A stretch of DNA of 64,000 nucleotides from the NCBI GenBank assembly GCA_018268315.1, contig JAFDWU010000002.1:124001-188000 (forward strand). Reading direction: 5' to 3'. Origin of the DNA: Armatimonadota bacterium. GTDB taxonomy: Bacteria > Armatimonadota > Fimbriimonadia > Fimbriimonadales > Fimbriimonadaceae. Below the pieces are notes generated by a model, which saw only the letters and a list, made by a program, of their open reading frames with translations, made no database searches and was not told where the DNA came from. The translations under genes were made by a program, and so were the position numbers. Of this stretch, positions 1 to 64,000 are shown one piece after another. Each line of letters starts with the position of its first letter. The stretch's first letter is position 1.

Positions 1-216
1 TTCAAGCGCTGCGCGTTGAACGGCTTTTCATTTGATTTCGAAGCGCTGATGATCGCCCGCGATTTGAATCTAAAGATTGAGGAAATTCCCATTCGATGGG
101 CGCACCAAGAAGGCTCGAAAGTAGTTTTCTGGCGCGATTATCCGCGCGCATTGAAGGATCTTATTGCTCTGCGACTGAAAGGCAAGCAGTCGCGGCTGGA
201 GATTCGTGAACCCTGA
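1..216 (+). CDS. Polyprenyl-phosphate glycosyltransferase, GT2 family, C-terminal fragment
   Basis: An open frame enters from the window edge and ends at the TGA at 214-216, giving the last 71 residues of a protein. The stretch FDFEALMIARDLNLKIEEIP followed by IRW and GSKV resembles the C-terminal part of DPM1-type enzymes, which move a sugar from a nucleotide donor to a polyprenyl phosphate at the inner membrane. The catalytic N-terminus is outside the window, so the sugar and lipid cannot be stated. The methyltransferase that follows starts 11 nt inside this frame, which suggests one transcript for envelope or glycan synthesis. Confidence 0.7.
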   Translation, partial: FKRCALNGFSFDFEALMIARDLNLKIEEIPIRWAHQEGSKVVFWRDYPRALKDLIALRLKGKQSRLEIREP

Positions 217-949
217 AGAGTACACAAGGATGTACGAGCTGGAGGACCGCTACTGGTGGTTCGTCGGCCGCCGCACTTTGGCCCTCGGGTTACTGCGCAA
301 GTACTCCCATGTAGCCACTCCGAAAACCTTAGATTTAGGCTGTGGAACCGGTGTGATCTTTGGCAAGCTGAAGGAAGTTGCCGACCCCGTCGGGTTCGAT
401 TTCAGCCGTCTTGCTCTGCAATACTGCCGCAAGCGCGGGCTTGAGCCGATAGTGCAGGCGGACGCCCATCACCTGCCCGTTCAAGACAACCAGTTCGATG
501 CCGCGATATGCCTGGATGTCTACGAGCACCTCAAGGATGACTCGCAGGCGCTACGAGAAACATTCCGAGCCTTACGACCGGGAGGCATTCTCGTGCTCAG
601 CGTCCCTGCGCTGATGGCGCTGTGGGGGCCGCACGACGTGGCTCTGCACCACTTCCGGCGTTACACCCGCTCTCTGATGGCGTCCCGCCTGAAGGCGGTT
701 GGCTTTGAGATCGAGCGCCTCAGCTATTCGGTTTTCTTCCTCTTCCCCATCGTCATCTTTATCCGATTTCTCGAAAAGCGGCGCAAAGGCGAAGCGAAGG
801 CATCGCTGCCAAGCGTGCCGGACTGGATGAACCGCGCCTTGATTGGGCTCCAAGCTTTCGAGGCGAAGCTCATTGAATCGGTCCCTCTGCCATGGGGCAG
901 CAGCGTGGTCGCCGTTGCCCGCAAACCAATCGTAGAAGAAGCTAAATGA
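206..949 (+). CDS. Class I SAM-dependent methyltransferase
   Basis: The 247-residue protein has the Rossmann methyltransferase fold of the type 11 family. Motif I is LDLGCGTG at residues 42-49, the acidic ribose-binding region is around DFSRLA, and the motif IV region reads DAAICLDVYEHL. These bind S-adenosylmethionine. A hydrophobic stretch (SVFFLFPIVIFI) near residue 175 followed by basic residues may be a membrane-contacting segment. The start is a GTG inside the end of the upstream glycosyltransferase frame, and the stop overlaps the mqnA start as ATGA, so the three genes are probably translationally coupled. The substrate is unknown; the neighbour suggests a polyprenyl or glycan substrate, but that is only context. 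Confidence 0.75.
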   Translation: MNPEEYTRMYELEDRYWWFVGRRTLALGLLRKYSHVATPKTLDLGCGTGVIFGKLKEVADPVGFDFSRLALQYCRKRGLEPIVQADAHHLPVQDNQFDAAICLDVYEHLKDDSQALRETFRALRPGGILVLSVPALMALWGPHDVALHHFRRYTRSLMASRLKAVGFEIERLSYSVFFLFPIVIFIRFLEKRRKGEAKASLPSVPDWMNRALIGLQAFEAKLIESVPLPWGSSVVAVARKPIVEEAK

Positions 950-1728
950 AGCAATACCGAGTCGGATCAGTCCCTTACGTGAACGCCAAGCCTCTAGTTC
1001 ATCGCTTTGGCCGACCCGATTCCCCTGTCGATGTAGTGCTCGAAGTCCCCTCTCAGCTTCCCACTTTGCTGGAAAGCGGAAATGCGGACGCCATCCTCGT
1101 CAGCAGCTACGATTACCTTTCCACTCCCGGTCGCGCCTATGCTCCTGGCGTATGCATCGGCTCTCGCGGCGCGGTGGAGAGCGTTCGGCTTTTCTCTAAG
1201 GTCCCGATCAAAGGCATTGAGTCGCTGGCTCTTGATCAGAGTTCACTTACGAGCAACAACCTCGCGCTTGGGTTATTGGCGGATCGCTATCACATTCATC
1301 CGAACGCGCGCACGGCTCCGCCTTCGTTAGAGGGAATGCTTGCGCACTTCGATGCGTGCGTCCTCATAGGAGACATCGGCATGATGGCTCCCTCAGAAGG
1401 CCTCGTCGTGATGGATCTAGGCGCGGAGTGGGTTGAGCACACAAACCTGCCGTTCGTTTGGGCGCTGTGGGTATCGCAGGGCGAAACGCCTGCAGAGCTT
1501 GCCCGCCTGCTGCAAGAAGAAAGGGATTGGGGCGTTTCCAATGTGGAAGAAGTCGCCCGGCTGGCGTCGGTGCAAGCCCGGTGGCCGTATGAAACGACTT
1601 TGAATTACCTCTCCCAGACCATCGACTACACCTTGGATGCGAGCGCCGAACGCGGTCTTGCCGCCTACCGAGACTTACTTGAGCGTCATCTGCTAATCCG
1701 CAAGCACGAAGCCATCGCTCACTCATAG
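946..1728 (+). CDS. mqnA: Chorismate dehydratase MqnA (futalosine menaquinone pathway)
   Basis: The 260-residue protein opens with YRVGSVPYVNAKPLVHRF, the hallmark N-terminus of MqnA/MqnD-type periplasmic-binding-like enzymes. MqnA converts chorismate to 3-enolpyruvyl-benzoate, the first step of the futalosine route to menaquinone. Length and conserved blocks (SVESVRLFSK-like segment near residue 80, GDIGM near 143) fit MqnA. Other mqn genes are not in the window, so the pathway is dispersed here. The ATG overlaps the previous stop (ATGA). An MqnD assignment is less likely because of the NAKPL signature and length. Confidence 0.85.
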   Translation: MKQYRVGSVPYVNAKPLVHRFGRPDSPVDVVLEVPSQLPTLLESGNADAILVSSYDYLSTPGRAYAPGVCIGSRGAVESVRLFSKVPIKGIESLALDQSSLTSNNLALGLLADRYHIHPNARTAPPSLEGMLAHFDACVLIGDIGMMAPSEGLVVMDLGAEWVEHTNLPFVWALWVSQGETPAELARLLQEERDWGVSNVEEVARLASVQARWPYETTLNYLSQTIDYTLDASAERGLAAYRDLLERHLLIRKHEAIAHS

Positions 1729-1779
1729 TTAATTCCGTTTGGTGTCCGAAAACGGCGAGTTTCAACCAAGACGCCGCAC

Positions 1780-1785
1780 TATACT
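1780..1785 (+). promoter_or_regulatory. -10 element TATACT immediately before ada-alkA
   Basis: TATACT lies 6 nt before the ATG at 1792. Initiation about 7 nt downstream would put the transcript start on the start codon itself. There is no purine-rich ribosome site between them and no good -35 hexamer. This is one of at least eleven such arrangements in the window. Confidence 0.6.
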
Positions 1786-1791
1786 GATGGC

Positions 1792-3204
1792 ATGACTCTC
1801 GATTACGAGGCTTGCCACCGCGCTCTCGCCGCCCACGATTCGCGGTTCGACGGACTCTTCTTTGTGGCGGTGAAGACGACTGGCATTTATTGCCGCCCTG
1901 TCTGCACGGTTAAGCCGCCGAAGCGGGAAAACTGCACGTTCTACGAGAATGCGGCGATGGCGGAAAGCGCGGGCTACCGACCATGTCTGAAGTGCCGACC
2001 CGAACTTGCCCCCGGCCGCTCGATCATCGATTCCTCGAACACGCTCGCGAATTACGCACTACGAAGGCTAGAGCGCGGTGAGGAATCGGTCGCGACCATC
2101 GCCCAAAAGCTGAACATCACGCCGCGCCACCTGCACCGCGTGGTCCACGCGGCGATTGGGGTTTCGCCGGTCGAGTTTCTTCAAACGTCAAGGCTGCTGC
2201 ACGCAAAACGGCTGCTGGCAGATACCGCCATGCCCATCGGCGAAGTTGCGATGGCAAGCGGATTTGGCAGCCTGCGGCGGTTCAACGATGCCTTCCGCCA
2301 GCATTACCGGCTAACTCCAGGCAAGATGCGGCGCAAGCGCGTAAGCGAGGCAGATATCCTCACCTTCACGCTTGGCTATCGGCCGCCATACGATTGGGAA
2401 TCGCTCATCGGCTTCCTGGCGCCGAGGGCAATTAAGGGCGTCGAACATGTCGCGGACGGGGTCTATCGCCGAACATGGCGACACCGCAAGCACTCCGGAT
2501 GGTTTGCGGTTCGGAATCTTCCAGAAAAGAAATCCGTCGAGGTCAGCGTCTCCGCAAGCTTGGCTTGCTGTGTGCCCGCATTGATTTCCGTCATACGCAA
2601 CTTGTGCGATCTCAACGCCGAGCCGGATGTCATCGCGCAAACCCTCGGCCCGCTTGCCTCGTGCTCGCCCGGATTACGAGTGCCAGGATGCGCCGATGGC
2701 TTCGAGATGGCAATCAGGGCGATCCTCGGCCAACAGGTCAGCGTGACCGGCGCTAGTACGCTCGCTGGGCGGTTTGCCGCCAAGTTTGGCGAGCCGATTG
2801 AGACTCCGTTTCCGGAACTCACGACCCTTACGCCGCAAGCTCAGGACATCGCCGCCACGTCGACGGAAGAGATCGCCACCATTGGCATCCCAGCGAGCCG
2901 GGCACGAACGATCAAGGCGCTTGCGGAAGCCGTCGCGGATGGTCTTGAACTGCGGCCCGGAGCGCCTCCGGAGTGCCTTGCAAGCAGCCTCACTGCGCTG
3001 CCGGGAATCGGAGACTGGACTGCCCAATACCTGCTGATGCGCGCAGCCGCCTGGCCGGACGCCTTTCCCAGTGGCGATCTTGGCATCCAGAAAGCCCTCG
3101 GTCTCAACACCCCCCAAGAAATCGAAGCCGCCTCCCAAGCATGGAGGCCCTGGCGAAGCTATGCGGCGATGCACCTCTGGCAATCGCTGAAGGAGAAAGA
3201 ATGA
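1792..3204 (+). CDS. Ada zinc/AraC regulator fused to AlkA 3-methyladenine glycosylase
   Basis: The 470 residues comprise four parts. An Ada-type zinc domain has cysteines C34, C38, C65 and C68; C34 sits where Ada accepts methyl from phosphotriesters. An AraC-type double helix-turn-helix spans about 85-185. An AlkA N-terminal domain follows at about 190-300. A helix-hairpin-helix glycosylase domain includes LPGIGDWTAQY and the catalytic aspartate region FPSGDLG. Such Ada-AlkA fusions sense alkylation damage, activate their own genes and excise alkylated bases. The O6-methylguanine methyltransferase half of E. coli Ada is missing but is encoded by the next gene, which overlaps by 4 nt. The mRNA is probably leaderless. 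Confidence 0.9.
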   Translation: MTLDYEACHRALAAHDSRFDGLFFVAVKTTGIYCRPVCTVKPPKRENCTFYENAAMAESAGYRPCLKCRPELAPGRSIIDSSNTLANYALRRLERGEESVATIAQKLNITPRHLHRVVHAAIGVSPVEFLQTSRLLHAKRLLADTAMPIGEVAMASGFGSLRRFNDAFRQHYRLTPGKMRRKRVSEADILTFTLGYRPPYDWESLIGFLAPRAIKGVEHVADGVYRRTWRHRKHSGWFAVRNLPEKKSVEVSVSASLACCVPALISVIRNLCDLNAEPDVIAQTLGPLASCSPGLRVPGCADGFEMAIRAILGQQVSVTGASTLAGRFAAKFGEPIETPFPELTTLTPQAQDIAATSTEEIATIGIPASRARTIKALAEAVADGLELRPGAPPECLASSLTALPGIGDWTAQYLLMRAAAWPDAFPSGDLGIQKALGLNTPQEIEAASQAWRPWRSYAAMHLWQSLKEKE

Positions 3205-3701
3205 AATACACCTACATCCCCAGCCCAATTGGAAGGCTGATGCTTGCAAGCGACGGCGAGGCAATCACCGGCCTAACCATGGAAGTGAACCAATACGGCC
3301 CAGAGGTTGAAGAAGGCTGGCAACAAGACGATGAACTTCCGCTCTTCAAACGGGCCAAGACGCAACTTGAAGAGTATTTCGCAGGCAAGCGCACGACCTT
3401 CGATTTGCCTCTTAAGATGATCGGCACAGATTTCCAGAAGCGGGTTTGGCAAGAACTTGAGCGAATTCCATTCGGAGAAACAATCTCTTACCAAGAGCTT
3501 GCAAAAAGAGTTGGCTCGGAAAAGGCTTCACGGGCGGTTGGCCAGGCGAACGGGCACAATCCAGTTTCCATCTTCGTTCCCTGCCACCGCGTGATCAATG
3601 CTTCAGGCAAGCTGGGCGGCTACGGCGGAGGGCTACCACGCAAGGAGTTTCTGTTAGAACTGGAGCAGAAGCAGGCGAACCTATTTAGCCATGCCCAATA
3701 A
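3201..3701 (+). CDS. ogt: Methylated-DNA--protein-cysteine S-methyltransferase
   Basis: The 166-residue enzyme has the PCHRV active site with acceptor Cys128, the helix-turn-helix arginine-finger region SRAVGQANGHNP just before it, and the C-terminal GYGGG loop. It irreversibly takes the methyl group from O6-methylguanine. I chose the ATG at 3201 because it overlaps the ada-alkA stop as ATGA; the frame is open further upstream, but that part runs inside the fusion gene. With the Ada-AlkA fusion it makes a complete adaptive-response set split over two proteins. A strong hairpin ends the unit just downstream. Confidence 0.92.
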   Translation: MKYTYIPSPIGRLMLASDGEAITGLTMEVNQYGPEVEEGWQQDDELPLFKRAKTQLEEYFAGKRTTFDLPLKMIGTDFQKRVWQELERIPFGETISYQELAKRVGSEKASRAVGQANGHNPVSIFVPCHRVINASGKLGGYGGGLPRKEFLLELEQKQANLFSHAQ

Positions 3702-3707
3702 TGAAAA

Positions 3708-3735
3708 GGCGCGAGGCCTCTTGTCACCTCGCGCC
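3708..3735. terminator. Bidirectional intrinsic terminator between ogt and the Lys-rich repeat gene
   Basis: GGCGCGAGG (3708-3716) pairs perfectly with CCTCGCGCC (3727-3735). AAAA precedes the stem and ATTTTC follows it, so it can terminate both the rightward ogt transcript and the leftward gene that ends at 3757. Confidence 0.8.
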
Positions 3736-3756
3736 ATTTTCGAATCCCGTCCTGGC

Positions 3757-4047
3757 TTACTTCTTCTTGCCAGCCTTCTTGTCGGTCTTCTTGTCAGTCT
3801 TCTTGATGAAGCGACCGGTCTTCGGATCGCGAGCCGGACCCTTCTTAACCATCTTGGCATCAGCCTTCTTCATGAAGCGGCCCGTCTTCGGGTCGCGCGG
3901 CGGAAGCTTCTTAGCGGTCTTCTTCGAAGCCGTCTTGGCATCCTTCTTCATGAACTTGCCGGTCTTCGGGTCTCGAGCCGGACCCTGAGCCATAAGGCCA
4001 GGTACCAGCGACAACGCGAGTGCGAGTGCGATAAATTTCTTGATCAT
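3757..4047 (-). CDS. Exported Lys-rich protein with three RDPKTG repeats
   Basis: I do not recognise the family. Residues 1-20 form a signal peptide (MIKKF, hydrophobic core, cleavage expected after LMA). The mature 76 residues contain 25 Lys and 5 Arg. A repeat RDPKTG[RK]F[MI]KK occurs at residues 25-35, 51-61 and 73-83, separated by Lys/Ala/Asp linkers. The start is supported by AGGAGAAAC upstream. No cysteines or hydrophobic core are present, so the mature protein is probably disordered or binds a polyanion such as LPS, extracellular DNA or cell-wall polymer; that role is inference. It is monocistronic and ends at the shared hairpin 3708-3735. Confidence 0.75.
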   Translation of the reverse strand: MIKKFIALALALSLVPGLMAQGPARDPKTGKFMKKDAKTASKKTAKKLPPRDPKTGRFMKKADAKMVKKGPARDPKTGRFIKKTDKKTDKKAGKKK

Positions 4048-4130
4048 TTGATGAGTTTCTCCTGTTATTACGGCTTACGCCCGGGCATCAAGGATACCAG
4101 TGGGCTGCGCCGAGAAATTTAGACGACTTT

Positions 4131-4553
4131 TTAGTCAACGCGGAATAAAAATCGCGCGTTCCCAAGGGCAAATTCTGTCCCGTCGGTTAATTCCGCCATT
4201 TCAACTCGCGCGAAATCTCCATCCTGGAGCACAAATGTGCCGTTCGAGGAGCCCATATCGTGGATCATCCACGCGCCGTCCTCATTCGTGATCTTTGCGT
4301 GCTTGCGGCTCACGTAAGAACTCTCCGGAATGCTCGCAAGATCAACGTCGATTGGCCCAACGGAAGGGTCAAACCGCCCGATAATCGCGGGCGGGTTCAC
4401 GGGGAAAACGTCATCCGTTTCGACTCCGCCCCGCTTAACAACAATCCGGGCGTTACCGGCAGGAGCTTCTTGCTCGGGCGCTTCGGCCTGCGGCTCTTCG
4501 TGAACGGCTTCATCGGCGGCTTCGGTGTCAATTACTGCGGGTTCGTCTGTCAT
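4131..4553 (-). CDS. FHA-domain protein with acidic N-terminal tail
   Basis: Of the 140 residues, about 1-34 are Glu/Ala/Pro-rich and probably disordered. The rest is a forkhead-associated domain with GRFDP at 59-63, SRKHA at 82-86 and GSSNGTF at 101-107, the residues that bind phosphothreonine peptides. No other domain is attached, so it is a free adaptor. It lies 34 nt downstream of thiN on the same strand, with GGAG ahead of its ATG, so the two are probably co-transcribed. No Ser/Thr kinase lies in the window, and the phosphopeptide partner is unknown. Confidence 0.88.
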   Translation of the reverse strand: MTDEPAVIDTEAADEAVHEEPQAEAPEQEAPAGNARIVVKRGGVETDDVFPVNPPAIIGRFDPSVGPIDVDLASIPESSYVSRKHAKITNEDGAWMIHDMGSSNGTFVLQDGDFARVEMAELTDGTEFALGNARFLFRVD

Positions 4554-4587
4554 CGGGTAACTCCATCATTTCTAACGACGGTAACCG

Positions 4588-5247
4588 TCATTTTGCACGT
4601 TCGACTGCAATTTCTTCCCAGGTCGGGGCGGCTTCCTCATCTGACTCCTGCACGAGCAAGGCAATGCCCGATGCCAGTGAGAGGCTCACTCGGCCCCCAT
4701 CGGCCACGTTCGAGATACTTGTGAGGCCGCCTGGCGTCATCGCCACTTTGTTCAAGGGCCACTTGACGCCCGTAACCGAAACATGTTCACATGGCAGCAG
4801 CGGAATGACTCCAATTTTGGCCCCGGACTTCACTTCAATCGATACCGTGCCGGGATGCACCACGTAGCTGAGGGAGCGACGTCCGAGGAGCCGAACATCA
4901 AGTTTGCTGCGCATCGCACTATGGACGGTTGCCAAAACGTGGGCAAGATCGTCTCCCTCGAAGCAGGTGACAGTGATTGCATGAAACCCAAGCTCTTGAG
5001 CTTCCGCAAATAGCTTGTCGCAATCGGTGGTGTGCTGGTCCTCGCTTTGAGAGTGCCTTTTTGCGTGCAACAGCGCCTCTGGCAATACCGAATCAAAATC
5101 CCCCACTACCAGATCGGGCCGTACCGGTGTGTGCAGGAAGGCGTTTGCTCCTCCGTCTGCCGCCAGTACATAGTCCGCTGTTTGCGCCCATCGCAGCAAT
5201 TTTTCTTTGCTCAGATCACCCCCACCAAGAACCCCTAAAACTTTCAT
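4588..5247 (-). CDS. thiN: Thiamine pyrophosphokinase
   Basis: The 219-residue enzyme transfers pyrophosphate from ATP to thiamine, giving thiamine diphosphate. The family landmarks are all visible: ADGGAN at 30-35, GDFDS at 49-53 and DQHTTDCDK at 70-78, followed by the C-terminal beta-barrel that holds thiamine. The C-terminus has an acidic extension past the usual end. It heads the short thiN-FHA unit and is divergent from dnaA across 131 bp. A THI-box riboswitch is not evident in that gap. Confidence 0.88.
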   Translation of the reverse strand: MKVLGVLGGGDLSKEKLLRWAQTADYVLAADGGANAFLHTPVRPDLVVGDFDSVLPEALLHAKRHSQSEDQHTTDCDKLFAEAQELGFHAITVTCFEGDDLAHVLATVHSAMRSKLDVRLLGRRSLSYVVHPGTVSIEVKSGAKIGVIPLLPCEHVSVTGVKWPLNKVAMTPGGLTSISNVADGGRVSLSLASGIALLVQESDEEAAPTWEEIAVERAK

Positions 5248-5316
5248 AGCAGTGTTCTAGTTCACCCCGTCATAACGCCCGCAAAAATTCGGGGAAATCT
5301 GCCCCGCTTTTGTCTG

Positions 5317-5345
5317 TTGCATCCTGTACATCATGCCTGTATACT
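5317..5345 (+). promoter_or_regulatory. dnaA promoter
   Basis: TTGCAT (5317-5322) and TATACT (5340-5345) are separated by 17 bp, a near-consensus sigma-70 promoter. Initiation near 5352 leaves a leader of about 27 nt before the ATG at 5379. It also argues against starting the protein at the upstream in-frame codon 5310, which would lie before the transcript. Confidence 0.7.
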
Positions 5346-5378
5346 GCACTTCTCCACCCCCCTTTGGGCTTACTGGAA

Positions 5379-6782
5379 ATGTCCAAACAATACACACTTT
5401 ACGACACTGCTGAATTGATACATCTTCGCGCTGCATGGGATCGAGTTCTAAAGCGCCTCAGCGTTGAGACCCCCACCGCTTGGTTCAATCGCTTCCTTGT
5501 ACCGCTACGCCCAGTGAAGTTTGAAGGCAATGTTGTCACCGTCGAGGTCCCCGGAAGATTTTGCTACGAATGGGTGACCGGACGCTTTAGCCAAGCCCTG
5601 AAAAGCTTCCTTGAGGAAGAACTCGGACACCGAGTGGAGATCGATTTCAAGCTGACGCTTCAGGAAAAGCCAGACGAAGGGCTAGCGTTTGCCGATACCG
5701 CCGCCATCGCAACTTCGGGCGCTACCATTCCTGGGCCGCTGCTTGAAGCCCGCATGGAACCGAATCCGCGTTTTACGTTCGACAATTTTGTCGTCGGGCA
5801 AAGCAACCGTATGGCCCACGCCGGCGCCAAGATGGTCGCCGCCGCGCCGGGCAGCAAATTCAATCCGCTGTTCATCTACGGGCCTTCCGGCCTTGGCAAA
5901 ACGCACCTGCTGCATGCCATCGCGAACGTTCTGACCATCGATCCGAACACCCAGGTCACCTACACCTCAGCGCAAACATTTGCCGAGCAGTTCATCGTCG
6001 CCATTCAGAACAACAAGGTTGACCAATTCCGCAAGGTCCAGCGCAACACCAGCGTATGGCTCGTTGACGATATCCAGTTCATCCTTGGCAAGGATAAGAC
6101 GCAGGAAGAAATCTTCCACACCTACAACACGCTGCACTCGCTGGGCAAGCAAATCGTGATCTGCGCGGATCGCTCACCGCGCGAGCTTTTCGCGATGGAT
6201 GAGCGGCTGAAGTCTCGTTTCGAGGCCGGCCTCGTCGCAGACATTCAAATGCCGGACACGGAGACGCGCTGCGCAATCGTTCTGAGCAAGGCGCTTCAGG
6301 AGCATCTTCCCATCAGCCACGAAGTGGCTATGTACCTAGCCGACAACGTTCCCGGCAACATTCGAATTCTTGAAGGCGCGCTCACTAAGCTCGCACTGCA
6401 AAGCAGCCTGGACAATCGGCCAATCGATATCGATCTGGCGAAGGAAGTGGTTAGCCAGCACTACCAAGCGCCGACCTTTGTAAAGCCTTCCGCCGAGCAA
6501 GTGCTCTCGGCAGTGGCAAGACAAACAAGGATTAGCGTGAACGAGATCAAGAGCGGCTCAAGGAAGGCGCCGATTGCAAAGGCGCGCCACATCGGAATCT
6601 ACGTCACCCGTGAGGTAACTCACGATTCTTGGAATTTCATCGCCGGAGTATTCGGCAACCGAGATCACACCTCGGCGCTGCACGGCTATAACCGAATTCA
6701 GGAGTTGATCAAGGTTGACCCGGATTTGGACCGAGTCGTGAATATGCTAATTCGGGAGTTCATTCCGCCGTCGGCGAAATGA
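5379..6782 (+). CDS. dnaA: Chromosomal replication initiator DnaA
   Basis: With the start at ATG 5379 the protein has 467 residues. Domain I (DnaB/DnaA contact) covers about 1-90, a short linker follows, and the AAA+ domain III begins near FTFDNFVVG. Walker A is GPSGLGKT at 168-175 and Walker B is VWLVDDIQF. Domain IV ends with the DnaA-box-binding signature DHTSALHGYNRI. It binds origin boxes and opens the duplex. Neighbours are unusual: no dnaN, gyrB or rpmH follows, and I saw no cluster of TTATCCACA-like boxes beside it, so the origin may be elsewhere. Confidence 0.95.
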   Translation: MSKQYTLYDTAELIHLRAAWDRVLKRLSVETPTAWFNRFLVPLRPVKFEGNVVTVEVPGRFCYEWVTGRFSQALKSFLEEELGHRVEIDFKLTLQEKPDEGLAFADTAAIATSGATIPGPLLEARMEPNPRFTFDNFVVGQSNRMAHAGAKMVAAAPGSKFNPLFIYGPSGLGKTHLLHAIANVLTIDPNTQVTYTSAQTFAEQFIVAIQNNKVDQFRKVQRNTSVWLVDDIQFILGKDKTQEEIFHTYNTLHSLGKQIVICADRSPRELFAMDERLKSRFEAGLVADIQMPDTETRCAIVLSKALQEHLPISHEVAMYLADNVPGNIRILEGALTKLALQSSLDNRPIDIDLAKEVVSQHYQAPTFVKPSAEQVLSAVARQTRISVNEIKSGSRKAPIAKARHIGIYVTREVTHDSWNFIAGVFGNRDHTSALHGYNRIQELIKVDPDLDRVVNMLIREFIPPSAK

Positions 6783-6809
6783 ACCCCGAGGACAATCATT
6801 CGCACGCGC

Positions 6810-7070
6810 TTAAGCGAGTACGTCGATTGGATCAGCCACAGGCGATCCGCCCGAAAACGGCTGGAAATATCCGTTGCCACCGCCCGTACCGCTCTGCGGC
6901 GGTCGAACGAGCGTCGAGCTGAATCCCTGATCTTTCGAAGCAGGTGCACCCGCCGTAGCATTTGCTGCCCCGGCTGGCGGAGCGTCCACACGATGATGCA
7001 ATCCACCGTGATGGGCGTACCTTCCAGTACTGGCCTGCGCTACAAGCGGACTTGACATGATGTTGGTCAT
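6810..7070 (-). CDS. Small Gly/Pro/Ala-rich protein of unknown function
   Basis: The 86-residue protein (starting MTNIMSSPLV) is not recognised. The start is chosen because AAGGAGGA lies just upstream, one of the best ribosome sites in the window; an in-frame start 18 codons earlier lacks this. Composition is low-complexity: a His-rich patch HHGGLHHR near residue 20, an Ala/Pro/Gly stretch, then SGTGGGNGYFQPFSGG. There is no signal peptide, membrane segment or Cys. It converges on dnaA with a 27-nt gap. Low complexity suggests disorder or a structural role, but nothing more can be said. Confidence 0.6.
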   Translation of the reverse strand: MTNIMSSPLVAQASTGRYAHHGGLHHRVDAPPAGAANATAGAPASKDQGFSSTLVRPPQSGTGGGNGYFQPFSGGSPVADPIDVLA

Positions 7071-7144
7071 CTCTTCCTCCTTTTGGTCTGCAATTACAAT
7101 TGTCGGTTTGCCAATCGCAAACAACCAGTCTTTTTACAGGGTCT

Positions 7145-7903
7145 TTACTTGGCGGGATACGCGGTGAGCCGATAACCGCTCGCAAGGGCAAGGATCGTCG
7201 TCTCGAGCGCGGAAACCGCCGCCTCAAAGATTCTTATTCCTTTTTCTGCGGTTGCCAAAGAAGCGTAACCAATCGATCCCTCTTCGCTGAGTTCCTTGAA
7301 GTTGTGGACCATCCCCGCCACCGGCGGCTTAAGTCCGTCATCGCGCAACTTGTCTTTCTTCACCAGTTGGGGTGAGAGATGCAGCACCAGACTAGCTTCC
7401 GCTTCATCGGCGTGGTGCATACCCTTGTCGGGACCATCCAGAATAGCAGCCAGCTGTTCCTGAATCTGAAGGAAGTAGCAGAAGTTACAAAGCAGAAGTT
7501 CTTCGCGCGTGTGCTTCAGTTCCCGCAGGGCTACGCCGATGGGGTCGATATTGCCTCCGTGGCCGTTCACCACCACGAACTTTCGAAAGCCATGCGGCAC
7601 AAGCGATTCAATGACCGACTTGATGGCGCCCTGATAGGTTGGGAAATCTGCACTGAGGGTGCCCGAGTAGCCAAGATGGTGGGCTGAGGCGCCCAGCCAA
7701 AGGCACGGTGTGAGCAAAACATCTTTCGAATGACGCTTCTCGGCCTCCTCGGCAATGCGCCCCGCGATTAGGCTGTCCGTCACAAGCGGCAGATGGGTTC
7801 CATGCTGCTCCACCGCGCCGGTAGGGATGACTACCACTATTTCGCGCGAAAGGGCGTCAACTTCTTGCCATGTCAAGTTCTGCAGTATCACGCGAACCAT
7901 CAT
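7145..7903 (-). CDS. Creatininase-family amidohydrolase
   Basis: The protein is about 252 residues and has the metal-ligand pattern of the creatininase family: EQHGTHLPL, TDS shortly after, NGHGGN in the middle and HADEAEAS later. Members cleave cyclic or linear amides (creatinine, formamide intermediates, the mycofactocin precursor) using a dinuclear metal site. The substrate is not predictable here. I start at ATG 7903, one of two tandem ATGs; either choice overlaps the 3-prime end of sbcC by more than 40 nt, so it is the last gene of a sbcD-sbcC-creatininase unit. A longer start at 7948 is possible but adds unconserved residues. Confidence 0.8.
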   Translation of the reverse strand: MMVRVILQNLTWQEVDALSREIVVVIPTGAVEQHGTHLPLVTDSLIAGRIAEEAEKRHSKDVLLTPCLWLGASAHHLGYSGTLSADFPTYQGAIKSVIESLVPHGFRKFVVVNGHGGNIDPIGVALRELKHTREELLLCNFCYFLQIQEQLAAILDGPDKGMHHADEAEASLVLHLSPQLVKKDKLRDDGLKPPVAGMVHNFKELSEEGSIGYASLATAEKGIRIFEAAVSALETTILALASGYRLTAYPAK

Positions 7904-10313
7904 ACATGACCGCCGCAAGGCCGGGAATATCTTCCTCGGCGGCAGCATCAGTCACCACGCTTGCCCGAGTCTTTGGGTCTCGCCGAACGTACAGACACGC
8001 ATCCGCCACGTCGTTGATCTCTTGAATGTGGCTGATCACCAGGATCTGGCGAAATTGAGTTTTGATCGCGGAGAGGTATTGCATGACCGCGGTTCGTCGG
8101 TCGCCATCAAGGCTGCTGAAAGCCTCGTCGAGGATCAGCAGAGACATGTCGTAGCCCTGTCGCTCTTGAATCATCGCGCAGAGCGCGAGCCGTAAGGCGA
8201 GCGCGACCACGTCTTCCTCGCCACCGGAAATCACGGGTTTCACCTGCCCGTCGTCATCAACCAACACCGGTGTGAAATCTTCACTGATGTCTAGCCGACG
8301 ATAACGGTCGTTCGTTAGGCTGGAAAGGATTTGTGAGGCGTGGACTTGGAGGCTTGGTCGAATTTCCAGATTCAGCCTGTCGCGCAGCGTTCGAAACTCT
8401 TTCTGCGTGACTTCCATCAGTTGCAATCGGTGCCCCACCGCGGCGATCTTGCCTTGGTTCTCCTCAAGCAGTGCAAGCTGGGCCTTGTTGCTTTCCAGCG
8501 TCCTTTGCGCTTCAGCCCGCATTCGGACCGCATTATCTCGCAGCTGGGTTGCGCCCCGTACCTTCTCGGCGAAAGCCGCCGCCGTGCTGATCGCTTCCTG
8601 CGCCTTGCTGCTGCTTTCAAAGGCGGCGAAATCCGGCGTCGACTGGATTTCGGCTTGCTGCTCTTTAAGGCCCTTCTGTTGCTGCTGGAGCGCCCCAAGC
8701 TCGTCCTGCGCGGTCTTGATGGCGTCCGGCACGTAGGCAAGCCGCAGATACTCCTGGTGGGCCGGTTGCTGCTCTTCTAGCGCCTTCTGCGCGGCTTTAA
8801 GCTTGGCTTCATCAAATTCCTTCGGCAGGCCAGCGATGACTTTCTCAAGTTGCGCTGCCTTTGTCTGCATTTCATCACTGGTTCGCTTCTTCTCGCTCGC
8901 TACCCGGTGTGACGATTGCGCTTGGACCAGGTGGTCGGTGGCGGTCTTAACGTCTGCTTCACCTTTCGCAACTGCCTCAGTGGCTTCCTTTAGGTCCGCT
9001 GGCTCGACCTCAAGCGCAACTCTCTGAGCCTTCAGCTCTTGATTCAGCTTGGCGCAGGCATCGAATTCTTGTTGATGGCGCACAAGCGCCGGAGTCTCGG
9101 GGCCGGTCTCCAGTCCGCAAGTCGGGCATGTACCCGCCTTAAGCATTTCAATTTCCTTCTTTAGCTTGGATGCCTTATCGCTATTGGCTTTGATCTCGCC
9201 GTCCAGCGCAGACTTTGCCTTGATCCACGCCTCTCGCGCCGATTCCAGGCTTTTCTTCGCCGCGGCAACCGCTTGATCTGCCTGCTTTCGCTGACCCTCA
9301 AGCAGCAGCAAATCGGGCAACGACATCGCCTCAATCTCCGCCTTAAGCTGCGATACCTGCTGATGAGCTTGGGCCAGAACCGCCTCATGCTGGGCGCGCT
9401 CCTGCTCCTGGTCCTTAAACTTCTGCTGACGCTTGATCTCCTCTTCCGCCTGCCGATACGCCGCGTCGAGCGGCGCCAGTTCCGCCAGCCGCTTTGCCAG
9501 CGTATCCAGCTCCGCCGCCTTCTTAAGCAGGGCGGCCTCCTGGCTAGCCTTTTCTTTCAGGCTCTCCGATAGCTTGCCGAATCTCTCCTGCAATCGCTGG
9601 TAGCTCTCCGCCCGCTTAGCTAGATCTTGCACCGTAGTCAGCTCGACCGTCAGCCTTTGCAGCGCCTGCTCGTTGGCCGCCACTTCTTTCTCGCAGCTTG
9701 CCAGCACTTTCTCTGCTTCCTTAACTGCTGTACGCAGAGCTTCCAAATTGCCGAGCGTTAGCCCCTGTAGCGCCTGCAACTGGCTCTTCGCGTCTTTTCG
9801 ATAGCCGTCCGCCTGTTTGTCGGCAAGCTCAAGGATATCGAGGCCAAGCATTCGGGCGATCTCTTCCCTTCGTCCGCTTGCCTTACCGGCCAGGAACGCG
9901 AGTTCCTTCTGATTCGTGCAAAACGAGTTGCGAAACTGCTCCGCATTGAAGCCCAGCAGGCGCTGAATTGCCGCCCTGACGCCGCTCTTAGATTCCGCAA
10001 GCACAACATGCTCGCCATCCTTGATCTGAACCAACTTCGCCTTCGTTTGGCCCTGCATCACCCGGTAGATGCCATCGATAAACTGGAATTCAAGCTCCGC
10101 CGTAAAGCGGGCGCTCTCTGCCCAATAGAACGCAATCTGGTCCAGCGTCCGCCCCTTTCCCGCCTCTCCAAACAAGGCGAACGTAATCGCCTCCAACAGG
10201 GTGGATTTGCCGCTACCGTTTGGACCAATGATCGCCGTCATCCCATCGCGGAAGTCGATCTCGGTATTCGCGTGTTGGCGAAAGTTTTCAAGCTTCAAGC
10301 GCAGCAGCTGCAA
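7857..10313 (-). CDS. sbcC: SbcC/Rad50-type exonuclease subunit
   Basis: The 818-residue SMC-like ATPase pairs with SbcD to clip DNA hairpins and protein-blocked ends. Walker A is GPNGSGKS at 30-37. Long coiled-coil arms flank a zinc hook CPTCG with Cys396 and Cys399. The C-terminal head has the signature SGGEEDVVALALRLAL and Walker B LLILDEAFSSLD. It is shorter than the E. coli protein (about 1050), mainly in the coils. It starts 26 nt inside the sbcD end and its own end overlaps the creatininase gene, indicating tight coupling. Confidence 0.92.
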   Translation of the reverse strand: MQLLRLKLENFRQHANTEIDFRDGMTAIIGPNGSGKSTLLEAITFALFGEAGKGRTLDQIAFYWAESARFTAELEFQFIDGIYRVMQGQTKAKLVQIKDGEHVVLAESKSGVRAAIQRLLGFNAEQFRNSFCTNQKELAFLAGKASGRREEIARMLGLDILELADKQADGYRKDAKSQLQALQGLTLGNLEALRTAVKEAEKVLASCEKEVAANEQALQRLTVELTTVQDLAKRAESYQRLQERFGKLSESLKEKASQEAALLKKAAELDTLAKRLAELAPLDAAYRQAEEEIKRQQKFKDQEQERAQHEAVLAQAHQQVSQLKAEIEAMSLPDLLLLEGQRKQADQAVAAAKKSLESAREAWIKAKSALDGEIKANSDKASKLKKEIEMLKAGTCPTCGLETGPETPALVRHQQEFDACAKLNQELKAQRVALEVEPADLKEATEAVAKGEADVKTATDHLVQAQSSHRVASEKKRTSDEMQTKAAQLEKVIAGLPKEFDEAKLKAAQKALEEQQPAHQEYLRLAYVPDAIKTAQDELGALQQQQKGLKEQQAEIQSTPDFAAFESSSKAQEAISTAAAFAEKVRGATQLRDNAVRMRAEAQRTLESNKAQLALLEENQGKIAAVGHRLQLMEVTQKEFRTLRDRLNLEIRPSLQVHASQILSSLTNDRYRRLDISEDFTPVLVDDDGQVKPVISGGEEDVVALALRLALCAMIQERQGYDMSLLILDEAFSSLDGDRRTAVMQYLSAIKTQFRQILVISHIQEINDVADACLYVRRDPKTRASVVTDAAAEEDIPGLAAVMYDGSRDTAELDMARS

Positions 10314-11454
10314 GTTCTTCCACCTCCTTCAAAATGCCAAGGCCCGTCTCTTTCACCTCGTCGCGATCCAAACCGAACGGCAGCGTTGCGGCCGCGATAT
10401 GCTCCTCCCACTCTCCGGTTAGCGACTGCCGTCCTTCCTTCGTTGCCCGCATGCGGAACCGCTTCTCGGCCTCCGGCCGCACTGCAGACAGGTTGTAAAA
10501 CAGCGCCTTCGAGGACAGATTGCGCCGCAACTCAAAGTCAATCTGCGCCTCGACTTCAACCGGGAGGTTCTTCACGACCTGGCGCACAATCGGCATTTGG
10601 TCCGCGGGCCACCTTGCCGCCTTCTCAATCGCTTCGCTCACCTCGCCCGGCCCCATTCCCTTGGCGTCAATCGCGGGAAGGTCAAGTACGAGCCTTGTTG
10701 CTACCGCGCGATGCTCGATCTCACCTTTATCAGTATCGAAGAGGACCCAGCCTTTCGGCGTCCTCGCCTCGCTCCAGATATCGGTGGAGGTGTATTCGGT
10801 GGAACCTGAGTAACACATGTTCTCCGCAAGCTTGGTGAAGGTGTGGTAGTCACCGAGGGCAACATAGTCCCATCGGCGCGCCTGCGTGTCCTGCTCGGTC
10901 AAATGCGGCCGAATCCGGCCATCGCCAATTCCCTGGATCGCCCCGTGCAGCGTCAACACCTTAACCTTCGCATCAGTCTTCGGGGCGAACTCGGTCTTGT
11001 TCCTGATCACGGCATCGCTAGGCGCTGCCAGCAGTTCCAAATCCAAATCCTTGAACTGCAAAGCCTTCGCCTCGCGAGGCACAACCGTTATCCCAGCAAT
11101 TCCGGTAGAGCCCTGAAGTTCACGGGACCCGTAAAGATCAAGCAGGTTTCCGCTATCCACCAGTCGCGGAGTATCGTGGTTCCCCCCAATGATCACGAAC
11201 GGCTTGCCGTTACGCTTACGCTGAAAATCCGAAAGCGCGCGAAACAGCTTCACCACTGAGTAGTTGCTTGGCCGGACCATGTCCAGCAAATCGCCAGAGT
11301 GGATCACGATGTCAGGCTCGCAGGCAAGAATGTCATCCAAAACCCGCTGGAGGTTTTCAAGAACATCGGCCTCGCGCTGGTTATAACCCGCCGCCGTCGT
11401 GCGGGTGTACTGCCGAAAGCCGACGTGAGTATCGCTAAGATGGGCAATCCGCAT
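10288..11454 (-). CDS. sbcD: SbcD/Mre11-type nuclease subunit
   Basis: The 388-residue calcineurin-like phosphoesterase carries the metal-binding motifs LSDTH (residues 6-10), HSGDLLD (52-58) and GGNHD (90-94), plus later GDYH. It is the Mn-dependent nuclease of the SbcCD complex. The first gene of the leftward unit, it overlaps sbcC by 26 nt. Its promoter is exceptionally clear and places the transcript start on or within 3 nt of the ATG, so the message is probably leaderless; no ribosome site is present. Confidence 0.92.
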   Translation of the reverse strand: MRIAHLSDTHVGFRQYTRTTAAGYNQREADVLENLQRVLDDILACEPDIVIHSGDLLDMVRPSNYSVVKLFRALSDFQRKRNGKPFVIIGGNHDTPRLVDSGNLLDLYGSRELQGSTGIAGITVVPREAKALQFKDLDLELLAAPSDAVIRNKTEFAPKTDAKVKVLTLHGAIQGIGDGRIRPHLTEQDTQARRWDYVALGDYHTFTKLAENMCYSGSTEYTSTDIWSEARTPKGWVLFDTDKGEIEHRAVATRLVLDLPAIDAKGMGPGEVSEAIEKAARWPADQMPIVRQVVKNLPVEVEAQIDFELRRNLSSKALFYNLSAVRPEAEKRFRMRATKEGRQSLTGEWEEHIAAATLPFGLDRDEVKETGLGILKEVEELAAAALEA

Positions 11455-11462
11455 TGAAAACT

Positions 11463-11491
11463 AGTATATATTTGTTTACCAGTGAAGTCAA
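11463..11491 (-). promoter_or_regulatory. sbcD promoter with leaderless start
   Basis: Read on the minus strand, TTGACT (11486-11491) and TATACT (11463-11468) are separated by exactly 17 bp. Only 8 nt separate the -10 from the ATG at 11454. This is the best sigma-70 promoter in the window and anchors the leaderless interpretation. Confidence 0.8.
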
Positions 11492-11518
11492 CTTCAGACA
11501 GGTTAAACCGCAATTTGG

Positions 11519-11524
11519 TAACCT
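11519..11524 (+). promoter_or_regulatory. -10 element TAACCT before the aldolase gene
   Basis: TAACCT stands 6 nt before ATG 11531. CAGACA, 18 bp upstream, is a partial -35. No Shine-Dalgarno sequence intervenes. Confidence 0.45.
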
Positions 11525-11530
11525 AAGAAT

Positions 11531-12625
<1,095 letters not shown>

Positions 12626-12633
12626 GGGGACCA

Positions 12634-13236
12634 ATGGTCCTTGTCGTTGATAACTACGATTCGTTCACTTACAACCTCGTTCAGTACCTGGGTGAGCTTG
12701 GGGTCAGCGTAGCCGTAAGGAGAAACGACGAGTTCTCTCTCGCGGAAGTCGAAGCCCTGCGCCCGCAGGGCATCATGCTCTCGCCGGGTCCTTGCACGCC
12801 GGAAGAATCCGGCATCTGCCTGGATATCCTGAAGAGAGCGCTGTCCGACGAGCCCGGCGCAATGGGTTGCCCAATCTTTGGCGTCTGCCTTGGCCATGAG
12901 GCAATTGGAACGACGACCGGCGGATCAGTGAGGCCAGCCCGGACGATGATGCACGGCAAAGCCAGCCCCATCGAGCACGACGGCAAAGGCGTTTTTACCG
13001 GAGTGCCAAGCCCATTTAATGCGATTCGCTACCACTCGCTGGTTGTGGATGAAGCCCGCCTAAGCCCGGACCTGGAAATAAGCGCCCGCTCACTGGATGA
13101 CGGCGAGATCATGGGCTTGCGGCACAAGACGAAGCCGATTGAAGGCATCCAGTTCCATCCGGAAAGCATCGCAACCGAGCATGGCATGACCATTGTCTCG
13201 AACTTTGTGGCGATGACGAAGGCCTTTACTCGTTGA
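12634..13236 (+). CDS. trpG: Anthranilate/aminodeoxychorismate synthase glutaminase subunit
   Basis: The 200-residue class I glutamine amidotransferase opens with VVDNYDSFTYNLVQYL. The nucleophile is Cys85 in GVCLGHE and the His-Glu pair lies in HPESI near the C-terminus. It supplies ammonia to TrpE or PabB to make anthranilate or 4-amino-4-deoxychorismate. The residue after GH in the nucleophile loop is Glu where most members have Gln. No trpE/pabB is adjacent, so it may serve both pathways; trpG and pabA cannot be told apart. It converges on the histidine kinase with an 11-nt overlap. Confidence 0.87.
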   Translation: MVLVVDNYDSFTYNLVQYLGELGVSVAVRRNDEFSLAEVEALRPQGIMLSPGPCTPEESGICLDILKRALSDEPGAMGCPIFGVCLGHEAIGTTTGGSVRPARTMMHGKASPIEHDGKGVFTGVPSPFNAIRYHSLVVDEARLSPDLEISARSLDDGEIMGLRHKTKPIEGIQFHPESIATEHGMTIVSNFVAMTKAFTR

Positions 13237-14983
13237 TTCGCTTTGCTTCGGTGATGTCGATGTTGATCGGCATCTTGAACCAAAACGTTGAGCCGTGGCC
13301 CAACTCAGATTCAACCCAAATCTTGCCCAGGTGAATCTGCTCAACCAAGTGCTTCACTAGGAACAAGCCAAGACCGGTTCCATAAATCTTGCGGTTGTCC
13401 TCGTTGTTCACGCGGTGGAACCTTTCGAATACCTTGCCTAAGTGGTCCTTAGGAATGCCAAGGCCCTGGTCTTCAATTCCAACCAGCAACTCGCCATCCT
13501 TGCACGTACCGTGGATGGTGATGTTGCCGCCGTTCGGTGAGTACTTCACCGCGTTGTTCAGAAGATTTGTAACGATCTGATCCAGCTTGTCCTTGTCCGC
13601 CACGATCATCGGCAGCGGCTCGGGGATATCCAGCACAAGCGTGTGCTTGTGAGTGGTCTGCTGCTGAATCTTCATCGCCTTCACCAGCACCTCGTTCGGA
13701 TCGACCTCCTCGTAGAACGGCTTCAGGCTTTCGCGAGCCTCGATTCGCGCCGTGTTGAGCAGGTCGTTGATCAGGCGCGTAAGTCGATCGCACTCCTGGT
13801 CGATGATGCTGTAGAACTCCATGCGCGACTCGACGTCGGGGCCGTCATCCAGCAGCAACGTGCTGGCAAAACCCTTGATCGCAGTAAGCGGCGTTCGCAG
13901 TTCGTGCGAAGCCATCGCAACAAACGAGCTCTTCATCTTGTCGATGCTGCGGATATCCGTCACATCGCTGAAAATCGCGACAGTGCCAAGGCTCTTGCCG
14001 TCCTCGCTGCGTACCGCAGCGGCCTGGACTTCGAAGATGCGCTCAAGACCAGCGATATTTACGTTGAACTCGACCTTCGGCAAGTCCTCGCCCGAAGTTT
14101 GCTGCTGGAAAAGTTCGATAACCGCCGGATGCTCGATGACCTCCGTCACCTGCTTGCCTATTGCCTCGTGGCTCTGGCCGAAAATTGCGCGAGCGGAGGC
14201 GTTCATCTGGCTGACGCGGCCTTCTGGAGACACCAAAACGAGACCAGAGGTCAAAGACTCAAAGGTCTGCAGGAGCTCTTCGCGCTCTTCCGTAATCTCT
14301 CGGTAGAGCTGTAGGTTGGCAATGATGGAGCCTACATTGCGCGACATGCGCTCAAGCAGGCGCACATCCTCTTCGATGAATTCTTCGCCGTGCCGCTTAT
14401 CGAAAGCGTGCAATACGCCGATGGTGGTGCGATCGGTCACGCGGTTCTCATCGTCCCGCTTTTCGATTACCAGCGGAACGGTAATGCCGTTGCGCACTCC
14501 GAGCAGCTTAACCATGTCCTTCTGGGTGCGGCTGTCGCTGCTTGCCTCTAGAAAGAGGGCCGGCTTCCCTTCGCGGAAAACTTGTCCGCTAATTCCGTTT
14601 TCGACTTTAACCTTGAAGAAAGGCAGGCGATCTTCGTCGACACCGTAAGCTGGAGCCATACCCACAAGCTCCTGCGCATCTCGCTCGTGGAACATGATTA
14701 CGATCTTCTCGGCCTGCAGGATCATCGCAACGCGCTGAATAAGGCGGCGAAGGGTGACGTCCGCCTCGTTGATCGGCGTGACTTCCATCGAAGTGTCGAT
14801 GCGTCGAGCGTCTCGTTCCTCAGCATCGCGTCGGCGGGCCTTAAGATCTTTGAGCTCGGCTTCAAGGTGCTGAACACGCTCTCGAGCCTTGTCTCCAATC
14901 TGCTTATTTAGCGCCTCAAGCTCAGCAACTCGCGCTCTTAGCGCTTCTAAATCTTTTGGATAATCCATTGTTTCCGTCGACAT
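13226..14983 (-). CDS. Cytosolic GAF-PAS sensor histidine kinase
   Basis: The 585-residue protein has no signal peptide or membrane span. An N-terminal coiled coil (about 10-60) leads into a GAF domain (about 75-225), a PAS domain (about 235-345), a HisKA dimerisation helix with phospho-acceptor His360 in ASHELRTPL, and a HATPase domain with N, G1 (GIEDQGLGIP) and G2 (GTGLGLF) boxes. It senses an intracellular signal and phosphorylates a response regulator. No regulator is adjacent; the orphan OmpR-type protein at 49112 is one candidate partner, on no evidence beyond both being orphans here. Confidence 0.93.
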   Translation of the reverse strand: MSTETMDYPKDLEALRARVAELEALNKQIGDKARERVQHLEAELKDLKARRRDAEERDARRIDTSMEVTPINEADVTLRRLIQRVAMILQAEKIVIMFHERDAQELVGMAPAYGVDEDRLPFFKVKVENGISGQVFREGKPALFLEASSDSRTQKDMVKLLGVRNGITVPLVIEKRDDENRVTDRTTIGVLHAFDKRHGEEFIEEDVRLLERMSRNVGSIIANLQLYREITEEREELLQTFESLTSGLVLVSPEGRVSQMNASARAIFGQSHEAIGKQVTEVIEHPAVIELFQQQTSGEDLPKVEFNVNIAGLERIFEVQAAAVRSEDGKSLGTVAIFSDVTDIRSIDKMKSSFVAMASHELRTPLTAIKGFASTLLLDDGPDVESRMEFYSIIDQECDRLTRLINDLLNTARIEARESLKPFYEEVDPNEVLVKAMKIQQQTTHKHTLVLDIPEPLPMIVADKDKLDQIVTNLLNNAVKYSPNGGNITIHGTCKDGELLVGIEDQGLGIPKDHLGKVFERFHRVNNEDNRKIYGTGLGLFLVKHLVEQIHLGKIWVESELGHGSTFWFKMPINIDITEAKRINE

Positions 14984-15086
14984 ATATAGGTTCCAACCTC
15001 AAATTAGGGCAGCAAAGACAAAACTCGCCTAAGAAGGTACCCGATAGCCTACGCACCTTCGCAGTTTCAGATTCGCCTACCCAAGT

Positions 15087-15092
15087 TATAAT
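15087..15092 (+). promoter_or_regulatory. -10 element TATAAT before the Lon-N gene
   Basis: A perfect TATAAT overlaps the first in-frame ATG (15091), so that ATG cannot be on the transcript. The next in-frame start, GTG 15100, is 7 nt past the hexamer, as expected for a leaderless message. Confidence 0.65.
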
Positions 15093-15099
15093 GCATGTT

Positions 15100-15771
15100 G
15101 TGGCTAATCGCCTTGAAGAGATGCCGTTATTTCCGCTCCATGCGGTGCTTTTTCCTCACTCACAGATGCATCTCCACGTGTTCGAACGCCGATATCGCGA
15201 GATGATTCGCCACTGCCTTGAATACGACACTCCGTTCGGAATTGTTCTCATTCGCAGTGGATCTGAGGTGGGCGCAGCCGCCGATCCCTATTTAGTCGGC
15301 ACCGCCGTACGAATTGTTCGCGCCCAAGAATTCGGCGACGGCCGCATGGATATCGTCGTACAGGGTGAACGCCGATTTAGGATCCGTGAGTTGGATGAAA
15401 CCCGCCCGTACTTGGTGGGCAAGGTTGAACCGCTTGTTGAGAGCGAGGCGCTCACTCAAGAAACCAAGGAGCTTTTCACTCAAGCCAAGAACATCTTCAA
15501 GCTTTTCGTCGAGCAAGTGCTGCGAAGGCAGGAAGTTTCGATCGATATCAGCCTGCCCGGTGATGATCCCGTCTCGCTGAGTTTTGCAATCGCGAGCCTG
15601 CTTCCGCTTGAAAACCTTGAAAAGCAGCGACTGTTGGAGACAACCAGCACCAGCGAGCGCGTGGAAGATTTGCTCCCGCGCCTGCAGGAGCAATTGTTAA
15701 GCTCGGGCGAGGAGCAATCCTACTACCGAGTAAGGGCCAGCGACCTAGCCTCTTTGTTCCTACCGAACTAA
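15100..15771 (+). CDS. Lon N-terminal (substrate-binding) domain protein
   Basis: With GTG 15100 as start the protein has 223 residues: only the LON substrate-binding domain, with LPLFPL-like opening (MPLFPLHAVLFP), FERRYREMI and the GRRFRI-like strand GERRFRIREL, then a helical tail. It has no AAA+ or protease domain. Free LON-N proteins are widespread; their role is not settled, and some act as substrate adaptors. The start is set by the promoter, which excludes ATG 15091. It is divergent from the histidine kinase and ends 2 nt before the convergent basic protein. Confidence 0.85.
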   Translation: MANRLEEMPLFPLHAVLFPHSQMHLHVFERRYREMIRHCLEYDTPFGIVLIRSGSEVGAAADPYLVGTAVRIVRAQEFGDGRMDIVVQGERRFRIRELDETRPYLVGKVEPLVESEALTQETKELFTQAKNIFKLFVEQVLRRQEVSIDISLPGDDPVSLSFAIASLLPLENLEKQRLLETTSTSERVEDLLPRLQEQLLSSGEEQSYYRVRASDLASLFLPN

Positions 15772-15773
15772 GG

Positions 15774-16010
15774 CTATTCGGCCTTGGGCTTCTTGGCAGC
15801 GGGCTTCTTGGCGGCTGCTTCCGGCTTAGCGGCGGCTTCCTTTTTCGGAGCTTCCTTTTTGGCTGCCGTTTCCTTCTTAGGAGCTACGACTTCCTTCTTG
15901 GGAGCTGCCTTCTTCTCGGCAAATTGAGCCTGGATGGCCTTGTTAGCCGCCTTGATGGTTTGCTCCTTTCGGTGGCGGCGCTGACGTAATTCTTTGTTCC
16001 GAACTCTCAT
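15774..16010 (-). CDS. Small Lys/Ala-rich histone H1-like protein
   Basis: The 78-residue protein has an Arg-rich head (MRVRNKELRQRRHRKEQ, residues 1-17), an amphipathic helix-like segment to about 35 and a low-complexity tail of KKEA/PKKE/AAKKP units. The tail resembles bacterial histone H1-like nucleoid proteins and the Lys/Ala tails of some RNA-binding proteins. Binding to nucleic acid is likely from charge alone. I do not recognise the head as a known domain. It has no signal peptide, unlike the other Lys-rich protein at 3757, so it should be cytosolic. It follows no operon partner on its strand. Confidence 0.7.
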   Translation of the reverse strand: MRVRNKELRQRRHRKEQTIKAANKAIQAQFAEKKAAPKKEVVAPKKETAAKKEAPKKEAAAKPEAAAKKPAAKKPKAE

Positions 16011-16037
16011 TCTTGTACCTAAACTGCTAGCTGGATA

Positions 16038-16988
16038 CTATACCTCGCGGATTCGAGCGAGGTCTTCCGCCGATGGCGCGGTGACGCCTACGTGTCTTAC
16101 CACCGCTGCTGCCGTCGCGGCGGCAAGCTCGAAAACTGCTTTTGTATATCCGCACCGCGCAAAACCCAAAGCAACGGTAGCGATCGCGGTGTCGCCCGCG
16201 CCGGCCGGATCGTAAACCTCGACATGATGGGCATCAACCTCAATGGTTTCCGGCCCCGCAACCATCCCTTCGCCGCCAAGCGTGATCAGCACATGCTCGA
16301 CGCCAAGCCCTGCGGCAAGCTTCTTCGCGGCCAATGCAGGCTCGCCAAGTTCACCATCCATCAGATCTGAAGCCTCCCTTCGGTTCAGGCTAATAAGCGA
16401 CGCTCCCTTCATTTGGCGCGCCGATTTCGGCTTGGGATTGGCAACCACCGGGATGCCGCGCGCCTTCGCGCGCTCGATAACTCCCGCGCACACCTCATGG
16501 TTCAGAGCGCCCTTCATGTAATCGCTCAGCACCACCACATCCGCGTCGTCAACCGCTTTCAGGGCCGCGTTCAAGAACTCTTCCAAGCTCTTGCCGGTCA
16601 GCGGCTGTTCCGATTCCGTATCGATGCGTAAAACCTGATGCGCCTGATCCGCGACCACGCGGGTCTTGCAGGTAGTGGGACGATCTTTGTCCACAACGTA
16701 GCGATGGGTAACGCCCGCTGGGGCGTGCGCTTTCGATAGGCGCTGGCCCGGCTCATCATCGCCGATTACGCCGACGAGAAATGCTGTCCCGCCGAGGGCG
16801 GCGATGTTGTGGGCTACGTTAGCCGCTCCGCCCGGAGCATGAGAATCGCGAATGCGACGAATCACCATCACCGGTGCTTCCGGGCTTATGCGCGCCGCGG
16901 TCCCGAACAGATACTCATCCAGCATCACGTCGCCAATTACGGCGGCGCGGCAGCCTTTGATCCTATCGAGGACTTCGGCAAGCCTCAA
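16038..16988 (-). CDS. hldA: D-glycero-beta-D-manno-heptose-7-phosphate kinase
   Basis: The 316-residue PfkB-family kinase starts with a helix, then VIGDVMLDEYLFGTAARISP, typical of RfaE domain I. The substrate loop is PGGAANVAHN, and the ATP/catalytic loop is DPAGAGDT at 260-267, with the general base Asp266. It phosphorylates heptose 7-phosphate at C1 for ADP-heptose and LPS core synthesis. The nucleotidyltransferase half of E. coli HldE is absent, so HldC must be elsewhere. It overlaps lgt by 4 nt. Its presence supports a diderm envelope. Confidence 0.87.
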   Translation of the reverse strand: MRLAEVLDRIKGCRAAVIGDVMLDEYLFGTAARISPEAPVMVIRRIRDSHAPGGAANVAHNIAALGGTAFLVGVIGDDEPGQRLSKAHAPAGVTHRYVVDKDRPTTCKTRVVADQAHQVLRIDTESEQPLTGKSLEEFLNAALKAVDDADVVVLSDYMKGALNHEVCAGVIERAKARGIPVVANPKPKSARQMKGASLISLNRREASDLMDGELGEPALAAKKLAAGLGVEHVLITLGGEGMVAGPETIEVDAHHVEVYDPAGAGDTAIATVALGFARCGYTKAVFELAAATAAAVVRHVGVTAPSAEDLARIREV

Positions 16989-17755
16989 ACCGGAATAGCC
17001 TCAGACGTTGGCAGCGGCTTACGCGCAGCTCGCACGAAGATCACCGCGCCGATCAGCACGAAGATGCCGGCGGCAACCTGAGCATCGGTGATGGGCAGAC
17101 CGCCAATGGTGGTTGAACTGGACCCAATCCGGAAGAATTCGTAGAAAATACGGCTGGCGCCGTGAAGCATGAAGAACATGCCCGCGCTCTGCCCAACCTT
17201 TCTCGGCGCTTTCTCAAATAGGAACAGCAACCCGAGCATTCCGAGATTCACCAGGGAATCGTATAGCTGGGCCGGGTGGCGGGCGAATGCCTCATGGTTG
17301 AATTCCACGCCCCAAGGCAAGGTAGTTGGACCGCCATAGCAACACCCATTCATCAGGCACCCAACGCGCCCAATTACATGCCCAATTAGCATCGGCGCCG
17401 CCATCAAATCCATCAAGCCAAGAATCGACTGCCGCCTTCGAACGCACCAGTAGATCAGCCATATTGCCCCTCCGATGATGCCCCCAAAACTCGTGAGGCC
17501 CCTCATCTGCAACGTGTAGATTTCGCTCGGATGAGCCTGGAAGTAGGGCCATTCTTGAATCATGAAAAGGATGCGCGCACCGAGGATGCCGCAAATGATA
17601 AGCCCGAAAGATACGTTGTCGATTTGATCTGGCGTAAAGCCGAACTTCGCCGCCCGCTTTCGCGCCAAGGCGAGGCCCACGATGAAGGCGACCATGAGGA
17701 TTACGCCGTAGGTGGGAATCTCAAACGTGCCGATTTTGAAAAGTGTTGGATGCAT
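16985..17755 (-). CDS. lgt: Prolipoprotein diacylglyceryl transferase
   Basis: The 256-residue inner-membrane enzyme has about seven membrane spans and the Lgt signature GRVGCLMNGCCYGG beginning at Arg130, followed by HPAQLYDS. It transfers diacylglycerol from phosphatidylglycerol to the lipobox cysteine of prolipoproteins, such as the one encoded at 53672. It is the first gene of a short lgt-hldA unit (ATGA overlap), which ties lipoprotein and LPS synthesis together. It starts at ATG 17755 and is divergent from the flavin oxidase gene. Confidence 0.95.
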   Translation of the reverse strand: MHPTLFKIGTFEIPTYGVILMVAFIVGLALARKRAAKFGFTPDQIDNVSFGLIICGILGARILFMIQEWPYFQAHPSEIYTLQMRGLTSFGGIIGGAIWLIYWCVRRRQSILGLMDLMAAPMLIGHVIGRVGCLMNGCCYGGPTTLPWGVEFNHEAFARHPAQLYDSLVNLGMLGLLFLFEKAPRKVGQSAGMFFMLHGASRIFYEFFRIGSSSTTIGGLPITDAQVAAGIFVLIGAVIFVRAARKPLPTSEAIPV

Positions 17756-17868
17756 TGCGGCTGCGGGCCAGTTTACCGACTGACAACAGTCATGACGGCG
17801 CCGGAATAACGAACGTTACGCACATCGGGAATACTGGGACTCGTGGTGGAACTGCACGGAGTCTGGCG

Positions 17869-18849
17869 TTGAAGGTTGCCGTAATCGGCGCGGGGGTTTC
17901 TGGACTTGCCGCAGCAAGAACACTTCACCAAGGCGGCGCAGAGGTCGTTGTATTTGAAAAGTCCGGCAAGGTTGGCGGACGCGTTGCCACTCGTAAGGTC
18001 GGAGATTTTGTATTCGATACCGGCGCAAGCAGTATCGTTCCCCGCGGCCTAGCTCTGCAATCCGTGCTGCTTAATGAACTTCCTCAGGACGAACTGCACC
18101 TAATCCAGAAGCCAATCTATATCTTCGAAAACCACCATATCTCAGTAGGCGATCACGCTCGCAACTCGCAGCCGCGGTACACCTATATCAACGGCAACGC
18201 GACTCTTCCTAATTTACTCGTTGATGGCCTAGATATCCGGCTCAATACAAGCGTCGAGACCATCGAAAAGGCGGATGACGGCTTTGCCGTCCTTGATACG
18301 AAATTTGATCGCGTAGTCACCGCCACCCCCATCCCGCAAGCCGCCCCGCTACTTTGGGGAATTGGGGAAACAAGGCCGTTCGCCAACTCAAGCTTCCGCT
18401 CCTGCCTCAGCATTCTGCTTGGCTTCACCAAAGAATTTGAGCAGATGCCACCTTTCCATGCGCTTCTCGATCCGGAGGGCCGAAACCCGCTTGGCTGGCT
18501 TTCGATCGAAAGCGTGAAGAGTCCAAATCGAGCGCCGAACGGCTGCACGGCCATCGTCGCCCAACTCAACGCCCCGTTTAGCAAAACGCACTTTGAGGAC
18601 GCCGACGATAAGATCGTCGAATGGACCCTTGACTCGATGGCGAGAGTCATCGGCCCCGGCTGGGCGGAGCCGACCGTTAAAGAGGTTAAGCGCTGGAAGT
18701 ACAGTCAGCCTGAAGGTCTAGCCTCCTTTGAGTCGGTGAATAAGCCCGGCTCGAAGGTGGTTATCGCTGGCGATGGCCTGCTCGGCGGGCGCGTCGAGCA
18801 GGCCTACCAGTCGGGGCTGAGAGCCGCGCAGATCCTCCTCGTTGGCTGA
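17869..18849 (+). CDS. Renalase-like FAD-dependent amine oxidase
   Basis: The 326-residue flavoprotein begins at the nucleotide-binding fold, VAVIGAGVSGLAAA, followed by the FAD-ribose glutamate in VFEKSGKVGGRVATRK. The C-terminal flavin motif is VIAGDGLLGGRVEQAYQSG. This arrangement fits the renalase/NAD(P)-binding amine oxidase family, which includes enzymes that re-oxidise mis-reduced nicotinamide dinucleotides. I start at TTG 17869 with GGAG 8 nt upstream; a longer frame back to 17743 adds unconserved sequence and overlaps lgt. The stop TGA directly abuts the stop of the convergent esterase gene. Confidence 0.8.
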   Translation: MKVAVIGAGVSGLAAARTLHQGGAEVVVFEKSGKVGGRVATRKVGDFVFDTGASSIVPRGLALQSVLLNELPQDELHLIQKPIYIFENHHISVGDHARNSQPRYTYINGNATLPNLLVDGLDIRLNTSVETIEKADDGFAVLDTKFDRVVTATPIPQAAPLLWGIGETRPFANSSFRSCLSILLGFTKEFEQMPPFHALLDPEGRNPLGWLSIESVKSPNRAPNGCTAIVAQLNAPFSKTHFEDADDKIVEWTLDSMARVIGPGWAEPTVKEVKRWKYSQPEGLASFESVNKPGSKVVIAGDGLLGGRVEQAYQSGLRAAQILLVG

Positions 18850-20367
18850 TCAGCCAGAAACCCGGACGAATTCGAGTGAGCGATTTCGTTGCATACCTGG
18901 CATCTCCATGTACACCCCTTTGAAATCCCACTTACCGACGAGCTTGCCCCCATTCAGCCGAACTCCATGCGCGATCACGCCGCGCGGATGCATTCCATTC
19001 ATGAATCCGAACTCGATACCATCTGAAGTCATACGCATGAAAACGAGGTCTTGAACCAGCTTTTCGCCGTTTGGCATCGTTGTAATCATCTGACCTTGGC
19101 CGATTCCATTCACAGTCTTCAGCGTGACCGTGGTTTCCGCCTCTGACCCAGGTTCATCGGGCGCCTTAATCTCCTTCCAAACGCCGAGATATGGACGCAT
19201 CTGCTCTTCGGTGGGATGGGGAGAGGCCAGCAGCTGGGCAACGGACTCCTTGCCCTTCATCATTTGCTCCGCCTTGTCGATATCTTGTTCCAGCTTCGCC
19301 CGATCCTCAGGCTCTCCGTATCCTTCGGTCATCATCGCCAATGCGCGGCGGGCAGCTGGGCCATTCCCGGTGTAACTGAGTTCAAACATCGCCCTATCGA
19401 GAAGACTCTTGGGCGGCATCGGAAACGCGCCGTACTCCTTGGCAAGGTTCTCGTAGTAAGCAAAGACATCAGGGCCCGGCAACTGCTTCGTCTTTGCGGC
19501 AGAGTAATCGCCAAACACCATCTTCAGGCCATTGTAAGCGCCGTCGAAATACATCATTTCATGGTCTTCATCGGGCAGCTTGGCCCGAATCAGCTTCCAA
19601 TTCTTCGGCGCTTTGGCGGTGAAATTCGCCCAATCCTTGTCCGTCCAACCGAATCTCACTTCGAGAGACACCAGCCGCAAGTTTCCTCCAGCCGGGATCG
19701 AGTTTGCTAAGCGGCGTTCCGGCCAACGGTCCTGCAAATGCGCTGGAGCATCGAGCGACACGATGAAGGGGAAATCTTTGCGCCAATCTGCGGCGGCGTA
19801 GTGGCAAAGGAGGCCGCCATGAGAGTGGCCAATCAGCACACAAGGAGCGCCGCCCCTAAATCTCGCCGCAATTTCAGGCTTAAGCTCTTTCGCGAGAAAG
19901 GTTAGGAACTTCTCGGCGCGGGCATCGCCGTCCGAATTCTGATTCCCCATCAGCTTGGGGGTCATGTCGTTACGCCGCTCGGGGGTCTCAACGGCGACTA
20001 CGATGCACTCCGGTATATGCCCAACCGCTGCCAGTTTGCGCTGGGCGGTCACCGTCGCCTCGTAGTAATACTCGCCGTCCCCCAAGAAGATAATTGGATA
20101 CTTCCGAGTATTCGTATTGAAGGAAGCCGGGAGGTATACGTGAATCACACGATCCTGACCGAGCGCCTGCGAAAACATCTTGCCCGAATAGCTCGTGCCC
20201 CACGATTTCGGGAAATCATCTTGCTGCGGATGCAATGTCAGGCTGCCCGACTGAGCCTTTGCAACTGCCACCGGCGAAGCGGAAGCCCTACTACATCGCG
20301 CGGCAGTGACCACCATAGCTACCCCGGCTAAGACACAAAACAGACGAAATTGAAGACCCTTGATCAT
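18850..20367 (-). CDS. Exported esterase of the Esterase D/Fes family with C-terminal extension
   Basis: Of 505 residues, the first 30 or so form a signal peptide. The alpha/beta-hydrolase domain (about 70-290) has strand YPIIFLGDGEYYY and nucleophile Ser182 in GHSHGG; His in EDHEMMYFDG is a candidate catalytic base. About 200 residues follow that I do not recognise: a helical segment (300-390) and a beta-rich end (GVWKEIKAP onwards) resembling a lipocalin/DUF-type barrel. The family hydrolyses esters such as siderophore or carbohydrate esters. Substrate is unknown. A signal sequence places it in the periplasm. It is monocistronic. Confidence 0.75.
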   Translation of the reverse strand: MIKGLQFRLFCVLAGVAMVVTAARCSRASASPVAVAKAQSGSLTLHPQQDDFPKSWGTSYSGKMFSQALGQDRVIHVYLPASFNTNTRKYPIIFLGDGEYYYEATVTAQRKLAAVGHIPECIVVAVETPERRNDMTPKLMGNQNSDGDARAEKFLTFLAKELKPEIAARFRGGAPCVLIGHSHGGLLCHYAAADWRKDFPFIVSLDAPAHLQDRWPERRLANSIPAGGNLRLVSLEVRFGWTDKDWANFTAKAPKNWKLIRAKLPDEDHEMMYFDGAYNGLKMVFGDYSAAKTKQLPGPDVFAYYENLAKEYGAFPMPPKSLLDRAMFELSYTGNGPAARRALAMMTEGYGEPEDRAKLEQDIDKAEQMMKGKESVAQLLASPHPTEEQMRPYLGVWKEIKAPDEPGSEAETTVTLKTVNGIGQGQMITTMPNGEKLVQDLVFMRMTSDGIEFGFMNGMHPRGVIAHGVRLNGGKLVGKWDFKGVYMEMPGMQRNRSLEFVRVSG

Positions 20368-20489
20368 TGTTCTACGAAAACCCTCGTAGTTCCGACGCGC
20401 CGTTGTTGGCGCTAGGTTCTGTAATTTTCAAAAAATCTCATGTATTCGGAAAGCATCAGGCGTGCCGTATGTGATTTGCCAATCAGCGA

Positions 20490-20495
20490 TAGAAT
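20490..20495 (+). promoter_or_regulatory. -10 element TAGAAT before the unknown gene upstream of the dapB-like gene
   Basis: TAGAAT is 7 nt before ATG 20503 and no ribosome site intervenes. This favours 20503 over the earlier in-frame ATG 20440 as the start. Confidence 0.55.
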
Positions 20496-20502
20496 TGGCT
20501 TA

Positions 20503-21099
20503 ATGATTCTTGCGCCTCCGGAAATCTCGCATACGGCTAACTACCTTTGGACCGAAGGCGGCAAGCCCGCCGGTCGCATGTCGATCTTGCTAAAAGTTTC
20601 GCCAACCTCGGTAAGCCAAGAGCTCCTTATCACGGCGGGCAAGAATGAACTGCGCCAGTTCTCGATGCGAACTCGTAAGGGTGAGCTTGTGCGCGTGGTT
20701 GTCGATCAAAAACTGGGCGCGACTCACAAAGAGATCGTTGTAACCTTTGAAAACAAGGCCGCTCAGGTCGTCACGCTTGAAGGCGGTGGGCGGAAAGTCA
20801 CAAAAGTGGAATGCTCGGGGACGCCGGGCGATCCATCGAGCGTTTGGTTTCTTACAACCCGGCCGAAGCCGGGAACAACGGTGAGCTACTGGGATTTTTC
20901 GACAGCATCGAACACTTGGAGTATTGGGAAGTCATATTTTCAAGGGGTAGCCAAAGCGAAACTTTATGGCAAAGATGTTTCGGCTTTTCTTGTCGTGAAC
21001 AAGAAGGATGGGGTGAAGAGTGAAACCTACCTGGATAGCAACGGAATGCCCTTGCTCATTGTCCGAAACCAAACACGTATTGAGAGAGAAAAGACATGA
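20503..21099 (+). CDS. Unknown protein, 198 residues, coupled to the DapB-like gene
   Basis: The sequence starts MILAPPEISHTANYLW. It is beta-rich with no Cys pair, membrane span or clear signal peptide. Alternating hydrophobic strands and a Gly-rich turn (LEGGGRK) in the middle, plus a second half that reads like the first half of a barrel, suggest a LolA-like or lipocalin-like fold, but I cannot assign it. The stop overlaps the next start as ATGA, so it is co-translated with the DapB-like protein. If the frame starts at 20440 instead, 21 residues are added. Confidence 0.6.
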   Translation: MILAPPEISHTANYLWTEGGKPAGRMSILLKVSPTSVSQELLITAGKNELRQFSMRTRKGELVRVVVDQKLGATHKEIVVTFENKAAQVVTLEGGGRKVTKVECSGTPGDPSSVWFLTTRPKPGTTVSYWDFSTASNTWSIGKSYFQGVAKAKLYGKDVSAFLVVNKKDGVKSETYLDSNGMPLLIVRNQTRIEREKT

Positions 21100-21935
21100 T
21101 CACAGCAGTTCCTGATGTGCCTGTGCGCATCACCGTAGTCGGCGCAGCCGGAAAGTTTGGGCGAGAGATAATGCGGCGTCTGAAGCCGGTTGAAGGCGTC
21201 GAAATCGTCGCCGCTATCGACCTATTTGGAGCCGGAGAGCGGTGCCGAGACGTCATCAGCCACCGCGCGCCCGATCTCGTAATCGAGGACAAGACAGGCG
21301 CCAGCCTGGATCGCCTGCGCCCGGATGTCCTTGTCGATGTCTCAAACCATGGCGCGGCAGCCCAGCACGCCCTTTCCGCAATCAAGCGCGGAATTCCGTT
21401 CGTCATCGGCGCAAGCGGCCTCTCATCTGACGACTTACAGGAGATTGAATTCAAGTCTCGTGAAGCGAAGGTGCCTGGCATCTACTGCCCGGTGCTGTCC
21501 ATCGGCGCAGTGTTGATGATCCGCTTTTCGGAAATGACCGCGCGCTACTTGCCGCAGGTCGAAATCATTGAAATGCAAAGCACCCAGGAGAAAATGCCCA
21601 CCGGCCTTCTCTCGCAGCAGACGGCGGAGATGATCGCAAAGGGTCGGCGCGAAGGCAAGCATGCGGTGAACGATTCCGAGACTGCGGGCAAGTGCGAGCA
21701 GCATTGCGGCGTGAAGATTCACGCCGTCCGATTGCAGGGCCTTCACGCACATCAGCGTGTGCTGTTTAGCGGCCGCGGGGAAACCTTTGTGCTTCAGCAC
21801 GACTCACTGGACTACACGTCGTACCTGGATGGACTTCGGCTGGCGATCTTTAACGTGGCGAGCTTGGATAGCTTTGTCGTCGGACTGGAGAACCTCATGT
21901 TTGAAGAGGGTCGCCGAACGACGGTCGGCGTGTAG
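21096..21935 (+). CDS. DapB-like dihydrodipicolinate reductase lacking the catalytic motif
   Basis: The 279 residues align along their length with 4-hydroxy-tetrahydrodipicolinate reductase: Rossmann start VVGAAGKFGRE (15-25), GASG (105-108) at the nicotinamide loop, LSIGAVLMIRFSE, and the C-terminal IHAVRLQGLHAHQRVLF plus GETFVLQHDS. At the active site the family has E-L-H-H-x-x-K-x-D-x-P-S-G; here, at residues 159-171, the same spacing reads EMQSTQEKMPTGL. Both histidines, the lysine and the PSGT loop are gone. It therefore is unlikely to make tetrahydrodipicolinate and may bind NAD(P)H for another reaction. It follows an unknown gene in one unit. Confidence 0.75.
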   Translation: MITAVPDVPVRITVVGAAGKFGREIMRRLKPVEGVEIVAAIDLFGAGERCRDVISHRAPDLVIEDKTGASLDRLRPDVLVDVSNHGAAAQHALSAIKRGIPFVIGASGLSSDDLQEIEFKSREAKVPGIYCPVLSIGAVLMIRFSEMTARYLPQVEIIEMQSTQEKMPTGLLSQQTAEMIAKGRREGKHAVNDSETAGKCEQHCGVKIHAVRLQGLHAHQRVLFSGRGETFVLQHDSLDYTSYLDGLRLAIFNVASLDSFVVGLENLMFEEGRRTTVGV

Positions 21936-21965
21936 CCTCACAAAAACAAGTGCAAAAGTAGAAGC

Positions 21966-22943
21966 ATGATTACTGCACTGATTGCTCTGCTGTCTCAGGG
22001 ATTGAATGCCCCTCCAGAAGGAGCAGTATTAGTCAAAGGTGCTTCAGAACTCTTGATTCACCAACGGGGATCGGCGGTAAGGAAGCTTCCTATGAAGGGA
22101 ATTCGCGGCGCTTCTGCGACGGACCAATTTGTTTGGGCATGGAACCTAGAAATGCTCACCATATGCTCCGTCAAGTCGAAACGACAGTGGCAATTAGAGC
22201 AAAGGGGGATCACCGGATGCGCTTATATGGGGCGTGATTCCTTCGTCGTTCAGTTGAAATCCGATGACACCGACAGACCTTCCGTCTTCCTGTTAGAGTT
22301 ACCTCCAGGTAAAGAGCCCCTCACCTTATTGCCACTCTTCGATGAGGGAGGCATTAAGTTTCACAACAATTACGGATTCTTACCGGTGACAGCGTTTGCT
22401 GTTGATGTCACAAATCACCGATTCTTCGCGGGCGTCGGGCCAGACCTGTGGGGATCTGGCGAGCCAAATGAATGGTTCAGTGGGCCAAGTAGTGCGGTGG
22501 ATGTACCGCTCGCAGCAAGAGATCCCTGGTGGGACCTTGCTCGCATACTCCCCCTTGGCTTAATGCGGACCAGACAGTACGAAAACTGGGAGCCCAGTGA
22601 GGTGAAGGAACTTCACTCAAACCAAGCGACGGGGCAACTTGCTGGTTGGGTCGGCAGCGCTAACAGTGGTAGCTGGGAAACGGGATTTGTGATTGACTTT
22701 GTCCAACGTGAGCCGAAGAAACGCGAGATCATTGGAAGGGCTATGCGTTGGTCGCCCACGGGTAAATACCTTGCTGTCGACGAAACTCGACGCGGTATGC
22801 CAGGTAGCCATATCGTGAAACTTCTTGACGGCAAGACCTTGAGAAAAGTTATGGGTTATGAAGGCAGTCTAATCGGATGGATTCCTTCTCGCGACATACC
22901 CCAGCTGGAATCAATAATCAATCACTGGGATTTTCCATTCTGA
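21966..22943 (+). CDS. Unknown, possibly exported beta-rich protein
   Basis: I do not recognise this 325-residue protein. It starts with a short hydrophobic stretch (MITALIALLSQG) that could be a weak signal peptide. Repeated Trp/Gly strands (WSPTGKYLAVDE, LVGWIPS-like) suggest a beta-propeller, and the segment near 255-275 resembles a WD40-like or TolB blade. Codon use is visibly AT-richer than in the neighbours (many TTA, GTA, AGA and ACA codons), a possible sign of recent acquisition or low expression. It lies 30 nt after the dapB-like gene and 61 nt before uvrB. Confidence 0.6.
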   Translation: MITALIALLSQGLNAPPEGAVLVKGASELLIHQRGSAVRKLPMKGIRGASATDQFVWAWNLEMLTICSVKSKRQWQLEQRGITGCAYMGRDSFVVQLKSDDTDRPSVFLLELPPGKEPLTLLPLFDEGGIKFHNNYGFLPVTAFAVDVTNHRFFAGVGPDLWGSGEPNEWFSGPSSAVDVPLAARDPWWDLARILPLGLMRTRQYENWEPSEVKELHSNQATGQLAGWVGSANSGSWETGFVIDFVQREPKKREIIGRAMRWSPTGKYLAVDETRRGMPGSHIVKLLDGKTLRKVMGYEGSLIGWIPSRDIPQLESIINHWDFPF

Positions 22944-22989
22944 ACTAGCCTGTGCGTGGACTGATGACAGCATCGTCGACCACATGGCG

Positions 22990-22995
22990 TAGAAT
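22990..22995 (+). promoter_or_regulatory. -10 element TAGAAT before uvrB
   Basis: TAGAAT is followed by 9 nt and then ATG 23005. The spacer (AGTAGACAC) has no Shine-Dalgarno match. A transcript starting 7 nt after the hexamer would have a 2-3 nt leader. Confidence 0.55.
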
Positions 22996-23004
22996 AGTAG
23001 ACAC

Positions 23005-25110
23005 ATGATTGCGCAGTACAACACGCCCTTCAAACTGAGCCAGGACTTCCAACCGAAGGGCGACCAGGCCAAGGCAATCCAGCAGCTTTGCGAAGGGGTT
23101 GAGGAGGGCATGCGCTTTCAAACTTTGCTCGGCGCGACCGGCACCGGCAAAACCTACACGATGGCCAGCACCATCCAGCAGCTTCAGCGCCCCGCGCTGG
23201 TGATGGCCCACAACAAAACCCTTGCCGCCCAGCTTTGCCAGGAATTCCGCGCGTTCTTCCCCGAGAACTCGGTGCAGTACTTCATCAGCTATTACGACTA
23301 CTACCAGCCGGAGGCTTACATTCCCGGCACCGACCTCTACATCGAAAAGGACTCCAGCGTCAACGACGAAATCGAGCGGCTGCGCCACGCCGCCACCCAC
23401 GCGCTACTAGAGCGGCGGGACGTGGTGGTGGTCGCCTCCGTCTCCTGCATCTACGGCTTGGGTTCGCCCAGCGAGTACGCGGAAGCGGTGGTCACGTTTG
23501 TAAAGGGCGAGCCGTTCAATTTGGATGAGGCCCTTCAGAAGCTGGTCCAGATGCAGTTCTCGCGTAACGAATTCACCCTGGAGCGAGGCACGTTCCGCGT
23601 TCGCGGCGACACCCTTGAGGTCCGCCCGAAGGACGAGGAAATTGTCACCCGCATCGAGTTCTTCGGCGACACGGTCGACCGCATTCGCCTCATCGACCCT
23701 CTGCTCGGCGACGTGCTGGATGAACCCGCCCGCGTCTCTGTCTTCCCCGCCACCCACTACGTCACCCCGTGGTCGCGGCTAGATGAGGTCATAGTCGAAA
23801 TCGAGAAGGAAGCTGATGAGCAAGTGGCGTTCTTCAACTCCCAGAACCGTTTGCTGGAGGCTCAGCGGCTGCGCCAGCGCGTGACATTCGACATCGAAAT
23901 GATGCGCGAGGTCGGCTACTGCTCCGGTATCGAAAATTACTCGCGCTACTTCGACGGCCGCGAGCCCGGCACCCCGCCCTACACCCTGCTCGACTTCCTT
24001 CCCTCCGACGCGGTGGTGTTCATCGACGAAAGCCACCAAACCCTGCCGCAGATTCGCGCGATGTATAACGGCGACCGCCAGCGCAAATCGGTGCTGGTGG
24101 ATTACGGCTTCCGCTTGCCAAGCGCGCTGGACAACCGGCCGCTGAAGTTTGACGAGTTCCTACAGCGAGTCCCTCAGGTGATCTACGTGAGCGCGACCCC
24201 CGGCCCATTCGAGCGGGAAACCGAAGGGCAGACGGTAGAGCAGATCATCCGCCCGACCTACCTCATTGATCCCGAGGTCATCATTCGCCCTACCAAGGGC
24301 CAGATCGACGACCTGATCAACGAGATAAGAATTCGGGCCGAGAAGAAGCAGCGATCGCTCGTCACCACGCTTACAAAGAAGATGGCGGAGGACCTAACCA
24401 CCTATCTTCAGGAAATCAATATCAAGGTCCAGTACATCCACTCGAATGTCCACTCGCTGGATCGCCCCGAGATACTGCGCGACCTACGCCTTGGCGTTTA
24501 CGATTGCATCGTCGGTGTGAACCTGCTGCGAGAAGGCTTGGACCTTCCCGAAGTCACCCTTGTCGCCATCCTGGATGCTGATAAGGAGGGCTTTCTGCGC
24601 TCGGAAACTTCGCTGGTGCAGACCATCGGCCGCGCGGCTCGAAACGTTGATGGTGTCGTCCTCATGTACGCGGATGTGATCACCGGCTCTATGGAGCGGG
24701 CAATCGAGGAAACGAACCGCCGCCGCGCCATCCAGGTTGCTTACAACGAGGAGCATGGCGTTTCGCCGACCACTGTCATCAAGGAAGTGCGGGAAACCGT
24801 GCGCAGCTACGACGCGGTAGCCGAGGTTGCCGCGCAGTACAACGAGTCGGTGAAAGATGGGCTGGACAAGAACCTTCCCATTCGCATCGAGGACATTCCG
24901 ATGCTGATCTCCGCCCTTGAGAAGGACATGAAGGACCTTGCCAAGGCGATGGAGTTCGAGAAAGCCGCTGAGATTCGCGACGAAATCCAAAATCTGCGCC
25001 AGCTCCTAGGGACATCCGACGGACGAATTGGCATGGAGAAGCGCAAGCTCAGACGTCCGGCGACCCCAGATAAGCCAACGCCCGCGAAGCCCTACCGATC
25101 GCGGCACTAG
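23005..25110 (+). CDS. uvrB: Excinuclease ABC subunit B
   Basis: The 701-residue UvrB is the damage-verification helicase-like subunit of nucleotide excision repair. It shows Walker A GATGTGKT, the beta-hairpin region YDYYQPEAYIPGTD, motif II DESHQTLPQ, motif VI QTIGRAARN and the C-terminal UVR motif (DLAKAMEFEKAAEIRDEI) that contacts UvrC. Length and all motifs are complete. It has its own promoter-like element. It ends in CTAG shared with the stop of the convergent gene. uvrA and uvrC are not in the window. Confidence 0.97.
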   Translation: MIAQYNTPFKLSQDFQPKGDQAKAIQQLCEGVEEGMRFQTLLGATGTGKTYTMASTIQQLQRPALVMAHNKTLAAQLCQEFRAFFPENSVQYFISYYDYYQPEAYIPGTDLYIEKDSSVNDEIERLRHAATHALLERRDVVVVASVSCIYGLGSPSEYAEAVVTFVKGEPFNLDEALQKLVQMQFSRNEFTLERGTFRVRGDTLEVRPKDEEIVTRIEFFGDTVDRIRLIDPLLGDVLDEPARVSVFPATHYVTPWSRLDEVIVEIEKEADEQVAFFNSQNRLLEAQRLRQRVTFDIEMMREVGYCSGIENYSRYFDGREPGTPPYTLLDFLPSDAVVFIDESHQTLPQIRAMYNGDRQRKSVLVDYGFRLPSALDNRPLKFDEFLQRVPQVIYVSATPGPFERETEGQTVEQIIRPTYLIDPEVIIRPTKGQIDDLINEIRIRAEKKQRSLVTTLTKKMAEDLTTYLQEINIKVQYIHSNVHSLDRPEILRDLRLGVYDCIVGVNLLREGLDLPEVTLVAILDADKEGFLRSETSLVQTIGRAARNVDGVVLMYADVITGSMERAIEETNRRRAIQVAYNEEHGVSPTTVIKEVRETVRSYDAVAEVAAQYNESVKDGLDKNLPIRIEDIPMLISALEKDMKDLAKAMEFEKAAEIRDEIQNLRQLLGTSDGRIGMEKRKLRRPATPDKPTPAKPYRSRH

Positions 25111-25841
25111 CCGCCCTTAGCTTCAATTGCGCGTGAGCCTGCCGGGGCAACGAAATCGAAATTCCAGTTTGCCGGAGCCGAGACGAAAGTGTAAATTGTG
25201 GTGGTCCAATTCGTTACTCGCTGGCTATTCCCCAGCGGCACCGAGTCGTAGTAGTCGATGCTGGAAAGCTCGTGGGTCTGTGGATCGAGATAGTAGGTGA
25301 TCGTTCGGTGGGGCGTGTTGGGGTCGTCTTGATACACCACATCGTTGGGTTCCTCGATCGGGTCGACGCCAGTGATGCACGGGGTGAACCGCGCGGCCGA
25401 GGAATTGCAGATGTCGCGGAGGAGCCTGGCGGGAAATCCGGCGTCACCCTTAGATTGACTGACAACCGATTGCAGAACGCTATCCACCAGGTTTGCGGGC
25501 GGCCCTTGGCCGAAATCGCCATATCTTGCCGCCGTGTACTCATTTCGCGCTATGTCCAGGTTGTAAAGGGTTCTTCCGTCCGCAATAAGGCGGTATTGCT
25601 CGACATCGTCCTTAAAGTGAGTGAGCTTGATGCGAACCGTCTGGGAAGTCGCCATGTTGGTGGCATCCCAATAAAGATCAATGGTTTCGGAATGGGTTTC
25701 CATTCCTAGGGTCGTGTTCCCCTGCAATCGCATGAAGATCGCAGGATGCGAGCGCAGAGATTCCAGCGCGTGCTGCAGGCGCGGCGACTGCTGGCCAAAC
25801 AGCAACCCAGGCAACCCCATCAATGCGAATAGCAACTTCAT
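25107..25841 (-). CDS. Exported protein of unknown function, LolA-like
   Basis: The 244-residue protein has a classical signal peptide (MKLLFALMGLPGLLFGQ). The mature part begins with a helix and continues as antiparallel strands with recurring YR/YW aromatic pairs. The order of strands and the segment DGRTLYNLDIARNEYTAARY resemble the LolA/LolB-like lipoprotein-carrier fold seen in many exported proteins (DUF2092-like). No catalytic residues are apparent. I start at ATG 25841; an earlier TTG at 25862 would add seven residues. Its stop shares CTAG with uvrB. Confidence 0.65.
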   Translation of the reverse strand: MKLLFALMGLPGLLFGQQSPRLQHALESLRSHPAIFMRLQGNTTLGMETHSETIDLYWDATNMATSQTVRIKLTHFKDDVEQYRLIADGRTLYNLDIARNEYTAARYGDFGQGPPANLVDSVLQSVVSQSKGDAGFPARLLRDICNSSAARFTPCITGVDPIEEPNDVVYQDDPNTPHRTITYYLDPQTHELSSIDYYDSVPLGNSQRVTNWTTTIYTFVSAPANWNFDFVAPAGSRAIEAKGG

Positions 25842-25932
25842 CCAAATGCTTCGACGCGCCAAGGCGTTCTTTCGTTCCTGCGCGGCCTTCCGCGCGCGCG
25901 GTACCCTTTGGGCTAGTTTCAGGAGTAATTAA

Positions 25933-27117
25933 TTGGCAATGGAAGAAGTTTTTATCGTTAGCGGCATGCGAACCCCTATCGGCTCTTTTCAGGGGGCGCT
26001 CGCCTCGTTTACCGCGCCGCAATTGGGCTCGATCGCAATCAAAGCGGCCCTGGAGAAGGCAGGCGTAAAGCCAGGCGATGTGGATGAAGTGCTGTTCGGC
26101 CAGGTGTTGCAGGCAGGCGTGGGCCAGGCTCCCGCGCGCCAGGCGGCTCTCGGCGCGGGTCTTCCCACCTCGGTTCCCTGCACTACCGTAAACAAGGTGT
26201 GCGGCAGCGGCATGAAGACGGTCATGATGGCCGCTCAGGCGATCAAGGCAGGCGACGCCAACATCGTTGTAGCCGGCGGCATGGAATCGATGAGTAACGC
26301 GCCCTACGCGCTTGATAAGGCGCGCAACGGCTACCGAATGGGCCACGGGCAGATCACCGACCTGATGATCCACGATGGCCTCTGGGATCCTTACAAGAAC
26401 GTTCACATGGGAACCTGCGGCGACGCTACCGCTGCTGAGTTCAAGTTCGCTCGCGAGGCGCTTGACGAGTTTTCCGCTGAGAGCTATCGCCGCGCGCTTG
26501 ACGCCCAGGCAAACTGCCGCCTCTCGGAAGAGATCGTGCCGGTGATGGTGCCTCAGCGCAAGGGCGATCCGATTGAGGTGAATAAGGATGAGGAGCCGGG
26601 CCGTGGCGATCCTGGCAAGCTCGCCAACCTGCGAGCAGCCTTTGCGAAGGACGGCGTGACAACCGCCGGTAACGCCAGCTCCATCAACGATGGCGCAGGC
26701 GCGCTCGTAATCGCAAGCAAAGCCGCAGTCGACAAGCACGGCCTGAAGCCGATTGGAAAGGTTGTTGGCTATGCCCAGCACGCCCAAGAGCCAGAGTGGT
26801 TCACCACCGCTCCCGCGTTCGCTATCGACAAGCTGCTGAAGAAGCACGGTTTGACCGCTGCCGACATCGACCTTTACGAAGTCAATGAGGCGTTCGCCGT
26901 TGTTGCGATGGTGGTCGCCCAGAAGGCTGGCATTCCGCACGAGAAGCTGAACGTGAACGGCGGCGCAGTGGCGATTGGCCACCCGATCGGCATGACGGGC
27001 GCGCGCCTGGTGATGACCGCTCTCCATGAGCTGCGACGAAGAGGCGGCAAGTATGCCATTGCCACTCCGTGCATCGGCGGCGGCGAAGCCACTGCCGTTT
27101 TGGTGGAGGCGCTATAA
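25933..27117 (+). CDS. Acetyl-CoA acetyltransferase (thiolase)
   Basis: The 394-residue thiolase has the acyl-enzyme Cys90 in VNKVCGSGMKT, His350 in GHPIGMTGAR and Cys380 in TPCIGGGEATA. It condenses two acetyl-CoA to acetoacetyl-CoA, or reverses this in fatty-acid or ketone use. AGGAGT at 25920-25925 fits TTG 25933 (as used here) or ATG 25939, which differ by two residues. It probably shares a transcript with the small gene after it. Biosynthetic and degradative thiolases cannot be separated from sequence alone. Confidence 0.92.
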   Translation: MAMEEVFIVSGMRTPIGSFQGALASFTAPQLGSIAIKAALEKAGVKPGDVDEVLFGQVLQAGVGQAPARQAALGAGLPTSVPCTTVNKVCGSGMKTVMMAAQAIKAGDANIVVAGGMESMSNAPYALDKARNGYRMGHGQITDLMIHDGLWDPYKNVHMGTCGDATAAEFKFAREALDEFSAESYRRALDAQANCRLSEEIVPVMVPQRKGDPIEVNKDEEPGRGDPGKLANLRAAFAKDGVTTAGNASSINDGAGALVIASKAAVDKHGLKPIGKVVGYAQHAQEPEWFTTAPAFAIDKLLKKHGLTAADIDLYEVNEAFAVVAMVVAQKAGIPHEKLNVNGGAVAIGHPIGMTGARLVMTALHELRRRGGKYAIATPCIGGGEATAVLVEAL

Positions 27118-27131
27118 CCCTCGCGGTATTT

Positions 27132-27536
27132 GTGGCCGGTAAGAAGCGGGCGATCTTCGAAGACCTCCTTGCCGGCCGCGATCCGTCTGAAGGTTCCTTC
27201 CCCGCCGAGCTTCTGAAGGAAGCCCGCGCGAGCGGAGTCGCCCCTCAAATGGGGACGACCCGCTTTGCACCTGATTCGGTTGCTCTGGAATACGTCTATC
27301 CGGGGCGTCAGGGCGAGACAATGGTGATTACAGTCACTATCCCGACGGACGAGCGGATCGTCTTCCTGCCGGTGCCTCATTGGGTTGTGGAATCAATTTG
27401 GCAAGGCGAGATCGACGGCACGTACTGCTTCGAGTCGGAAGCGGCGGCAATGACGAAAGAGTTCCTGGCCCAGCTTGAGCCGGGTCCAAACAAAGAGATA
27501 TTCGGCAAGAAGCCCGCGCCAACCGGCAGATCTTAA
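27132..27536 (+). CDS. Small conserved-looking protein of unknown function
   Basis: The 134 residues (start GTG 27132, VAGKKRAIFEDLLAG) are not recognised. The protein is soluble, with a helical N-terminus, a middle beta region (DSVALEYVYP, MVITVTIP, ERIVFLPVPHWVVESIW) and a C-terminal helix; a ligand-binding alpha/beta sandwich is plausible. It follows the thiolase by 14 nt and so may be co-transcribed. The frame continues upstream into the thiolase gene (to 27069), but a non-overlapping start is more economical. It converges on ftsZ. Confidence 0.6.
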   Translation: MAGKKRAIFEDLLAGRDPSEGSFPAELLKEARASGVAPQMGTTRFAPDSVALEYVYPGRQGETMVITVTIPTDERIVFLPVPHWVVESIWQGEIDGTYCFESEAAAMTKEFLAQLEPGPNKEIFGKKPAPTGRS

Positions 27537-27545
27537 CGAAAAAAT

Positions 27546-27571
27546 CCCCGTCTCCCTGGAGTGAGACGGGG
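27546..27571 (-). terminator. Terminator for ftsZ
   Basis: CCCCGTCTC (27546-27554) pairs with GAGACGGGG (27563-27571) around an 8-nt loop. On the minus strand the hairpin is followed by ATTTTTTCG, so it terminates the leftward ftsZ message. The plus-strand side lacks a T run. A second small hairpin (CTCGGC/GCCGAG) sits at 27590-27605. Confidence 0.8.
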
Positions 27572-27626
27572 TATGCGTTGGATGAGCCCCTCGGCTGAAG
27601 CCGAGTGTCCTGCGGATGTTTAAGTC

Positions 27627-28730
27627 TTATCCTCCCGAGCGCTGCCTTCGTAGGAAGCTCGGGATATCGAGATCGATTTCGTCTAGCTGAATCGGCTGGG
27701 CAGACATTCGCTGCGGAGCCTGCGACTGACCGGTTCCGTAGAACACGTCCTGATCTCGGCGAACCGGTCGATATGCGGCCGGGTCCATTCCCGCCGCCAG
27801 CAAGGTGATCGTCACCTCGTTGTCGCTCGATTCCTTCATCACGTGGCCCATGATTACGTCGGCATCGTCCGGATCGATCTGCTGGAGGATGTACTCCATC
27901 GCCTCGTGTGCCTCACCGATGCTGAAATCAGAGCCTGCGGTCACGTTCACGAGCACTCGCTTCGCGCCGCTGATGTTCGTTTCCAGAAGCGGCGAGTTTG
28001 CCGCATGCTGAGCGGCCATTCGAGCGCGCTGATCGCCCACGCCCTTGCCAAGGCCCATGAGCGCCACCCCCGCGTTGCTCATGACGCTTCGCACGTCGGC
28101 GAAATCCACGTTGATGAGGCCGGGCTGCATGATGATGTCGCTGATACCCTGAACGCCCTGGCGAAGCACGTCGTCAGCAGCGGCAAACGCCTGCTGCATC
28201 GTGGTCTTCTTCTCAACAAATCCCATAAGGCGGTCATTCGGCACCGTGATGAGGGTGTCAACGTGCTCGCGCAACCTCAAAGCGCCTTCTTCCGCGAGGC
28301 GCTTGCGACGCGGCCCCTCGAAAATGAACGGCTTGGTAACCACGCCAACCGTCAGAATGCCGCGCTTCTTCGCCTTCTCGGCAACCACCGGCGCAGCGCC
28401 GGTTCCAGTACCACCGCCCATACCGGCGGTGATGAAGACCATGTCGCAGCCTTCCAAAATCTCATCAATCTGCTTTTCGTTTTCGCGAGCCGCTGCTTCC
28501 CCTACCGTGGGATCGCCGCCCGCTCCAAGGCCCTTGGCAAGCGTATCGCCAAGCTGAATCTTGGTATCGGCTTTGCTGACGCTCAGCGCCTGCGCATCCG
28601 TGTTCATCGAGATGAACGAGACGCCTTCAACGCCGACTTCAATCATGCGGTTGACGGCATTGCTGCCGGCTCCGCCCACGCCGATCACTTTAATAATTGC
28701 TCGATTCTCAAACAGGTTCTCTGGTGTCAT
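27627..28730 (-). CDS. ftsZ: Cell division GTPase FtsZ
   Basis: The 367-residue tubulin homologue polymerises into the Z-ring. It has the GTP-binding loop GGGTGTGAAP, the N-terminal IKVIGVGGAGSNAVNRM and the T7 loop with synergy-loop residues NVDFADVRSVM. The C-terminal conserved peptide ends DIPSFLRRQ, which in other bacteria binds FtsA/ZipA-type partners. I prefer ATG 28730 to the adjacent GTG 28733 because GGAG lies just upstream. ftsA, ftsQ and mur genes, its usual neighbours, are absent, so ftsZ is isolated here and has its own terminator. Confidence 0.96.
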   Translation of the reverse strand: MTPENLFENRAIIKVIGVGGAGSNAVNRMIEVGVEGVSFISMNTDAQALSVSKADTKIQLGDTLAKGLGAGGDPTVGEAAARENEKQIDEILEGCDMVFITAGMGGGTGTGAAPVVAEKAKKRGILTVGVVTKPFIFEGPRRKRLAEEGALRLREHVDTLITVPNDRLMGFVEKKTTMQQAFAAADDVLRQGVQGISDIIMQPGLINVDFADVRSVMSNAGVALMGLGKGVGDQRARMAAQHAANSPLLETNISGAKRVLVNVTAGSDFSIGEAHEAMEYILQQIDPDDADVIMGHVMKESSDNEVTITLLAAGMDPAAYRPVRRDQDVFYGTGQSQAPQRMSAQPIQLDEIDLDIPSFLRRQRSGG

Positions 28731-28847
28731 CACGCTCCAAGCAGAAACGAGCGGCGCTCGTTATGGAAATGAGGACGCTGGGGCAGATAGAAACGAAGCA
28801 GAAATTTAATAGCATCTTTCGTTCAAAAGAGGCGTCCATAATGAGTC

Positions 28848-29936
28848 ATGCTGTTTCCGGCCATCACCCTCCTGATCGCTTTGTCGCCAAGCCAGGGTTC
28901 TGATCCCCGGCGGCCGGCGCCTATTGTCCGTGATCCGAAGGCGGATGCCGTCGTCGCCAGGTTCGATCAGTTCTACAAGAAGCACCCCATCTTTTCGGTC
29001 AAGTGCACCGCAGTACATCAGGCAATCAAAGGGGTCGGCACAGGGACTCTGTTAGTTGGGCCGGAGGGCAATGCCGCATTTCGCCTCAAGTGGGGTGATC
29101 AGGACTACGGATACTACGTTAACGCAGGCGAGGGTGGTCTGGAGATTGAATACAACAGCAAGATCTATCAGGAACTGAACCGCAAGCCCATTGGCATTCC
29201 CCAATCGATCATCAGCACGGTGCCGATGTACATCTCTCCGAATGTGCTGATCTTGCGCAACAGCCAGCTTATTGACGTTCCGGGCGCGAGGCTGAGCTAT
29301 ATGAGGCCGGACTCCATCGGAGGTGAGCCGTGTGATCAGGTTCGCTCGATGTATGTGGGCAACGACGGGGCTTACAAGATCGTGTTATCTTGGATCAACA
29401 AGGAAGGAAAGCTGCTCAGGTACGGCTTTGACTACGGCCGCGGGATCGGGTTCCTTGATTTCAAGAATTACAACTTCTCGCCTTCTTTCACTGCCGCGAA
29501 TTTCAGCTGCGATATCCCTGCGGGATCAGTTCCCGACTCGCTGCCGCTGATCGAAGAACCGCTAGGCGTGGGCCGCCGAGCGAAAGAAGTAAAAGGACCA
29601 CTTCAAAGCCAAGTGCAGAGTGGGAAGGTCTTGGTGTGCTTCCTTGATCCAACCGAGCCCTCCCAATTGAGCCTTGTAAGCGCGATCAACTCCCAACTTC
29701 AGGCGCGATCAATCAAGCCAATCTGGATGTCCACAAGCCGCAAGGGCGCGCAAGGTTTCACCTACGACGAGGAGGCGATGAAGAGCCTGGTAGTAGCGGC
29801 CAGCCCAACCTTCTACTATTTCGAGGAAGGCATTCTGAGGCAGGTTTATCTCGGCAAGAGCGCGGTTAGCAACAAGGTGCTGGGAACAATATTCTTGCCC
29901 GAAGAAGCTAAACCGAGGAAAGGAAAAGGAAAGTAG
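28848..29936 (+). CDS. Exported protein: LolA-like domain joined to a thioredoxin-like domain without CXXC
   Basis: The 362-residue protein starts with a short signal peptide (MLFPAITLLIALSPSQG). Residues about 35-235 form repeated beta strands of a LolA-like barrel (VKCTAVHQAI, LKWGDQDYGYYV, SYMRPDSIGGEPC). From about 265 a change occurs to a thioredoxin-like pattern: GKVLVCFLDP, helix, then FYYFEEGILRQVYLG, but no CXXC pair is present, so it is not a disulfide enzyme. The tail is basic (PRKGKGK). Neither domain assignment is certain. Function is unknown; a periplasmic lipid- or peptide-binding role is a guess. Confidence 0.6.
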   Translation: MLFPAITLLIALSPSQGSDPRRPAPIVRDPKADAVVARFDQFYKKHPIFSVKCTAVHQAIKGVGTGTLLVGPEGNAAFRLKWGDQDYGYYVNAGEGGLEIEYNSKIYQELNRKPIGIPQSIISTVPMYISPNVLILRNSQLIDVPGARLSYMRPDSIGGEPCDQVRSMYVGNDGAYKIVLSWINKEGKLLRYGFDYGRGIGFLDFKNYNFSPSFTAANFSCDIPAGSVPDSLPLIEEPLGVGRRAKEVKGPLQSQVQSGKVLVCFLDPTEPSQLSLVSAINSQLQARSIKPIWMSTSRKGAQGFTYDEEAMKSLVVAASPTFYYFEEGILRQVYLGKSAVSNKVLGTIFLPEEAKPRKGKGK

Positions 29937-30066
29937 GAGGTTAAGTGGAGGGAGCATCCTGCTCCGACCTCCGTTTCCACCATCCCTGGTGACTCCTACA
30001 TCTTTATACCCCTCATGCGCCCATTTTGTCGCAGTTAGATTGGGATAAGGTGCCCAAAGCCGGGCT

Positions 30067-31011
30067 TTAACGGTCGATATACTGGCTGCTTTTCTTCGTC
30101 TGATCCGGCAGGTTTACTTCCTGTGGGCCAAAGTCCACATCGTCCCTAAATACGCCTTGAACTTCATTCTTGAAAGCTGCCTTCGGGAGGTCGATAGTCC
30201 CGTCAACACGGTGGCCAAACGGCAAGAGAAGCGTCACGCGGCGGTTGCTAAAGTGATAGGGGTTTTCGGGGTTCTTGAGCTTCGTGTCCGCGTAGCCCAT
30301 CACGCCTTCAAAACGGCTCTCAGGCATCCCGTCTGTCTGCAAGGCGTGGTAGAGCGCCTTCGCGCGGTCCGTCGAGAGATCCCAGTTCGTGTACCCAGCG
30401 CCGCCATACGGCTTTGCGTCCGTGTGCCCCTCCACCCGCATAAGCCGTCGAGACTTAACGAGAATTGGCGCAATGTCCTTGATGAGGGCGAGCGCCTGCG
30501 GGCGGATGACCGCCTTTCCTGATTCGAAAAAGATAGCGCCGAGCGCCTCGTGAAACTCAATGCGAAGCCCTTCGTCGGTAAGCGAAAGTTCAACCTTCTT
30601 CACCAAGTCGTCAATGCTGAGTTGGGTCTGCCCCTTAGCTTTTGCTTCTTGGTCAATTTGAGCAAGCTTTGACTCAATTTCTTTCTTGACCTTCTTTAAT
30701 TCGTTCTGATCTTCGCGCACCGTATTCGAGCCGCTTCCATCCGAGTGGCCCTTCATCGGCGCCGCCATGCCCTTGAAAGTGATGATGTTCTTCGAACGAG
30801 GCATGCTCTTGTTCATGCCGAGCGGATCGTTGAAATAGCCCTGAATCTGAGCCTTGGTTTGATCAGACAGGCCCATGATCCACATGACCATGAAGAAGGC
30901 CATCATAGCCGTAACGAAGTCGGCGTAGGCAACTTTCCAGGAGCCGCCATGGTGGGCATGCTCCCCGCCACCCTTCTTCTTCTTAATGATAATCGGGGTG
31001 CCGTCAGCCAT
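30067..31011 (-). CDS. motB: Flagellar motor protein MotB (stator, OmpA-like)
   Basis: The 314-residue stator subunit has a basic N-terminus (KKKKGGG), one membrane span with the proton-binding Asp31 in AYADFVTAMMAFFMV, a plug and linker, and a C-terminal OmpA-like peptidoglycan-binding domain (VEGHTDAKPYG). It forms an ion channel with MotA and anchors it to peptidoglycan. It starts 3 nt after motA stops, so motA-motB form one unit. An ion-specific (Na vs H) call cannot be made. Flagellar structural genes are not in the window. Confidence 0.93.
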   Translation of the reverse strand: MADGTPIIIKKKKGGGEHAHHGGSWKVAYADFVTAMMAFFMVMWIMGLSDQTKAQIQGYFNDPLGMNKSMPRSKNIITFKGMAAPMKGHSDGSGSNTVREDQNELKKVKKEIESKLAQIDQEAKAKGQTQLSIDDLVKKVELSLTDEGLRIEFHEALGAIFFESGKAVIRPQALALIKDIAPILVKSRRLMRVEGHTDAKPYGGAGYTNWDLSTDRAKALYHALQTDGMPESRFEGVMGYADTKLKNPENPYHFSNRRVTLLLPFGHRVDGTIDLPKAAFKNEVQGVFRDDVDFGPQEVNLPDQTKKSSQYIDR

Positions 31012-31014
31012 ATG

Positions 31015-31872
31015 TTAAGCCGCCTTCTCCTTCACGGACTTCTCCATCTCGACGAAGCCAGGGCGAACGGCAGGCTCGATATTTCGGCGAGCAAATTCAA
31101 CGCAGGTAATCGGCGATTCGCCGCGAGCAAAACTGAAGAGCGCAAACCGGATGCAGTTCATGTATGAACCTTCCGAATTCATGCGAGTCTCGAGCGCCTT
31201 ACTTAGCGGCGCGAAGATGCCATAGGCAAGAAGAATTCCAAGGAACGTTCCGACAAGCGCAGCAGCAACCGAGTGGCCGATTTCGGCGGCTTCGCCACCG
31301 ATTTTGCCCATCGTGATGATAACGCCAAGCACCGCCGCAACGATTCCAAAGCCCGGCATCGCATCGCCCACCGTCTGAATGGCGCTCGCGGGGACGTGAG
31401 CTTCCTTATGAGCGACCTCGAGGTCGATCTCCATCATCTCAGCGAGATCGTGGGGGCCGACCGCGCCCGTGAGGATCACCTTAAGCGTGTCGCACATGAA
31501 ATTGACGGCGTGGTGGTTGTTCAAGAACGAGGGGTATTTGCTGATGATGTCGCTCTTCTCAGGTTCCTCGATATGCTTTTCAAGGCCGAGCAAGCCCTCT
31601 TTTCGGGCGACGTTGAAGAGTTGGTACATCATCTTGAGCAAGTCAAGATAAGCCTGCTTGGTGTAAGGATCGGGCTTGAGCAGCCCCATGACGGCTTGAA
31701 TCGTGCCGGTTACGGCAGACATGCCGTTTGCAGCGAGAAATGAGCCAAAGCCCGCGCCAAGAAGAATGATGATCTCATTGATTTGGATGAGCACGGCAAT
31801 GTTGCCACCGTGCATCATGTAGCCCAACATGGTTGCACCGATCACAACCACTACACCGATGATCGTAAACAT
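31015..31872 (-). CDS. motA: Flagellar motor protein MotA
   Basis: The 285-residue protein has four membrane spans (about 2-22, 30-50, 170-190 and 202-225) and a large cytosolic loop with helical segments between spans 2 and 3. GFGSFLAANG near residue 42 and PGFGIVAAVLGVI near 170 are typical MotA blocks. With MotB it forms the stator that couples ion flow to flagellar rotation. It is the first gene of the motAB unit. Confidence 0.93.
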   Translation of the reverse strand: MFTIIGVVVVIGATMLGYMMHGGNIAVLIQINEIIILLGAGFGSFLAANGMSAVTGTIQAVMGLLKPDPYTKQAYLDLLKMMYQLFNVARKEGLLGLEKHIEEPEKSDIISKYPSFLNNHHAVNFMCDTLKVILTGAVGPHDLAEMMEIDLEVAHKEAHVPASAIQTVGDAMPGFGIVAAVLGVIITMGKIGGEAAEIGHSVAAALVGTFLGILLAYGIFAPLSKALETRMNSEGSYMNCIRFALFSFARGESPITCVEFARRNIEPAVRPGFVEMEKSVKEKAA

Positions 31873-32018
31873 TCTTTCTTTCGCTTTCCTAAATCAGCCG
31901 CTCTAAATCTAATAGCCCGCAAGATTGCAGACAAGAAGGTGCGCTTAGGAAAAGTATTGGCAGCTTGCCCATTTCTGCCTAGAGTCCTTATCAGGAACTT
32001 TCATCTTTTCTTGCCAGG

Positions 32019-32024
32019 TATGTT
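32019..32024 (+). promoter_or_regulatory. -10 element TATGTT before the lipocalin-like gene
   Basis: TATGTT precedes ATG 32032 by 7 nt. No ribosome site is present. Confidence 0.4.
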
Positions 32025-32031
32025 CTAGTTT

Positions 32032-32571
32032 ATGAAGCCCACCCTCCTGGCAATAATCCTGCTGATCCAGGCTCTGTGCTTTGGTCGTCAAGATGCTCCT
32101 GCGCCGCAAGCGGCCTCCGTCGGCCCCAAGCTCGAAGGCGTATGGCGGCTCGTACTAATCGAAGACAACGGCGTGAAGCAAGCAAACAACCCGTTCGGGT
32201 TGCTTATCCTCACTGAATCTGGCCACATTTCCCTTCAAATCTCAAGAAAGGATTTTCGGCAGAAATTCGATTCGGACGATATCAAATCCGCCAAAGCGGC
32301 CGAGCGTGCCCGAGCCTTTGAGACGTTCGGCTCCTACTTTGGGCGCTATACGGTCGACAAGGATAAAGGCATGCTAAAGATCACGGTCGACGCCAGCCTC
32401 TTTCCCAACGAGACCGGCACAACAAACTTTCGCTACTTCGAAGTGAGCGAAGACACCCTGGTTCTCAAGCCGGTCGAGAAGGACGAGGACGGCAAGCTGC
32501 TTCCGCGATCAGAAAGCAAACGACGACTGGTCTGGAAGCGCCTGAAGCCGGGCGACGACATCCGGCCCTGA
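32032..32571 (+). CDS. Exported lipocalin-like domain protein
   Basis: The 179-residue protein has a signal peptide (cleavage near CFG-RQ) and a domain that opens LEGVWRLVLIEDNG, the G-x-W start of the bacterial lipocalin-like family. Subsequent strands include FGLLILTESGHISLQI, FGSYFGRYTVDKD and LVLKPVEK, in the order of an eight-stranded barrel. These proteins bind small hydrophobic ligands or have unknown roles. Its last base is followed at once by the stop of the convergent hydrolase gene. Confidence 0.7.
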   Translation: MKPTLLAIILLIQALCFGRQDAPAPQAASVGPKLEGVWRLVLIEDNGVKQANNPFGLLILTESGHISLQISRKDFRQKFDSDDIKSAKAAERARAFETFGSYFGRYTVDKDKGMLKITVDASLFPNETGTTNFRYFEVSEDTLVLKPVEKDEDGKLLPRSESKRRLVWKRLKPGDDIRP

Positions 32572-33537
32572 TTACTTCAGCGTCATCAGGAATTTACGCA
32601 TTGCCGATTTCACGTCGGCAAAGCGATCAATGAACGGGTAGTGGCTTGCGCCCTCCATCATCACCGTCGTTGTACGCTTAGCCTTCTTGAACTGCTTGAT
32701 GCCTTCCATTTCCCAGTCTCGCCAAGGCTGAAGCTCCTCCATGACGGTCTTTCGCGCTTCGCGCGGGGTTTCTTTAGGCGGCCCAAGCAGAGCAAATATC
32801 CCAAGCGCAGGAACCTGCAACTCGCTGTAATCCGAGTTAGAGGCAAGCTGAGCGCGGATCAAAGCATCGCCCGTTTCCCGGTCCATCCGCTCCTTCACCG
32901 GACGATAGGCCTCGTCATCCTCTTTCTGGTTGGTGTTCGGATTGAGTTCAATGCACTTATCGCGGATGTTCTGGAGCGCGCTCTCACCAAACCCCTTTGG
33001 AAACGCCTGCATGCAGTAATCGAAGTAGGTGCCGAAGTTCACGAGGAACTTCTTTGGCGTAGGCTGATACCCGTCGCGAAGATGGGTTGAATAAGGCGGA
33101 TTCGCTCGATGATAGGCCGCGTCAAGATAGATCAGCCCCTTCACTCTGTCTGGATTGACCTTTGCAAAATAAGTGATCTCATCGCCCGCCATACCGTGGC
33201 CAACGAGTACGGCATCCTTAAGCTGGTAGGCGTTCATTACGCCTTCGATATCGTTCGCGAACAGCGATACCGTGTAGTCTTCCGCTCGGGAAGACTTTGC
33301 CTGCCCCCGACGCGTAATGCCGATGCAATGGAATTGGTTTCGAAGGTCCGCCGCAAGCTCCCCGAAAATGGAGCAGCTATCCGTAAAGTCCGTTAGGAAG
33401 ATCAGAACGGTTCCAGAGCCACCCCAGTCAATCGTGTGCAATCGAAGACCGTTCAGGTCGATGTAGCGCTCCTGCCCAGCCATCGGGCTTGGTTGCTGCG
33501 CAGTCAAAACTGCGCTCAGGAGCAATGCGGTAATCAT
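32572..33537 (-). CDS. Exported alpha/beta-hydrolase-fold protein lacking the nucleophile serine
   Basis: The 321 residues begin with a signal peptide (MITALLLSAVLTAQ). The fold is that of alpha/beta hydrolases: HTIDWGGSGTVLIFLTDFTD (oxyanion strand), ITRRGQAKS, nucleophile elbow and later GASHYPFIDRF with the catalytic His. The elbow reads G-H-G-M-A-G with Gly115 encoded by GGT at 33193-33195 where the family has Ser, Asp or Cys. It is therefore likely inactive as a hydrolase, a pseudoenzyme that may bind a ligand or partner, unless the base is a strain polymorphism. It shares its first base with the serA stop. Confidence 0.75.
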   Translation of the reverse strand: MITALLLSAVLTAQQPSPMAGQERYIDLNGLRLHTIDWGGSGTVLIFLTDFTDSCSIFGELAADLRNQFHCIGITRRGQAKSSRAEDYTVSLFANDIEGVMNAYQLKDAVLVGHGMAGDEITYFAKVNPDRVKGLIYLDAAYHRANPPYSTHLRDGYQPTPKKFLVNFGTYFDYCMQAFPKGFGESALQNIRDKCIELNPNTNQKEDDEAYRPVKERMDRETGDALIRAQLASNSDYSELQVPALGIFALLGPPKETPREARKTVMEELQPWRDWEMEGIKQFKKAKRTTTVMMEGASHYPFIDRFADVKSAMRKFLMTLK

Positions 33538-34739
33538 TAACTGTTCTCCATTTGGCTCGCGTCCAGTACGTCCGGGTGCTTTCGAATTCGCGTCATCCCT
33601 TCCTCAGTGATCTTGCGATCCACCGCAATCTGTGCGATTGCCGCCCGCGCCCCACTAAGAATGATCTTCTCGATCTCCTGAACGTTCACTCCGTCTGCTG
33701 TTAATGCTTCAAAAGTATGGTTCAGCACCCCGTCTTTGTCGTAATGACGAACGACGAGCACGTGCGTTGCAGCCGGACCCTTCGTCACGTTCACAACGTT
33801 CGGCACATCGCCTGAGTTCTTGAACTCGCGCACGATTCGCACAGTCTCAGCCGCAATGGCCTCTTGCGCCTGCTCGGTGCTCGCGCCAATGTGGTGAGTC
33901 GTGTACACGCGAGGGTTCGTACGAAGGCTGCCTTCGTACACGCCTTCCCCGGTTGCCGGTTCGCCTTCGAAAACATCGAGGCCGCAGAAAATGTTCTTTT
34001 CTTTGGTGGCGGCTTCCATCGCCGCCTGATCAACAACCTCCGCGCGGCTGGTGTTGATGAAGATCGAGCCCGGCCTCATCGCCTCAAAGAATGCCTTGCC
34101 CAGCATCCCCTTGGTTTTCGGTGTCAGGGCCACATGCACAGAGATGACATCGCAGCGCGAGGCAAGATCCTCGACGGTATTCGCCATTGAGATGCCGAGG
34201 TGAGCGGCAACTTCGGGGGTCATCCATCGGCTGTAGGCAACTACCTTCATCCCGAAGGCTCTTGCTCGAATCATCATTTCTTGGCCGATTGCGCCCATGC
34301 CAACGAGGCCGAGAGTCGAGCCATAGATGCCGCGAGCCTTGGAGAACTCCTTCTTGTTCCACTTGCCCTCGCGAAGCTGAATCACGTTATCGGGAATTCG
34401 GCGGTCGGCGCTAAGAATGAGGCCAAAAGCAAGTTCGGCCACCGCGATGCTGTTCTTGCCGGGGCAGTTTGCCACTCGTACGCCGAGCTGGCTTGCGGCT
34501 TCAACATCGATGGTGTTGTAGCCCGCGCCGGCACGGATGATAACTGCCAGCTTCGAACCTTCGATGACCTCACGCGGCACCTTGGTGCTGCGCACAATGA
34601 GAATCTCCGCCCCGCTTTCTTTTACGCGAGCTTGCAGCGTTTCGCCATTTAGATCCGGCTCGTTGAGCACCTCGCATCCAAGCGCCTTAAGACCCTCCAG
34701 GCCCACTTTCTCAAATTTGTCTGCAACAAGAACCTTCAT
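33537..34739 (-). CDS. serA: D-3-phosphoglycerate dehydrogenase
   Basis: The 400-residue enzyme oxidises 3-phosphoglycerate to 3-phosphohydroxypyruvate, the first step of serine synthesis. The NAD fold is LGLVGMGAIGQEM, the catalytic Arg/Glu region precedes it, and the catalytic His is in THHIGAST. After residue about 315 comes an ACT-like domain (HVLVVRHYDKDGVLNHTF), the serine-sensing module of the family, but the ASB domain of long forms is absent. A -10 element lies 9 nt before its start. The downstream hydrolase gene overlaps by one base. Confidence 0.92.
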   Translation of the reverse strand: MKVLVADKFEKVGLEGLKALGCEVLNEPDLNGETLQARVKESGAEILIVRSTKVPREVIEGSKLAVIIRAGAGYNTIDVEAASQLGVRVANCPGKNSIAVAELAFGLILSADRRIPDNVIQLREGKWNKKEFSKARGIYGSTLGLVGMGAIGQEMMIRARAFGMKVVAYSRWMTPEVAAHLGISMANTVEDLASRCDVISVHVALTPKTKGMLGKAFFEAMRPGSIFINTSRAEVVDQAAMEAATKEKNIFCGLDVFEGEPATGEGVYEGSLRTNPRVYTTHHIGASTEQAQEAIAAETVRIVREFKNSGDVPNVVNVTKGPAATHVLVVRHYDKDGVLNHTFEALTADGVNVQEIEKIILSGARAAIAQIAVDRKITEEGMTRIRKHPDVLDASQMENS

Positions 34740-34748
34740 CGGAGCCTG

Positions 34749-34754
34749 AGTTTA
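34749..34754 (-). promoter_or_regulatory. -10 element TAAACT before serA
   Basis: On the minus strand TAAACT is followed by 9 nt and then the serA ATG at 34739. The only AGGAG lies upstream of the hexamer and cannot act as a ribosome site for a transcript starting here. Confidence 0.5.
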
Positions 34755-34812
34755 CTCCTGTCGAAAGTGGCCCCTCTCGAGGCCCCACGGTTTGGGTACG
34801 ATTGATCTTCGC

Positions 34813-34898
34813 GCCGGGGTGGCGGAACGGTAGACGCGGTGGTCTCAAACACCACTGGGGGCAACTTCGTGTGGGTTCGAATCCCACCCCCGGCACCA
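34813..34898 (+). tRNA. tRNA-Leu (anticodon CAA)
   Basis: The 86-nt gene has an acceptor stem GCCGGGG/CCCCGGC, an encoded CCA at 34896-34898, an anticodon arm with stem GTGGT/ACCAC and loop CTCAAAC, so the anticodon is CAA reading UUG. It has a variable arm and the T loop TTCGAAT. The long variable arm and length are typical of class II tRNA-Leu. It is unaccompanied by other tRNAs. Confidence 0.95.
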
Positions 34899-34902
34899 CT
34901 TC

Positions 34903-35898
34903 CTAATGAGCCGCAGAAGGCAGTTCCATATCGCTGGAGTGCCCTGGGAAGTGCTTGGCTTCGGGATCAAGATGCGTTTTAGCGAAGCAGACGGCAGTGG
35001 CGGCTTCGCCAACTCCGGTTGCAATCAGTTTCAGCTTGCCCGGAAAACTGCATACGTCCCCCACCGCGAATACTGCGGGCAGGTTCGTTTCAAACCGCTC
35101 GTTCACCTTAATCTGATTCTTCTCAATCTCCAGACCCCAGTCTTTGAGCGGCCCTAGGCTCGCCCTGAACCCAATGTTCACGATCAAGGCGTCTAGATCC
35201 ACTTTCAACAACTCTTTCGTTTGCGAGTTCTCAAGGGTCACAGCTTCGAGTCGCTCGTCGCCGTGAAGTTCGGTCACAGTTGACCAAAGATGGGTATCCA
35301 TGTCCAGCGCCATCGCCTGCTTTACGGAATCTTCGTGGGCGCGAAACTGGTCTCGGCGGTGAATCAAGGCAATCCGATCGACAATCGGGTGAAGGTTCAA
35401 GCACCAATCGAGCGCGCTATCGCCGCCTCCTACGATCCCAATTCGCTTCCCTTTGAACTCATCCTTTGACCGAACCCCGTAGTGGAGGCCCTTGCCCTCG
35501 AACTCTTCTTCCCGCTGAACGCCGATTTTCGTTGGCGAGAATGCTCCCGCCCCTGCGGCGATGATGACGGTCCGCGTTGGCATCCGCTCGCCTCGGGCAT
35601 TCTCAATCACATACCCTTCGCCAGCCTTCTCAAGCGCAACCGCTTGGGAGCCCAAAACGGCTTCGGCGCCAAATTGCATCCCTTGTTCGATAAAAGACTG
35701 TGCCAAATCCCGGGCTAAAACCTTTGGGAAACCGGGCATATCGTAGATGTATTTCTCGGGATACAGCGCTGTGAGTTGCCCGCCGAGTTCTGGAAGGCTG
35801 TCGATAATCCGAACCGACATGCCTCTTAAACCGGCATAAAAAGAAGCGAAGAGCCCAACCGGGCCCCCGCCGATAATGGTGATGTCGACTTCGGACAT
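34903..35898 (-). CDS. Ferredoxin/flavodoxin--NADP reductase, thioredoxin-reductase type
   Basis: The 331-residue flavoprotein has an FAD fold IIGGGPVGLFA (8-18), an NADP fold IGIVGGGDSALDW in the middle and a C-terminal FAD contact VFAVGDVCSFPGK. It resembles bacterial thioredoxin reductase but lacks the CXXC redox pair, and so belongs with the YumC-type ferredoxin-NADP reductases. It moves electrons between NADPH and ferredoxin or flavodoxin. AGGAAT precedes the ATG. It is single-gene and divergent from gspF. Confidence 0.88.
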   Translation of the reverse strand: MSEVDITIIGGGPVGLFASFYAGLRGMSVRIIDSLPELGGQLTALYPEKYIYDMPGFPKVLARDLAQSFIEQGMQFGAEAVLGSQAVALEKAGEGYVIENARGERMPTRTVIIAAGAGAFSPTKIGVQREEEFEGKGLHYGVRSKDEFKGKRIGIVGGGDSALDWCLNLHPIVDRIALIHRRDQFRAHEDSVKQAMALDMDTHLWSTVTELHGDERLEAVTLENSQTKELLKVDLDALIVNIGFRASLGPLKDWGLEIEKNQIKVNERFETNLPAVFAVGDVCSFPGKLKLIATGVGEAATAVCFAKTHLDPEAKHFPGHSSDMELPSAAH

Positions 35899-35941
35899 TG
35901 GTTATTCCTACGTGTACCCGGAAATCACTTACGAAGCTTTT

Positions 35942-35960
35942 TTCGCGGAATTGCCGCGAA
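35942..35960. repeat. Inverted repeat between the reductase and gspF
   Basis: TTCGCGG (35942-35948) and CCGCGAA (35954-35960) form a perfect 7-bp inverted repeat with a 5-nt centre. It lies in a divergent promoter region and lacks a T run on either transcript side, so a protein-binding site is more likely than a terminator. Confidence 0.4.
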
Positions 35961-36017
35961 GGCGTGTGAGTCGGCCAACAGAGTGCCGATAAAACTATTT
36001 GGATTTAGGAGAAAAGG

Positions 36018-37214
36018 ATGCCCCAGTTTGCTTATGTAGCCGTGGATGCAAAAGGTCGCCGAGTTAAGGCGATCATGGAAGCCGAATCCGAACAGGGCGT
36101 ACTCGCCAAGCTTCGGGATCAGTCGCTTACCTGCACCGAAATCCGCCCCATCGCTAAATCCAGAGGCATTGGCCCCGCAAAACTGAAGCCGAAAAGCGTT
36201 ATCGTCTTTTCGCGAACGTTTGCCACGATGATCGATGCCGGTATCCCGATTCTCCGCTGCCTAGAAATCCTTGGCGGCCAAACTCGCGATCCTTTGATGC
36301 GCGAGACAATTCTCCAGATCACCGCCGATGTAAAGGGCGGTATGACTCTGAACGAATCTCTTCAAAAGCACCCACGCGTGTTTAGCAAGCTTTACGTAAA
36401 CATGATCCGCGCGGCTGAAGTCGGCGGCATCCTTGATCAGATTCTTGAGCGGCTTAGCGGCTTCCTTGAGTACGAAGCCGAAATTCGCGGCAAGATCAAG
36501 GCGGCGATGATGTACCCGGTCCTGGTCCTCATCTTTAGCCAGGTCATGCTGTTTGCGCTCTTCTCATTTGTCTTGCCGAAGTTCAAAGACATCTTCTCTG
36601 GCATGAACGTGGAACTACCGCCGGTTACCAAGGCGCTGTTCGTCATGGGCGACTTCATGGGCGCCTATTGGTGGCTCGTACTGCTGATGATGGGCGGAGC
36701 GTTTGTGGCGTTCAAGGCCTGGGCTAAGACACCGGCGGGACGATATCAAGTCGATTTTATGAAACTGCGCATTCCAATCGTCGGTGAGCTCGCGCTCAAG
36801 ATGAGCGTCGCTCGATTCAGCCGAACGTTTGGAACGCTGATTAGCGCGGGTGTACCGATGATCCGAAGTCTCGAGATTGTTGGCGAAACCCTTGGCAACG
36901 CGGTGCTTACGGAGGCTATCGATAAGACTCGCATAAGCATTCGCGAGGGCCAAAAGCTTTCCCTGCCGCTAGAACAAAGCGGCCTGTTCCCCACCATGGT
37001 CACGTCCATGATCGACATCGGAGAGGAATCCGGTCGATTGCCGGAGATGCTGGTCAAGGTGGGAGACTTCTACGACGGAGAGGTTGAGACGACTGTAAAG
37101 GGTCTTACCTCGATGATCGAACCCATGCTCATCATCTTTATGGGTTGCGTCGTTGGCTTTATCGCCATTTCTATCATGACGCCGATCTTTAAGCTGGTGA
37201 CGAGCGTGAAATAA
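36018..37214 (+). CDS. gspF: Type II secretion / type IV pilus inner-membrane protein GspF (PilC)
   Basis: The 398-residue protein has two repeats of the GspF domain (about 65-190 and 265-390), each ending in membrane segments, with three spans overall. Motifs include FSRTFATMIDAGIPILRCL and FSRTFGTLISAGVPMIRSL at the start of each repeat. It is the platform on which the assembly ATPase extends pilins. AGGAG lies before the ATG. The ATPase and other components are not adjacent; a prepilin is encoded at 59366. PilC and GspF cannot be distinguished. Confidence 0.93.
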   Translation: MPQFAYVAVDAKGRRVKAIMEAESEQGVLAKLRDQSLTCTEIRPIAKSRGIGPAKLKPKSVIVFSRTFATMIDAGIPILRCLEILGGQTRDPLMRETILQITADVKGGMTLNESLQKHPRVFSKLYVNMIRAAEVGGILDQILERLSGFLEYEAEIRGKIKAAMMYPVLVLIFSQVMLFALFSFVLPKFKDIFSGMNVELPPVTKALFVMGDFMGAYWWLVLLMMGGAFVAFKAWAKTPAGRYQVDFMKLRIPIVGELALKMSVARFSRTFGTLISAGVPMIRSLEIVGETLGNAVLTEAIDKTRISIREGQKLSLPLEQSGLFPTMVTSMIDIGEESGRLPEMLVKVGDFYDGEVETTVKGLTSMIEPMLIIFMGCVVGFIAISIMTPIFKLVTSVK

Positions 37215-37306
37215 GCTGATAATTCTGAGGGTCCGCGAGGATAGCGGCCCTCCAAACGCATCGTAAACAAACAGTTCGTCTGAGTCAGGATGACGATGAC
37301 GACTGG

Positions 37307-37327
37307 GCTTCGCAAGGATCGCGAAGC
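37307..37327. repeat. Inverted repeat ahead of the sigma-GGDEF gene
   Basis: GCTTCGC (37307-37313) and GCGAAGC (37321-37327) flank a 7-nt centre and end 21 nt before the ATG at 37349. It could be an operator or an RNA stem just upstream of the ribosome site GGAG. Confidence 0.45.
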
Positions 37328-37348
37328 TGGCTGGAATCATGGAGTGAT

Positions 37349-38614
37349 ATGTCGGATAACGTTAATTGGCATGAGGATGGCGAAGCATTGGTGCTTCGTT
37401 ACTTGCAGGACCCGCGCTCGGACCTGAAGGATATGATCATGGTCCACTATGCTGGACTGGTCGAGCGAACCGCCCGCAAGTTTAGCGGCATGGAGGCCAT
37501 AGAAGACCTGCTTCAAGTAGGTTTTATTGGCTTGCTCAACGCCCTTACAAAGTACGACGCGGAAGCGGGCGTGCGCTTCAATACCTATGCCACCTACCTT
37601 GTTTCCGGCGAGATCAAGCACTACCTGCGTGATCGCTCCCTCACTATCCGCCACCCTGCCTGGTTGCAGGAGCTTCGCCACAAGGTAAACCGCACCGCCG
37701 GTCTGCTTCAGCAGACTTTAGGGCGAACGGCGTCTGCGCGTGAAATTGCCGACAAGCTGGGGGTAAGCGAGGCCTCCGTGAACGAGGTCTATCAGACTCA
37801 AGACATGCTCAAGTTGGCAAGTCTTGACCAGGGGCTATCGCCGGATGAGGATGGCGATGAGCACGATAAGCTGGACGCCTCCACAATGTGCGCGGAGCAG
37901 CTAAGCGTAGAAGATCGCCTGCTTCTTGAGCACGCGATGGCGCAGCTGCGAAGCTTGGAGCGAGAGGTTCTCACTCTCTTCCACTTCAGGGCGATGAACC
38001 AGACCGAGATCGCGAACGAGTTGGGACTAAGCTGCAACTACGTTTCCCACATCTTGCGGCAATCGCTTGCCAAGCTACGTAAGATTCTCACCAGCGAGGA
38101 AGAGAACGATCGCAAGCTGCGCGCGGTTGAGACGAATTACGATTTGATTGACCCACTGACCGGTGCCTACACCGAGCAGTACTTCCACGCTCGGCTCACG
38201 GAAGAGCTGCATCGAGCGATGAGCGGACAAGGGGCCGTCTCGGTTGTGATGGTGCACTTCTCAGGGCTAGAACACCTCCAGCGGTTCTATGGCGAAGCGA
38301 GCGTGCGAGATTTCCTTTCCGACGCGGCGGACTTCCTGAAGTCCAATGTGCGTCGGCTCGACATCCTGGCCCGATGCGGAGACAGCTCGTTCGGTGTGCT
38401 CCTGCCAGGAGCAAGCGTCAGCGCTCAGAACGCGCACAAGCGCTTGATGGGCAGGATTGAAGAATGGATGAACGACCGCGTGCAGGCTAGCGGATGCATC
38501 GAGATGTCAGTCCAGCAGGCTACCGCGCCGAAGGATGGCAAGACGGTAAATGAGCTCATGGCCGTTTTGAATCCGCCGGTTGACGGCGAGGCGCCGCAAC
38601 GTCGCGCCGCTTAG
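37349..38614 (+). CDS. Group 3 sigma-70 factor fused to a degenerate GGDEF domain
   Basis: The 421-residue protein has sigma region 2 at about 15-95, with EDLLQVGFIGL and GEIKHYLRD typical of SigB/SigF/FliA-like group 3 factors, region 3 at about 100-160 (helix-turn-helix ASAREIADKLGVS) and region 4 at about 190-247 (LNQTEIANELGLS-like helix-turn-helix). After a short helix comes a GGDEF-fold domain from DPLTGAYTEQYF (268) to about 400. The active-site loop, usually R-x-G-G-D-E-F, reads RCGDSSF at 342-348, and the first metal-binding aspartate is His303, so it should not make c-di-GMP. It probably binds a ligand or protein that controls promoter choice. The gene follows gspF by 134 bp and has GGAG before its ATG. 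Confidence 0.88.
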   Translation: MSDNVNWHEDGEALVLRYLQDPRSDLKDMIMVHYAGLVERTARKFSGMEAIEDLLQVGFIGLLNALTKYDAEAGVRFNTYATYLVSGEIKHYLRDRSLTIRHPAWLQELRHKVNRTAGLLQQTLGRTASAREIADKLGVSEASVNEVYQTQDMLKLASLDQGLSPDEDGDEHDKLDASTMCAEQLSVEDRLLLEHAMAQLRSLEREVLTLFHFRAMNQTEIANELGLSCNYVSHILRQSLAKLRKILTSEEENDRKLRAVETNYDLIDPLTGAYTEQYFHARLTEELHRAMSGQGAVSVVMVHFSGLEHLQRFYGEASVRDFLSDAADFLKSNVRRLDILARCGDSSFGVLLPGASVSAQNAHKRLMGRIEEWMNDRVQASGCIEMSVQQATAPKDGKTVNELMAVLNPPVDGEAPQRRAA

Positions 38615-39597
38615 GGATGCCATTGCGCAAGAGCGCGCCATCGGCTTGACTCGTAGAGGCTTGCCGAACTCGGCGCGCCCTGCCAAGCGAGGATGCCGAA
38701 AGGCGTCCGCGTGATCTTCGTATCCGCGTCAAGACGCATTTGCGCCCCGCTGACTCCGTTTGCCAGCACTCGCCCGCTTGCACTATCGATAAGGAACACG
38801 CTTGGTGCGAGGCCGTCGATCGCCTCCAACTTGCCGGGCGACTCCACGAGCCGAGTCCTCACACCGGAAGTTAGGTTCAACCCACCGCCAACGAGGGTGC
38901 CATAGCCGCTCTTCTCCACGTAGCAGGCGTGGGTAGGCGCCGTTCCCGGCGCGAACTGAACGAGTTCCTTGCCTACCTTTTTGAATCCAAATTTCTTCTC
39001 GGCGGGGTCGTACGATGCGATGCCCCAGCCATCGGCAGTTTGAGTGCAGGTCGTAAGGCTTTCGCCGTTTGCCGCAAGCTGATTGCCGATGAACTTATCG
39101 GAGGTGGTAAGGCCCTCGAACTTGCCGACAAGGCTCCAAGTCGGCTTCTTCTCAGTGAGATCGACACGCACAAGGGCTTCGAGCCAAGGCTTGTGGTCTT
39201 TGCCGTCCCACCGCACTAGGAAATACGCGGCGTTGCCAACCCGCAACGAGCCGCTGATGGCGGAGGCATCCTTGGTTCGGGAACCATCCTTGAAGCGCGA
39301 CAGATTCTTCCTGATCTCCTCACGCGGCGTCAGCTTTGGCGAAACCGCCAGCTCTCCAAGATGGCTAGAACGCACCAGCGAGCCAACTCGCACCGTGAGG
39401 CCGCGAGCATCCCACACCGCCCAATTCTGATCCCGCCGGTAGGCCACGTGGGGATTCGCGTCTGGCTTTCCTCCCGCGGGCACGGTGGCTTTCGCCCCCT
39501 TTCGCACCACCGTGAACGCATCCTTTTCAAAAGTGATTTGCGTATCCGGGGATTGCGGGGCGGCGTACAGGGCAAGAATCGGTAGCAGTTGGATCAT
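38611..39597 (-). CDS. Exported protein of unknown function
   Basis: I do not recognise this 328-residue protein. It starts with a signal peptide (MIQLLPILALYAAPQ) and continues as recurrent beta strands (NPHVAYRRDQNWAVWD, NAAYFLVRW, VFLIDSASGRVLAN) at intervals that suggest a six- or seven-bladed propeller. No catalytic motif is seen. I chose ATG 39597, since the frame back to 39660 would place residues before the signal peptide. Its stop overlaps the sigma-GGDEF stop as TTAG. Confidence 0.65.
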   Translation of the reverse strand: MIQLLPILALYAAPQSPDTQITFEKDAFTVVRKGAKATVPAGGKPDANPHVAYRRDQNWAVWDARGLTVRVGSLVRSSHLGELAVSPKLTPREEIRKNLSRFKDGSRTKDASAISGSLRVGNAAYFLVRWDGKDHKPWLEALVRVDLTEKKPTWSLVGKFEGLTTSDKFIGNQLAANGESLTTCTQTADGWGIASYDPAEKKFGFKKVGKELVQFAPGTAPTHACYVEKSGYGTLVGGGLNLTSGVRTRLVESPGKLEAIDGLAPSVFLIDSASGRVLANGVSGAQMRLDADTKITRTPFGILAWQGAPSSASLYESSRWRALAQWHP

Positions 39598-39606
39598 CGT
39601 TTCTGA

Positions 39607-39612
39607 TATTGT
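39607..39612 (+). promoter_or_regulatory. -10 element TATTGT before the Cys-rich mini-protein
   Basis: TATTGT is followed by 8 nt and GTG 39621; no ribosome site lies between. Confidence 0.4.
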
Positions 39613-39620
39613 GACGAGAC

Positions 39621-39818
39621 GTGTACTGTAAAGACTGCCACCGTTTTGATAAGGAATCAAACCGTTGCATGGATGGCAAGGTAAATCCTGATCGCTGGGA
39701 TCAGGCGGTGCAGGTCGCGCAGATATTCGGAGTGCGGGCGGTTTGCCCGTTTAACGACTTCCGAGAGCGGCTGGTTGCCTCACGAACGCCAAGCCACAGA
39801 TTGAGCCGCCAAGATTAG
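39621..39818 (+). CDS. 65-residue Cys-rich putative zinc protein
   Basis: Cysteines at 3, 6, 16 and 42 in MYCKDCHRFDKESNRC and VCPFNDF suggest a zinc site of the C-x2-C type. It is not recognised. The first half is polar; the second half has a short helix (AVQVAQIFGV) and basic tail. GTG 39621 starts it, 8 nt after a -10-like hexamer. It lies 20 nt before the DprA-like gene, which has its own -10, so any functional link is only proximity. Confidence 0.55.
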   Translation: MYCKDCHRFDKESNRCMDGKVNPDRWDQAVQVAQIFGVRAVCPFNDFRERLVASRTPSHRLSRQD

Positions 39819-39826
39819 TTCTTTGG

Positions 39827-39832
39827 TACAAT
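39827..39832 (+). promoter_or_regulatory. -10 element TACAAT before the DprA-like gene
   Basis: TACAAT is 6 nt before GTG 39839. The pyrimidine-rich gap (CTCTTT) cannot act as a Shine-Dalgarno site. Confidence 0.55.
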
Positions 39833-39838
39833 CTCTTT

Positions 39839-40708
39839 GTGGCGATATTGGCCGATGATCTGCGCGTAATTCATACCGCTCTTTACCTTCCGGGTGGGCC
39901 AAGAACTATTTCGCCCGTTCGCCGTGCCTGGCCCTCAGTATTGGAGTGCGTGCGTATTGAGGGCGCCGGCATTTCAGAAGCTTCCCCAATCCTTCATCGG
40001 CGCGGTTTCGCACTCGAGGCGCTCCTGCTCGAAGATCAACAGCTCCTTGATTGGGCCGCTGAACAAGTTGAAGAAGGGCGATGCCTTCTCGCCTGCGATC
40101 CTCACTTCCCCGCCGGATGGCGAGCCCTTGGCGGGCGCTGTGCGCCCGCTTTCTGGCTGCGCGGTGAGATGCCCTCCACGAAGGAATGCCTCGCGCTGGT
40201 AGGAAGGCGCAACCCCAGCCGCCAGGCAGTTAAGTGGGCGCGGCAAATTGCCGAAGTAGCCGATGAAAACGGGATAACCGGTGCATCCGGTGGCGCGATG
40301 GGCTGCGATCGCCTCGCTCAGCAGGCATTCACCGCCGCCGGCGCCCCATTCTTCGAAGTGCTGGCAAGCGGAATTCAGTTTGCGCGGTCAGAAGTAGCTC
40401 TCTCCGCCCGTCCGCCAGACGAGCCCTTCAGTCCGATGGCGGCCCACGAGCGCAACCTCCTGCTGTATGCCCTCGGCCCCACCGTCATCCTCGAAGCAAA
40501 CTACATGCAGGGAGGCACCTGGGCGGGCGCAACCCAAGCCCTGAGGGCTCGCCTCGGCCCCATCGGCATAATGCCTGCCCCGAAAGATAGCGATGGCGCT
40601 CAGGCCCACCGGGCGTTGGTGAACTTGGGTGTGAATTCGCTAGAAAGCGCACATGAAGTCTGCGCGATGAAGGAGCGCGCGCCGCTTCAGCCCCGCTTCG
40701 CCCTGTGA
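39839..40708 (+). CDS. Divergent DprA/Smf-type DNA-processing protein
   Basis: The 289-residue protein matches DprA in order: DPHFPAGWRAL then PAFWLRGEMP, a Rossmann strand LALVGRRNPSRQAV, the loop ASGGAMGCDRLAQQAF (family: SGGAxGIDxxAH) and ERNLLLYAL with VILEANYMQGGTWAGA (family: RNRxxxxLS, EAxxxSGSxxTA). DprA loads RecA on incoming single-stranded DNA in transformation. Several normally fixed residues differ, including Arg-Arg for Ser-Arg and Cys-Asp for Ile-Asp, so this is a diverged member. It ends before an aldo/keto reductase. Its message is probably leaderless with GTG start. Confidence 0.75.
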   Translation: MAILADDLRVIHTALYLPGGPRTISPVRRAWPSVLECVRIEGAGISEASPILHRRGFALEALLLEDQQLLDWAAEQVEEGRCLLACDPHFPAGWRALGGRCAPAFWLRGEMPSTKECLALVGRRNPSRQAVKWARQIAEVADENGITGASGGAMGCDRLAQQAFTAAGAPFFEVLASGIQFARSEVALSARPPDEPFSPMAAHERNLLLYALGPTVILEANYMQGGTWAGATQALRARLGPIGIMPAPKDSDGAQAHRALVNLGVNSLESAHEVCAMKERAPLQPRFAL

Positions 40709-40736
40709 GGCTTTGTAAAGCGCCGCCGCTTCCCGG

Positions 40737-40742
40737 TAACCT
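40737..40742 (+). promoter_or_regulatory. -10 element TAACCT before the aldo/keto reductase
   Basis: TAACCT precedes ATG 40750 by 7 nt without a ribosome site. Confidence 0.4.
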
Positions 40743-40749
40743 TCGCGGA

Positions 40750-41709
40750 ATGCAGTATAGGCGTGTGGGCCGCTCCGGCCTCAAGGTATCCGAGATTTCG
40801 TTAGGCAATTGGCTGACCCAGGGTCGATCCGTCGATGACGCCACCACTCAGCAGATCGTTAAACGCGCCTTCGACCTCGGCGTCAATTTCTTCGATACCG
40901 CCGACATCTACACTCGCGGCGCGGCCGAGACCGCGCTCGGAAAAGCGATCAAAGACATCCGCCGCCGCGATCTCGTGATCGCCACCAAGTGCTTCTGGCC
41001 GATGACCGATAACGCCAATGATCGCGGCCTCAGCCGAAAGCATATCATTGAATCCGTCCATGGTTCCCTTCAGCGCCTCGGCACCGATTACGTGGACATC
41101 ATGCAATTTCACCGCTTTGACCCCGAAACTCCCGTCGATGAATCTATTCGCGCAGTTGAAGACCTCATCCGCCAAGGCAAAGTTCTGTATTGGGGCGTTA
41201 GCGAATGGGAAGCTGACCAAATTGCGGAAGCGCATCACATCGCCCGAGAAACCCATTGCCTCGCGCCAATATGTGATCAGCCACTTTACAACATGCTCGA
41301 CCGAAAGGTTGAGGATCGCATTCTCCCCACCTGCGAGCGGCTTGGGATGGGCCTTGTGGTTTTCTCGCCACTTGCTCAAGGAGTCCTCACCGGTAAGTAT
41401 CTGCCTGGCCACGCCGCCCCCGAAGGGAGCCGAGGCGCCGATGAAGCGGTGAGCGCCTTCATGAAACGCTACTTGGAGCCCGAAAAGTTGGAGCGCGTTC
41501 AGAAGCTGAAAGCGTACGCGGAAGGCAAAGGCACGGATCTGGCCTCCTTCTCGCTTGCCTGGATTCTGCGCCAGCCGGGCGTTGCCAGCGTAATCGTCGG
41601 CGCGACCAAGGTTAGCCAACTTGAAAACAATGTGAAGGCGTCTGAACTCTCGTTCCCCGCCGAGGTGTGGAACGAAGCGGAGGAGATTCTCTATGGCCCA
41701 AGTAGCTGA
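40750..41709 (+). CDS. Aldo/keto reductase
   Basis: The 319-residue TIM-barrel enzyme begins MQYRRVGRSGLKVSEISLG. The tetrad is visible: Asp in NFFDTADIY, Tyr three residues on, Lys in VIATKCF and His in IMQFHRFD. NADPH-binding residues lie in the C-terminal VIVGATKVSQLENN. Similarity is to the potassium-channel beta-subunit-like AKR group. Substrate is unknown. The frame upstream of 40750 is not conserved. It overlaps the next ACT gene by 17 nt, so it shares that operon with lysC and folP. Confidence 0.9.
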   Translation: MQYRRVGRSGLKVSEISLGNWLTQGRSVDDATTQQIVKRAFDLGVNFFDTADIYTRGAAETALGKAIKDIRRRDLVIATKCFWPMTDNANDRGLSRKHIIESVHGSLQRLGTDYVDIMQFHRFDPETPVDESIRAVEDLIRQGKVLYWGVSEWEADQIAEAHHIARETHCLAPICDQPLYNMLDRKVEDRILPTCERLGMGLVVFSPLAQGVLTGKYLPGHAAPEGSRGADEAVSAFMKRYLEPEKLERVQKLKAYAEGKGTDLASFSLAWILRQPGVASVIVGATKVSQLENNVKASELSFPAEVWNEAEEILYGPSS

Positions 41710-42178
41710 GACTAGTTTTGAAAAGCAGCGAGGCGTAAGCTCAGTCGAGGTGCGCTCCGGCTACAGCCAGCTCCATCTTGAAGAGTTGGCGACGCCGATC
41801 CTCTCTTCCAGGCTTGAGGTCCTGCGCCGAATGAATGCCGCAGGTATCTCGTTGGACTTCATGAAGATGGCCCCCGACGGCATCAGCTTCCTCGTCGCCG
41901 ATGGCCAGGCCGCCCAAGCCCAGCAGGCGCTTGAGGGGGTGCAGGGCAAACTCACCATCCACCACCAGTGCAGCATCGTGGTGGTCTACGCGGTGAACAT
42001 CCGCGACGAAGAAGGGATGATCGCGCGCATCGCCCAAGAGGCCATCCGAAGCGATGTCGACGTAGACCAAATCGGCGATATGCACGACCGAGTTCTGCTG
42101 GTTGTGCCCACTGAGAGCGCTCAACGTCTAGCCGATGGCTTCCGCAAGGCGTTTCTGGAGGGAGCTTATGCGAATTAA
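41693..42178 (+). CDS. Free double-ACT-domain protein coupled to aspartokinase
   Basis: The 161-residue protein consists of two ACT-like domains (about 25-88 and 92-158): the first has SRLEVLRRMNAAGISLDFMK, the second CSIVVVYAVNIRDEEGMIARI and VDQIGDMHDRVLLVVP. ACT domains bind amino acids and regulate biosynthetic enzymes. Its end overlaps the aspartokinase start by 11 nt. The aspartokinase already has two C-terminal ACT domains, so this would be a separate regulatory subunit, perhaps responding to a different end-product. That role is inferred from context. No catalytic domain is present. Confidence 0.8.
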   Translation: MAQVAETSFEKQRGVSSVEVRSGYSQLHLEELATPILSSRLEVLRRMNAAGISLDFMKMAPDGISFLVADGQAAQAQQALEGVQGKLTIHHQCSIVVVYAVNIRDEEGMIARIAQEAIRSDVDVDQIGDMHDRVLLVVPTESAQRLADGFRKAFLEGAYAN

Positions 42179-43511
42179 GGTGATGAAGTTTGGGGGCACC
42201 AGCGTCGCCGACGCCCCGTCCCGGCTTGCCGCCGCGATGAAGATCGTCTCTGCAAAGGAGCAGGGCTTCAGCCCGGTGGTAGTGGTTAGCGCGATCGGCC
42301 GTAAAGGCTCGCCTTACGCCACAGACACACTTCTTGATCTGCTCCGCCAAGTTGATCCGAATGTGGAGCCGGATGCGCGAGAAGTGGACCTCATGGTTGG
42401 CTGCGGCGAAATCATGGCCGCGTCGATACTCGCTCACACGCTCAAGACTATGGGCCATGCCGCGCTCTCGTTCCGAGGCGGCCAGGCGGGTATCCGCACC
42501 GATGGCGTTTACGGGAACGCGCGCATCACGCGAATCCACCCCGTTAGCATCGAGCGAGCGGTGTCCGAAGGAAAAATCCCGGTTATTTGCGGCTTTCAGG
42601 GCGTTTGGGTTCCTGGCGACGGCGGTCCAGGCGGCGAGCTGACCACTCTCGGGCGAGGCGGCAGCGATACCACCGCGTCCGCAATCGGCGCCGCGCTCAA
42701 CGCGGCGGCGGTAGAAATCTTCACCGACGTCGATGGCGTTAAAAGCGCCGACCCAAATTTCGTCGAGAAACCGCCAACCTTGCGCAAAGTGACCTACGAC
42801 GAGGTTGCCGAGCTTGCTCACCTTGGCGCTAAGGTTGTCCATCCACGGGCGGCGGAAATCGCGATGAATTATAAGATTCCGCTTTGGGTGAAGAACACGT
42901 TCAGCGACGACCCCGGCACGGAAATAGTGGAGCGCGAAGCGTATCCCGGCTCTCGGGTTACCGGCGTCAGCCACACCGGCAAGCTCACCCATTTGGCGTT
43001 CGATCTCGGCAACTGCAAAGACCGCGACAGCACCAGCATCAAGCTGAAACTGTACGACCTGCTGGCCCAAAACGGCATCAACCTTTACATGGTGGGCTTG
43101 AACCCATCGGGCACGGGTTTTGCCGTCGCGAAGGATCAATACGCGCTGGTGGAAAAGTTGCTGGATGGACTCGTTCTCCCGGTGGATGGCCGCTTCTATC
43201 TGTTCCAGATCGGACGGCTGGCCTCTCACGAGGTGATGACCCAGCAGAAGCTGCTCGCACCCGTTGGCAATGTGGAAACGATTGTGGCGGAGTTGACGGA
43301 GGGCTGCACGATGGTCTCCGTCATCGGGCACGACTACATGGGCCAGCCGGGCGTGTTCCTGAAGCTGCTCACCGCGCTCAGCGAAGAGCAAATTCCGGTT
43401 TACCAAACCAGCGATAGCGACTTCTCCATCAGCTGCCTTATTCCCGAGGCGGAAATGCGGCGCGCGCTACGCAAGCTTCACGACGTATTTGGTCTGAGCG
43501 TAACCGCATGA
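42168..43511 (+). CDS. lysC: Aspartate kinase
   Basis: The 447-residue aspartokinase starts at ATG 42168, preceded by GGAGGGAG at 42157-42164; the frame runs further upstream into the ACT gene. The kinase N-terminus is VMKFGGTSVADA, and the ATP/substrate loops include TLGRGGSDTTA and FTDVDGVKSADP. Two ACT domains occupy about 300-447 and give lysine or threonine feedback. It makes aspartyl phosphate for Lys, Met and Thr. It is followed by folP with a 4-nt overlap. Confidence 0.94.
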   Translation: MRIKVMKFGGTSVADAPSRLAAAMKIVSAKEQGFSPVVVVSAIGRKGSPYATDTLLDLLRQVDPNVEPDAREVDLMVGCGEIMAASILAHTLKTMGHAALSFRGGQAGIRTDGVYGNARITRIHPVSIERAVSEGKIPVICGFQGVWVPGDGGPGGELTTLGRGGSDTTASAIGAALNAAAVEIFTDVDGVKSADPNFVEKPPTLRKVTYDEVAELAHLGAKVVHPRAAEIAMNYKIPLWVKNTFSDDPGTEIVEREAYPGSRVTGVSHTGKLTHLAFDLGNCKDRDSTSIKLKLYDLLAQNGINLYMVGLNPSGTGFAVAKDQYALVEKLLDGLVLPVDGRFYLFQIGRLASHEVMTQQKLLAPVGNVETIVAELTEGCTMVSVIGHDYMGQPGVFLKLLTALSEEQIPVYQTSDSDFSISCLIPEAEMRRALRKLHDVFGLSVTA

Positions 43512-44311
43512 AGCAGCCCCTCATCATGGGGGTGATCAACGTCACTCCCGATAGTTTCAGCGATGGCGGGCGCTTTACCACGGCCGAAGACGCGGTGCGC
43601 GAAGGTCTGCAAATGCTGAACGATGGGGCGGACATCCTCGATGTCGGCGGAGAATCCACCCGTCCCAATGCCGCGCCCGTCTCGGAAGAAGAAGAACTCG
43701 CCCGGGTGCTTGAGGTCGTCCGCAAGCTTGCAAAACATGGCGCGACCGTCTCAATCGACACCTACAAGCCGGAGGTAGCGCAGCGGTGCATCGAGGCGGG
43801 CGCAAGTATTGTTAACGATGTCACCGGCCTGCGCAACCCCGTGATGCGGCGGGTCATTGCCTCCGCCGACGTGAAGGTTTGCATTATGCACATGCTGGGT
43901 AGCCCGCAGACGATGCAATCCGAGCCGACCTACGCCAACGTGCTTGCGGAGGTGCGGGATTACCTTGCCGCTCACGCCGCGCTCGCTATCAACGCGGGAA
44001 TCAAGAAGGAAAACATCTGGATCGATCCCGGCATCGGGTTCGGCAAAACCACCGAGCACAACCTAAGTCTGCTAAAAGGGCTCCCAGAACTGGTTGAGGT
44101 GGGCTATCCGGTCTTGATCGGCGTCAGCAGAAAGTCGTTTTTGGGCCGCATCATTGGCTCCGAAAGCTTGGCGGCGCCATTGCACGAACGCGAAGCCGCT
44201 ACCATCGCTGCGCAGGCATACGCCCAGTTGAAGGGCGCCTCCATCATTAGAACGCATCGGGTTAAGGAAGCTGTCCAAGCGGCGAAGCTCATCGCTCGGC
44301 TAAGCGACTAG
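43508..44311 (+). CDS. folP: Dihydropteroate synthase
   Basis: The 267-residue TIM barrel condenses 4-aminobenzoate with dihydropterin pyrophosphate. Signatures are MGVINVTPDSFSDGG, DVGGESTRPNA, DPGIGFGKT and SRKSFLG, all intact. It overlaps lysC by ATGA, so it is in the AKR-ACT-lysC-folP unit, mixing aspartate-family and folate synthesis. Its TAG stop forms a CTAG shared with the MATE transporter stop, leaving no room for a terminator between them. Confidence 0.95.
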   Translation: MKQPLIMGVINVTPDSFSDGGRFTTAEDAVREGLQMLNDGADILDVGGESTRPNAAPVSEEEELARVLEVVRKLAKHGATVSIDTYKPEVAQRCIEAGASIVNDVTGLRNPVMRRVIASADVKVCIMHMLGSPQTMQSEPTYANVLAEVRDYLAAHAALAINAGIKKENIWIDPGIGFGKTTEHNLSLLKGLPELVEVGYPVLIGVSRKSFLGRIIGSESLAAPLHEREAATIAAQAYAQLKGASIIRTHRVKEAVQAAKLIARLSD

Positions 44312-45729
44312 ACGCGCGCGGTTTTCCAGGTTCCTTTGATAAAGGCGACCGCGGCAATCGGACCCTGTACAAACTGCCCGATCGCAAGCCCAATGTAAGC
44401 GCCAAGCGCGCCGTATCCAAACGTGATTGCCAGCAGGTACGCAGCTGGCACCCGGAAGACCCACATACAAACGAAGGTGATCCAGAAGGGGATCTTCGTT
44501 TCGCCCGCTCCCTGCATCGCGCCCATGAACACCATGTAGTAGGCGAACATCACCTCAGTGGTGCAGAGAGCACGCAGCAGAATGACCACATGCGAGATCA
44601 CTTCCGGCTTACCCGGCAGCATGATTGGGGCCACGTAGGGCGCAAGCGCAAACATCACTACCGAGAAGCTAAGCGCGACCGCGCCACCCCAGTGAGCGGC
44701 ATTCCAGGCCAGCCGCTCCGCACGATCCGGTCGCTTCATTCCAAGGCTCTGCCCAACCAGCGCGGCGGCCGCCATTTGCAAGCCGAAGGCAGGCATGAAC
44801 ATGATGGACTCGATCGCAAACGCGAAACCCATGCCCGCAATGGCAGCGGATGCCCCGGGTACTGCCCGAAGAATCAAGGTGAAGGTGGTCAAAGCGATGA
44901 CCCTCATCAAGCCCATCATCGCGGCGGGCGCGGCAATACGGATGATTCGGAAAAGCCATTCTCGCGAAGGGAGCCGGATGTTGCTGAGTTTGCCGAGCGG
45001 GGTCAGCTTGGCATAGTAAATGTAGCCAATCGCCGAAAGCGTAGCGGAAATGCTCAGCGCCGCCGATGCGCCGGCAAGCCCCCAGCCTGCTCCTCGGAAA
45101 TGAATCCCAAACAGCACATGGTCATTAAAGATCAGAAGGTAGTTCAACGTTATGTGGAGCAATATCTGGATCCCAGATATCCACATCGGGCTCTTCGTAT
45201 CGCCCACGCCGCGCATCGCACCTGCCAGTGCTTGGACAATGAATATCCCCGGCAAGCCAAGACTGAAATTGAACAGAAAGCCTTCGCTAAGATTGATCGC
45301 CTGGGCATCTCCAGACGGTACTAACATTCGGCTGGCAAAGGGCGCAACCGCAATGATAAAGAGACCGCAAACTGCGCCACCCACCAGCGAGGTACCCACA
45401 ACCTGTCTTCCCGCCTGCCTCACTTCCCGCATGTCGCCCGCGCCAAATGCGCGCGCGATGATTGCGGTTGCGGCAGTGGCGAGCGCCATCGCAAGCGTAA
45501 TCACGAAGAACATCACATTCATCGCCGCGCTCTGCGCGGTGGCGGCCGCAGTCTCTAGATGGCCAATGAAAAATCGGTCAAGAAGGCCGTTGATGACCTG
45601 GAGAGAGTTTAGGGCGACAGCGGGCCAGGCCAGCGCCCACACGATTGCGGAAGCATTTTCATAGATTTCAGGGCCATGTTGGTCTTCACCTTCCCTTTCC
45701 GCAACTAGCGACACTTGCCCACCATCCAA
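44308..45729 (-). CDS. MATE-family multidrug/toxin efflux transporter
   Basis: The 473-residue protein has twelve predicted membrane spans in two MatE repeats and conserved blocks such as FFIGHLETAAATAQSAA early and IAGMGFAFAIESIMFMPAFGLQ later. It exports drugs or toxins using an ion gradient. The reading frame opens with TTG 45729; no better start is obvious, and a few residues could be missing. A perfect 6-bp inverted repeat 71 bp upstream (45800-45816) may be its operator. Its stop shares CTAG with folP. Confidence 0.9.
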   Translation of the reverse strand: MDGGQVSLVAEREGEDQHGPEIYENASAIVWALAWPAVALNSLQVINGLLDRFFIGHLETAAATAQSAAMNVMFFVITLAMALATAATAIIARAFGAGDMREVRQAGRQVVGTSLVGGAVCGLFIIAVAPFASRMLVPSGDAQAINLSEGFLFNFSLGLPGIFIVQALAGAMRGVGDTKSPMWISGIQILLHITLNYLLIFNDHVLFGIHFRGAGWGLAGASAALSISATLSAIGYIYYAKLTPLGKLSNIRLPSREWLFRIIRIAAPAAMMGLMRVIALTTFTLILRAVPGASAAIAGMGFAFAIESIMFMPAFGLQMAAAALVGQSLGMKRPDRAERLAWNAAHWGGAVALSFSVVMFALAPYVAPIMLPGKPEVISHVVILLRALCTTEVMFAYYMVFMGAMQGAGETKIPFWITFVCMWVFRVPAAYLLAITFGYGALGAYIGLAIGQFVQGPIAAVAFIKGTWKTARV

Positions 45730-45799
45730 TTATCTACGCTCAATGCGCCTTGCCTGCTTCAAACCGGGACTATCCTTTTTAGAATGAAGAGAGAACCCT

Positions 45800-45816
45800 A
45801 ACTGTATACAACAGTT
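45800..45816. repeat. Inverted repeat between dusB and the MATE gene
   Basis: AACTGT (45800-45805) and ACAGTT (45811-45816) flank ATACA. It sits 14 nt after the dusB stop and 71 bp ahead of the MATE start. It could be a repressor site or weak terminator. The CTGT...ACAG core resembles a LexA box but the spacing is 5, not 8. Confidence 0.4.
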
Positions 45817-45830
45817 CGACAGCGAACCCA

Positions 45831-46853
45831 CTATGCGCCGCGTTCTAGCTCGGCAGCAATGGAAGTATCGGCAAATTTCCGCAAGATTTGTTCGTAGTCC
45901 TCATATCGCGAGCAAGCAGTGAGGCTAGCCCGCAACGCGCCAGCGCCGTAAACCGACTTGATGTACATGGGAATCTGCCCGCGCAACGCGCGGCAGGCGC
46001 GTACCTCGGCCTGAGCGCCGTCGTCGGAGGTCTCCTCCTCGAATTGGATCATCATCCGTAAGTGTTCCAACGCTACGTCGATGCGCTCTGCCAGTGTTGG
46101 CTCGGCGGGAATTGGCTGCCCAAGAAGCCCCGCCCGTATTCGGGCAAGCGCCCACGGATTGCTGATCGCCGCCCGCCCGACCATAACACCATCGCAGCCG
46201 GTCTGCTCCATCATTCTTCGCGCGTCACCGGGCGCTTTCACGTCGCCATTTCCCACGAGCGGGATCGTGACTGCTTTTCGCAGCGCCTCGATCAACTTCC
46301 AATCGGCTTCGCCGTCGAAGCCCTGCTTCGCAAAACGGGCGTGAAGCGTCAGCATCTTCGCGCCCGCACCCTCGAATCGTTTGGCAAGGTCTGGGGCGGC
46401 GAACAGTGAGTAATCCCAGCCTGCTCGCACTTTCACAGTGACGGGAATCTTTACCGCCTTCACCACCGCGCTGACGATCTTCTCCGCCATTTCGGGGTCT
46501 TTCAGCAGCGCGGCGCCAGAGCCGGTTCGGCAGACCTTCGGCACCCAGCACCCCATGTTAATGTCGATGAGATCGGGTCCCATCGCCTCCGCAACGCGGG
46601 CGGTTTCCGCCATCACGTCGGGGTCACCGCCGAAAATCTGAATTCCAATCGGGCGCTCTTCGTCGCTCACCCGCATCTTCGCCTTCGTCTTCTCCGCGCC
46701 GTAATGAATCGCCATCGCGCTTACGAATTCGGTGAAGACCATGCCTGGCTGCCCGATCTTCTTCGCGATCAGCCGAAACGCCAGGTTCGTCACGTCCTCC
46801 ATCGGCGCGAGTAGAAGTGGCGGATCGACGGTGATGTCACCGACCTTAAACAC
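45831..46853 (-). CDS. dusB: tRNA-dihydrouridine synthase
   Basis: The 340-residue flavin enzyme reduces uridines in tRNA D-loops. It has the opening LAPMEDVTNLAFR, a catalytic Cys in INMGCWVPKV and FMN-binding GNGDV followed by GVMVGRAA. The residue after the catalytic Cys is Trp where nearly all members have Pro, a small oddity. It overlaps tmk by 8 nt and follows it in one leftward unit. The exact Dus class is inferred from overall similarity to DusB. Confidence 0.9.
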   Translation of the reverse strand: MFKVGDITVDPPLLLAPMEDVTNLAFRLIAKKIGQPGMVFTEFVSAMAIHYGAEKTKAKMRVSDEERPIGIQIFGGDPDVMAETARVAEAMGPDLIDINMGCWVPKVCRTGSGAALLKDPEMAEKIVSAVVKAVKIPVTVKVRAGWDYSLFAAPDLAKRFEGAGAKMLTLHARFAKQGFDGEADWKLIEALRKAVTIPLVGNGDVKAPGDARRMMEQTGCDGVMVGRAAISNPWALARIRAGLLGQPIPAEPTLAERIDVALEHLRMMIQFEEETSDDGAQAEVRACRALRGQIPMYIKSVYGAGALRASLTACSRYEDYEQILRKFADTSIAAELERGA

Positions 46854-47457
46854 GCCCGGCCATCCTCAGCCGCGCGTCTACAACCTCAAGGGCTCCAGCC
46901 AGCACATCTTCTGCGCTACGCATGGCATCCAGAACGGCAAACCGGCCCGGCTCAAGCTTGGCTTCGGCAAGAAAACCGTTGCGCACCGCAATATGAAAGT
47001 CGGCAGAAGCGGAATCCAAGCGGTTCTTCTCTGGCACCCGACTAATGCCGACTTCCGGCGGCAAGTCCAGCAGCAGCGTGAGATCAGGCACGAGGCCGGT
47101 CGTGGCAAACGTATTCAGCTCTCGCAGAAGGTCAAGATGCAGCCCACGCGCATACCCCTGGTACACGACCGTCGAATCCGCGTAGCGATCGCAAATCACA
47201 ATCTTTCCCGCCTCCAAGGCGGGCTTCACGAAACTCTCTACATGCTCGGCTCTGTCGGCCAAGAAAAGAAATAGCTCGGCCTTCTGGGACATGTCGCCGC
47301 CATGGAGAAGGATGCTGCGAATGGACGCGCCGAATTCGCCCTCTCCCGGTTCCCGGGTTAGGACAACGGAAAACCCTCGCGCCTGCAGCGCGGCGCACAG
47401 GCCCTTGGCAAGCGTGCTCTTTCCCGAGCCGTCCGGTCCCTCCAGAGTTATGAACAT
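46846..47457 (-). CDS. tmk: Thymidylate kinase
   Basis: The 203-residue kinase phosphorylates dTMP to dTDP. It has P-loop EGPDGSGKST (7-16), LTREPGEGEFG with the substrate Arg, ADRAEHVESFVKPAL and CDRYADSTVVYQGYARG. The lid region looks like the LID-Arg type. It is the first gene of the tmk-dusB unit. A CACAAT hexamer 8 nt before its start may be the -10. A 460-bp stretch without genes lies upstream. Confidence 0.93.
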   Translation of the reverse strand: MFITLEGPDGSGKSTLAKGLCAALQARGFSVVLTREPGEGEFGASIRSILLHGGDMSQKAELFLFLADRAEHVESFVKPALEAGKIVICDRYADSTVVYQGYARGLHLDLLRELNTFATTGLVPDLTLLLDLPPEVGISRVPEKNRLDSASADFHIAVRNGFLAEAKLEPGRFAVLDAMRSAEDVLAGALEVVDARLRMAGRV

Positions 47458-47487
47458 TCAGCGATATTGTGACCGACGCCAAATGAC

Positions 47488-47516
47488 GAAGGCCTGCCCA
47501 AATTGGGCAGGCCTTC
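47488..47516. other. 12-bp perfect hairpin at the edge of the gene-free stretch
   Basis: GAAGGCCTGCCC (47488-47499) pairs with GGGCAGGCCTTC (47505-47516) around a 5-nt loop. It is followed on the plus strand by TTGATT and on the minus strand by GTCATTTGG, so T runs are poor on both sides. It may be a terminator for a minus-strand RNA or part of a larger RNA fold. Confidence 0.6.
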
Positions 47517-47800
47517 TTGATTCGCAAGCGCGTCGACTTCTCGACGACTGTTTTGCTTTCTCTGCGCGCAGGCTCTCATGGAGTCTGCTATTCACCTTTC
47601 TCTCTCAAAGCAATCGGCCTTCCTGGCCGAAGCAATCGCGCGGAAATCCCGCGTGAAATCTTATTCGCCGCCCGCAAGGGTGGCTCCAACCTCAGTATTT
47701 CCGCGTGCATCAGCGTGGCCAGCCTGGTAACAATCCCGGATTTCCGGGTCTCCGGCCCTCAATTTGAGCTTGGAGCTCATTTCTCGCAAGCATAAGCCTA
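47517..47800. other. Gene-free structured stretch between tmk and the gene at 47918
   Basis: No plausible protein gene covers this stretch. It holds several perfect hairpins: CGTCGA/TCGACG (47531-47536, 47541-47546), TCGGCC/GGCCGA (47614-47619, 47625-47630) and CCCGGA/TCCGGG (47735-47740, 47743-47748). On the minus strand two short runs that read like protein are broken by in-frame stops. A structured RNA, a decayed gene or a dispersed repeat are all possible. RNase P, tmRNA and SRP signatures were looked for and not seen. Confidence 0.4.
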
Positions 47801-47803
47801 TCC

Positions 47804-47843
47804 TTAACCCCACCTTAACCCGAGGGCCCCACAATTGTTAAGG
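47804..47843. promoter_or_regulatory. TTAACCC direct repeats with 11-bp period
   Basis: TTAACCC occurs at 47804-47810 and 47815-47821, an exact 11-bp step, and a third, inverted copy (GTTAAGG) at 47837-47843. Tandem repeats one helical turn apart are the usual site for dimers of OmpR/PhoB regulators, and such a regulator is encoded 1.3 kb downstream. The target would be the gene at 47918. Confidence 0.5.
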
Positions 47844-47917
47844 TCGATCGTAGAAGGCAGTAAACTCTATGCGCCGTAAGCCACAGACCCTGGCTCGGCG
47901 CGGAGGAAACAGAACTA

Positions 47918-49039
47918 TTGGGAAGCGCATATACACCCGGATTAACGGTTAGCGGCGATGTTGCCGTCAAGCGGACTCGCCGTCTGCCAATTAAGGGCGA
48001 GGTGCTTGTTGCAAAGGGTGCAAAAGTTACGCCTGACACGACCATCGCCCGTGCGATGTTGCCGGGCCCCCTTCAAACCATAAAGCTTAGCGAAAAGCTC
48101 GGCATGGAAGCGAAGGACGCCGTCCAGCTATTCCAGCTCAAGGTCGGCGATTCCATCGAGAAGGGCCAGAAGATCGCCGAGAGCAAGGGCTTCTTGGGCC
48201 TTGGCAAGCAAACGATTCTTTCCGATTACACCGGCGTTGTTGAAACCGTTTCCGAAGTCTCCGGCTCCGTGCTCATCCGGGAACCCTCCATCCCTGTCGA
48301 CATCGACGCCTATATCGAAGGCGAAGTCGTGGACATCATGCCGGAAGAAGGCGCGATTGTTGAAGCGCGCGGCGCTATGGTTCAAGGCATTTTCGGAGTC
48401 GGCGGCGAGCGCCGCGGCACCATTCGGGTCGCCGTATCGAGCCCCAACGAGACACTCGATGCGGGCCACATCCAGGCTGATGATGCAGGCAAGATTCTCA
48501 TTGGCGGTAACGGCATCACCTATGAAGCGATGACCAAAGCGGTCGAAGTCGGCGCGGCGGGCCTGGTTGCAGGCGGAATCAAGGACAGCGACCTCACCAA
48601 GTTCATCGGCTACGATATCGGCGTTGCGATCACCGGTCAGGAAGCAATCGGAATTACGATGCTCGTTACGGAAGGCTTTGGCTTCCTCACCATGGCCGAG
48701 CGAACATTCGAACTGTTTAAGACCCTGAGCGGAAAGCACGCTAGCATCAACGGCGCCACCCAGATCCGCGCAGGCGTCATCCGCCCCGAAGTCATTGTCC
48801 CCCTCGCTGAGGAGCATCGCGCCGCCCACGCCGCAGGCCAGGTGTTCGAGCTCACAATCGGTACTCCGATTCGCGTCATCCGCGAGCCGTACTTCGGACG
48901 CATCGGCGCGGTTACTGAGCTTCCGCCAACCCTCGTGGAGCTTGAATCCGGCACCGAGGTTCGAGTCCTTCGCGCCAAGCTAGAAAACCAAGAGGAGGTC
49001 ACGGTTCCACGCGCAAACGTGGAAATTATCGCCACTTAG
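47918..49039 (+). CDS. Conserved protein with barrel-sandwich and KOW-like segments, unknown function
   Basis: The 373-residue protein starts at TTG 47918, supported by CGGAGG at 47901-47906. Residues about 15-130 show a lipoyl/biotinyl-like barrel sandwich (VLVAKGAKVTPDT, KVGDSIEKGQKIAESKGF), as in RnfC and NqrA. A middle domain is Gly-rich (GIFGVGGERRGTI, ILIGGNGITYEA). The C-terminal strand pair EPYFGRIGAVTELP resembles a KOW motif. It has no cofactor lysine site. I know no named function. The response regulator follows 72 bp later on the same strand. Confidence 0.7.
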   Translation: MGSAYTPGLTVSGDVAVKRTRRLPIKGEVLVAKGAKVTPDTTIARAMLPGPLQTIKLSEKLGMEAKDAVQLFQLKVGDSIEKGQKIAESKGFLGLGKQTILSDYTGVVETVSEVSGSVLIREPSIPVDIDAYIEGEVVDIMPEEGAIVEARGAMVQGIFGVGGERRGTIRVAVSSPNETLDAGHIQADDAGKILIGGNGITYEAMTKAVEVGAAGLVAGGIKDSDLTKFIGYDIGVAITGQEAIGITMLVTEGFGFLTMAERTFELFKTLSGKHASINGATQIRAGVIRPEVIVPLAEEHRAAHAAGQVFELTIGTPIRVIREPYFGRIGAVTELPPTLVELESGTEVRVLRAKLENQEEVTVPRANVEIIAT

Positions 49040-49111
49040 GCTTGGCGTGATCTCACGATCATAGGCTAAGCCCAACCGCAAGCTGTTACAAAGCCGCTGA
49101 GTTCTTAGCCT

Positions 49112-49783
49112 ATGAAACTACTTATCATCGACGACGAATCCATCATCGCCGAAACCGTCGAAAACCGGATGCGGAAGGAAGGCTTCACGACCTTCACTGC
49201 CGACTCGGCGGAAGAAGGCATGCGGCTGTTTCGGCGGGTCAAGCCGGACCTCATCATTCTTGACATCATGCTTCCCCAGCGCTCCGGCTACGAGTTCTGC
49301 AGGGCGATTCGTCAGGATTCTTCGATTCCAATCATCTTCATTTCCGCAAAGTCGGATGAAACCGATCGTGTAAAAGGGCTTGAACTTGGCGCCGACGACT
49401 ACGTTGTTAAGCCGTTCAACCTCTCGGAGCTTGCCGCCCGCGTTAAGGCGGTTCTTCGACGATCAACCGGCGAGCCGATGCGCGAGCCGATCGAGCGCGG
49501 CAATCTGAAGATCGACCCGCGCAGCCATGAAGTACACCTTGATGGCAAGCTGCTTGACCTCTCGCCGAAAGAATTCGCGCTTCTCTATTTCCTTGCCAAA
49601 CATCAGGGGCAGGTCTTCTCGCGAGAAACCATCCTGGACCGTGTCTGGGGCCAGGATGCCTACGTGAGCGGACGCACCGTCGATGTTCACGTTCGATGGT
49701 TACGCTCGCGAATTGAACCCAATGCCCACACGCCAGAGCGAATCCTCACCGTCCGCGGAGTTGGCTACAAGTTCGTCAGCTAG
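49112..49783 (+). CDS. OmpR/PhoB-family response regulator (orphan)
   Basis: The 223-residue regulator has a receiver domain with acidic pocket DD (7-8), phospho-acceptor Asp51 in LIILDIML, Thr/Ser switch SAK and Lys in VVKPFN, then a winged-helix DNA-binding domain (about 128-223) ending VRGVGYKFV. It binds direct-repeat DNA. No histidine kinase is next to it. The gene follows the barrel-sandwich protein and could control it through the TTAACCC repeats at 47804; this is inference. Its stop shares CTAG with the mannosidase. Confidence 0.93.
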   Translation: MKLLIIDDESIIAETVENRMRKEGFTTFTADSAEEGMRLFRRVKPDLIILDIMLPQRSGYEFCRAIRQDSSIPIIFISAKSDETDRVKGLELGADDYVVKPFNLSELAARVKAVLRRSTGEPMREPIERGNLKIDPRSHEVHLDGKLLDLSPKEFALLYFLAKHQGQVFSRETILDRVWGQDAYVSGRTVDVHVRWLRSRIEPNAHTPERILTVRGVGYKFVS

Positions 49784-52700
49784 AGCATCAATTTCAGAGT
49801 GATGATCTCGAACGGCTTGTAGTCGAACTGAACGGTTTTGCCGTCAGCTTCCAAGCCATCGATCAGGTTCTCCTCAAGATCGCAAAGGAATGCTCGGCTG
49901 AACGGGCGCGCGCAGGTGACCTCCGCCTGGCCGCGAGTGTTGTGGCACTCGTAAAGCCGCACAATGATGCCCTTGGCGTCTTCCGATAGCTTCACCGCTT
50001 CGACAACGATGTTGTCGTCGTTGCATTCCACCAGCGGGGGCAACGTTCCGTTTTCCCCGTTGCCAGGCTTTAGGGAGACAACCCGAACCGGGGCGTTTAG
50101 GGCATAAGCCGCCTTCACAACCTCAGCCTGAATCAAGTTGCCGAAGTGGGGATAAAGGCAGTAGGTGAAGCGATGCAACCCCATATCGCACTCAGGATCG
50201 GGCGCTTTCGGCGCCCTGAGAAGCGAGAGGCGAAGCACATTGCCGCGGGCATCGTGGCCATATTTGCCATCGTTCAGAAGAGCAACGCCCATATCGCCTT
50301 CGCTGATATCGGCCCACTTCTGAGCGCAGACCTCAAACTTGGCAAGATCCCAAGTCGTGTTGAAGTGGGTTGGCCGTTCCACATTGCCATACTGAATCTC
50401 ATAAGTCGCTCGGCTGGCATTCACGTTGAGCGGGAAGGCCACCTTCAGCAGCTTGTCTTCCTCATGCCAGTCGATTTCGGTATCGAAGCGGATGCCCGGA
50501 GTTGGGCCGAGGGAGATCACCTGACGGATAGTGCTGTTGCCAAACCTTCGCACGACCTCGGCGGCGACGCGCACGGGGCCGCGTTCGATGATTTCGAAGC
50601 TCTCGGCTTTGATCAGGTCTGTCTTTTTCTCAAAAGCGAAGATGTCGATATCCCACGCCGACCAGAACAGCGGCTTATCCTCGAAAAGCTGGAATAAGTT
50701 TGCCAGTTTGCCCTGCTCGATGAATTCCGTGCGGTCTTCCAGGCTCTGGATGCTGACGATGTTGCCGTTGCTGTCGAATCGAACGGAGATCTCGTGGTTC
50801 TCAAGTCGGCGGGTGCTGCCGCTTGCTTTAAGCCGGTGGCGAACCGGCGCGGGCTCTCCGCTAAATTCGGCAAGGGTGACGGTTCCTAACGCGGGCTCGG
50901 GGGTTGCGAAGATGAGCTTTCGCTCACCAAACGTCTCGATAAGCTGCACCGGCTGGGCGTCGCCTTCGCACTCAATGGATAGCGGCGCCCAATCTTCTGT
51001 CCATGGAACCTCCGCCTGCGACGCCATTCGTGAGTTATGGAACAGCGCAATCGGGTTCTCCATCGCGCTTGAATCGAGTCCCTGCGCAATCCTTGTCAGG
51101 CAATTCTCAATAATCTTTTCGCCGGTCGCCCGAATTTGCGCGTAATCCTTTGCGCTATCTTCGTAAACCTCGTGCACCGAGGAGCCAGGGATGATGTCGT
51201 GAAACTGGTTCAGTAGGACAAGCTTCCAAGCCTGCTCCAGTTCGGCGGCGGGATACTGCTTGGGTAAATCTCGGCAGAACGAGCTAAGCCACTCGGCATC
51301 CCGCAGCAGAAACTCGCATTCCCGGTTCGCTTTCTTGTTCGCCGCTTGACTGGTGTAGGTGCCGCGGTGGAACTCCAAATAAAGCTCTCCCACCCAAACG
51401 GCCAAGTCTCTGCTCTTGGCGCGGGCCTCGCGGAAGAAATCGCTTGCTTTGCGGCCGGTCACCAAAATCGGATAGTTGGGCGCATTGCGGGCCCTGCGCA
51501 GGAACTCCAGATGCCGCTCGGTCGGACCGCCGCCCCCATCGCCCCAACCAAAAAGGTAGAGCGAATGATCGCTACGTGCGTGGTCCTGATGGTTCTTCAC
51601 GCTGTGCAGGATTTCCTTCGGCTCGCAGTTGCCAATGTAGGTATCCGCAGGTGGAAAGTGCGACCACATGCGGGTGCCATCAATTCCCTGCCACCAGAAC
51701 GTGTTGTGGGGAAAGCGGTTCGACTGGTTCCAGGAAATCTTCTGCGTTAGGAACGCGCGGATTCCAAATTTGGCAAGGATCTGTGGCAGCGCGGCGCTGT
51801 ATCCGAACACATCGGGCAGCCACATGTCCTCGGTTTCGACACCCAGCTTCTCCCTGAAATACTTGCGGCCGTAGAGGAATTGCCGGACCAGCGATTCCCC
51901 ACTCGGCAGATTGCAGTCGGCCTCCACCCACATGCTGCCGACCGGCTCCCATTGCCCCCGCTTAACCGCCGCTTTGATCTCAGCGAACAGTTTCGGATGC
52001 TGCTTTTCAATCCATTCGTATTGGCTCGCCTGGCTGTGGGCGAACACGTATTCTTCGTAGCGCTCCATCAGCCGAAGCTGGGAAGCCGCCGTGTGGGCCA
52101 TCTTCTTTTCGGTCACCCGAATGGGCCACAGCCAAGCGGTGTCCAGGTGAGAGTGCCCCACCGCGAAAACCGTGTGCTTCAGGTCGCCATCCAGGCTGTT
52201 CAAAGCTTCTTTAATGATCTTCCGAGCGCGTTCGATAGACTCATCCGTCCCCTGGAAAACGTTGATCGCATCGTTCAGACCGCGAAGGATCGTCGCATGT
52301 CCGGGGTCTTTCGGATCGAGCTGATCCAGCAAGTTTGAGGCGAAATCGAAGTCGTACCAAAGCTGCTCCAGCCCCCGCCGAACCAGCACGATCTCCGCGC
52401 CATTCATGGTTTCGGTTAGGGCATCGCGAGGCGGCTCCTTGCCGTGAACCCTCGCCTGGGGGTTGCGCGAGATAACCTCCAGCACCATCGAAATCTTCGA
52501 AGCGGGGTTCCAGCGAACAAGTTCATGCTCGCCATCAATGCCCTGGTACGGCACGCCGTCCTTGTACCAAGTTCGCTCACCGCCAACCTCGGGCCGAATG
52601 GCGACATCTAGCCCCTTCCATTCAGCGGGAACCGAGCCGGTTACGCGGAACCAGAACGTCTCGTAGGCCGGACCGTAGCGAAACCCTTTCTCGACTGGTT

Positions 52701-52854
52701 TCCACGAGCCTTTCAGAGCCTCCTCGTACGTACAGGCTTTCCCATCCAACATCTCAACCGCCAGCGGTCGAGAGTCGGCAATTATCTGGTCGGCAAGTTC
52801 ATATTTTTGAAAGGAGGCTATTCGCCGACGCGTGATATCGGGATGTTTGAGCAT
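49780..52854 (-). CDS. Alpha-mannosidase, GH38
   Basis: The 1024-residue glycosidase removes alpha-linked mannose. The catalytic barrel has the zinc motif GHSHLDTAWLWP and nucleophile Asp in WLPDVFGYS, followed by the helical middle domain and C-terminal beta domains. No signal peptide is present, so it is likely cytosolic. I begin at ATG 52854 (MLKHPDITRRRIASF); the frame runs 87 codons further upstream through non-homologous sequence that overlaps the zinc-ribbon gene. Its stop overlaps the response regulator's. Confidence 0.92.
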   Translation of the reverse strand: MLKHPDITRRRIASFQKYELADQIIADSRPLAVEMLDGKACTYEEALKGSWKPVEKGFRYGPAYETFWFRVTGSVPAEWKGLDVAIRPEVGGERTWYKDGVPYQGIDGEHELVRWNPASKISMVLEVISRNPQARVHGKEPPRDALTETMNGAEIVLVRRGLEQLWYDFDFASNLLDQLDPKDPGHATILRGLNDAINVFQGTDESIERARKIIKEALNSLDGDLKHTVFAVGHSHLDTAWLWPIRVTEKKMAHTAASQLRLMERYEEYVFAHSQASQYEWIEKQHPKLFAEIKAAVKRGQWEPVGSMWVEADCNLPSGESLVRQFLYGRKYFREKLGVETEDMWLPDVFGYSAALPQILAKFGIRAFLTQKISWNQSNRFPHNTFWWQGIDGTRMWSHFPPADTYIGNCEPKEILHSVKNHQDHARSDHSLYLFGWGDGGGGPTERHLEFLRRARNAPNYPILVTGRKASDFFREARAKSRDLAVWVGELYLEFHRGTYTSQAANKKANRECEFLLRDAEWLSSFCRDLPKQYPAAELEQAWKLVLLNQFHDIIPGSSVHEVYEDSAKDYAQIRATGEKIIENCLTRIAQGLDSSAMENPIALFHNSRMASQAEVPWTEDWAPLSIECEGDAQPVQLIETFGERKLIFATPEPALGTVTLAEFSGEPAPVRHRLKASGSTRRLENHEISVRFDSNGNIVSIQSLEDRTEFIEQGKLANLFQLFEDKPLFWSAWDIDIFAFEKKTDLIKAESFEIIERGPVRVAAEVVRRFGNSTIRQVISLGPTPGIRFDTEIDWHEEDKLLKVAFPLNVNASRATYEIQYGNVERPTHFNTTWDLAKFEVCAQKWADISEGDMGVALLNDGKYGHDARGNVLRLSLLRAPKAPDPECDMGLHRFTYCLYPHFGNLIQAEVVKAAYALNAPVRVVSLKPGNGENGTLPPLVECNDDNIVVEAVKLSEDAKGIIVRLYECHNTRGQAEVTCARPFSRAFLCDLEENLIDGLEADGKTVQFDYKPFEIITLKLML

Positions 52855-52955
52855 TGACCTTTGAGCAAAAGAAGGGCAGAGGTTACCCCTCGGTTTTCCC
52901 CGCTGATTTGCCAGGGCCACAAACCTGGTAATCGAAAAATCCGCATAATGAACCC

Positions 52956-53675
52956 ATGTCATCCATGGATTTGCGTCGCCTTTGGGAACTTCATGAAATC
53001 GACTCCGCAATCCTAGACATCCGCCATAAGGCTGCCGCCCTCGATGGAGGCAAGGCCGCAATGGAAAAGCTGAAGAAGCTGGAAGCCGAACAGGAAGCCG
53101 CCAATAGCGAAGCAAAACGCATCAACGGCGAAATGCTGGACCTTGAATTGCAGCAGAAAACGCACGCCGAGAAGATCAAGAAGATCGATAAGGAGCTTTA
53201 TAGCGGACAGGTGGTGAACGCCAAAGAGGTGATGAACCTCGAAAAGGAAATCGAAATCCTGAAGCGTAAGATTAGCGAACTGGAAGACCAGCAACTCGCG
53301 CTGATGGATCAGATTGGACCGGCTGAAGCCAAGGGTAAGAAGTTCGAGCCCGAAATCCAGCAAACCAAAGCGGAAGCTGCCGCCAAGCGAAAGATCGCGA
53401 TGGAGCAGAAGGGCGTCCTCGAAGCCGAATTCGCGCGCTTAAACAAGCTGCGCCCGGAAGCCGCGAAGAAGGTGAACCCGCCGCTGCTTACCCGCTACGA
53501 GGCTATTCGTCAGAATCAGCATGGGATCGGCATGACGAAGGTGACCAAGAACTCACGATGCGGCGTTTGCGGCACTCTGCTTCCGGAGCGGCTGATTGAA
53601 GCCGCCCGCAAGGACCAGGCCGTCACCTGCGAGGAGTGCAAGCGCATCCTGTACTACTCAGAGGGTCTGCTGTGA
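52956..53675 (+). CDS. Coiled-coil protein with C4 zinc ribbon (DUF164/CT398-like)
   Basis: The 239-residue protein is mainly a long antiparallel coiled coil (about 10-180) with a C-terminal zinc ribbon: RCGVCGTLLPE then VTCEECKRILYY, four Cys. Such proteins (CT398, HP0958) bind RpoN or flagellar RNA or proteins in some species. The role here is unknown. CATAAT is 6 nt upstream of ATG 52956 with no ribosome site, possibly another leaderless start. Its stop overlaps the next start. Confidence 0.85.
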   Translation: MSSMDLRRLWELHEIDSAILDIRHKAAALDGGKAAMEKLKKLEAEQEAANSEAKRINGEMLDLELQQKTHAEKIKKIDKELYSGQVVNAKEVMNLEKEIEILKRKISELEDQQLALMDQIGPAEAKGKKFEPEIQQTKAEAAAKRKIAMEQKGVLEAEFARLNKLRPEAAKKVNPPLLTRYEAIRQNQHGIGMTKVTKNSRCGVCGTLLPERLIEAARKDQAVTCEECKRILYYSEGLL

Positions 53676-54358
53676 AACTGGGTTGGATCGCTCCTTTGCT
53701 CGGGCTTGCCCTGGCAAGTTGCGCCAAGTTTCCGTCGGGAGGGTCGGGCGCTTCTGGCAAGCGGCTCACCTTCACGATGACGGTGAACCGGGAAATCAAT
53801 CCGAACTACGTTTACATCTTCGCCTTGCGGCCAACCAACGATGTCAACCCGACCGATCAGGGCCCGATTCCCGTAATCGGTCCGCCTTGGGGGAACGGCT
53901 TTGTTGCGGGCAACTGCAGCTACTTTGTTCGCTGGGATCCCCTACAATCGCCGAAGTATCAGATTTACAAGTTCCAAGATGTGAACCTGACGCAGTATTT
54001 CTCGATCGGCTCGCCGGTCAACTACGTGGACGTCCAGCCCGGCGGCCGCACCCTGCAGTTCGATATCGACTTGAGCCAAATCGCGAACTCGATTCCCGAT
54101 GCCCAGGCGTATCAGAGCCTACAGGTGAACCTGCTCACCATGGATCGCGTGCCCCAGGGCGGTAGCGGCGGCTCGAAGGTTTGGGATGCTCTCGGCGATT
54201 CCCAATCGGCCACCGAAATCAACACTTGGGTGACGATCCCGCTCAACGTCGCCAGCCTTTATAACAATCAGCGATTCAACAACCTCGAGCCAAGCGGCGA
54301 CTGCCCCGATCCCGACCTCGACATCATCGACTGGTCGATCAACGTCAACCTCCAGTAG
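53672..54358 (+). CDS. Lipoprotein of unknown function
   Basis: The 228-residue protein starts at GTG 53672, overlapping the previous stop as GTGA. It has a lipoprotein signal with lipobox L-A-S-C at Cys17, so the mature protein is lipid-anchored by Lgt. The mature part is beta-rich, with KRLTFTMTVNREINPNYVY, GSPVNYVDV and PGGRTLQFDIDLSQ, and has Asn/Asp-Pro-rich loops. No known domain is recognised. It sits in an operon with the zinc-ribbon gene upstream and a glycosyltransferase downstream, suggesting an envelope role. Confidence 0.8.
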   Translation: MKLGWIAPLLGLALASCAKFPSGGSGASGKRLTFTMTVNREINPNYVYIFALRPTNDVNPTDQGPIPVIGPPWGNGFVAGNCSYFVRWDPLQSPKYQIYKFQDVNLTQYFSIGSPVNYVDVQPGGRTLQFDIDLSQIANSIPDAQAYQSLQVNLLTMDRVPQGGSGGSKVWDALGDSQSATEINTWVTIPLNVASLYNNQRFNNLEPSGDCPDPDLDIIDWSINVNLQ

Positions 54359-54363
54359 CGCCT

Positions 54364-55275
54364 ATGCCGAAGGTTTCCGTCCTCCTGACTTGCTACAACC
54401 ACATCCGCTTTCTGCCTGCGGCGCTGGATTCCATCGTTGCCCAGACTGAAAAGGACATTGAAATTATTGCCATTGACGACGGCTCGAAGGATGAGACTCG
54501 CGAGTGGCTCAGCGCGTGCAAAACGCCCATGCGGCGAATATTAAACGAGAAGAACCTCGGCACCTACGGCAGCCTGAACGTGGCGCTGGCGGCGGCAACC
54601 GGCGATTACATCGCGATCCTGAACGACGACGACCTATGGGCCCCAACGAAGCTTGAAAGGCAACTGGAGCTGCTAGCCAGGTTCCCAAAGGTCGGCCTTG
54701 TCCACACCGATGGCGGTTTCATTGATGGCGACGATAAGCCAATGCCCGGCTCACCGCTAGGGTTCGAGTTCCCGCGCACGGAAACCGGCGACGTGCTGCT
54801 TGACCTCGTTTACCAAAACAAGATCATCGCGAGCGCAGTGCTGGTGCGAAGAGAGTGCTTCGCGGAGGGTGGGTTTAACGACGCCTACTTCGGATCCGGC
54901 GATTGGGAGATGTGGCTGCGGATTTCCGAGAAGTGGGATGTGGGCTATGTGCCCGAGCCGCTCACCTTCTACCGAGTTCATGGCGGCAACGCCAGCCATA
55001 AGCTGGACCGCATTTGGCGAGACGACGAGATGCTTCGCACCTGGCTCGCCCCACGGCTGGAAAATTTGAATGGGCGATTCCCCGCCGATCGTCTGGCCAA
55101 GGCGCAAGCCCACAACTTCGCCGCCCTTGGCACGGTGCTCACCCTCAACGGCAAACCCAGCGAAGGGCGAGCGGCATACGCAAAGTCGATGAAGCTGCTG
55201 CCAGGAAGGTTCAAATCGTATCTGCGATACGCCGCCACCTACCTGCCCCCATCCGCCTTTAGGAAGCTGCTGTAG
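54364..55275 (+). CDS. Glycosyltransferase, GT2 family
   Basis: The 303-residue GT-A enzyme begins VSVLLTCYNHIRFLPAALDSI. The donor-binding motifs are IAIDDGSKDETREW near residue 38 and the metal motif NDDDLW near 96. A catalytic ED/GDWEMWLRI segment follows, then a C-terminal helical part. It adds a sugar to a glycan or lipid acceptor; specificity is not readable. Six nt follow the lipoprotein gene, and its stop shares a base with the GTG of the cysteine desulfurase gene. Confidence 0.9.
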   Translation: MPKVSVLLTCYNHIRFLPAALDSIVAQTEKDIEIIAIDDGSKDETREWLSACKTPMRRILNEKNLGTYGSLNVALAAATGDYIAILNDDDLWAPTKLERQLELLARFPKVGLVHTDGGFIDGDDKPMPGSPLGFEFPRTETGDVLLDLVYQNKIIASAVLVRRECFAEGGFNDAYFGSGDWEMWLRISEKWDVGYVPEPLTFYRVHGGNASHKLDRIWRDDEMLRTWLAPRLENLNGRFPADRLAKAQAHNFAALGTVLTLNGKPSEGRAAYAKSMKLLPGRFKSYLRYAATYLPPSAFRKLL

Positions 55276-56384
55276 TGCGCCGAATCTACCTGGATCACGC
55301 CGCAAGCTCTCCCCTCTTGCCCTCGGCAAAGGCGGCGATGGAACACGCGCTGGCGCTATACGGAAACCCCTCCAGCCTTCACGCGGAAGGCCGCGCGGCC
55401 AAGGCTCGAATCGACGAGGCGCGAGAGGTCGTCGCTGCTTCGCTTGGCTGTCTGTTCGCGGAAGTGATCTTCACCTCCGGCGGCACGGAATCCGCGAACA
55501 TGGCGATTCTCGGCGCGTCGGTCGCCGCCCTTGGCGGCGCTCGGAATCGAATTATCTTCTCCTCGATCGAGCATCCCTGTGTGCTCGAAACTACCGAGAC
55601 CCTTCAGAAACTGGGTTATAAGGTTGAGACCATTCCGTGCAGCCGCGCAGGCTTCATCGAACAGGAAGCCCTTGCCAACATGGTTGATAAAGGTGTGCTG
55701 CTGGTGGCGGTCATGCACGCCAACAACGAGGTCGGCACGATTCAGCCAGTTAGACAGCTTTCGGAAATCGCCCACAAGGCGGGTGCACTGCTTTACTGCG
55801 ACGCCGTCCAGACCTACCGCACCATTCCCTTCACCGCCAGCGATCTTGACGCCGACCTCATCAGCATCACCGGCCACAAGATCGGCGGGCCGCGCGGAGC
55901 GGGCGCGCTGTACATCCGCGCAGGCGTTAAGATCGCTCCGCTCATTAGCGGCGGCGGTCAAGAAAGAGAGATGAGGGGCGGCACTGAAGATGTTGCGGCA
56001 ATCGCCGGCTTCGCAGCAGCGGTGCAAGACGAGACCAAAGACCAAAGAAAACCAGCCCGCGACGCCTTCCTGGCCAAGCTAAGAGGAAGTCGGTTCGTGG
56101 AAACCGTCAGCCACGACCACAATATTCTCCCCGGTCACGCGCACCTGCGCCTGCCAGGAACCGGGGCGGAAACGCTGCTCATAAGGCTCGATCGCGCGGG
56201 CATCGCCGCCAGCAGTGGCAGCGCATGCTCCAGTGGCTCCCTGGAGCCGAGCCATGTCCTGCAAGCGATGGGTTACTCCGCCGAAGAATGCCGCGAGGGA
56301 CTGCGCTTCACGTTCGGGCGAACCTCCACCGTTGAAGAAGCAGAAGCGGCCGCCGACATCCTCCTAAACCTCGCCACCAGCTAA
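55275..56384 (+). CDS. Cysteine desulfurase, NifS/IscS family
   Basis: The 369-residue PLP enzyme removes sulfur from cysteine for Fe-S clusters and thio-modification. PLP Lys202 is in GHKIGGPRGAG, His100 is in SIEHPCVLET, and the persulfide Cys318 is in SGSACSSGSLEPS. The active-site loop is the short type of class I. GTG start 55275 shares a base with the previous stop. No iscU, mnmA or sufU lies beside it, so which acceptor it serves is unknown. Confidence 0.93.
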   Translation: MRRIYLDHAASSPLLPSAKAAMEHALALYGNPSSLHAEGRAAKARIDEAREVVAASLGCLFAEVIFTSGGTESANMAILGASVAALGGARNRIIFSSIEHPCVLETTETLQKLGYKVETIPCSRAGFIEQEALANMVDKGVLLVAVMHANNEVGTIQPVRQLSEIAHKAGALLYCDAVQTYRTIPFTASDLDADLISITGHKIGGPRGAGALYIRAGVKIAPLISGGGQEREMRGGTEDVAAIAGFAAAVQDETKDQRKPARDAFLAKLRGSRFVETVSHDHNILPGHAHLRLPGTGAETLLIRLDRAGIAASSGSACSSGSLEPSHVLQAMGYSAEECREGLRFTFGRTSTVEEAEAAADILLNLATS

Positions 56385-56400
56385 CGCAACGCAACGGCGG

Positions 56401-56420
56401 TATAATTTCTTAAACCCCCC
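56401..56420 (+). promoter_or_regulatory. pyrG promoter with C6 tract at the predicted start
   Basis: TATAAT at 56401-56406 is followed, at about +1 to +8, by AAACCCCCC (56412-56420). A clear -35 is absent. A small hairpin (CGTCC/GGACG, 56455-56472) and GGGGGAGG precede ATG 56498. Confidence 0.5.
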
Positions 56421-56497
56421 AACGGTTTTCGCGGCGCAATTGTGTGTTCTGGTGCGTCCGTTTGCGTGGACGTGGGGGAGGAACGCGCAAAAAGAGC

Positions 56498-58126
56498 ATG
56501 GCTAAGTTTATTTTTGTTACCGGTGGTGTTGTAAGTTCGATCGGCAAAGGCATCGCCACCGCCAGCCTCGGGCGCATGCTCAGGAATCGCGGCTACACCG
56601 TCGCCCCCGTTAAGCTCGATCCGTACATCAACGTCGATGCGGGCACCATGAACCCCTACCAGCACGGCGAGGTGTTCGTCACCGAAGATGGCGCGGAAAC
56701 CGACCTCGACCTCGGCCACTACGAGCGGTTCATGGATGTGAACTGCACCGGTGGTTCCAGCGTTACCACAGGCAAGGTATATCAATCCGTCATCGCCGCT
56801 GAGCGGCGAGGCGATTATCTCGGCGCGACTGTGCAGGTCATCCCGCACGTCACCAACGAAATTAAGCGCCGCATCACTTCCATCGCCCGCGAGCAGGAAG
56901 CCGACATCGTCATTGCTGAAATCGGCGGCACCGTCGGCGACATCGAGAGCCTTCCCTTCCTTGAAGCAATCCGCCAAATGCGCGGCGAATTCGGAATCGA
57001 GAACACGCTTTACGTCCACGTCACCCTTATCCCATCGGTCGGACCGTGGGGCGAGGTTAAGACCAAGCCCACTCAGCACTCGGTTATCAAGTTGCGCGAA
57101 ATCGGCATCTCACCCGATTTGCTTATCTGCCGCACCGATGTTGAGCTGACTCAAGACGTCCGAGAGAAGATTTCCCTGTTCTGCGGCGTACCGCCGCAGG
57201 CGGTTATGCAGTCGATGACGCTGCCAACGATTTACGAAGTGCCGGTGGTGTACGAAGAGTACGGCCTTGGCGATTACGTTTCCAAGCGGCTTGGGTTGGA
57301 AGATCATCCAGCGAAGGAAGAGCAGCTCAACAAGTGGCGAGAGCTGGTGGAGATCATCAAGAACCCGCGCCACGAGGTCAACATCGCGGTGGTTGGCAAG
57401 TACACCGGCAACGGCGACGCCTATAAGTCCATCAGCGAAGCGCTGATTCACGCCGGCATCACGAACCATTGCCGCGTAAAGGTGCAATGGATTGAGAGCG
57501 ACGAACTTGAGAAGGGCCGCCCGATTGAAGATTTCCTTTCCGGCGTCGACGGCCTGATCGTCGCTCCCGGCTTCGGCGCGCGAGGCGTTGAAGGCAAGAT
57601 CGAGGCGATCCGCCACGTGCGGGAAAACGGCACCCCGTTCCTCGGCATCTGCTTTGGGTTGCAGATGGCGGTTATCGAGTACGCCCGCAACGTGTGCGGG
57701 CTGAGTGGTGCGAACTCGGAAGAAGTCGAAACGAACGCCGCTTACCCGGTCATCCACTTGCTGCCAGATCAGAAGGAAGTTCAGGACAAGGGCGCAAGCA
57801 TGCGCCTCGGCAGCTACCCTTGCAACCTGACGGTTGGCTCGCTTGCCGCTTCGATTTACGCGGAAAGCCGCATCACCGAGCGCCATCGACACCGTTACGA
57901 GGTGAACAACGATTTTCGCGGCATGCTGGAGAAGGCGGGCATGGTCATCAGCGGGGTCTCGCCGGACTACCGGCTGGTGGAGATGATCGAGCTGCCGAAG
58001 CACCCGTATTTCATCGCCACCCAGGCGCATCCTGAGTTCAAATCGCGGCCCAATCGACCGCATCCGCTGTTCGAGGGCTTGGTTCGCGCCGCCGTTCGAA
58101 AGTGCGAAGGCGTCAGCCTAGCCTAG
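56498..58126 (+). CDS. pyrG: CTP synthase
   Basis: The 542-residue enzyme aminates UTP to CTP. The N-terminal synthetase has KFIFVTGGVVSSIGKG, YINVDAGTMNP and GGTVGDIE; the C-terminal glutaminase has the nucleophile Cys in FLGICFGLQMAV and a His-Glu pair in HPEF. The start is ATG 56498 with GGGGGAGG upstream; a longer frame to 56444 is an upstream extension. The gene is followed 7 nt later by the BaiN-type flavoprotein. Confidence 0.96.
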   Translation: MAKFIFVTGGVVSSIGKGIATASLGRMLRNRGYTVAPVKLDPYINVDAGTMNPYQHGEVFVTEDGAETDLDLGHYERFMDVNCTGGSSVTTGKVYQSVIAAERRGDYLGATVQVIPHVTNEIKRRITSIAREQEADIVIAEIGGTVGDIESLPFLEAIRQMRGEFGIENTLYVHVTLIPSVGPWGEVKTKPTQHSVIKLREIGISPDLLICRTDVELTQDVREKISLFCGVPPQAVMQSMTLPTIYEVPVVYEEYGLGDYVSKRLGLEDHPAKEEQLNKWRELVEIIKNPRHEVNIAVVGKYTGNGDAYKSISEALIHAGITNHCRVKVQWIESDELEKGRPIEDFLSGVDGLIVAPGFGARGVEGKIEAIRHVRENGTPFLGICFGLQMAVIEYARNVCGLSGANSEEVETNAAYPVIHLLPDQKEVQDKGASMRLGSYPCNLTVGSLAASIYAESRITERHRHRYEVNNDFRGMLEKAGMVISGVSPDYRLVEMIELPKHPYFIATQAHPEFKSRPNRPHPLFEGLVRAAVRKCEGVSLA

Positions 58127-58133
58127 GCGGGGC

Positions 58134-59369
58134 TTGAAAGTCGTCGTTGTTGGCGCGGGAGCATCCGGCCTCATCGCCGCCTGGCGCGCCGCTCATCTCG
58201 GGGCATCGGTCACCCTGCTGGAGAAAACGCCCCGCATCGGCACCAAAATTCTTATCTCCGGCGGCGGCAAGTGCAACATTGCCCACGACGGCACGGTGGA
58301 GCAGGTGTTGAAAGCGTTCCGTCGCAACGAGGCGCTGTTCCTTCGCCCATCTTTCCATCGCTTCTTCAACAAGGAAATCCTTGCCATTCTCTCGGCGGGT
58401 GGGCTGACCACCTACACGCGCCCGAACGGCCGCATCTTCCCGGTCGATAAGACCGCCAAGGACGTGGTGGCGATCCTCGAGCACACCGTCCGCGAGGCAG
58501 GCGTAGAGATAAGGCTGAATTGCCCCGTGCTGGGGCTGGTGCTCAAGGATGCCGCGATAACCGGAGTGCGGCTGGCAAGCGGCAAGCTTGCCGCCGATCG
58601 CGTGATCGTAACCGTAGGCGGCTCTTCCTACCCAGGTTCGGGGACGACCGGCGACGGCTATCCGTGGATGAAGGAAGCTGGACACACGATTGAGAAGATT
58701 CGCGGCGCTCTCGCGCCGATTCACCTGGTGAAGGACGACTTGCGCCCGGACCTAAGCGGGGTCGCCCTGCGCGACGTGATATTCAAGGCAAAACAAGGCG
58801 GCAAGGAAATCGCGCGGTGGCGCGAGGACCTGCTGTTCACCCATCACGGCGTCAGCGGGCCGTGCGCGCTCGGCATCAGCCGCGAGATTGCGGAGAACGC
58901 GGGCAAGGGCGAGGTCCGGCTGGAGGTCGACTGCTTCCCCACCATCCCGAACGACACGCTGAACCAACAAATGCAGGCGTTTGCCACGAAAGAGCCGAAG
59001 AGCATCTGGCGCGCGTTCATCGGCGACCGCGTCCCTGCGCGCATTCTTGAGATCATCCTCGCTGAGTGCGAGATTCCGTACGAGGCGATGGCAGGCGCGA
59101 CCCCCAAGAAGAACCGCAACCGGCTGGTGGAAACCCTGAAGGCCTGGAATGTGGGCACGGTGCGAGACATTCCGATTGAGAAGGGCGAAGTGGTGGCAGG
59201 CGGCGTGAGCCTGGACGAGGTCGACCCGCAAACCATGGCCTCCAAGCTGGTGCGCAACCTGTACTTGGCAGGTGAAATTTTGGACATTGCGGGTCCGGTG
59301 GGCGGATACAACCTGCAGGCGGCGTACTCGACGGGCTACGTAGCGGGCGAAAGCGCGGCGCGCGGCTAG
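58134..59369 (+). CDS. BaiN/HI0933-family FAD-dependent oxidoreductase
   Basis: The 411-residue flavoprotein has the FAD fold [18 protein letters not shown] (3-20), [28 protein letters not shown] and the C-terminal [17 protein letters not shown]. These are diagnostic for the HI0933/BaiN group, some of which reduce enoyl groups or bile-acid intermediates. The start is TTG 58134, 7 nt after pyrG stops. Substrate is not known. Its end overlaps the stop of the convergent prepilin at CTAG. Confidence 0.9.
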
Positions 59370-60031
59370 AAGCGCGGATCGGGCTGCCATTTCGCGTGAA
59401 GATCAAGCATCACGCGGTTCCTGCCGTGCTCGTGCGAGGCCTTCCCTTTCAAAGCCTTCGGCACGCTGGGAATGGTGGCGGGAAAGTAGACGTCCGTAAT
59501 CAGCTCCACGTCGGAAACGCCCTGCGGGTAGCCGATTTTGGGGTCGTTATCTCGCTGCAAGTCTGCCACCGCGTCCTCCGGCGTCTTCCCCCAGAAGTCG
59601 TCGATGGGAACTGGGTCGTCTGGGCGGTCGAACCGCCACATCCAAATGTTCACGTCGCCCTGAGTTGCCTGCACCGTGTTCTCGAACTTGGAAGCCGCCA
59701 TTGGGCAGTTCCAAACTCCTTTTTTAGTCCCGTAGGGAGCCAATACCACCTCCGCCCACCCCGCGCGAGGATCGCTCGGCGGCCAGGAGGTCCAGGGGCG
59801 ATATCCGCCCGCAATGCTGGTCTTGAGGTCGCGCCGGTCCGGCATTTTGTCGTCGGAGTCGTTCAGATACATCGCGAACGAGGTCGCGATTTGGCGCATA
59901 TTGCTCAGGCAGGTGGTCTTCTTCGCGGCGGCTTTCGCTTGCAGGAAAACGGGAAACAGCAACGCGCTGAGGATGGCGATAATGGCAATCACCACGAGGA
60001 GTTCAATCAGGGTGAAGCCAACTCGACGCAC
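59366..60031 (-). CDS. Prepilin-type pseudopilin
   Basis: The 221-residue protein has a class III prepilin signal [17 protein letters not shown]: cleavage after Gly5, methylated Phe and the helper Glu10, then a hydrophobic helix. The mature C-terminal domain ([19 protein letters not shown]-like, [11 protein letters not shown]) resembles DUF1559/GspG-like pseudopilins common in Planctomycetes and Armatimonadota. It would be assembled by the type II/IV system of which gspF (36018) is part. It is a single gene. Confidence 0.9.
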
Positions 60032-60114
60032 ACTCAGATTGTACGCCGGGTCGAGGCTGGCGGACTGGGTACCGTCGCGGCGTGAGTTACAATGGGATGA
60101 CTAAAGTCAGGAAG

Positions 60115-60144
60115 ATGAACAAAGTCGCAACAGTGAGTATATGA
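60115..60144 (+). CDS. 9-codon leader ORF coupled to the membrane-protein gene
   Basis: ATG 60115 with AGGAAG (60108-60113) opens a 9-codon frame (MNKVATVSI) ending at TGA 60142-60144. The TGA overlaps the start of the membrane protein at ATG 60141 as ATGA. TACAAT (60088-60093) would place transcription just before it. The downstream gene has no ribosome site of its own, so its translation probably depends on this mini-ORF. Confidence 0.55.
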   Translation: MNKVATVSI

Positions 60145-60971
60145 AATCGGCAGGATGGGTTGCCATTTGCGTCGCCGGGGCATTCTCTTGGTTCTCCCTC
60201 GCGCTTACCTTTATCGGTATGGGATTTACAAGCGAACCTCGCTACGGCAAGGGAATGTCCGACTTTGCGATCCAGTTCTTCTTGTGGTCCAGCTGGTTCC
60301 TTTACGGTTTTTGGGGCGTCGTTGTGGCCAATTGCTTGCAGGCGCGAGTTCCATTTGAACCCACGGACGACAAAGATATGCCAAAGAGATCATTGCCCGA
60401 TCAACTCATGAGGGCGAGCGGGTGGACAGCATTGATGGTCCTATGCGATTTCGCAGCCACGCTCGGCTCAAGATCATTCAGATTTCTTGTGCCAGACCCG
60501 GTGCTGCTCGCAATAAATAGGGGTCTCAGTATCGCTCTTCCCCTTCTGGTTATCGCGGCGGTGCTCCTAGCCGCTTCCGCCGGATTGATGCGGCTGGCGC
60601 TGTTCCTCTGGACGGTTTTCATCTTAAGGCCGGAAAGAAGCGGCGAGGGGCTTGAAAGGGGCAGCGCCGCGAAGACCCTGATACATCACCTGAAAGGCGT
60701 ACTGAGGAAGCGCCCCTTCTGGATTCTCTTGGGGTTGAACATCCTGCTTACATACCTGATGTTCACCTTGGACTTGGGACTCGTGAATTGGCGCATTGAG
60801 CCCGAATACCGACCATCCGAAGCAACCATTCTTTGGCACATTTCGCCGCTATTCGCACTCTCCGCCATCGTGCTGCTGATCAGCACTATCCTCTTGTGCG
60901 CGGCCGAGGAACTTGGCGAAAAGCTCATGAATCAGCCGCCTCCAGTCATTACCCAGCCGCCACAGATATAG
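60141..60971 (+). CDS. Integral membrane protein of unknown function
   Basis: The 276-residue protein has about six predicted membrane helices (near 7-27, 45-70, 93-110, 125-160, 193-213 and 232-258) and no recognised motif. A cytosolic-looking Arg/Lys stretch follows helix 4 (RPERSGEGLERGSAAK). Nothing supports transport or enzymic function. Translation appears to be coupled to the 9-codon leader ORF. It precedes hmgA by 115 bp, which has its own ribosome site. Confidence 0.7.
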   Translation: MKSAGWVAICVAGAFSWFSLALTFIGMGFTSEPRYGKGMSDFAIQFFLWSSWFLYGFWGVVVANCLQARVPFEPTDDKDMPKRSLPDQLMRASGWTALMVLCDFAATLGSRSFRFLVPDPVLLAINRGLSIALPLLVIAAVLLAASAGLMRLALFLWTVFILRPERSGEGLERGSAAKTLIHHLKGVLRKRPFWILLGLNILLTYLMFTLDLGLVNWRIEPEYRPSEATILWHISPLFALSAIVLLISTILLCAAEELGEKLMNQPPPVITQPPQI

Positions 60972-61086
60972 CTGTAGCCAGAAGAAGGCGATCCGGCAAG
61001 AATAGTTCCAAGAAACCCGCCAAGACGCCCAACCCCTGCACGGGCTACAATGAGCTTAATAACCGACCAAGTTAGGAGCCCAAATC

Positions 61087-62244
61087 ATGCGTTACCACCA
61101 CCTCGGAGAACTTCCACGCAAGCACCACATCGCCTTTCGCAAAGCTGACGGCAGCCTCTACGCCGAGCAGCTTTTCAGCACCATCGGATTCAGCGGACCG
61201 ATGTCCACGATGTACCACATCAACCTACCCACCGAGGTCTCCTCGTTCGAGGACCGAGGCGCGATCAAGCGCGATTACATTGAAGAAGAGCCTTTAAGGC
61301 ATCGCCACTTCAAAACCGCAAAGATGAAGCCACATGGAGACGCGGTAAACGGCCGTGTACTGCTAATGGGCAACCACGAATGCGAGTGGAACCAGGTTTA
61401 CGTTGCCGAGCAGATGAAGACGTTCTTCAAGAACACCGACGGCGACGAAATCCTGTTTATCCATGACGGCAAAGGCGAATTGCAGTCCATGTTCGGAACC
61501 GTCAAGTTCCGTGAGGGCGACTACCTGGTGATCCCGCGCGGCACAATTTACAAGCTCCAGTTCGAAACGCTTCCGGTGCGCATGCTCGCCATCGTCAGCT
61601 ATGGCCCGGTCAGCATTCCCCGCCGCTATCGCAACGAGTACGGCCAACTGCTGGAGCACGCGCCATACAAGGAGCGCGACTTCCGCGCGCCGAGCGAACT
61701 CGTCACCATCGATGAGCGCAAGCCGCACGAGGTCCTTATCCGCTCGCGGCACCGCCTTACCAGCTACATCCACCCCTACCATCCGTTCGACATCGTCGGC
61801 TGGGATGGATACGTGTTCCCGTACGCCTTCAACATCAACGACTTCCAGCCGATTACCGGCGCGATCCACATGCCGCCGCCCATCCATCAGACTTTCGATG
61901 GCAACGGCTTCGTCATCTGCTCGTTCTGCCCGCGAATGCTGGATTACTATCCAGACGCGATCAAGATTCCCTATAACCACTCCAACATCGATTCAGATGA
62001 AGTGCTGTACTACTGCAATGACAAGTTCGGCAGCCGCAAGGGTATCGAGGAAGGATCGATCACGATGCACCCGCTCGGAATTCCCCACGGCCCGCAGCCA
62101 GGCGCAGTAGAGGCTTCCATGCCCCACACGCGCACCGAAGAGCTTGCGGTCATGCTGGACACCTTCCATGCGCTGAAGATCGCAAAGAACGCGCTCAGCA
62201 TCGAAGACCCCGATTACTGGAAGAGCTGGCAGGCTAAAAGCTAG
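61087..62244 (+). CDS. hmgA: Homogentisate 1,2-dioxygenase
   Basis: The 385-residue cupin enzyme opens homogentisate to maleylacetoacetate in tyrosine/phenylalanine breakdown, needing O2 and Fe(II). It has NHECEWNQVY, GKGELQSMFGTVKFREGDYLVIPRGT, the iron-site region HPYHPFDIVGWDGY and HPLGIPHGPQPGA. It is shorter than typical 430-residue bacterial enzymes, mostly at the N-terminus. AGGAG precedes the ATG. Later pathway genes are absent. Its stop shares CTAG with ispA. Confidence 0.9.
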   Translation: MRYHHLGELPRKHHIAFRKADGSLYAEQLFSTIGFSGPMSTMYHINLPTEVSSFEDRGAIKRDYIEEEPLRHRHFKTAKMKPHGDAVNGRVLLMGNHECEWNQVYVAEQMKTFFKNTDGDEILFIHDGKGELQSMFGTVKFREGDYLVIPRGTIYKLQFETLPVRMLAIVSYGPVSIPRRYRNEYGQLLEHAPYKERDFRAPSELVTIDERKPHEVLIRSRHRLTSYIHPYHPFDIVGWDGYVFPYAFNINDFQPITGAIHMPPPIHQTFDGNGFVICSFCPRMLDYYPDAIKIPYNHSNIDSDEVLYYCNDKFGSRKGIEEGSITMHPLGIPHGPQPGAVEASMPHTRTEELAVMLDTFHALKIAKNALSIEDPDYWKSWQAKS

Positions 62245-63116
62245 CTAACGCGGTCGATCGCAAATTGGGCAAGGTCCTGCAGCCACTCGGAATTGGGGAA
62301 CTTGCCCGAAACCACCTCAACGGCGGCGTCTGCCGCCGCTTTGGCCGCCTCTCGGGAGCCCTCGATTCCATGGATCGTCGGGTACGTTGCCTTCTGTCGC
62401 TCGCGGTCCGAACCCGCCGCTTTGCCAAGCATTTCCGGAGTCGAAGTCTCATTCAGAATGTCGTCCGCGATCTGAAACGCCAGGCCGACCTTGCGGCCGT
62501 ACTCGCGCAGCGTCTCAACTTGGGCTTCATCGCCCCCGCCGAGCAACGCGCCAATCTCGCAGCTTGCGGCAATCAGCGCGCCGGTCTTCCGGGTGTGGAT
62601 GTAAGCAAGCGTCACGATGTCCACATCCTGCCCCTCATTCAGAATGTCCATCACTTCCCCACCCACCAAGCCATCCGAGCCCGACGCCTCGCCCAACAGC
62701 CTTAGCGCCTGAACGATGCGGGCAGGTTCGCCCGGGTTGCCGGCAAGCGATTCAAAGGCAAGCGCGAACAACGCATCGCCCGCGAGGATGGCGATCGACT
62801 CGCCAAATTCAACATGACAGGTTGGCCGGCCGCGCCTCAGGGCATCGTTATCCAGCGCGGGCAGGTCGTCGTGAATCAAGGAGAAGCAGTGCGTCATCTC
62901 CAACGCGCACGCGGCGTCCATCACCGTCTTCCTGTGGGCGCCGACCGCCTCGGCGCTGCTCATACATAGAATTGGGCGCAGGCGTTTACCCGGCGCGAGG
63001 CACGAGTAGCGCATGGCCTTGTGAAGCTCTGCGGGCACCTTAAAGGCGGCAGGCAGCAGCTTCTCCAGGTGCTTATCCACTTCGGAAATGTAGGCATTAA
63101 GTCGGTCTTCAAACAC
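62241..63116 (-). CDS. ispA: Polyprenyl (farnesyl/geranylgeranyl) diphosphate synthase
   Basis: The 291-residue prenyltransferase has the first Asp-rich motif DDLPALDND (83-91), preceded by LIH, and the second region FQIADDILNET, in which the canonical final Asp is Asn. It builds C15-C20 diphosphates for quinone tails and glycan carriers. The start is GTG 63116. It diverges from the DUF1015 gene, with an inverted repeat between them that includes a -10-like hexamer for each. The exact product length is not predictable. Confidence 0.92.
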   Translation of the reverse strand: MFEDRLNAYISEVDKHLEKLLPAAFKVPAELHKAMRYSCLAPGKRLRPILCMSSAEAVGAHRKTVMDAACALEMTHCFSLIHDDLPALDNDALRRGRPTCHVEFGESIAILAGDALFALAFESLAGNPGEPARIVQALRLLGEASGSDGLVGGEVMDILNEGQDVDIVTLAYIHTRKTGALIAASCEIGALLGGGDEAQVETLREYGRKVGLAFQIADDILNETSTPEMLGKAAGSDRERQKATYPTIHGIEGSREAAKAAADAAVEVVSGKFPNSEWLQDLAQFAIDRVS

Positions 63117-63127
63117 AGGTTGGCGGG

Positions 63128-63162
63128 AGTCTACCGCTTAAGCTTGAAGGCATAGGTAGACT
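63128..63162. repeat. 8-bp inverted repeat in the ispA/DUF1015 divergent promoter
   Basis: AGTCTACC (63128-63135) and GGTAGACT (63155-63162) are perfect inverted copies 19 bp apart. Each contains TAGACT read outward, 11 nt before the ispA GTG and 5 nt before the DUF1015 ATG, so the repeats may be mirror-image -10 elements or a repressor site. Confidence 0.5.
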
Positions 63163-63167
63163 GGGCC

Positions 63168-64000
63168 ATGGCTACGATTCGACCCCTGAAAGGGCTTCGA
63201 TACAGCGAGAAGGCCGGCGAACTTGACCGCCTTACCGCTCCTCCCTACGATGTAATTTCTGCCACCGAGCGGGTCTTACTCGAAAGCCGAAGCCCCTACA
63301 ACGTTGTAAAACTCACGCTGCCGGAACGTCATGACGACGACCGTAGCCAGTTCGTGAAGTACGCCCGCAGCGCGGCAACCCTCGCCGACTGGCGGCGCGA
63401 AGGGATATTGAACGTAGAGCCGCAACCGGCCATCTATCGCTATCTGCAGACTTTCAAAGATCCCTACACCGGCGAAAGCCACACGCGCTCATCCTTCATC
63501 GCGTTGCTGAAGACTGAGCCATATTCGAAGGGCATTGTGCTCCCCCACGAGCAGACCTTTCCAAAGCACAAGGCTGACCGCATGCGGATTCTGGAAGCCA
63601 CTCGTGCTCACTTGGAGTGCATTCTTGGCCTGTACGAAGACCCGAGCGGCAGCATCCTTGAAGCGCTGAAATCTGCGCCTGCTACCGGCAGCTACCGCTG
63701 CGTCTCCGACGAAGGCACAACCCAAATTCTTGAGCCAATAGCCGACGGCGAAGCCGTGAAGAAGCTTTGCGACATGTTGAGCGACAAGAAGGTGTGGATT
63801 GCCGATGGCCACCATCGCTACGAGACAGCTTGCGAGTTCCGCGAAACGTTGGGCGAGAAGGACGGGCTGATTCCTGAAGACTTCATTTTGATGGCGTTCA
63901 GCTCCATCGCCGATCCGGGCTTACTGCTGCTGCCAACCCACCGCATCATTGAAGAACTGCCGTATGGCAAGGCCGAAATCCTGCGGCGCCTTGAGACCCT
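63168..64000 (+). CDS. DUF1015 family protein, truncated by the window end
   Basis: An open frame from ATG 63168 runs to the edge, giving at least 277 residues. It begins MATIRPLKGLRYSEKAGEL and has the DUF1015 block APPYDVIS, then VLPHEQTFPKHKADRM and IADGHHRYETACEF, the best conserved family signature. Family members are soluble enzymes proposed to be kinase-like (SerK group); the reaction here is not known. It diverges from ispA and probably begins very close to its -10 element. Confidence 0.85.
   Translation, partial: MATIRPLKGLRYSEKAGELDRLTAPPYDVISATERVLLESRSPYNVVKLTLPERHDDDRSQFVKYARSAATLADWRREGILNVEPQPAIYRYLQTFKDPYTGESHTRSSFIALLKTEPYSKGIVLPHEQTFPKHKADRMRILEATRAHLECILGLYEDPSGSILEALKSAPATGSYRCVSDEGTTQILEPIADGEAVKKLCDMLSDKKVWIADGHHRYETACEFRETLGEKDGLIPEDFILMAFSSIADPGLLLLPTHRIIEELPYGKAEILRRLET

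Follow-up and report, generated by a model that had tools for sequence, protein, structure and literature searches.

The window analysed here is a stretch of 64,000 nucleotides from one contig of an Armatimonadota bacterium of the Fimbriimonadaceae, and it contains a gene, P0001, whose product is a full-length homologue of DapB (Table 1). The NCBIfam equivalog model dapB (TIGR00036) matches P0001 with 140.2 bits against a cut-off of 122, aligning residues 10-268 to positions 2-269 of the 270 in the profile, and the Pfam domains DapB_N (64.6 bits) and DapB_C (53.5 bits) both exceed their Pfam cut-offs. The closest solved structures by sequence are the Paenisporosarcina DHDP reductases (PaDHDPR, 5z2e, E = 6.3e-39), and the top full-length matches among the best 80 of 579 loci in named genomes belong to Armatimonadetes bacterium (L180) and Chthonomonas sp. 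(L248). The GxxGxxG dinucleotide motif, as defined in the report on PaDHDPR (PMC5962572), is present in P0001 with all three of its glycines (G16, G19, G22), as are the C-terminal AHQxVxF strand, the HDS motif and G263-L264. AlphaFold2, given an alignment of P0001 with 39 DapBs, an input of ordinary DapBs that biases the model toward the DapB fold, returned a mean pLDDT of 90.5 and a pTM of 0.87, and the best Foldseek matches of the model in the PDB are DapBs (5z2d, E = 8.1e-26, TM 0.79). With moderate confidence, P0001 is predicted to bind an NAD(P) cofactor.

Table 1. Genes and features at the P0001 locus (positions counted from the first letter of the window)
Feature	Position	Strand	Remarks
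Flavin amine-oxidase-like protein	17743..18849	+	Also a conserved dapB neighbour among relatives
ORF between the amine oxidase and ORF 20440	18850-20367	-	Interrupts the old cassette
Gene ahead of P0001 (ORF 20440), start uncertain	20440..21099	+	Overlaps P0001 (ATGA); ancestrally next to dapB in this family
P0001, DapB homologue lacking the catalytic loop residues of DapB	21096..21935	+	ORF of 279 aa
GAAGKFG, retained GxxGxxG dinucleotide-binding motif	21141..21161	+	P0001 residues 16-22
PVLS where the family has PNFA	21489..21500	+	P0001 residues 132-135; V133 = PaDHDPR Asn126, P132 (Pro125) retained
Exchanged catalytic loop EMQSTQEKMPTGLLSQQTAE	21570..21629	+	P0001 residues 159-178; EMHHDRKEDAPSGTAMLTAE in the two nearest relatives
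Tyr in place of the Arg equivalent to PaDHDPR Arg236	21813..21815	+	P0001 residue 240
Orphan ORF before uvrB	21966..22943	+	30 bases downstream of P0001; codon usage unlike the reference genes

The gene ahead of P0001 matched no family above the cut-off, though homologues of it exist, and in relatives such as L095 its homologue and the amine oxidase are adjacent; the ORF that separates them in the window we take to be esterase-like. A search of 85 genomes of the family for homologues of the orphan ORF downstream of P0001 returned that ORF itself and a weak, stop-containing match in G114, and scans for promoters and terminators gave nothing beyond chance expectation.

The catalytic loop of P0001 reads EMQSTQEKMPTGL and aligns without gaps to the loop of its two nearest relatives, EMHHDRKEDAPSGTAMLTAE, the family form being E-M/L-HHxxKxDAPSGTA. 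The places of HHxxK are occupied by Q161, S162 and E165 and those of PSGT by TGLL (residues 169-172), and V133 and Y240 stand where Asn126 and Arg236 of PaDHDPR would be expected. According to the report on PaDHDPR (PMC5962572), the substrate analogue is contacted by His155, Lys158 and Thr165, and by Arg236 via water; Asn126 bonds Thr165 and Asp160 contacts Thr100; Pro125 offers a main-chain contact to the analogue and Thr100 touches both cofactor and analogue; and a K158A mutant is inactive. In the alignment, counted by hand, S162 of P0001 corresponds to His155, E165 to Lys158, L172 to Thr165, Y240 to Arg236 and V133 to Asn126, and the counterpart of Asp160 is also among the changed sites. 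Not all contacts are lost: P132 corresponds to the retained Pro125, and the position of Thr100 (likewise counted by hand) holds S107, which is also the most frequent residue of the family at that position.

At sites at least 90% conserved in 52 relatives, the partial L016 and the short-class L032 being excluded, P0001 is changed at 24 of 62, and leaving out each of the same 52 relatives in turn gave a maximum of 8 changed sites (L088) and a median of 1. Given 24 changes among 62 sites, the probability that the five active-site residues (counterparts of Asn126, His155, Lys158, Thr165 and Arg236) are all changed is p = 0.0066, which is a soft number because the five were chosen post hoc and the loop may have been altered in a single event. 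The original prediction had described a DapB homologue that keeps its fold and NAD(P) motif and has lost the catalytic His, Lys and PSGT; the gap-free fit of the loop and the two domain matches bear out the homology, the confidently predicted fold and the intact GxxGxxG bear out what was said to be kept, and the loss is present in the sequence and even broader than claimed. These exchanges argue strongly that P0001 would lack DHDP reductase activity.

An alignment to DapB-like ORFs had been proposed as a check, and it set P0001 apart: among 55 distinct ORFs retrieved by phmmer with P0001 from 92 loci, P0001 is the sole one without Lys and PSG, and the other 54 have both. One of these 54 (L029, in G009) has HN for HH in an otherwise canonical motif. 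In the scan of named genomes, H[HN]xxK..PSGT was found in 80/80 loci, which is no unbiased count because the loci were retrieved with C-terminal patterns not matched by P0001, and the best 80 of 579 were kept. A survey for recurrence within the phylum covered 18 of the 19 genomes with more than one match (G038 omitted) and 23 DapB_C places, at which 20 loci were newly read; 19 of these 20 carry a motif-bearing ORF, the frame being split or masked in L265, L275, L280 and L281. At L276, in a genome that is 67% complete (G278), a DapB ORF retains HH and has the KxDxPSGT stretch removed by an in-frame deletion, possibly through an assembly fault.

DapB_C (PF05173) has two places in the genome to which the window belongs (G000; 2.8 Mb, 100% complete), both on contig C2, and TIGR00036 finds the same two. 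The search for another canonical dapB, also proposed as a check, thus ended in a second gene, P0002 (L001, 1177-1923; 248 aa from a TTG start), which shares DapB_N and DapB_C with P0001 but differs from it in its length, in an intact active-site motif, EHHHRKKADAPSGTA, and in a TIGR00036 score of 116.1 bits, below the cut-off of 122. P0002 also stands apart in the tree of DapB classes, where the short class (P0002, G010, G016 and three genomes from a different family of the same order) is separated from the long class by a long branch with full support (100/100), the end branch of P0002 itself (2.54) being flagged as long. Overlapping dapA and dapD genes (292.8 bits against a cut-off of 206, and PRK11830 with 290.6 bits against a cut-off of 204) lie about 7 kb from P0002 on the same contig as P0001, and dapF is located elsewhere in the genome. 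With dapA, dapD, dapF and P0002 found, the genome appears to have the diaminopimelate route, whose second step can come from P0002; this protein likely took over the reductase step on the lineage of P0001.

The descent of P0001 was traced in a tree of 53 long DapBs (246 columns, residues 159-175 removed), in which P0001 groups with the DapBs of G019 and G012 (97/87); its end branch is 1.11, and theirs are 0.37 and 0.29. In a tree of UvrB, encoded in the same window, G000 stands beside G019 (91/95) with end branches of 0.39 and 0.31; the resolution of this tree is poor (4 of 23 inner branches starred), and G012 falls apart from G000 in it. By this single yardstick gene (1.11/0.37 versus 0.39/0.31), P0001 has evolved at about 2.4 times the rate suggested by UvrB. 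A single DapB_C match was obtained in each of G019 and G012, a count that is not certain to reflect a single DapB because these genomes are 92% and 89% complete, respectively. Among 17 loci with a long dapB, 10 have a homologue of ORF 20440 immediately upstream of dapB and 9 have the amine oxidase nearby. Tree and gene order together indicate that P0001 is the ancestral dapB of the family, still at its original position, and it can be said firmly that the old dapB is accompanied in the same genome by a second, motif-bearing DapB.

The family also includes 18 genomes without a long DapB, and from 12 of them the amine-oxidase region was taken. The amine oxidase is present in 12/12 of these loci, a homologue of ORF 20440 in 10/12, and a long DapB in 0/12, one of the loci (L168) ending at a contig end; thus, the old dapB can disappear and the neighbour gene is independent of it. 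The ATGA overlap of the start of P0001 with the stop of ORF 20440 is in the sequence as originally described, but ORF 20440 does not point to a new partnership: its position next to dapB is ancestral in the family (10/17), and it persists in 10/12 loci that have no long dapB, so that it gives no hint of the function of P0001. When 13 genomes of the family were searched for the genes of the route, eight (G020, G136, G022, G135, G143, G144, G154, G155) had no dapB match, and the same eight had dapA-family matches only under the dapA cut-off; dapF was above its cut-off in 13/13.

The explanation that we consider probable, if by no means assured, is that P0001 is an ancestral dapB that was displaced by P0002 and kept as an NAD(P)(H)-binding protein of the DapB fold with a rebuilt pocket. 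The vertically inherited dapB of the family would have stayed in its original place while a short-class DapB, P0002, assumed the reductase step on this lineage. P0001, so released, would then have lost what serves to bind and activate the dicarboxylate substrate (His pair, catalytic Lys, PSGT loop and Arg) and would have been retained as a protein, as its fold, dinucleotide motif and codon usage suggest. The resulting protein would bind NAD(P)(H) in the DapB fold beside a rebuilt, less positive pocket, and might either act on a different substrate or, without catalysis, sense NAD(P) or provide a scaffold. Since P0002 with its intact active site can do the old job, P0001 looks like a protein kept for another role. 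Long-class DapBs (TIGR00036; PaDHDPR, 5z2d/5z2e) are like P0001 in their match by curated score, predicted fold, GxxGxxG, C-terminal motifs and gene place, and unlike it at HHxxK, PSGT and the counterparts of Asn126 and Arg236, all of which are exchanged in P0001. The stronger statement, that a displaced essential cell-wall enzyme was converted in place to an NAD(P)-binding protein of new function, its pocket for an anionic substrate becoming neutral or acidic, is one on which we are evenly divided. Counting against the favoured explanation is that selection after the motif loss is not measurable because no congener copy was found: 54 pattern matches in 84,980 species genomes, a collection that may omit the bacterium's own genome or a very near one, included 0 relatives by tblastn. 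If the stronger statement is true, P0001 would be a bacterial DapB pseudoenzyme or a new oxidoreductase whose replacement shares its genome and whose canonical sisters occur in neighbouring genera. Ancestral enzyme, replacement and canonical sisters are all available, which makes this a clean natural experiment in which the release of an essential enzyme, and perhaps its reuse, can be tested step by step.

One form of the favoured explanation, tentative at best, is that the DapB fold of P0001 acts as a non-catalytic scaffold or regulator in the manner of CRR1. CRR1, a dihydrodipicolinate reductase-like protein of plants, is reportedly needed outside lysine synthesis and is said to be a possible scaffold or regulator for the chloroplast NAD(P)H dehydrogenase; both proteins are DapB-like, and they are likened here by description. 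P0001 fits such a role in that it retains AHQxVxF, HDS, GL and GxxGxxG with the catalytic loop gone, but it comes without an identified partner, and P0002 is unlikely to be its partner in a mixed tetramer because long branches part the long and short classes (100/100). A search of a limited collection of papers found no report on DapB paralogues and their catalytic residues, on a DapB pseudoenzyme or on neofunctionalization of DHDP reductase, nor any on diaminopimelate in Fimbriimonas.

Somewhat less probable is that P0001 is a young relic which, after its displacement by P0002, came under weak or no selection and is being lost, a stop codon or frameshift being yet to come. The faster evolution relative to UvrB points in this direction, and a long end branch such as that of P0001 (1.11) would also be expected under relaxed selection; so does the loss of the long dapB from relatives, with 0/12 amine-oxidase loci (L168 among them, ending at a contig end) holding one. 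P0001 nevertheless has no stop or frameshift, and its lone gap relative to the two nearest relatives is in frame and 3 residues long. Its codon score is 0.335 per codon and is positive in 7/7 segments. The eight genes that define the score have values of 0.18 to 0.50, seven further genes of the window 0.13 to 0.36, and the two neighbours of P0001 0.07 and -0.24; with such scores among genes, a low score is not proof of decay, and a high score favours upkeep. Neutral decay was simulated from a consensus-restored start until 24 of the 62 sites were lost, a point reached after about 190-210 substitutions; each of 12 settings was run 400 times, and the chances of frameshift rest on assumed indel rates. 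None of the simulated decays (0/4,800) retained the codon score of P0001, and the chance of finding no stop ranged from 0.005 to 0.15 by setting (0.006 to 0.126 in a separate calculation), so that the absence of stops, with a chance as high as 0.15, is weak evidence alone and is in part compatible with a relic. Neutral decay of P0001 was rejected on codon usage, which stands against it in all 12 settings; stops alone were not decisive.

The distribution of changes along P0001 is also uneven. At the 62 conserved sites, the identity of P0001 to its three nearest relatives is 0.60-0.61 and that among the three is 0.95-0.98; at 199 other sites, the respective values are 0.39-0.43 and 0.48-0.54. 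The excess change in P0001 is thus greatest at the sites conserved in DapB, a comparison in which the sites were picked as conserved in the relatives and high identity among the relatives is favoured there. Of the original claim that the losses reflect a new function and not random mutation, the second half stands to the extent that neutral simulation does not yield the changes, and a new function of P0001 is itself inferred only, with moderate confidence.

Two other accounts of the exchanged loop have very little to recommend them. A pair of compensating frameshifts could have swapped the loop in one event, and an off-frame reading, HPGENAHRPSLAA, does beat the real frame by 27.7 bits on the family profile, but this gain was equalled by 74/300 synonymous recodings and 53/300 random loops, which leaves the double frameshift unsupported and most improbable. 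It is more improbable still that P0001 remains a DHDP reductase whose loop has shifted, so that K166 and P168-T169-G170 replace the Lys and PSG from one position off the canonical places, when the two His have been lost together with Arg and Asn, the flanks align gap-free and a motif-intact DapB exists.

The scores of the two genes on the dapB model are inverted with respect to their active sites: TIGR00036 accepts P0001 (140 versus 122 bits) and rejects P0002 (116) by six bits, a practical trap in which automatic annotation would put the name dapB on the wrong gene.

Follow-up and report, generated by a model that had tools for sequence, protein, structure and literature searches.

The 64,000-nt stretch of DNA analysed here (the window, to whose positions all coordinates refer) contains a single uninterrupted ORF at 37349..38614 on the + strand, which starts with ATG, has no internal stops and encodes a protein of 421 aa. 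Based on the ORF itself, Pfam, NCBIfam and its relatives, this gene encodes a fusion of a sigma factor and a GGDEF domain; residue numbers refer to this fusion, with PleD equivalents where stated. Using Pfam, we identified sigma-70 region 2 (aa 33-97, 37445..37639; PF04542 Sigma70_r2, 5e-13), region 3 (aa 108-173, 37670..37867; PF04539 Sigma70_r3, 1e-10) and region 4 (aa 196-245, 37934..38083; PF04545 Sigma70_r4, 7e-12), followed by a degenerate GGDEF domain (aa 267-404, 38147..38560; PF00990, 2.8e-17 in the whole protein), all on the + strand and all four above the curated cut-offs. The isolated C-terminus matched the GGDEF profile at 4e-18. An earlier note on this DNA had read the frame as a sigma factor with regions 2, 3 and 4 joined to a GGDEF domain, and the profile searches bear this out. 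Upstream lies pilC (36018..37214, +), which encodes a T2SSF/PilC-type inner-membrane protein of type IV pili (PF00482, 2.6e-63; NF052607, 3e-119, below the curated cut-off). A convergent ORF of 349 aa (38611..39660, −) overlaps the fusion gene by its final 4 bases; it has homologues in 10 loci and no Pfam match. The 7-bp inverted repeat that the earlier note pointed out upstream of the fusion gene is present (37307..37313 and 37321..37327), but we rejected it as an operator and give it no weight because, by our own estimate, chance alone would yield ~0.2 such repeats in the stretch.

With sigma-70 regions 2, 3 and 4 and without region 1.1, the fusion has the composition of a group 3 sigma factor. 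The best NCBIfam match of the sigma half was TIGR02980 (SigB/SigF/SigG; 5e-52, below the curated cut-off), with FliA/WhiG next, and the residues of regions 2 and 4 that are conserved among the fusions appear compatible with binding to core RNA polymerase and promoter-specific transcription. An AlphaFold2 model of the fusion had a mean pLDDT of 86, with most of the GGDEF core at ~95; the arrangement of the sigma part relative to the GGDEF part is uncertain because the pTM was 0.47. In this model, a single predicted helix (aa 229-262; 38033..38134, +) bridges region 4 and the linker. Foldseek matched the GGDEF part to Thermotoga maritima 4urs/4urg (target-normalised TM 0.75-0.78) and returned SigB 8x6g among the best matches for the sigma part, together with WhiG 6pfj and 6pfv. 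The C-terminal half is, therefore, a GGDEF domain by profile as well as by predicted fold.

Sigma factors and GGDEF domains are encoded by separate genes as a rule, and the earlier note had named a sequencing-fusion artefact of two genes as a possible objection. We consider such an assembly or annotation artefact, in which two adjacent genes were joined, vanishingly improbable because full-length homologues occur in many genomes. They were found in 58 of 61 genomes of the family and order, in 97 of 113 genomes of the class Fimbriimonadia (E<=1e-30; among the 97, one match ends at a contig end and one carries a stop), and in at least 53 genomes from at least 16 further Armatimonadota families, so that the identical full-length architecture recurs in ~150 independent genomes. 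A tree built on the sigma part grouped the 94 fusions in one clade (support 0.93) separate from paralogues and outgroups. Together, the homologues at the level of family and order, class and phylum and this tree rule out the artefact, and the single clade makes one ancestral fusion event likely. The relatives with a fusion among those listed all belong to the Armatimonadota, chiefly to the Fimbriimonadaceae and Fimbriimonadales. Outside this phylum, a scan keyed on short exact peptide patterns returned only sigma-only relatives (~250-265 aa) among the best 80 loci. The closest of these sigma-only relatives (L119-L150) are mostly from Melainabacteria/Sericytochromatia; two loci among them, L130 and L143, are labelled Fusobacterium sp. 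and may be mislabelled. We also note that in the complete genome of Armatimonadetes bacterium Uphvl-Ar1 (CP021423.1; L106), the fusion is broken after ~residue 332, immediately ahead of the RxxD motif, by either real decay or a sequencing frameshift.

We compared 94 non-identical GGDEF domains of fusions with 56 GG[DE]EF-bearing domains from the same phylum (referred to as active domains) and with PleD, the reference sequence of which was confirmed against PDB chains. As described in the earlier note, the domain begins around D268, the active-site loop reads RCGDSSF (R342 to F348; 38372..38392, +), and H303 (38255..38257, +) occupies the position of the metal-binding D327 of PleD. These defects extend across the family. 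The GG[DE]EF motif that marks diguanylate cyclases is present in 0/94 fusions vs 56/56 active domains; D327 is retained in 14/94 vs 56/56 and D344 in 24/94 vs 55/56; N335 of PleD, present in 56/56 active domains, is not among the common residues of the fusions; and K442 is mostly lost (n=94). The predicted loss of cyclase activity, which the earlier note had proposed for this protein, thus appears to hold throughout the family. In the deep-branching lineages L068-L070, the loop still reads RYGGG/DxxF (RYGGGTF) within near-canonical flanks, which argues for descent from an active cyclase and fits a decayed enzyme turned receptor.

The residues of the inhibitory site (I-site) have a different fate. 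The RxxD motif of the primary I-site (R335-R-L-D338; 38351..38362, +) corresponds to R359 and D362 of PleD, each of which is present in 94/94 fusions vs 39/56 active domains. The primary I-site arginine R365 (PleD R390; 38441..38443, +) is found in 89/94 vs 39/56, and the secondary I-site arginine R289 (PleD R313; 38213..38215, +) in 93/94 vs 18/56. In alignment A1 (76 members), no column of the C-terminal domain is invariant except R335 and D338, and R289 and R365 are on the short list of columns conserved in >=90%. A dead A-site combined with a retained RxxD motif and its supporting arginines is, as far as sequence can tell, the signature of PopA-type receptors. The earlier note had left the ligand as GTP or c-di-GMP; the near-universal retention of the I-site in a family that has lost its catalytic residues points to c-di-GMP. 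Some degenerate GGDEF domains bind GTP allosterically, as does Caulobacter CC3396, and a domain that senses GTP or another nucleotide at its degenerate A-site would fit this precedent. We regard such sensing as very unlikely here because most fusions lack the metal-binding Asp, N335, D344, the GGDEF loop and K442.

The conservation of R359 and D362 in the fusions may be partly structural because both are common in GGDEF domains generally. Their presence in 39 of the 56 active domains thus also lends some weight to a reading in which the GGDEF fold binds no nucleotide, serves solely in structure or protein interaction (as a means of dimerisation or of polar localisation) and keeps its I-site residues for folding; FimX, a degenerate GGDEF protein with a role in type IV pilus control, provides a parallel (PMC12564702). 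For the same reason, most weight falls on the R313 contrast and on the I-site set being complete. The prevalence of R313 in the fusions speaks against a purely structural module, as does the distribution of the fusion relative to other GGDEF proteins. All 97 class genomes with the fusion also carry another, strong GGDEF domain, while the fusion is absent from every one of the six class genomes without any strong GGDEF domain (G063, G064, G071, G080, G052 and G054; Fisher p=3e-6, phylogeny ignored, the six genomes representing two genera). Because these genomes fall in two genera, the co-loss of the fusion and the other GGDEF proteins corresponds to about two events. Overall, we consider it unlikely that the domain is structural only and favour a c-di-GMP receptor.

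Dependence between the fusion and other GGDEF proteins is one-way. Five class genomes that are >=98% complete (G062, G073, G075, G076 and G078), one of them a 5.2-Mb single contig, have intact GGDEF domains and no fusion, and the fusion is, therefore, dispensable. In fusion-less genomes, the best sigma matches were other, shorter sigma proteins. Three near-complete genomes of one genus (g19; G063, G064 and G071, 98-99% complete) have no GGDEF domain at all and retain 8-10 T2SSF matches; c-di-GMP synthesis has apparently disappeared altogether from these lineages, in which T2SSF/pilC genes persist.

Downstream of the GGDEF domain, the fusion has a tail of variable sequence and ends in Ala-Ala (38606..38611, +). 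The same end, known from ClpXP substrates with an Ala-Ala degron, is found in 84/94 fusions vs 8/654 neighbouring ORFs (>=200 aa) and 0/73 in the pilC cluster. It is a candidate Clp-type degron, hinting that turnover contributes to the control of the fusion. CtrA of Caulobacter likewise ends in Ala-Ala. PopA delivers CtrA to ClpXP in a manner dependent on c-di-GMP and on the I-site (PMC12564702, PMC3764195). By this precedent, the GGDEF domain could be a PopA-like delivery module and Ala-Ala a ClpXP/ClpAP-type degron, in which case c-di-GMP would gate proteolysis and set the amount of the sigma factor rather than its activity. We view this as a possible but less probable explanation. Several lineages without Ala-Ala (the deep lineages L064, L065 and L068-L070, and also L043/L109/L110) keep the GGDEF domain, and the degron cannot, therefore, be the sole mechanism.

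The gene neighbourhood ties the fusion to type IV pili. A PilC/T2SSF homologue lies directly upstream of the fusion on the same strand in 72/88 loci and on the opposite strand in 1 further locus (the 73rd of 88); the remaining 15 loci have no pilC upstream, 2 of them owing to a contig end. In deep lineages, the gene order is pilB-pilT-pilC-fusion. In Rubrobacter, the c-di-GMP-controlled sigma factor of the WhiG/RsiG pair acts on type IV pili and drives pil genes (PMC8325347). Based on the pilC neighbourhood and by analogy with this precedent, type IV pili are the best guess for the regulon of the fusion, which most likely includes type IV pilus genes. Upstream of 22 pilin-like genes in this genome, we found four FliA/WhiG −10-like sites, with no clear excess when multiple tests were allowed for, and no SigB-type promoter consensus. 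As the pilin upstream regions gave no prominent consensus of either FliA or SigB type, the assignment of the pilus regulon is based on gene neighbourhood only.

During these searches, we observed a two-part element, CCnGYAnnnnTRC followed ~33 bp on by TGGAA, upstream of the major pilin gene in most relatives (L236-L265), ~50-160 bp before the pilin start codon; the major-pilin homologue of the source genome (G000:C1:332111-332398) lies outside the window. The element is enriched at pilins, with 19 sites (<=1 mismatch) in 185 kb vs 0 after shuffling, and elsewhere occurs at about chance level. A riboswitch search upstream of the pilins found neither an Rfam match nor a consensus RNA structure, and the element is, therefore, probably a promoter or operator.

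These data suggest, with fair confidence, that the fusion is a one-component c-di-GMP-responsive alternative sigma factor with a built-in receptor and a tie to type IV pili. The broader proposition, that it represents a phylum-wide class of sigma factors, each its own c-di-GMP receptor via the I-site, switched in activity or stability without an anti-sigma factor and controlling type IV pili, we hold somewhat less firmly, judging it only a little better than even. In the model that we propose, the N-terminal half would be a complete SigB/SigF-type sigma factor able to bind RNA polymerase and recognise promoters, and the C-terminal half a former diguanylate cyclase that lost catalysis and was retained as a c-di-GMP receptor. 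Intercalated c-di-GMP dimers would bind the primary I-site (R335, D338 and R365), R289 of a second GGDEF domain would supply the secondary I-site arginine, and the bound ligand would thereby lock the GGDEF domains as a dimer. The signal would pass through the helix between region 4 and the GGDEF domain and may alter how the sigma factor engages the −35 element or core polymerase, or else change its stability by way of Ala-Ala; type IV pilus genes would lie within the regulon. Analogy with WhiG-RsiG suggests that c-di-GMP would inhibit the sigma factor. The earlier note had proposed direct second-messenger control of promoter choice: such control is plausible, and promoter choice itself we infer, the fusion probably reading c-di-GMP and choosing promoters directly. 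That note overlooked the conservation of the I-site, the pil neighbourhood, the phylum-wide spread, the co-loss with other GGDEF proteins and the Ala-Ala end.

Each half of this arrangement has known counterparts. The RsiG anti-sigma motif is E(X)3S(X)2R(X)3Q(X)3D. As in WhiG/RsiG of Streptomyces and Rubrobacter, where the Rubrobacter switch controls type IV pili, a group 3 sigma factor would be under c-di-GMP control (PMC8325347). There, however, c-di-GMP is held by the separate coiled-coil anti-sigma factor RsiG together with WhiG, whereas the fusion carries its own GGDEF domain, its sigma part is nearer to SigB/SigF than to FliA/WhiG, and the widely shared neighbours in the 88 loci include no anti-sigma gene. 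SigB/SigF/SigG sigma factors share with the fusion regions 2, 3 and 4, the TIGR02980 match and the SigB 8x6g structural match, but they are controlled by partner switching between separate anti-sigma and anti-anti-sigma factors, none of which was seen adjoining the fusion gene. PleD, WspR and the T. maritima cyclase tDGC have the same GGDEF fold (4urs/4urg) and the same I-site residues; they are active cyclases that use the I-site for product inhibition, while the fusion family is predicted to be without catalysis throughout. PopA of Caulobacter and PelD, a further degenerate-GGDEF receptor of c-di-GMP, are effectors rather than enzymes, with a dead A-site and a preserved RxxD I-site (PMC12564702); PopA binds c-di-GMP at this site through its dead GGDEF domain (PMC12564702, PMC3764195). 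Unlike the fusion, PopA is response-regulator-like and has no sigma domain, and CtrA, the transcription factor that is degraded, is a separate protein.

We found no paper describing a sigma-GGDEF fusion in a literature search conducted mostly outside subscription journals, and in a review of c-di-GMP receptors, sigma factors appear solely via WhiG-RsiG. Dead-GGDEF receptors and c-di-GMP-controlled sigma factors are thus known already; new within the literature searched is the presence of both in one protein conserved across a phylum. We know of almost no genetics in the Armatimonadota. Known control of sigma factors by c-di-GMP works via a separate anti-sigma factor (RsiG on WhiG). If the proposed function is correct, no known path from a second messenger to promoter choice would be shorter than a sigma factor that carries its receptor; the fusion would be a convergent counterpart of WhiG-RsiG in the control of pili, and it would provide a first handle on c-di-GMP regulation in the Armatimonadota.
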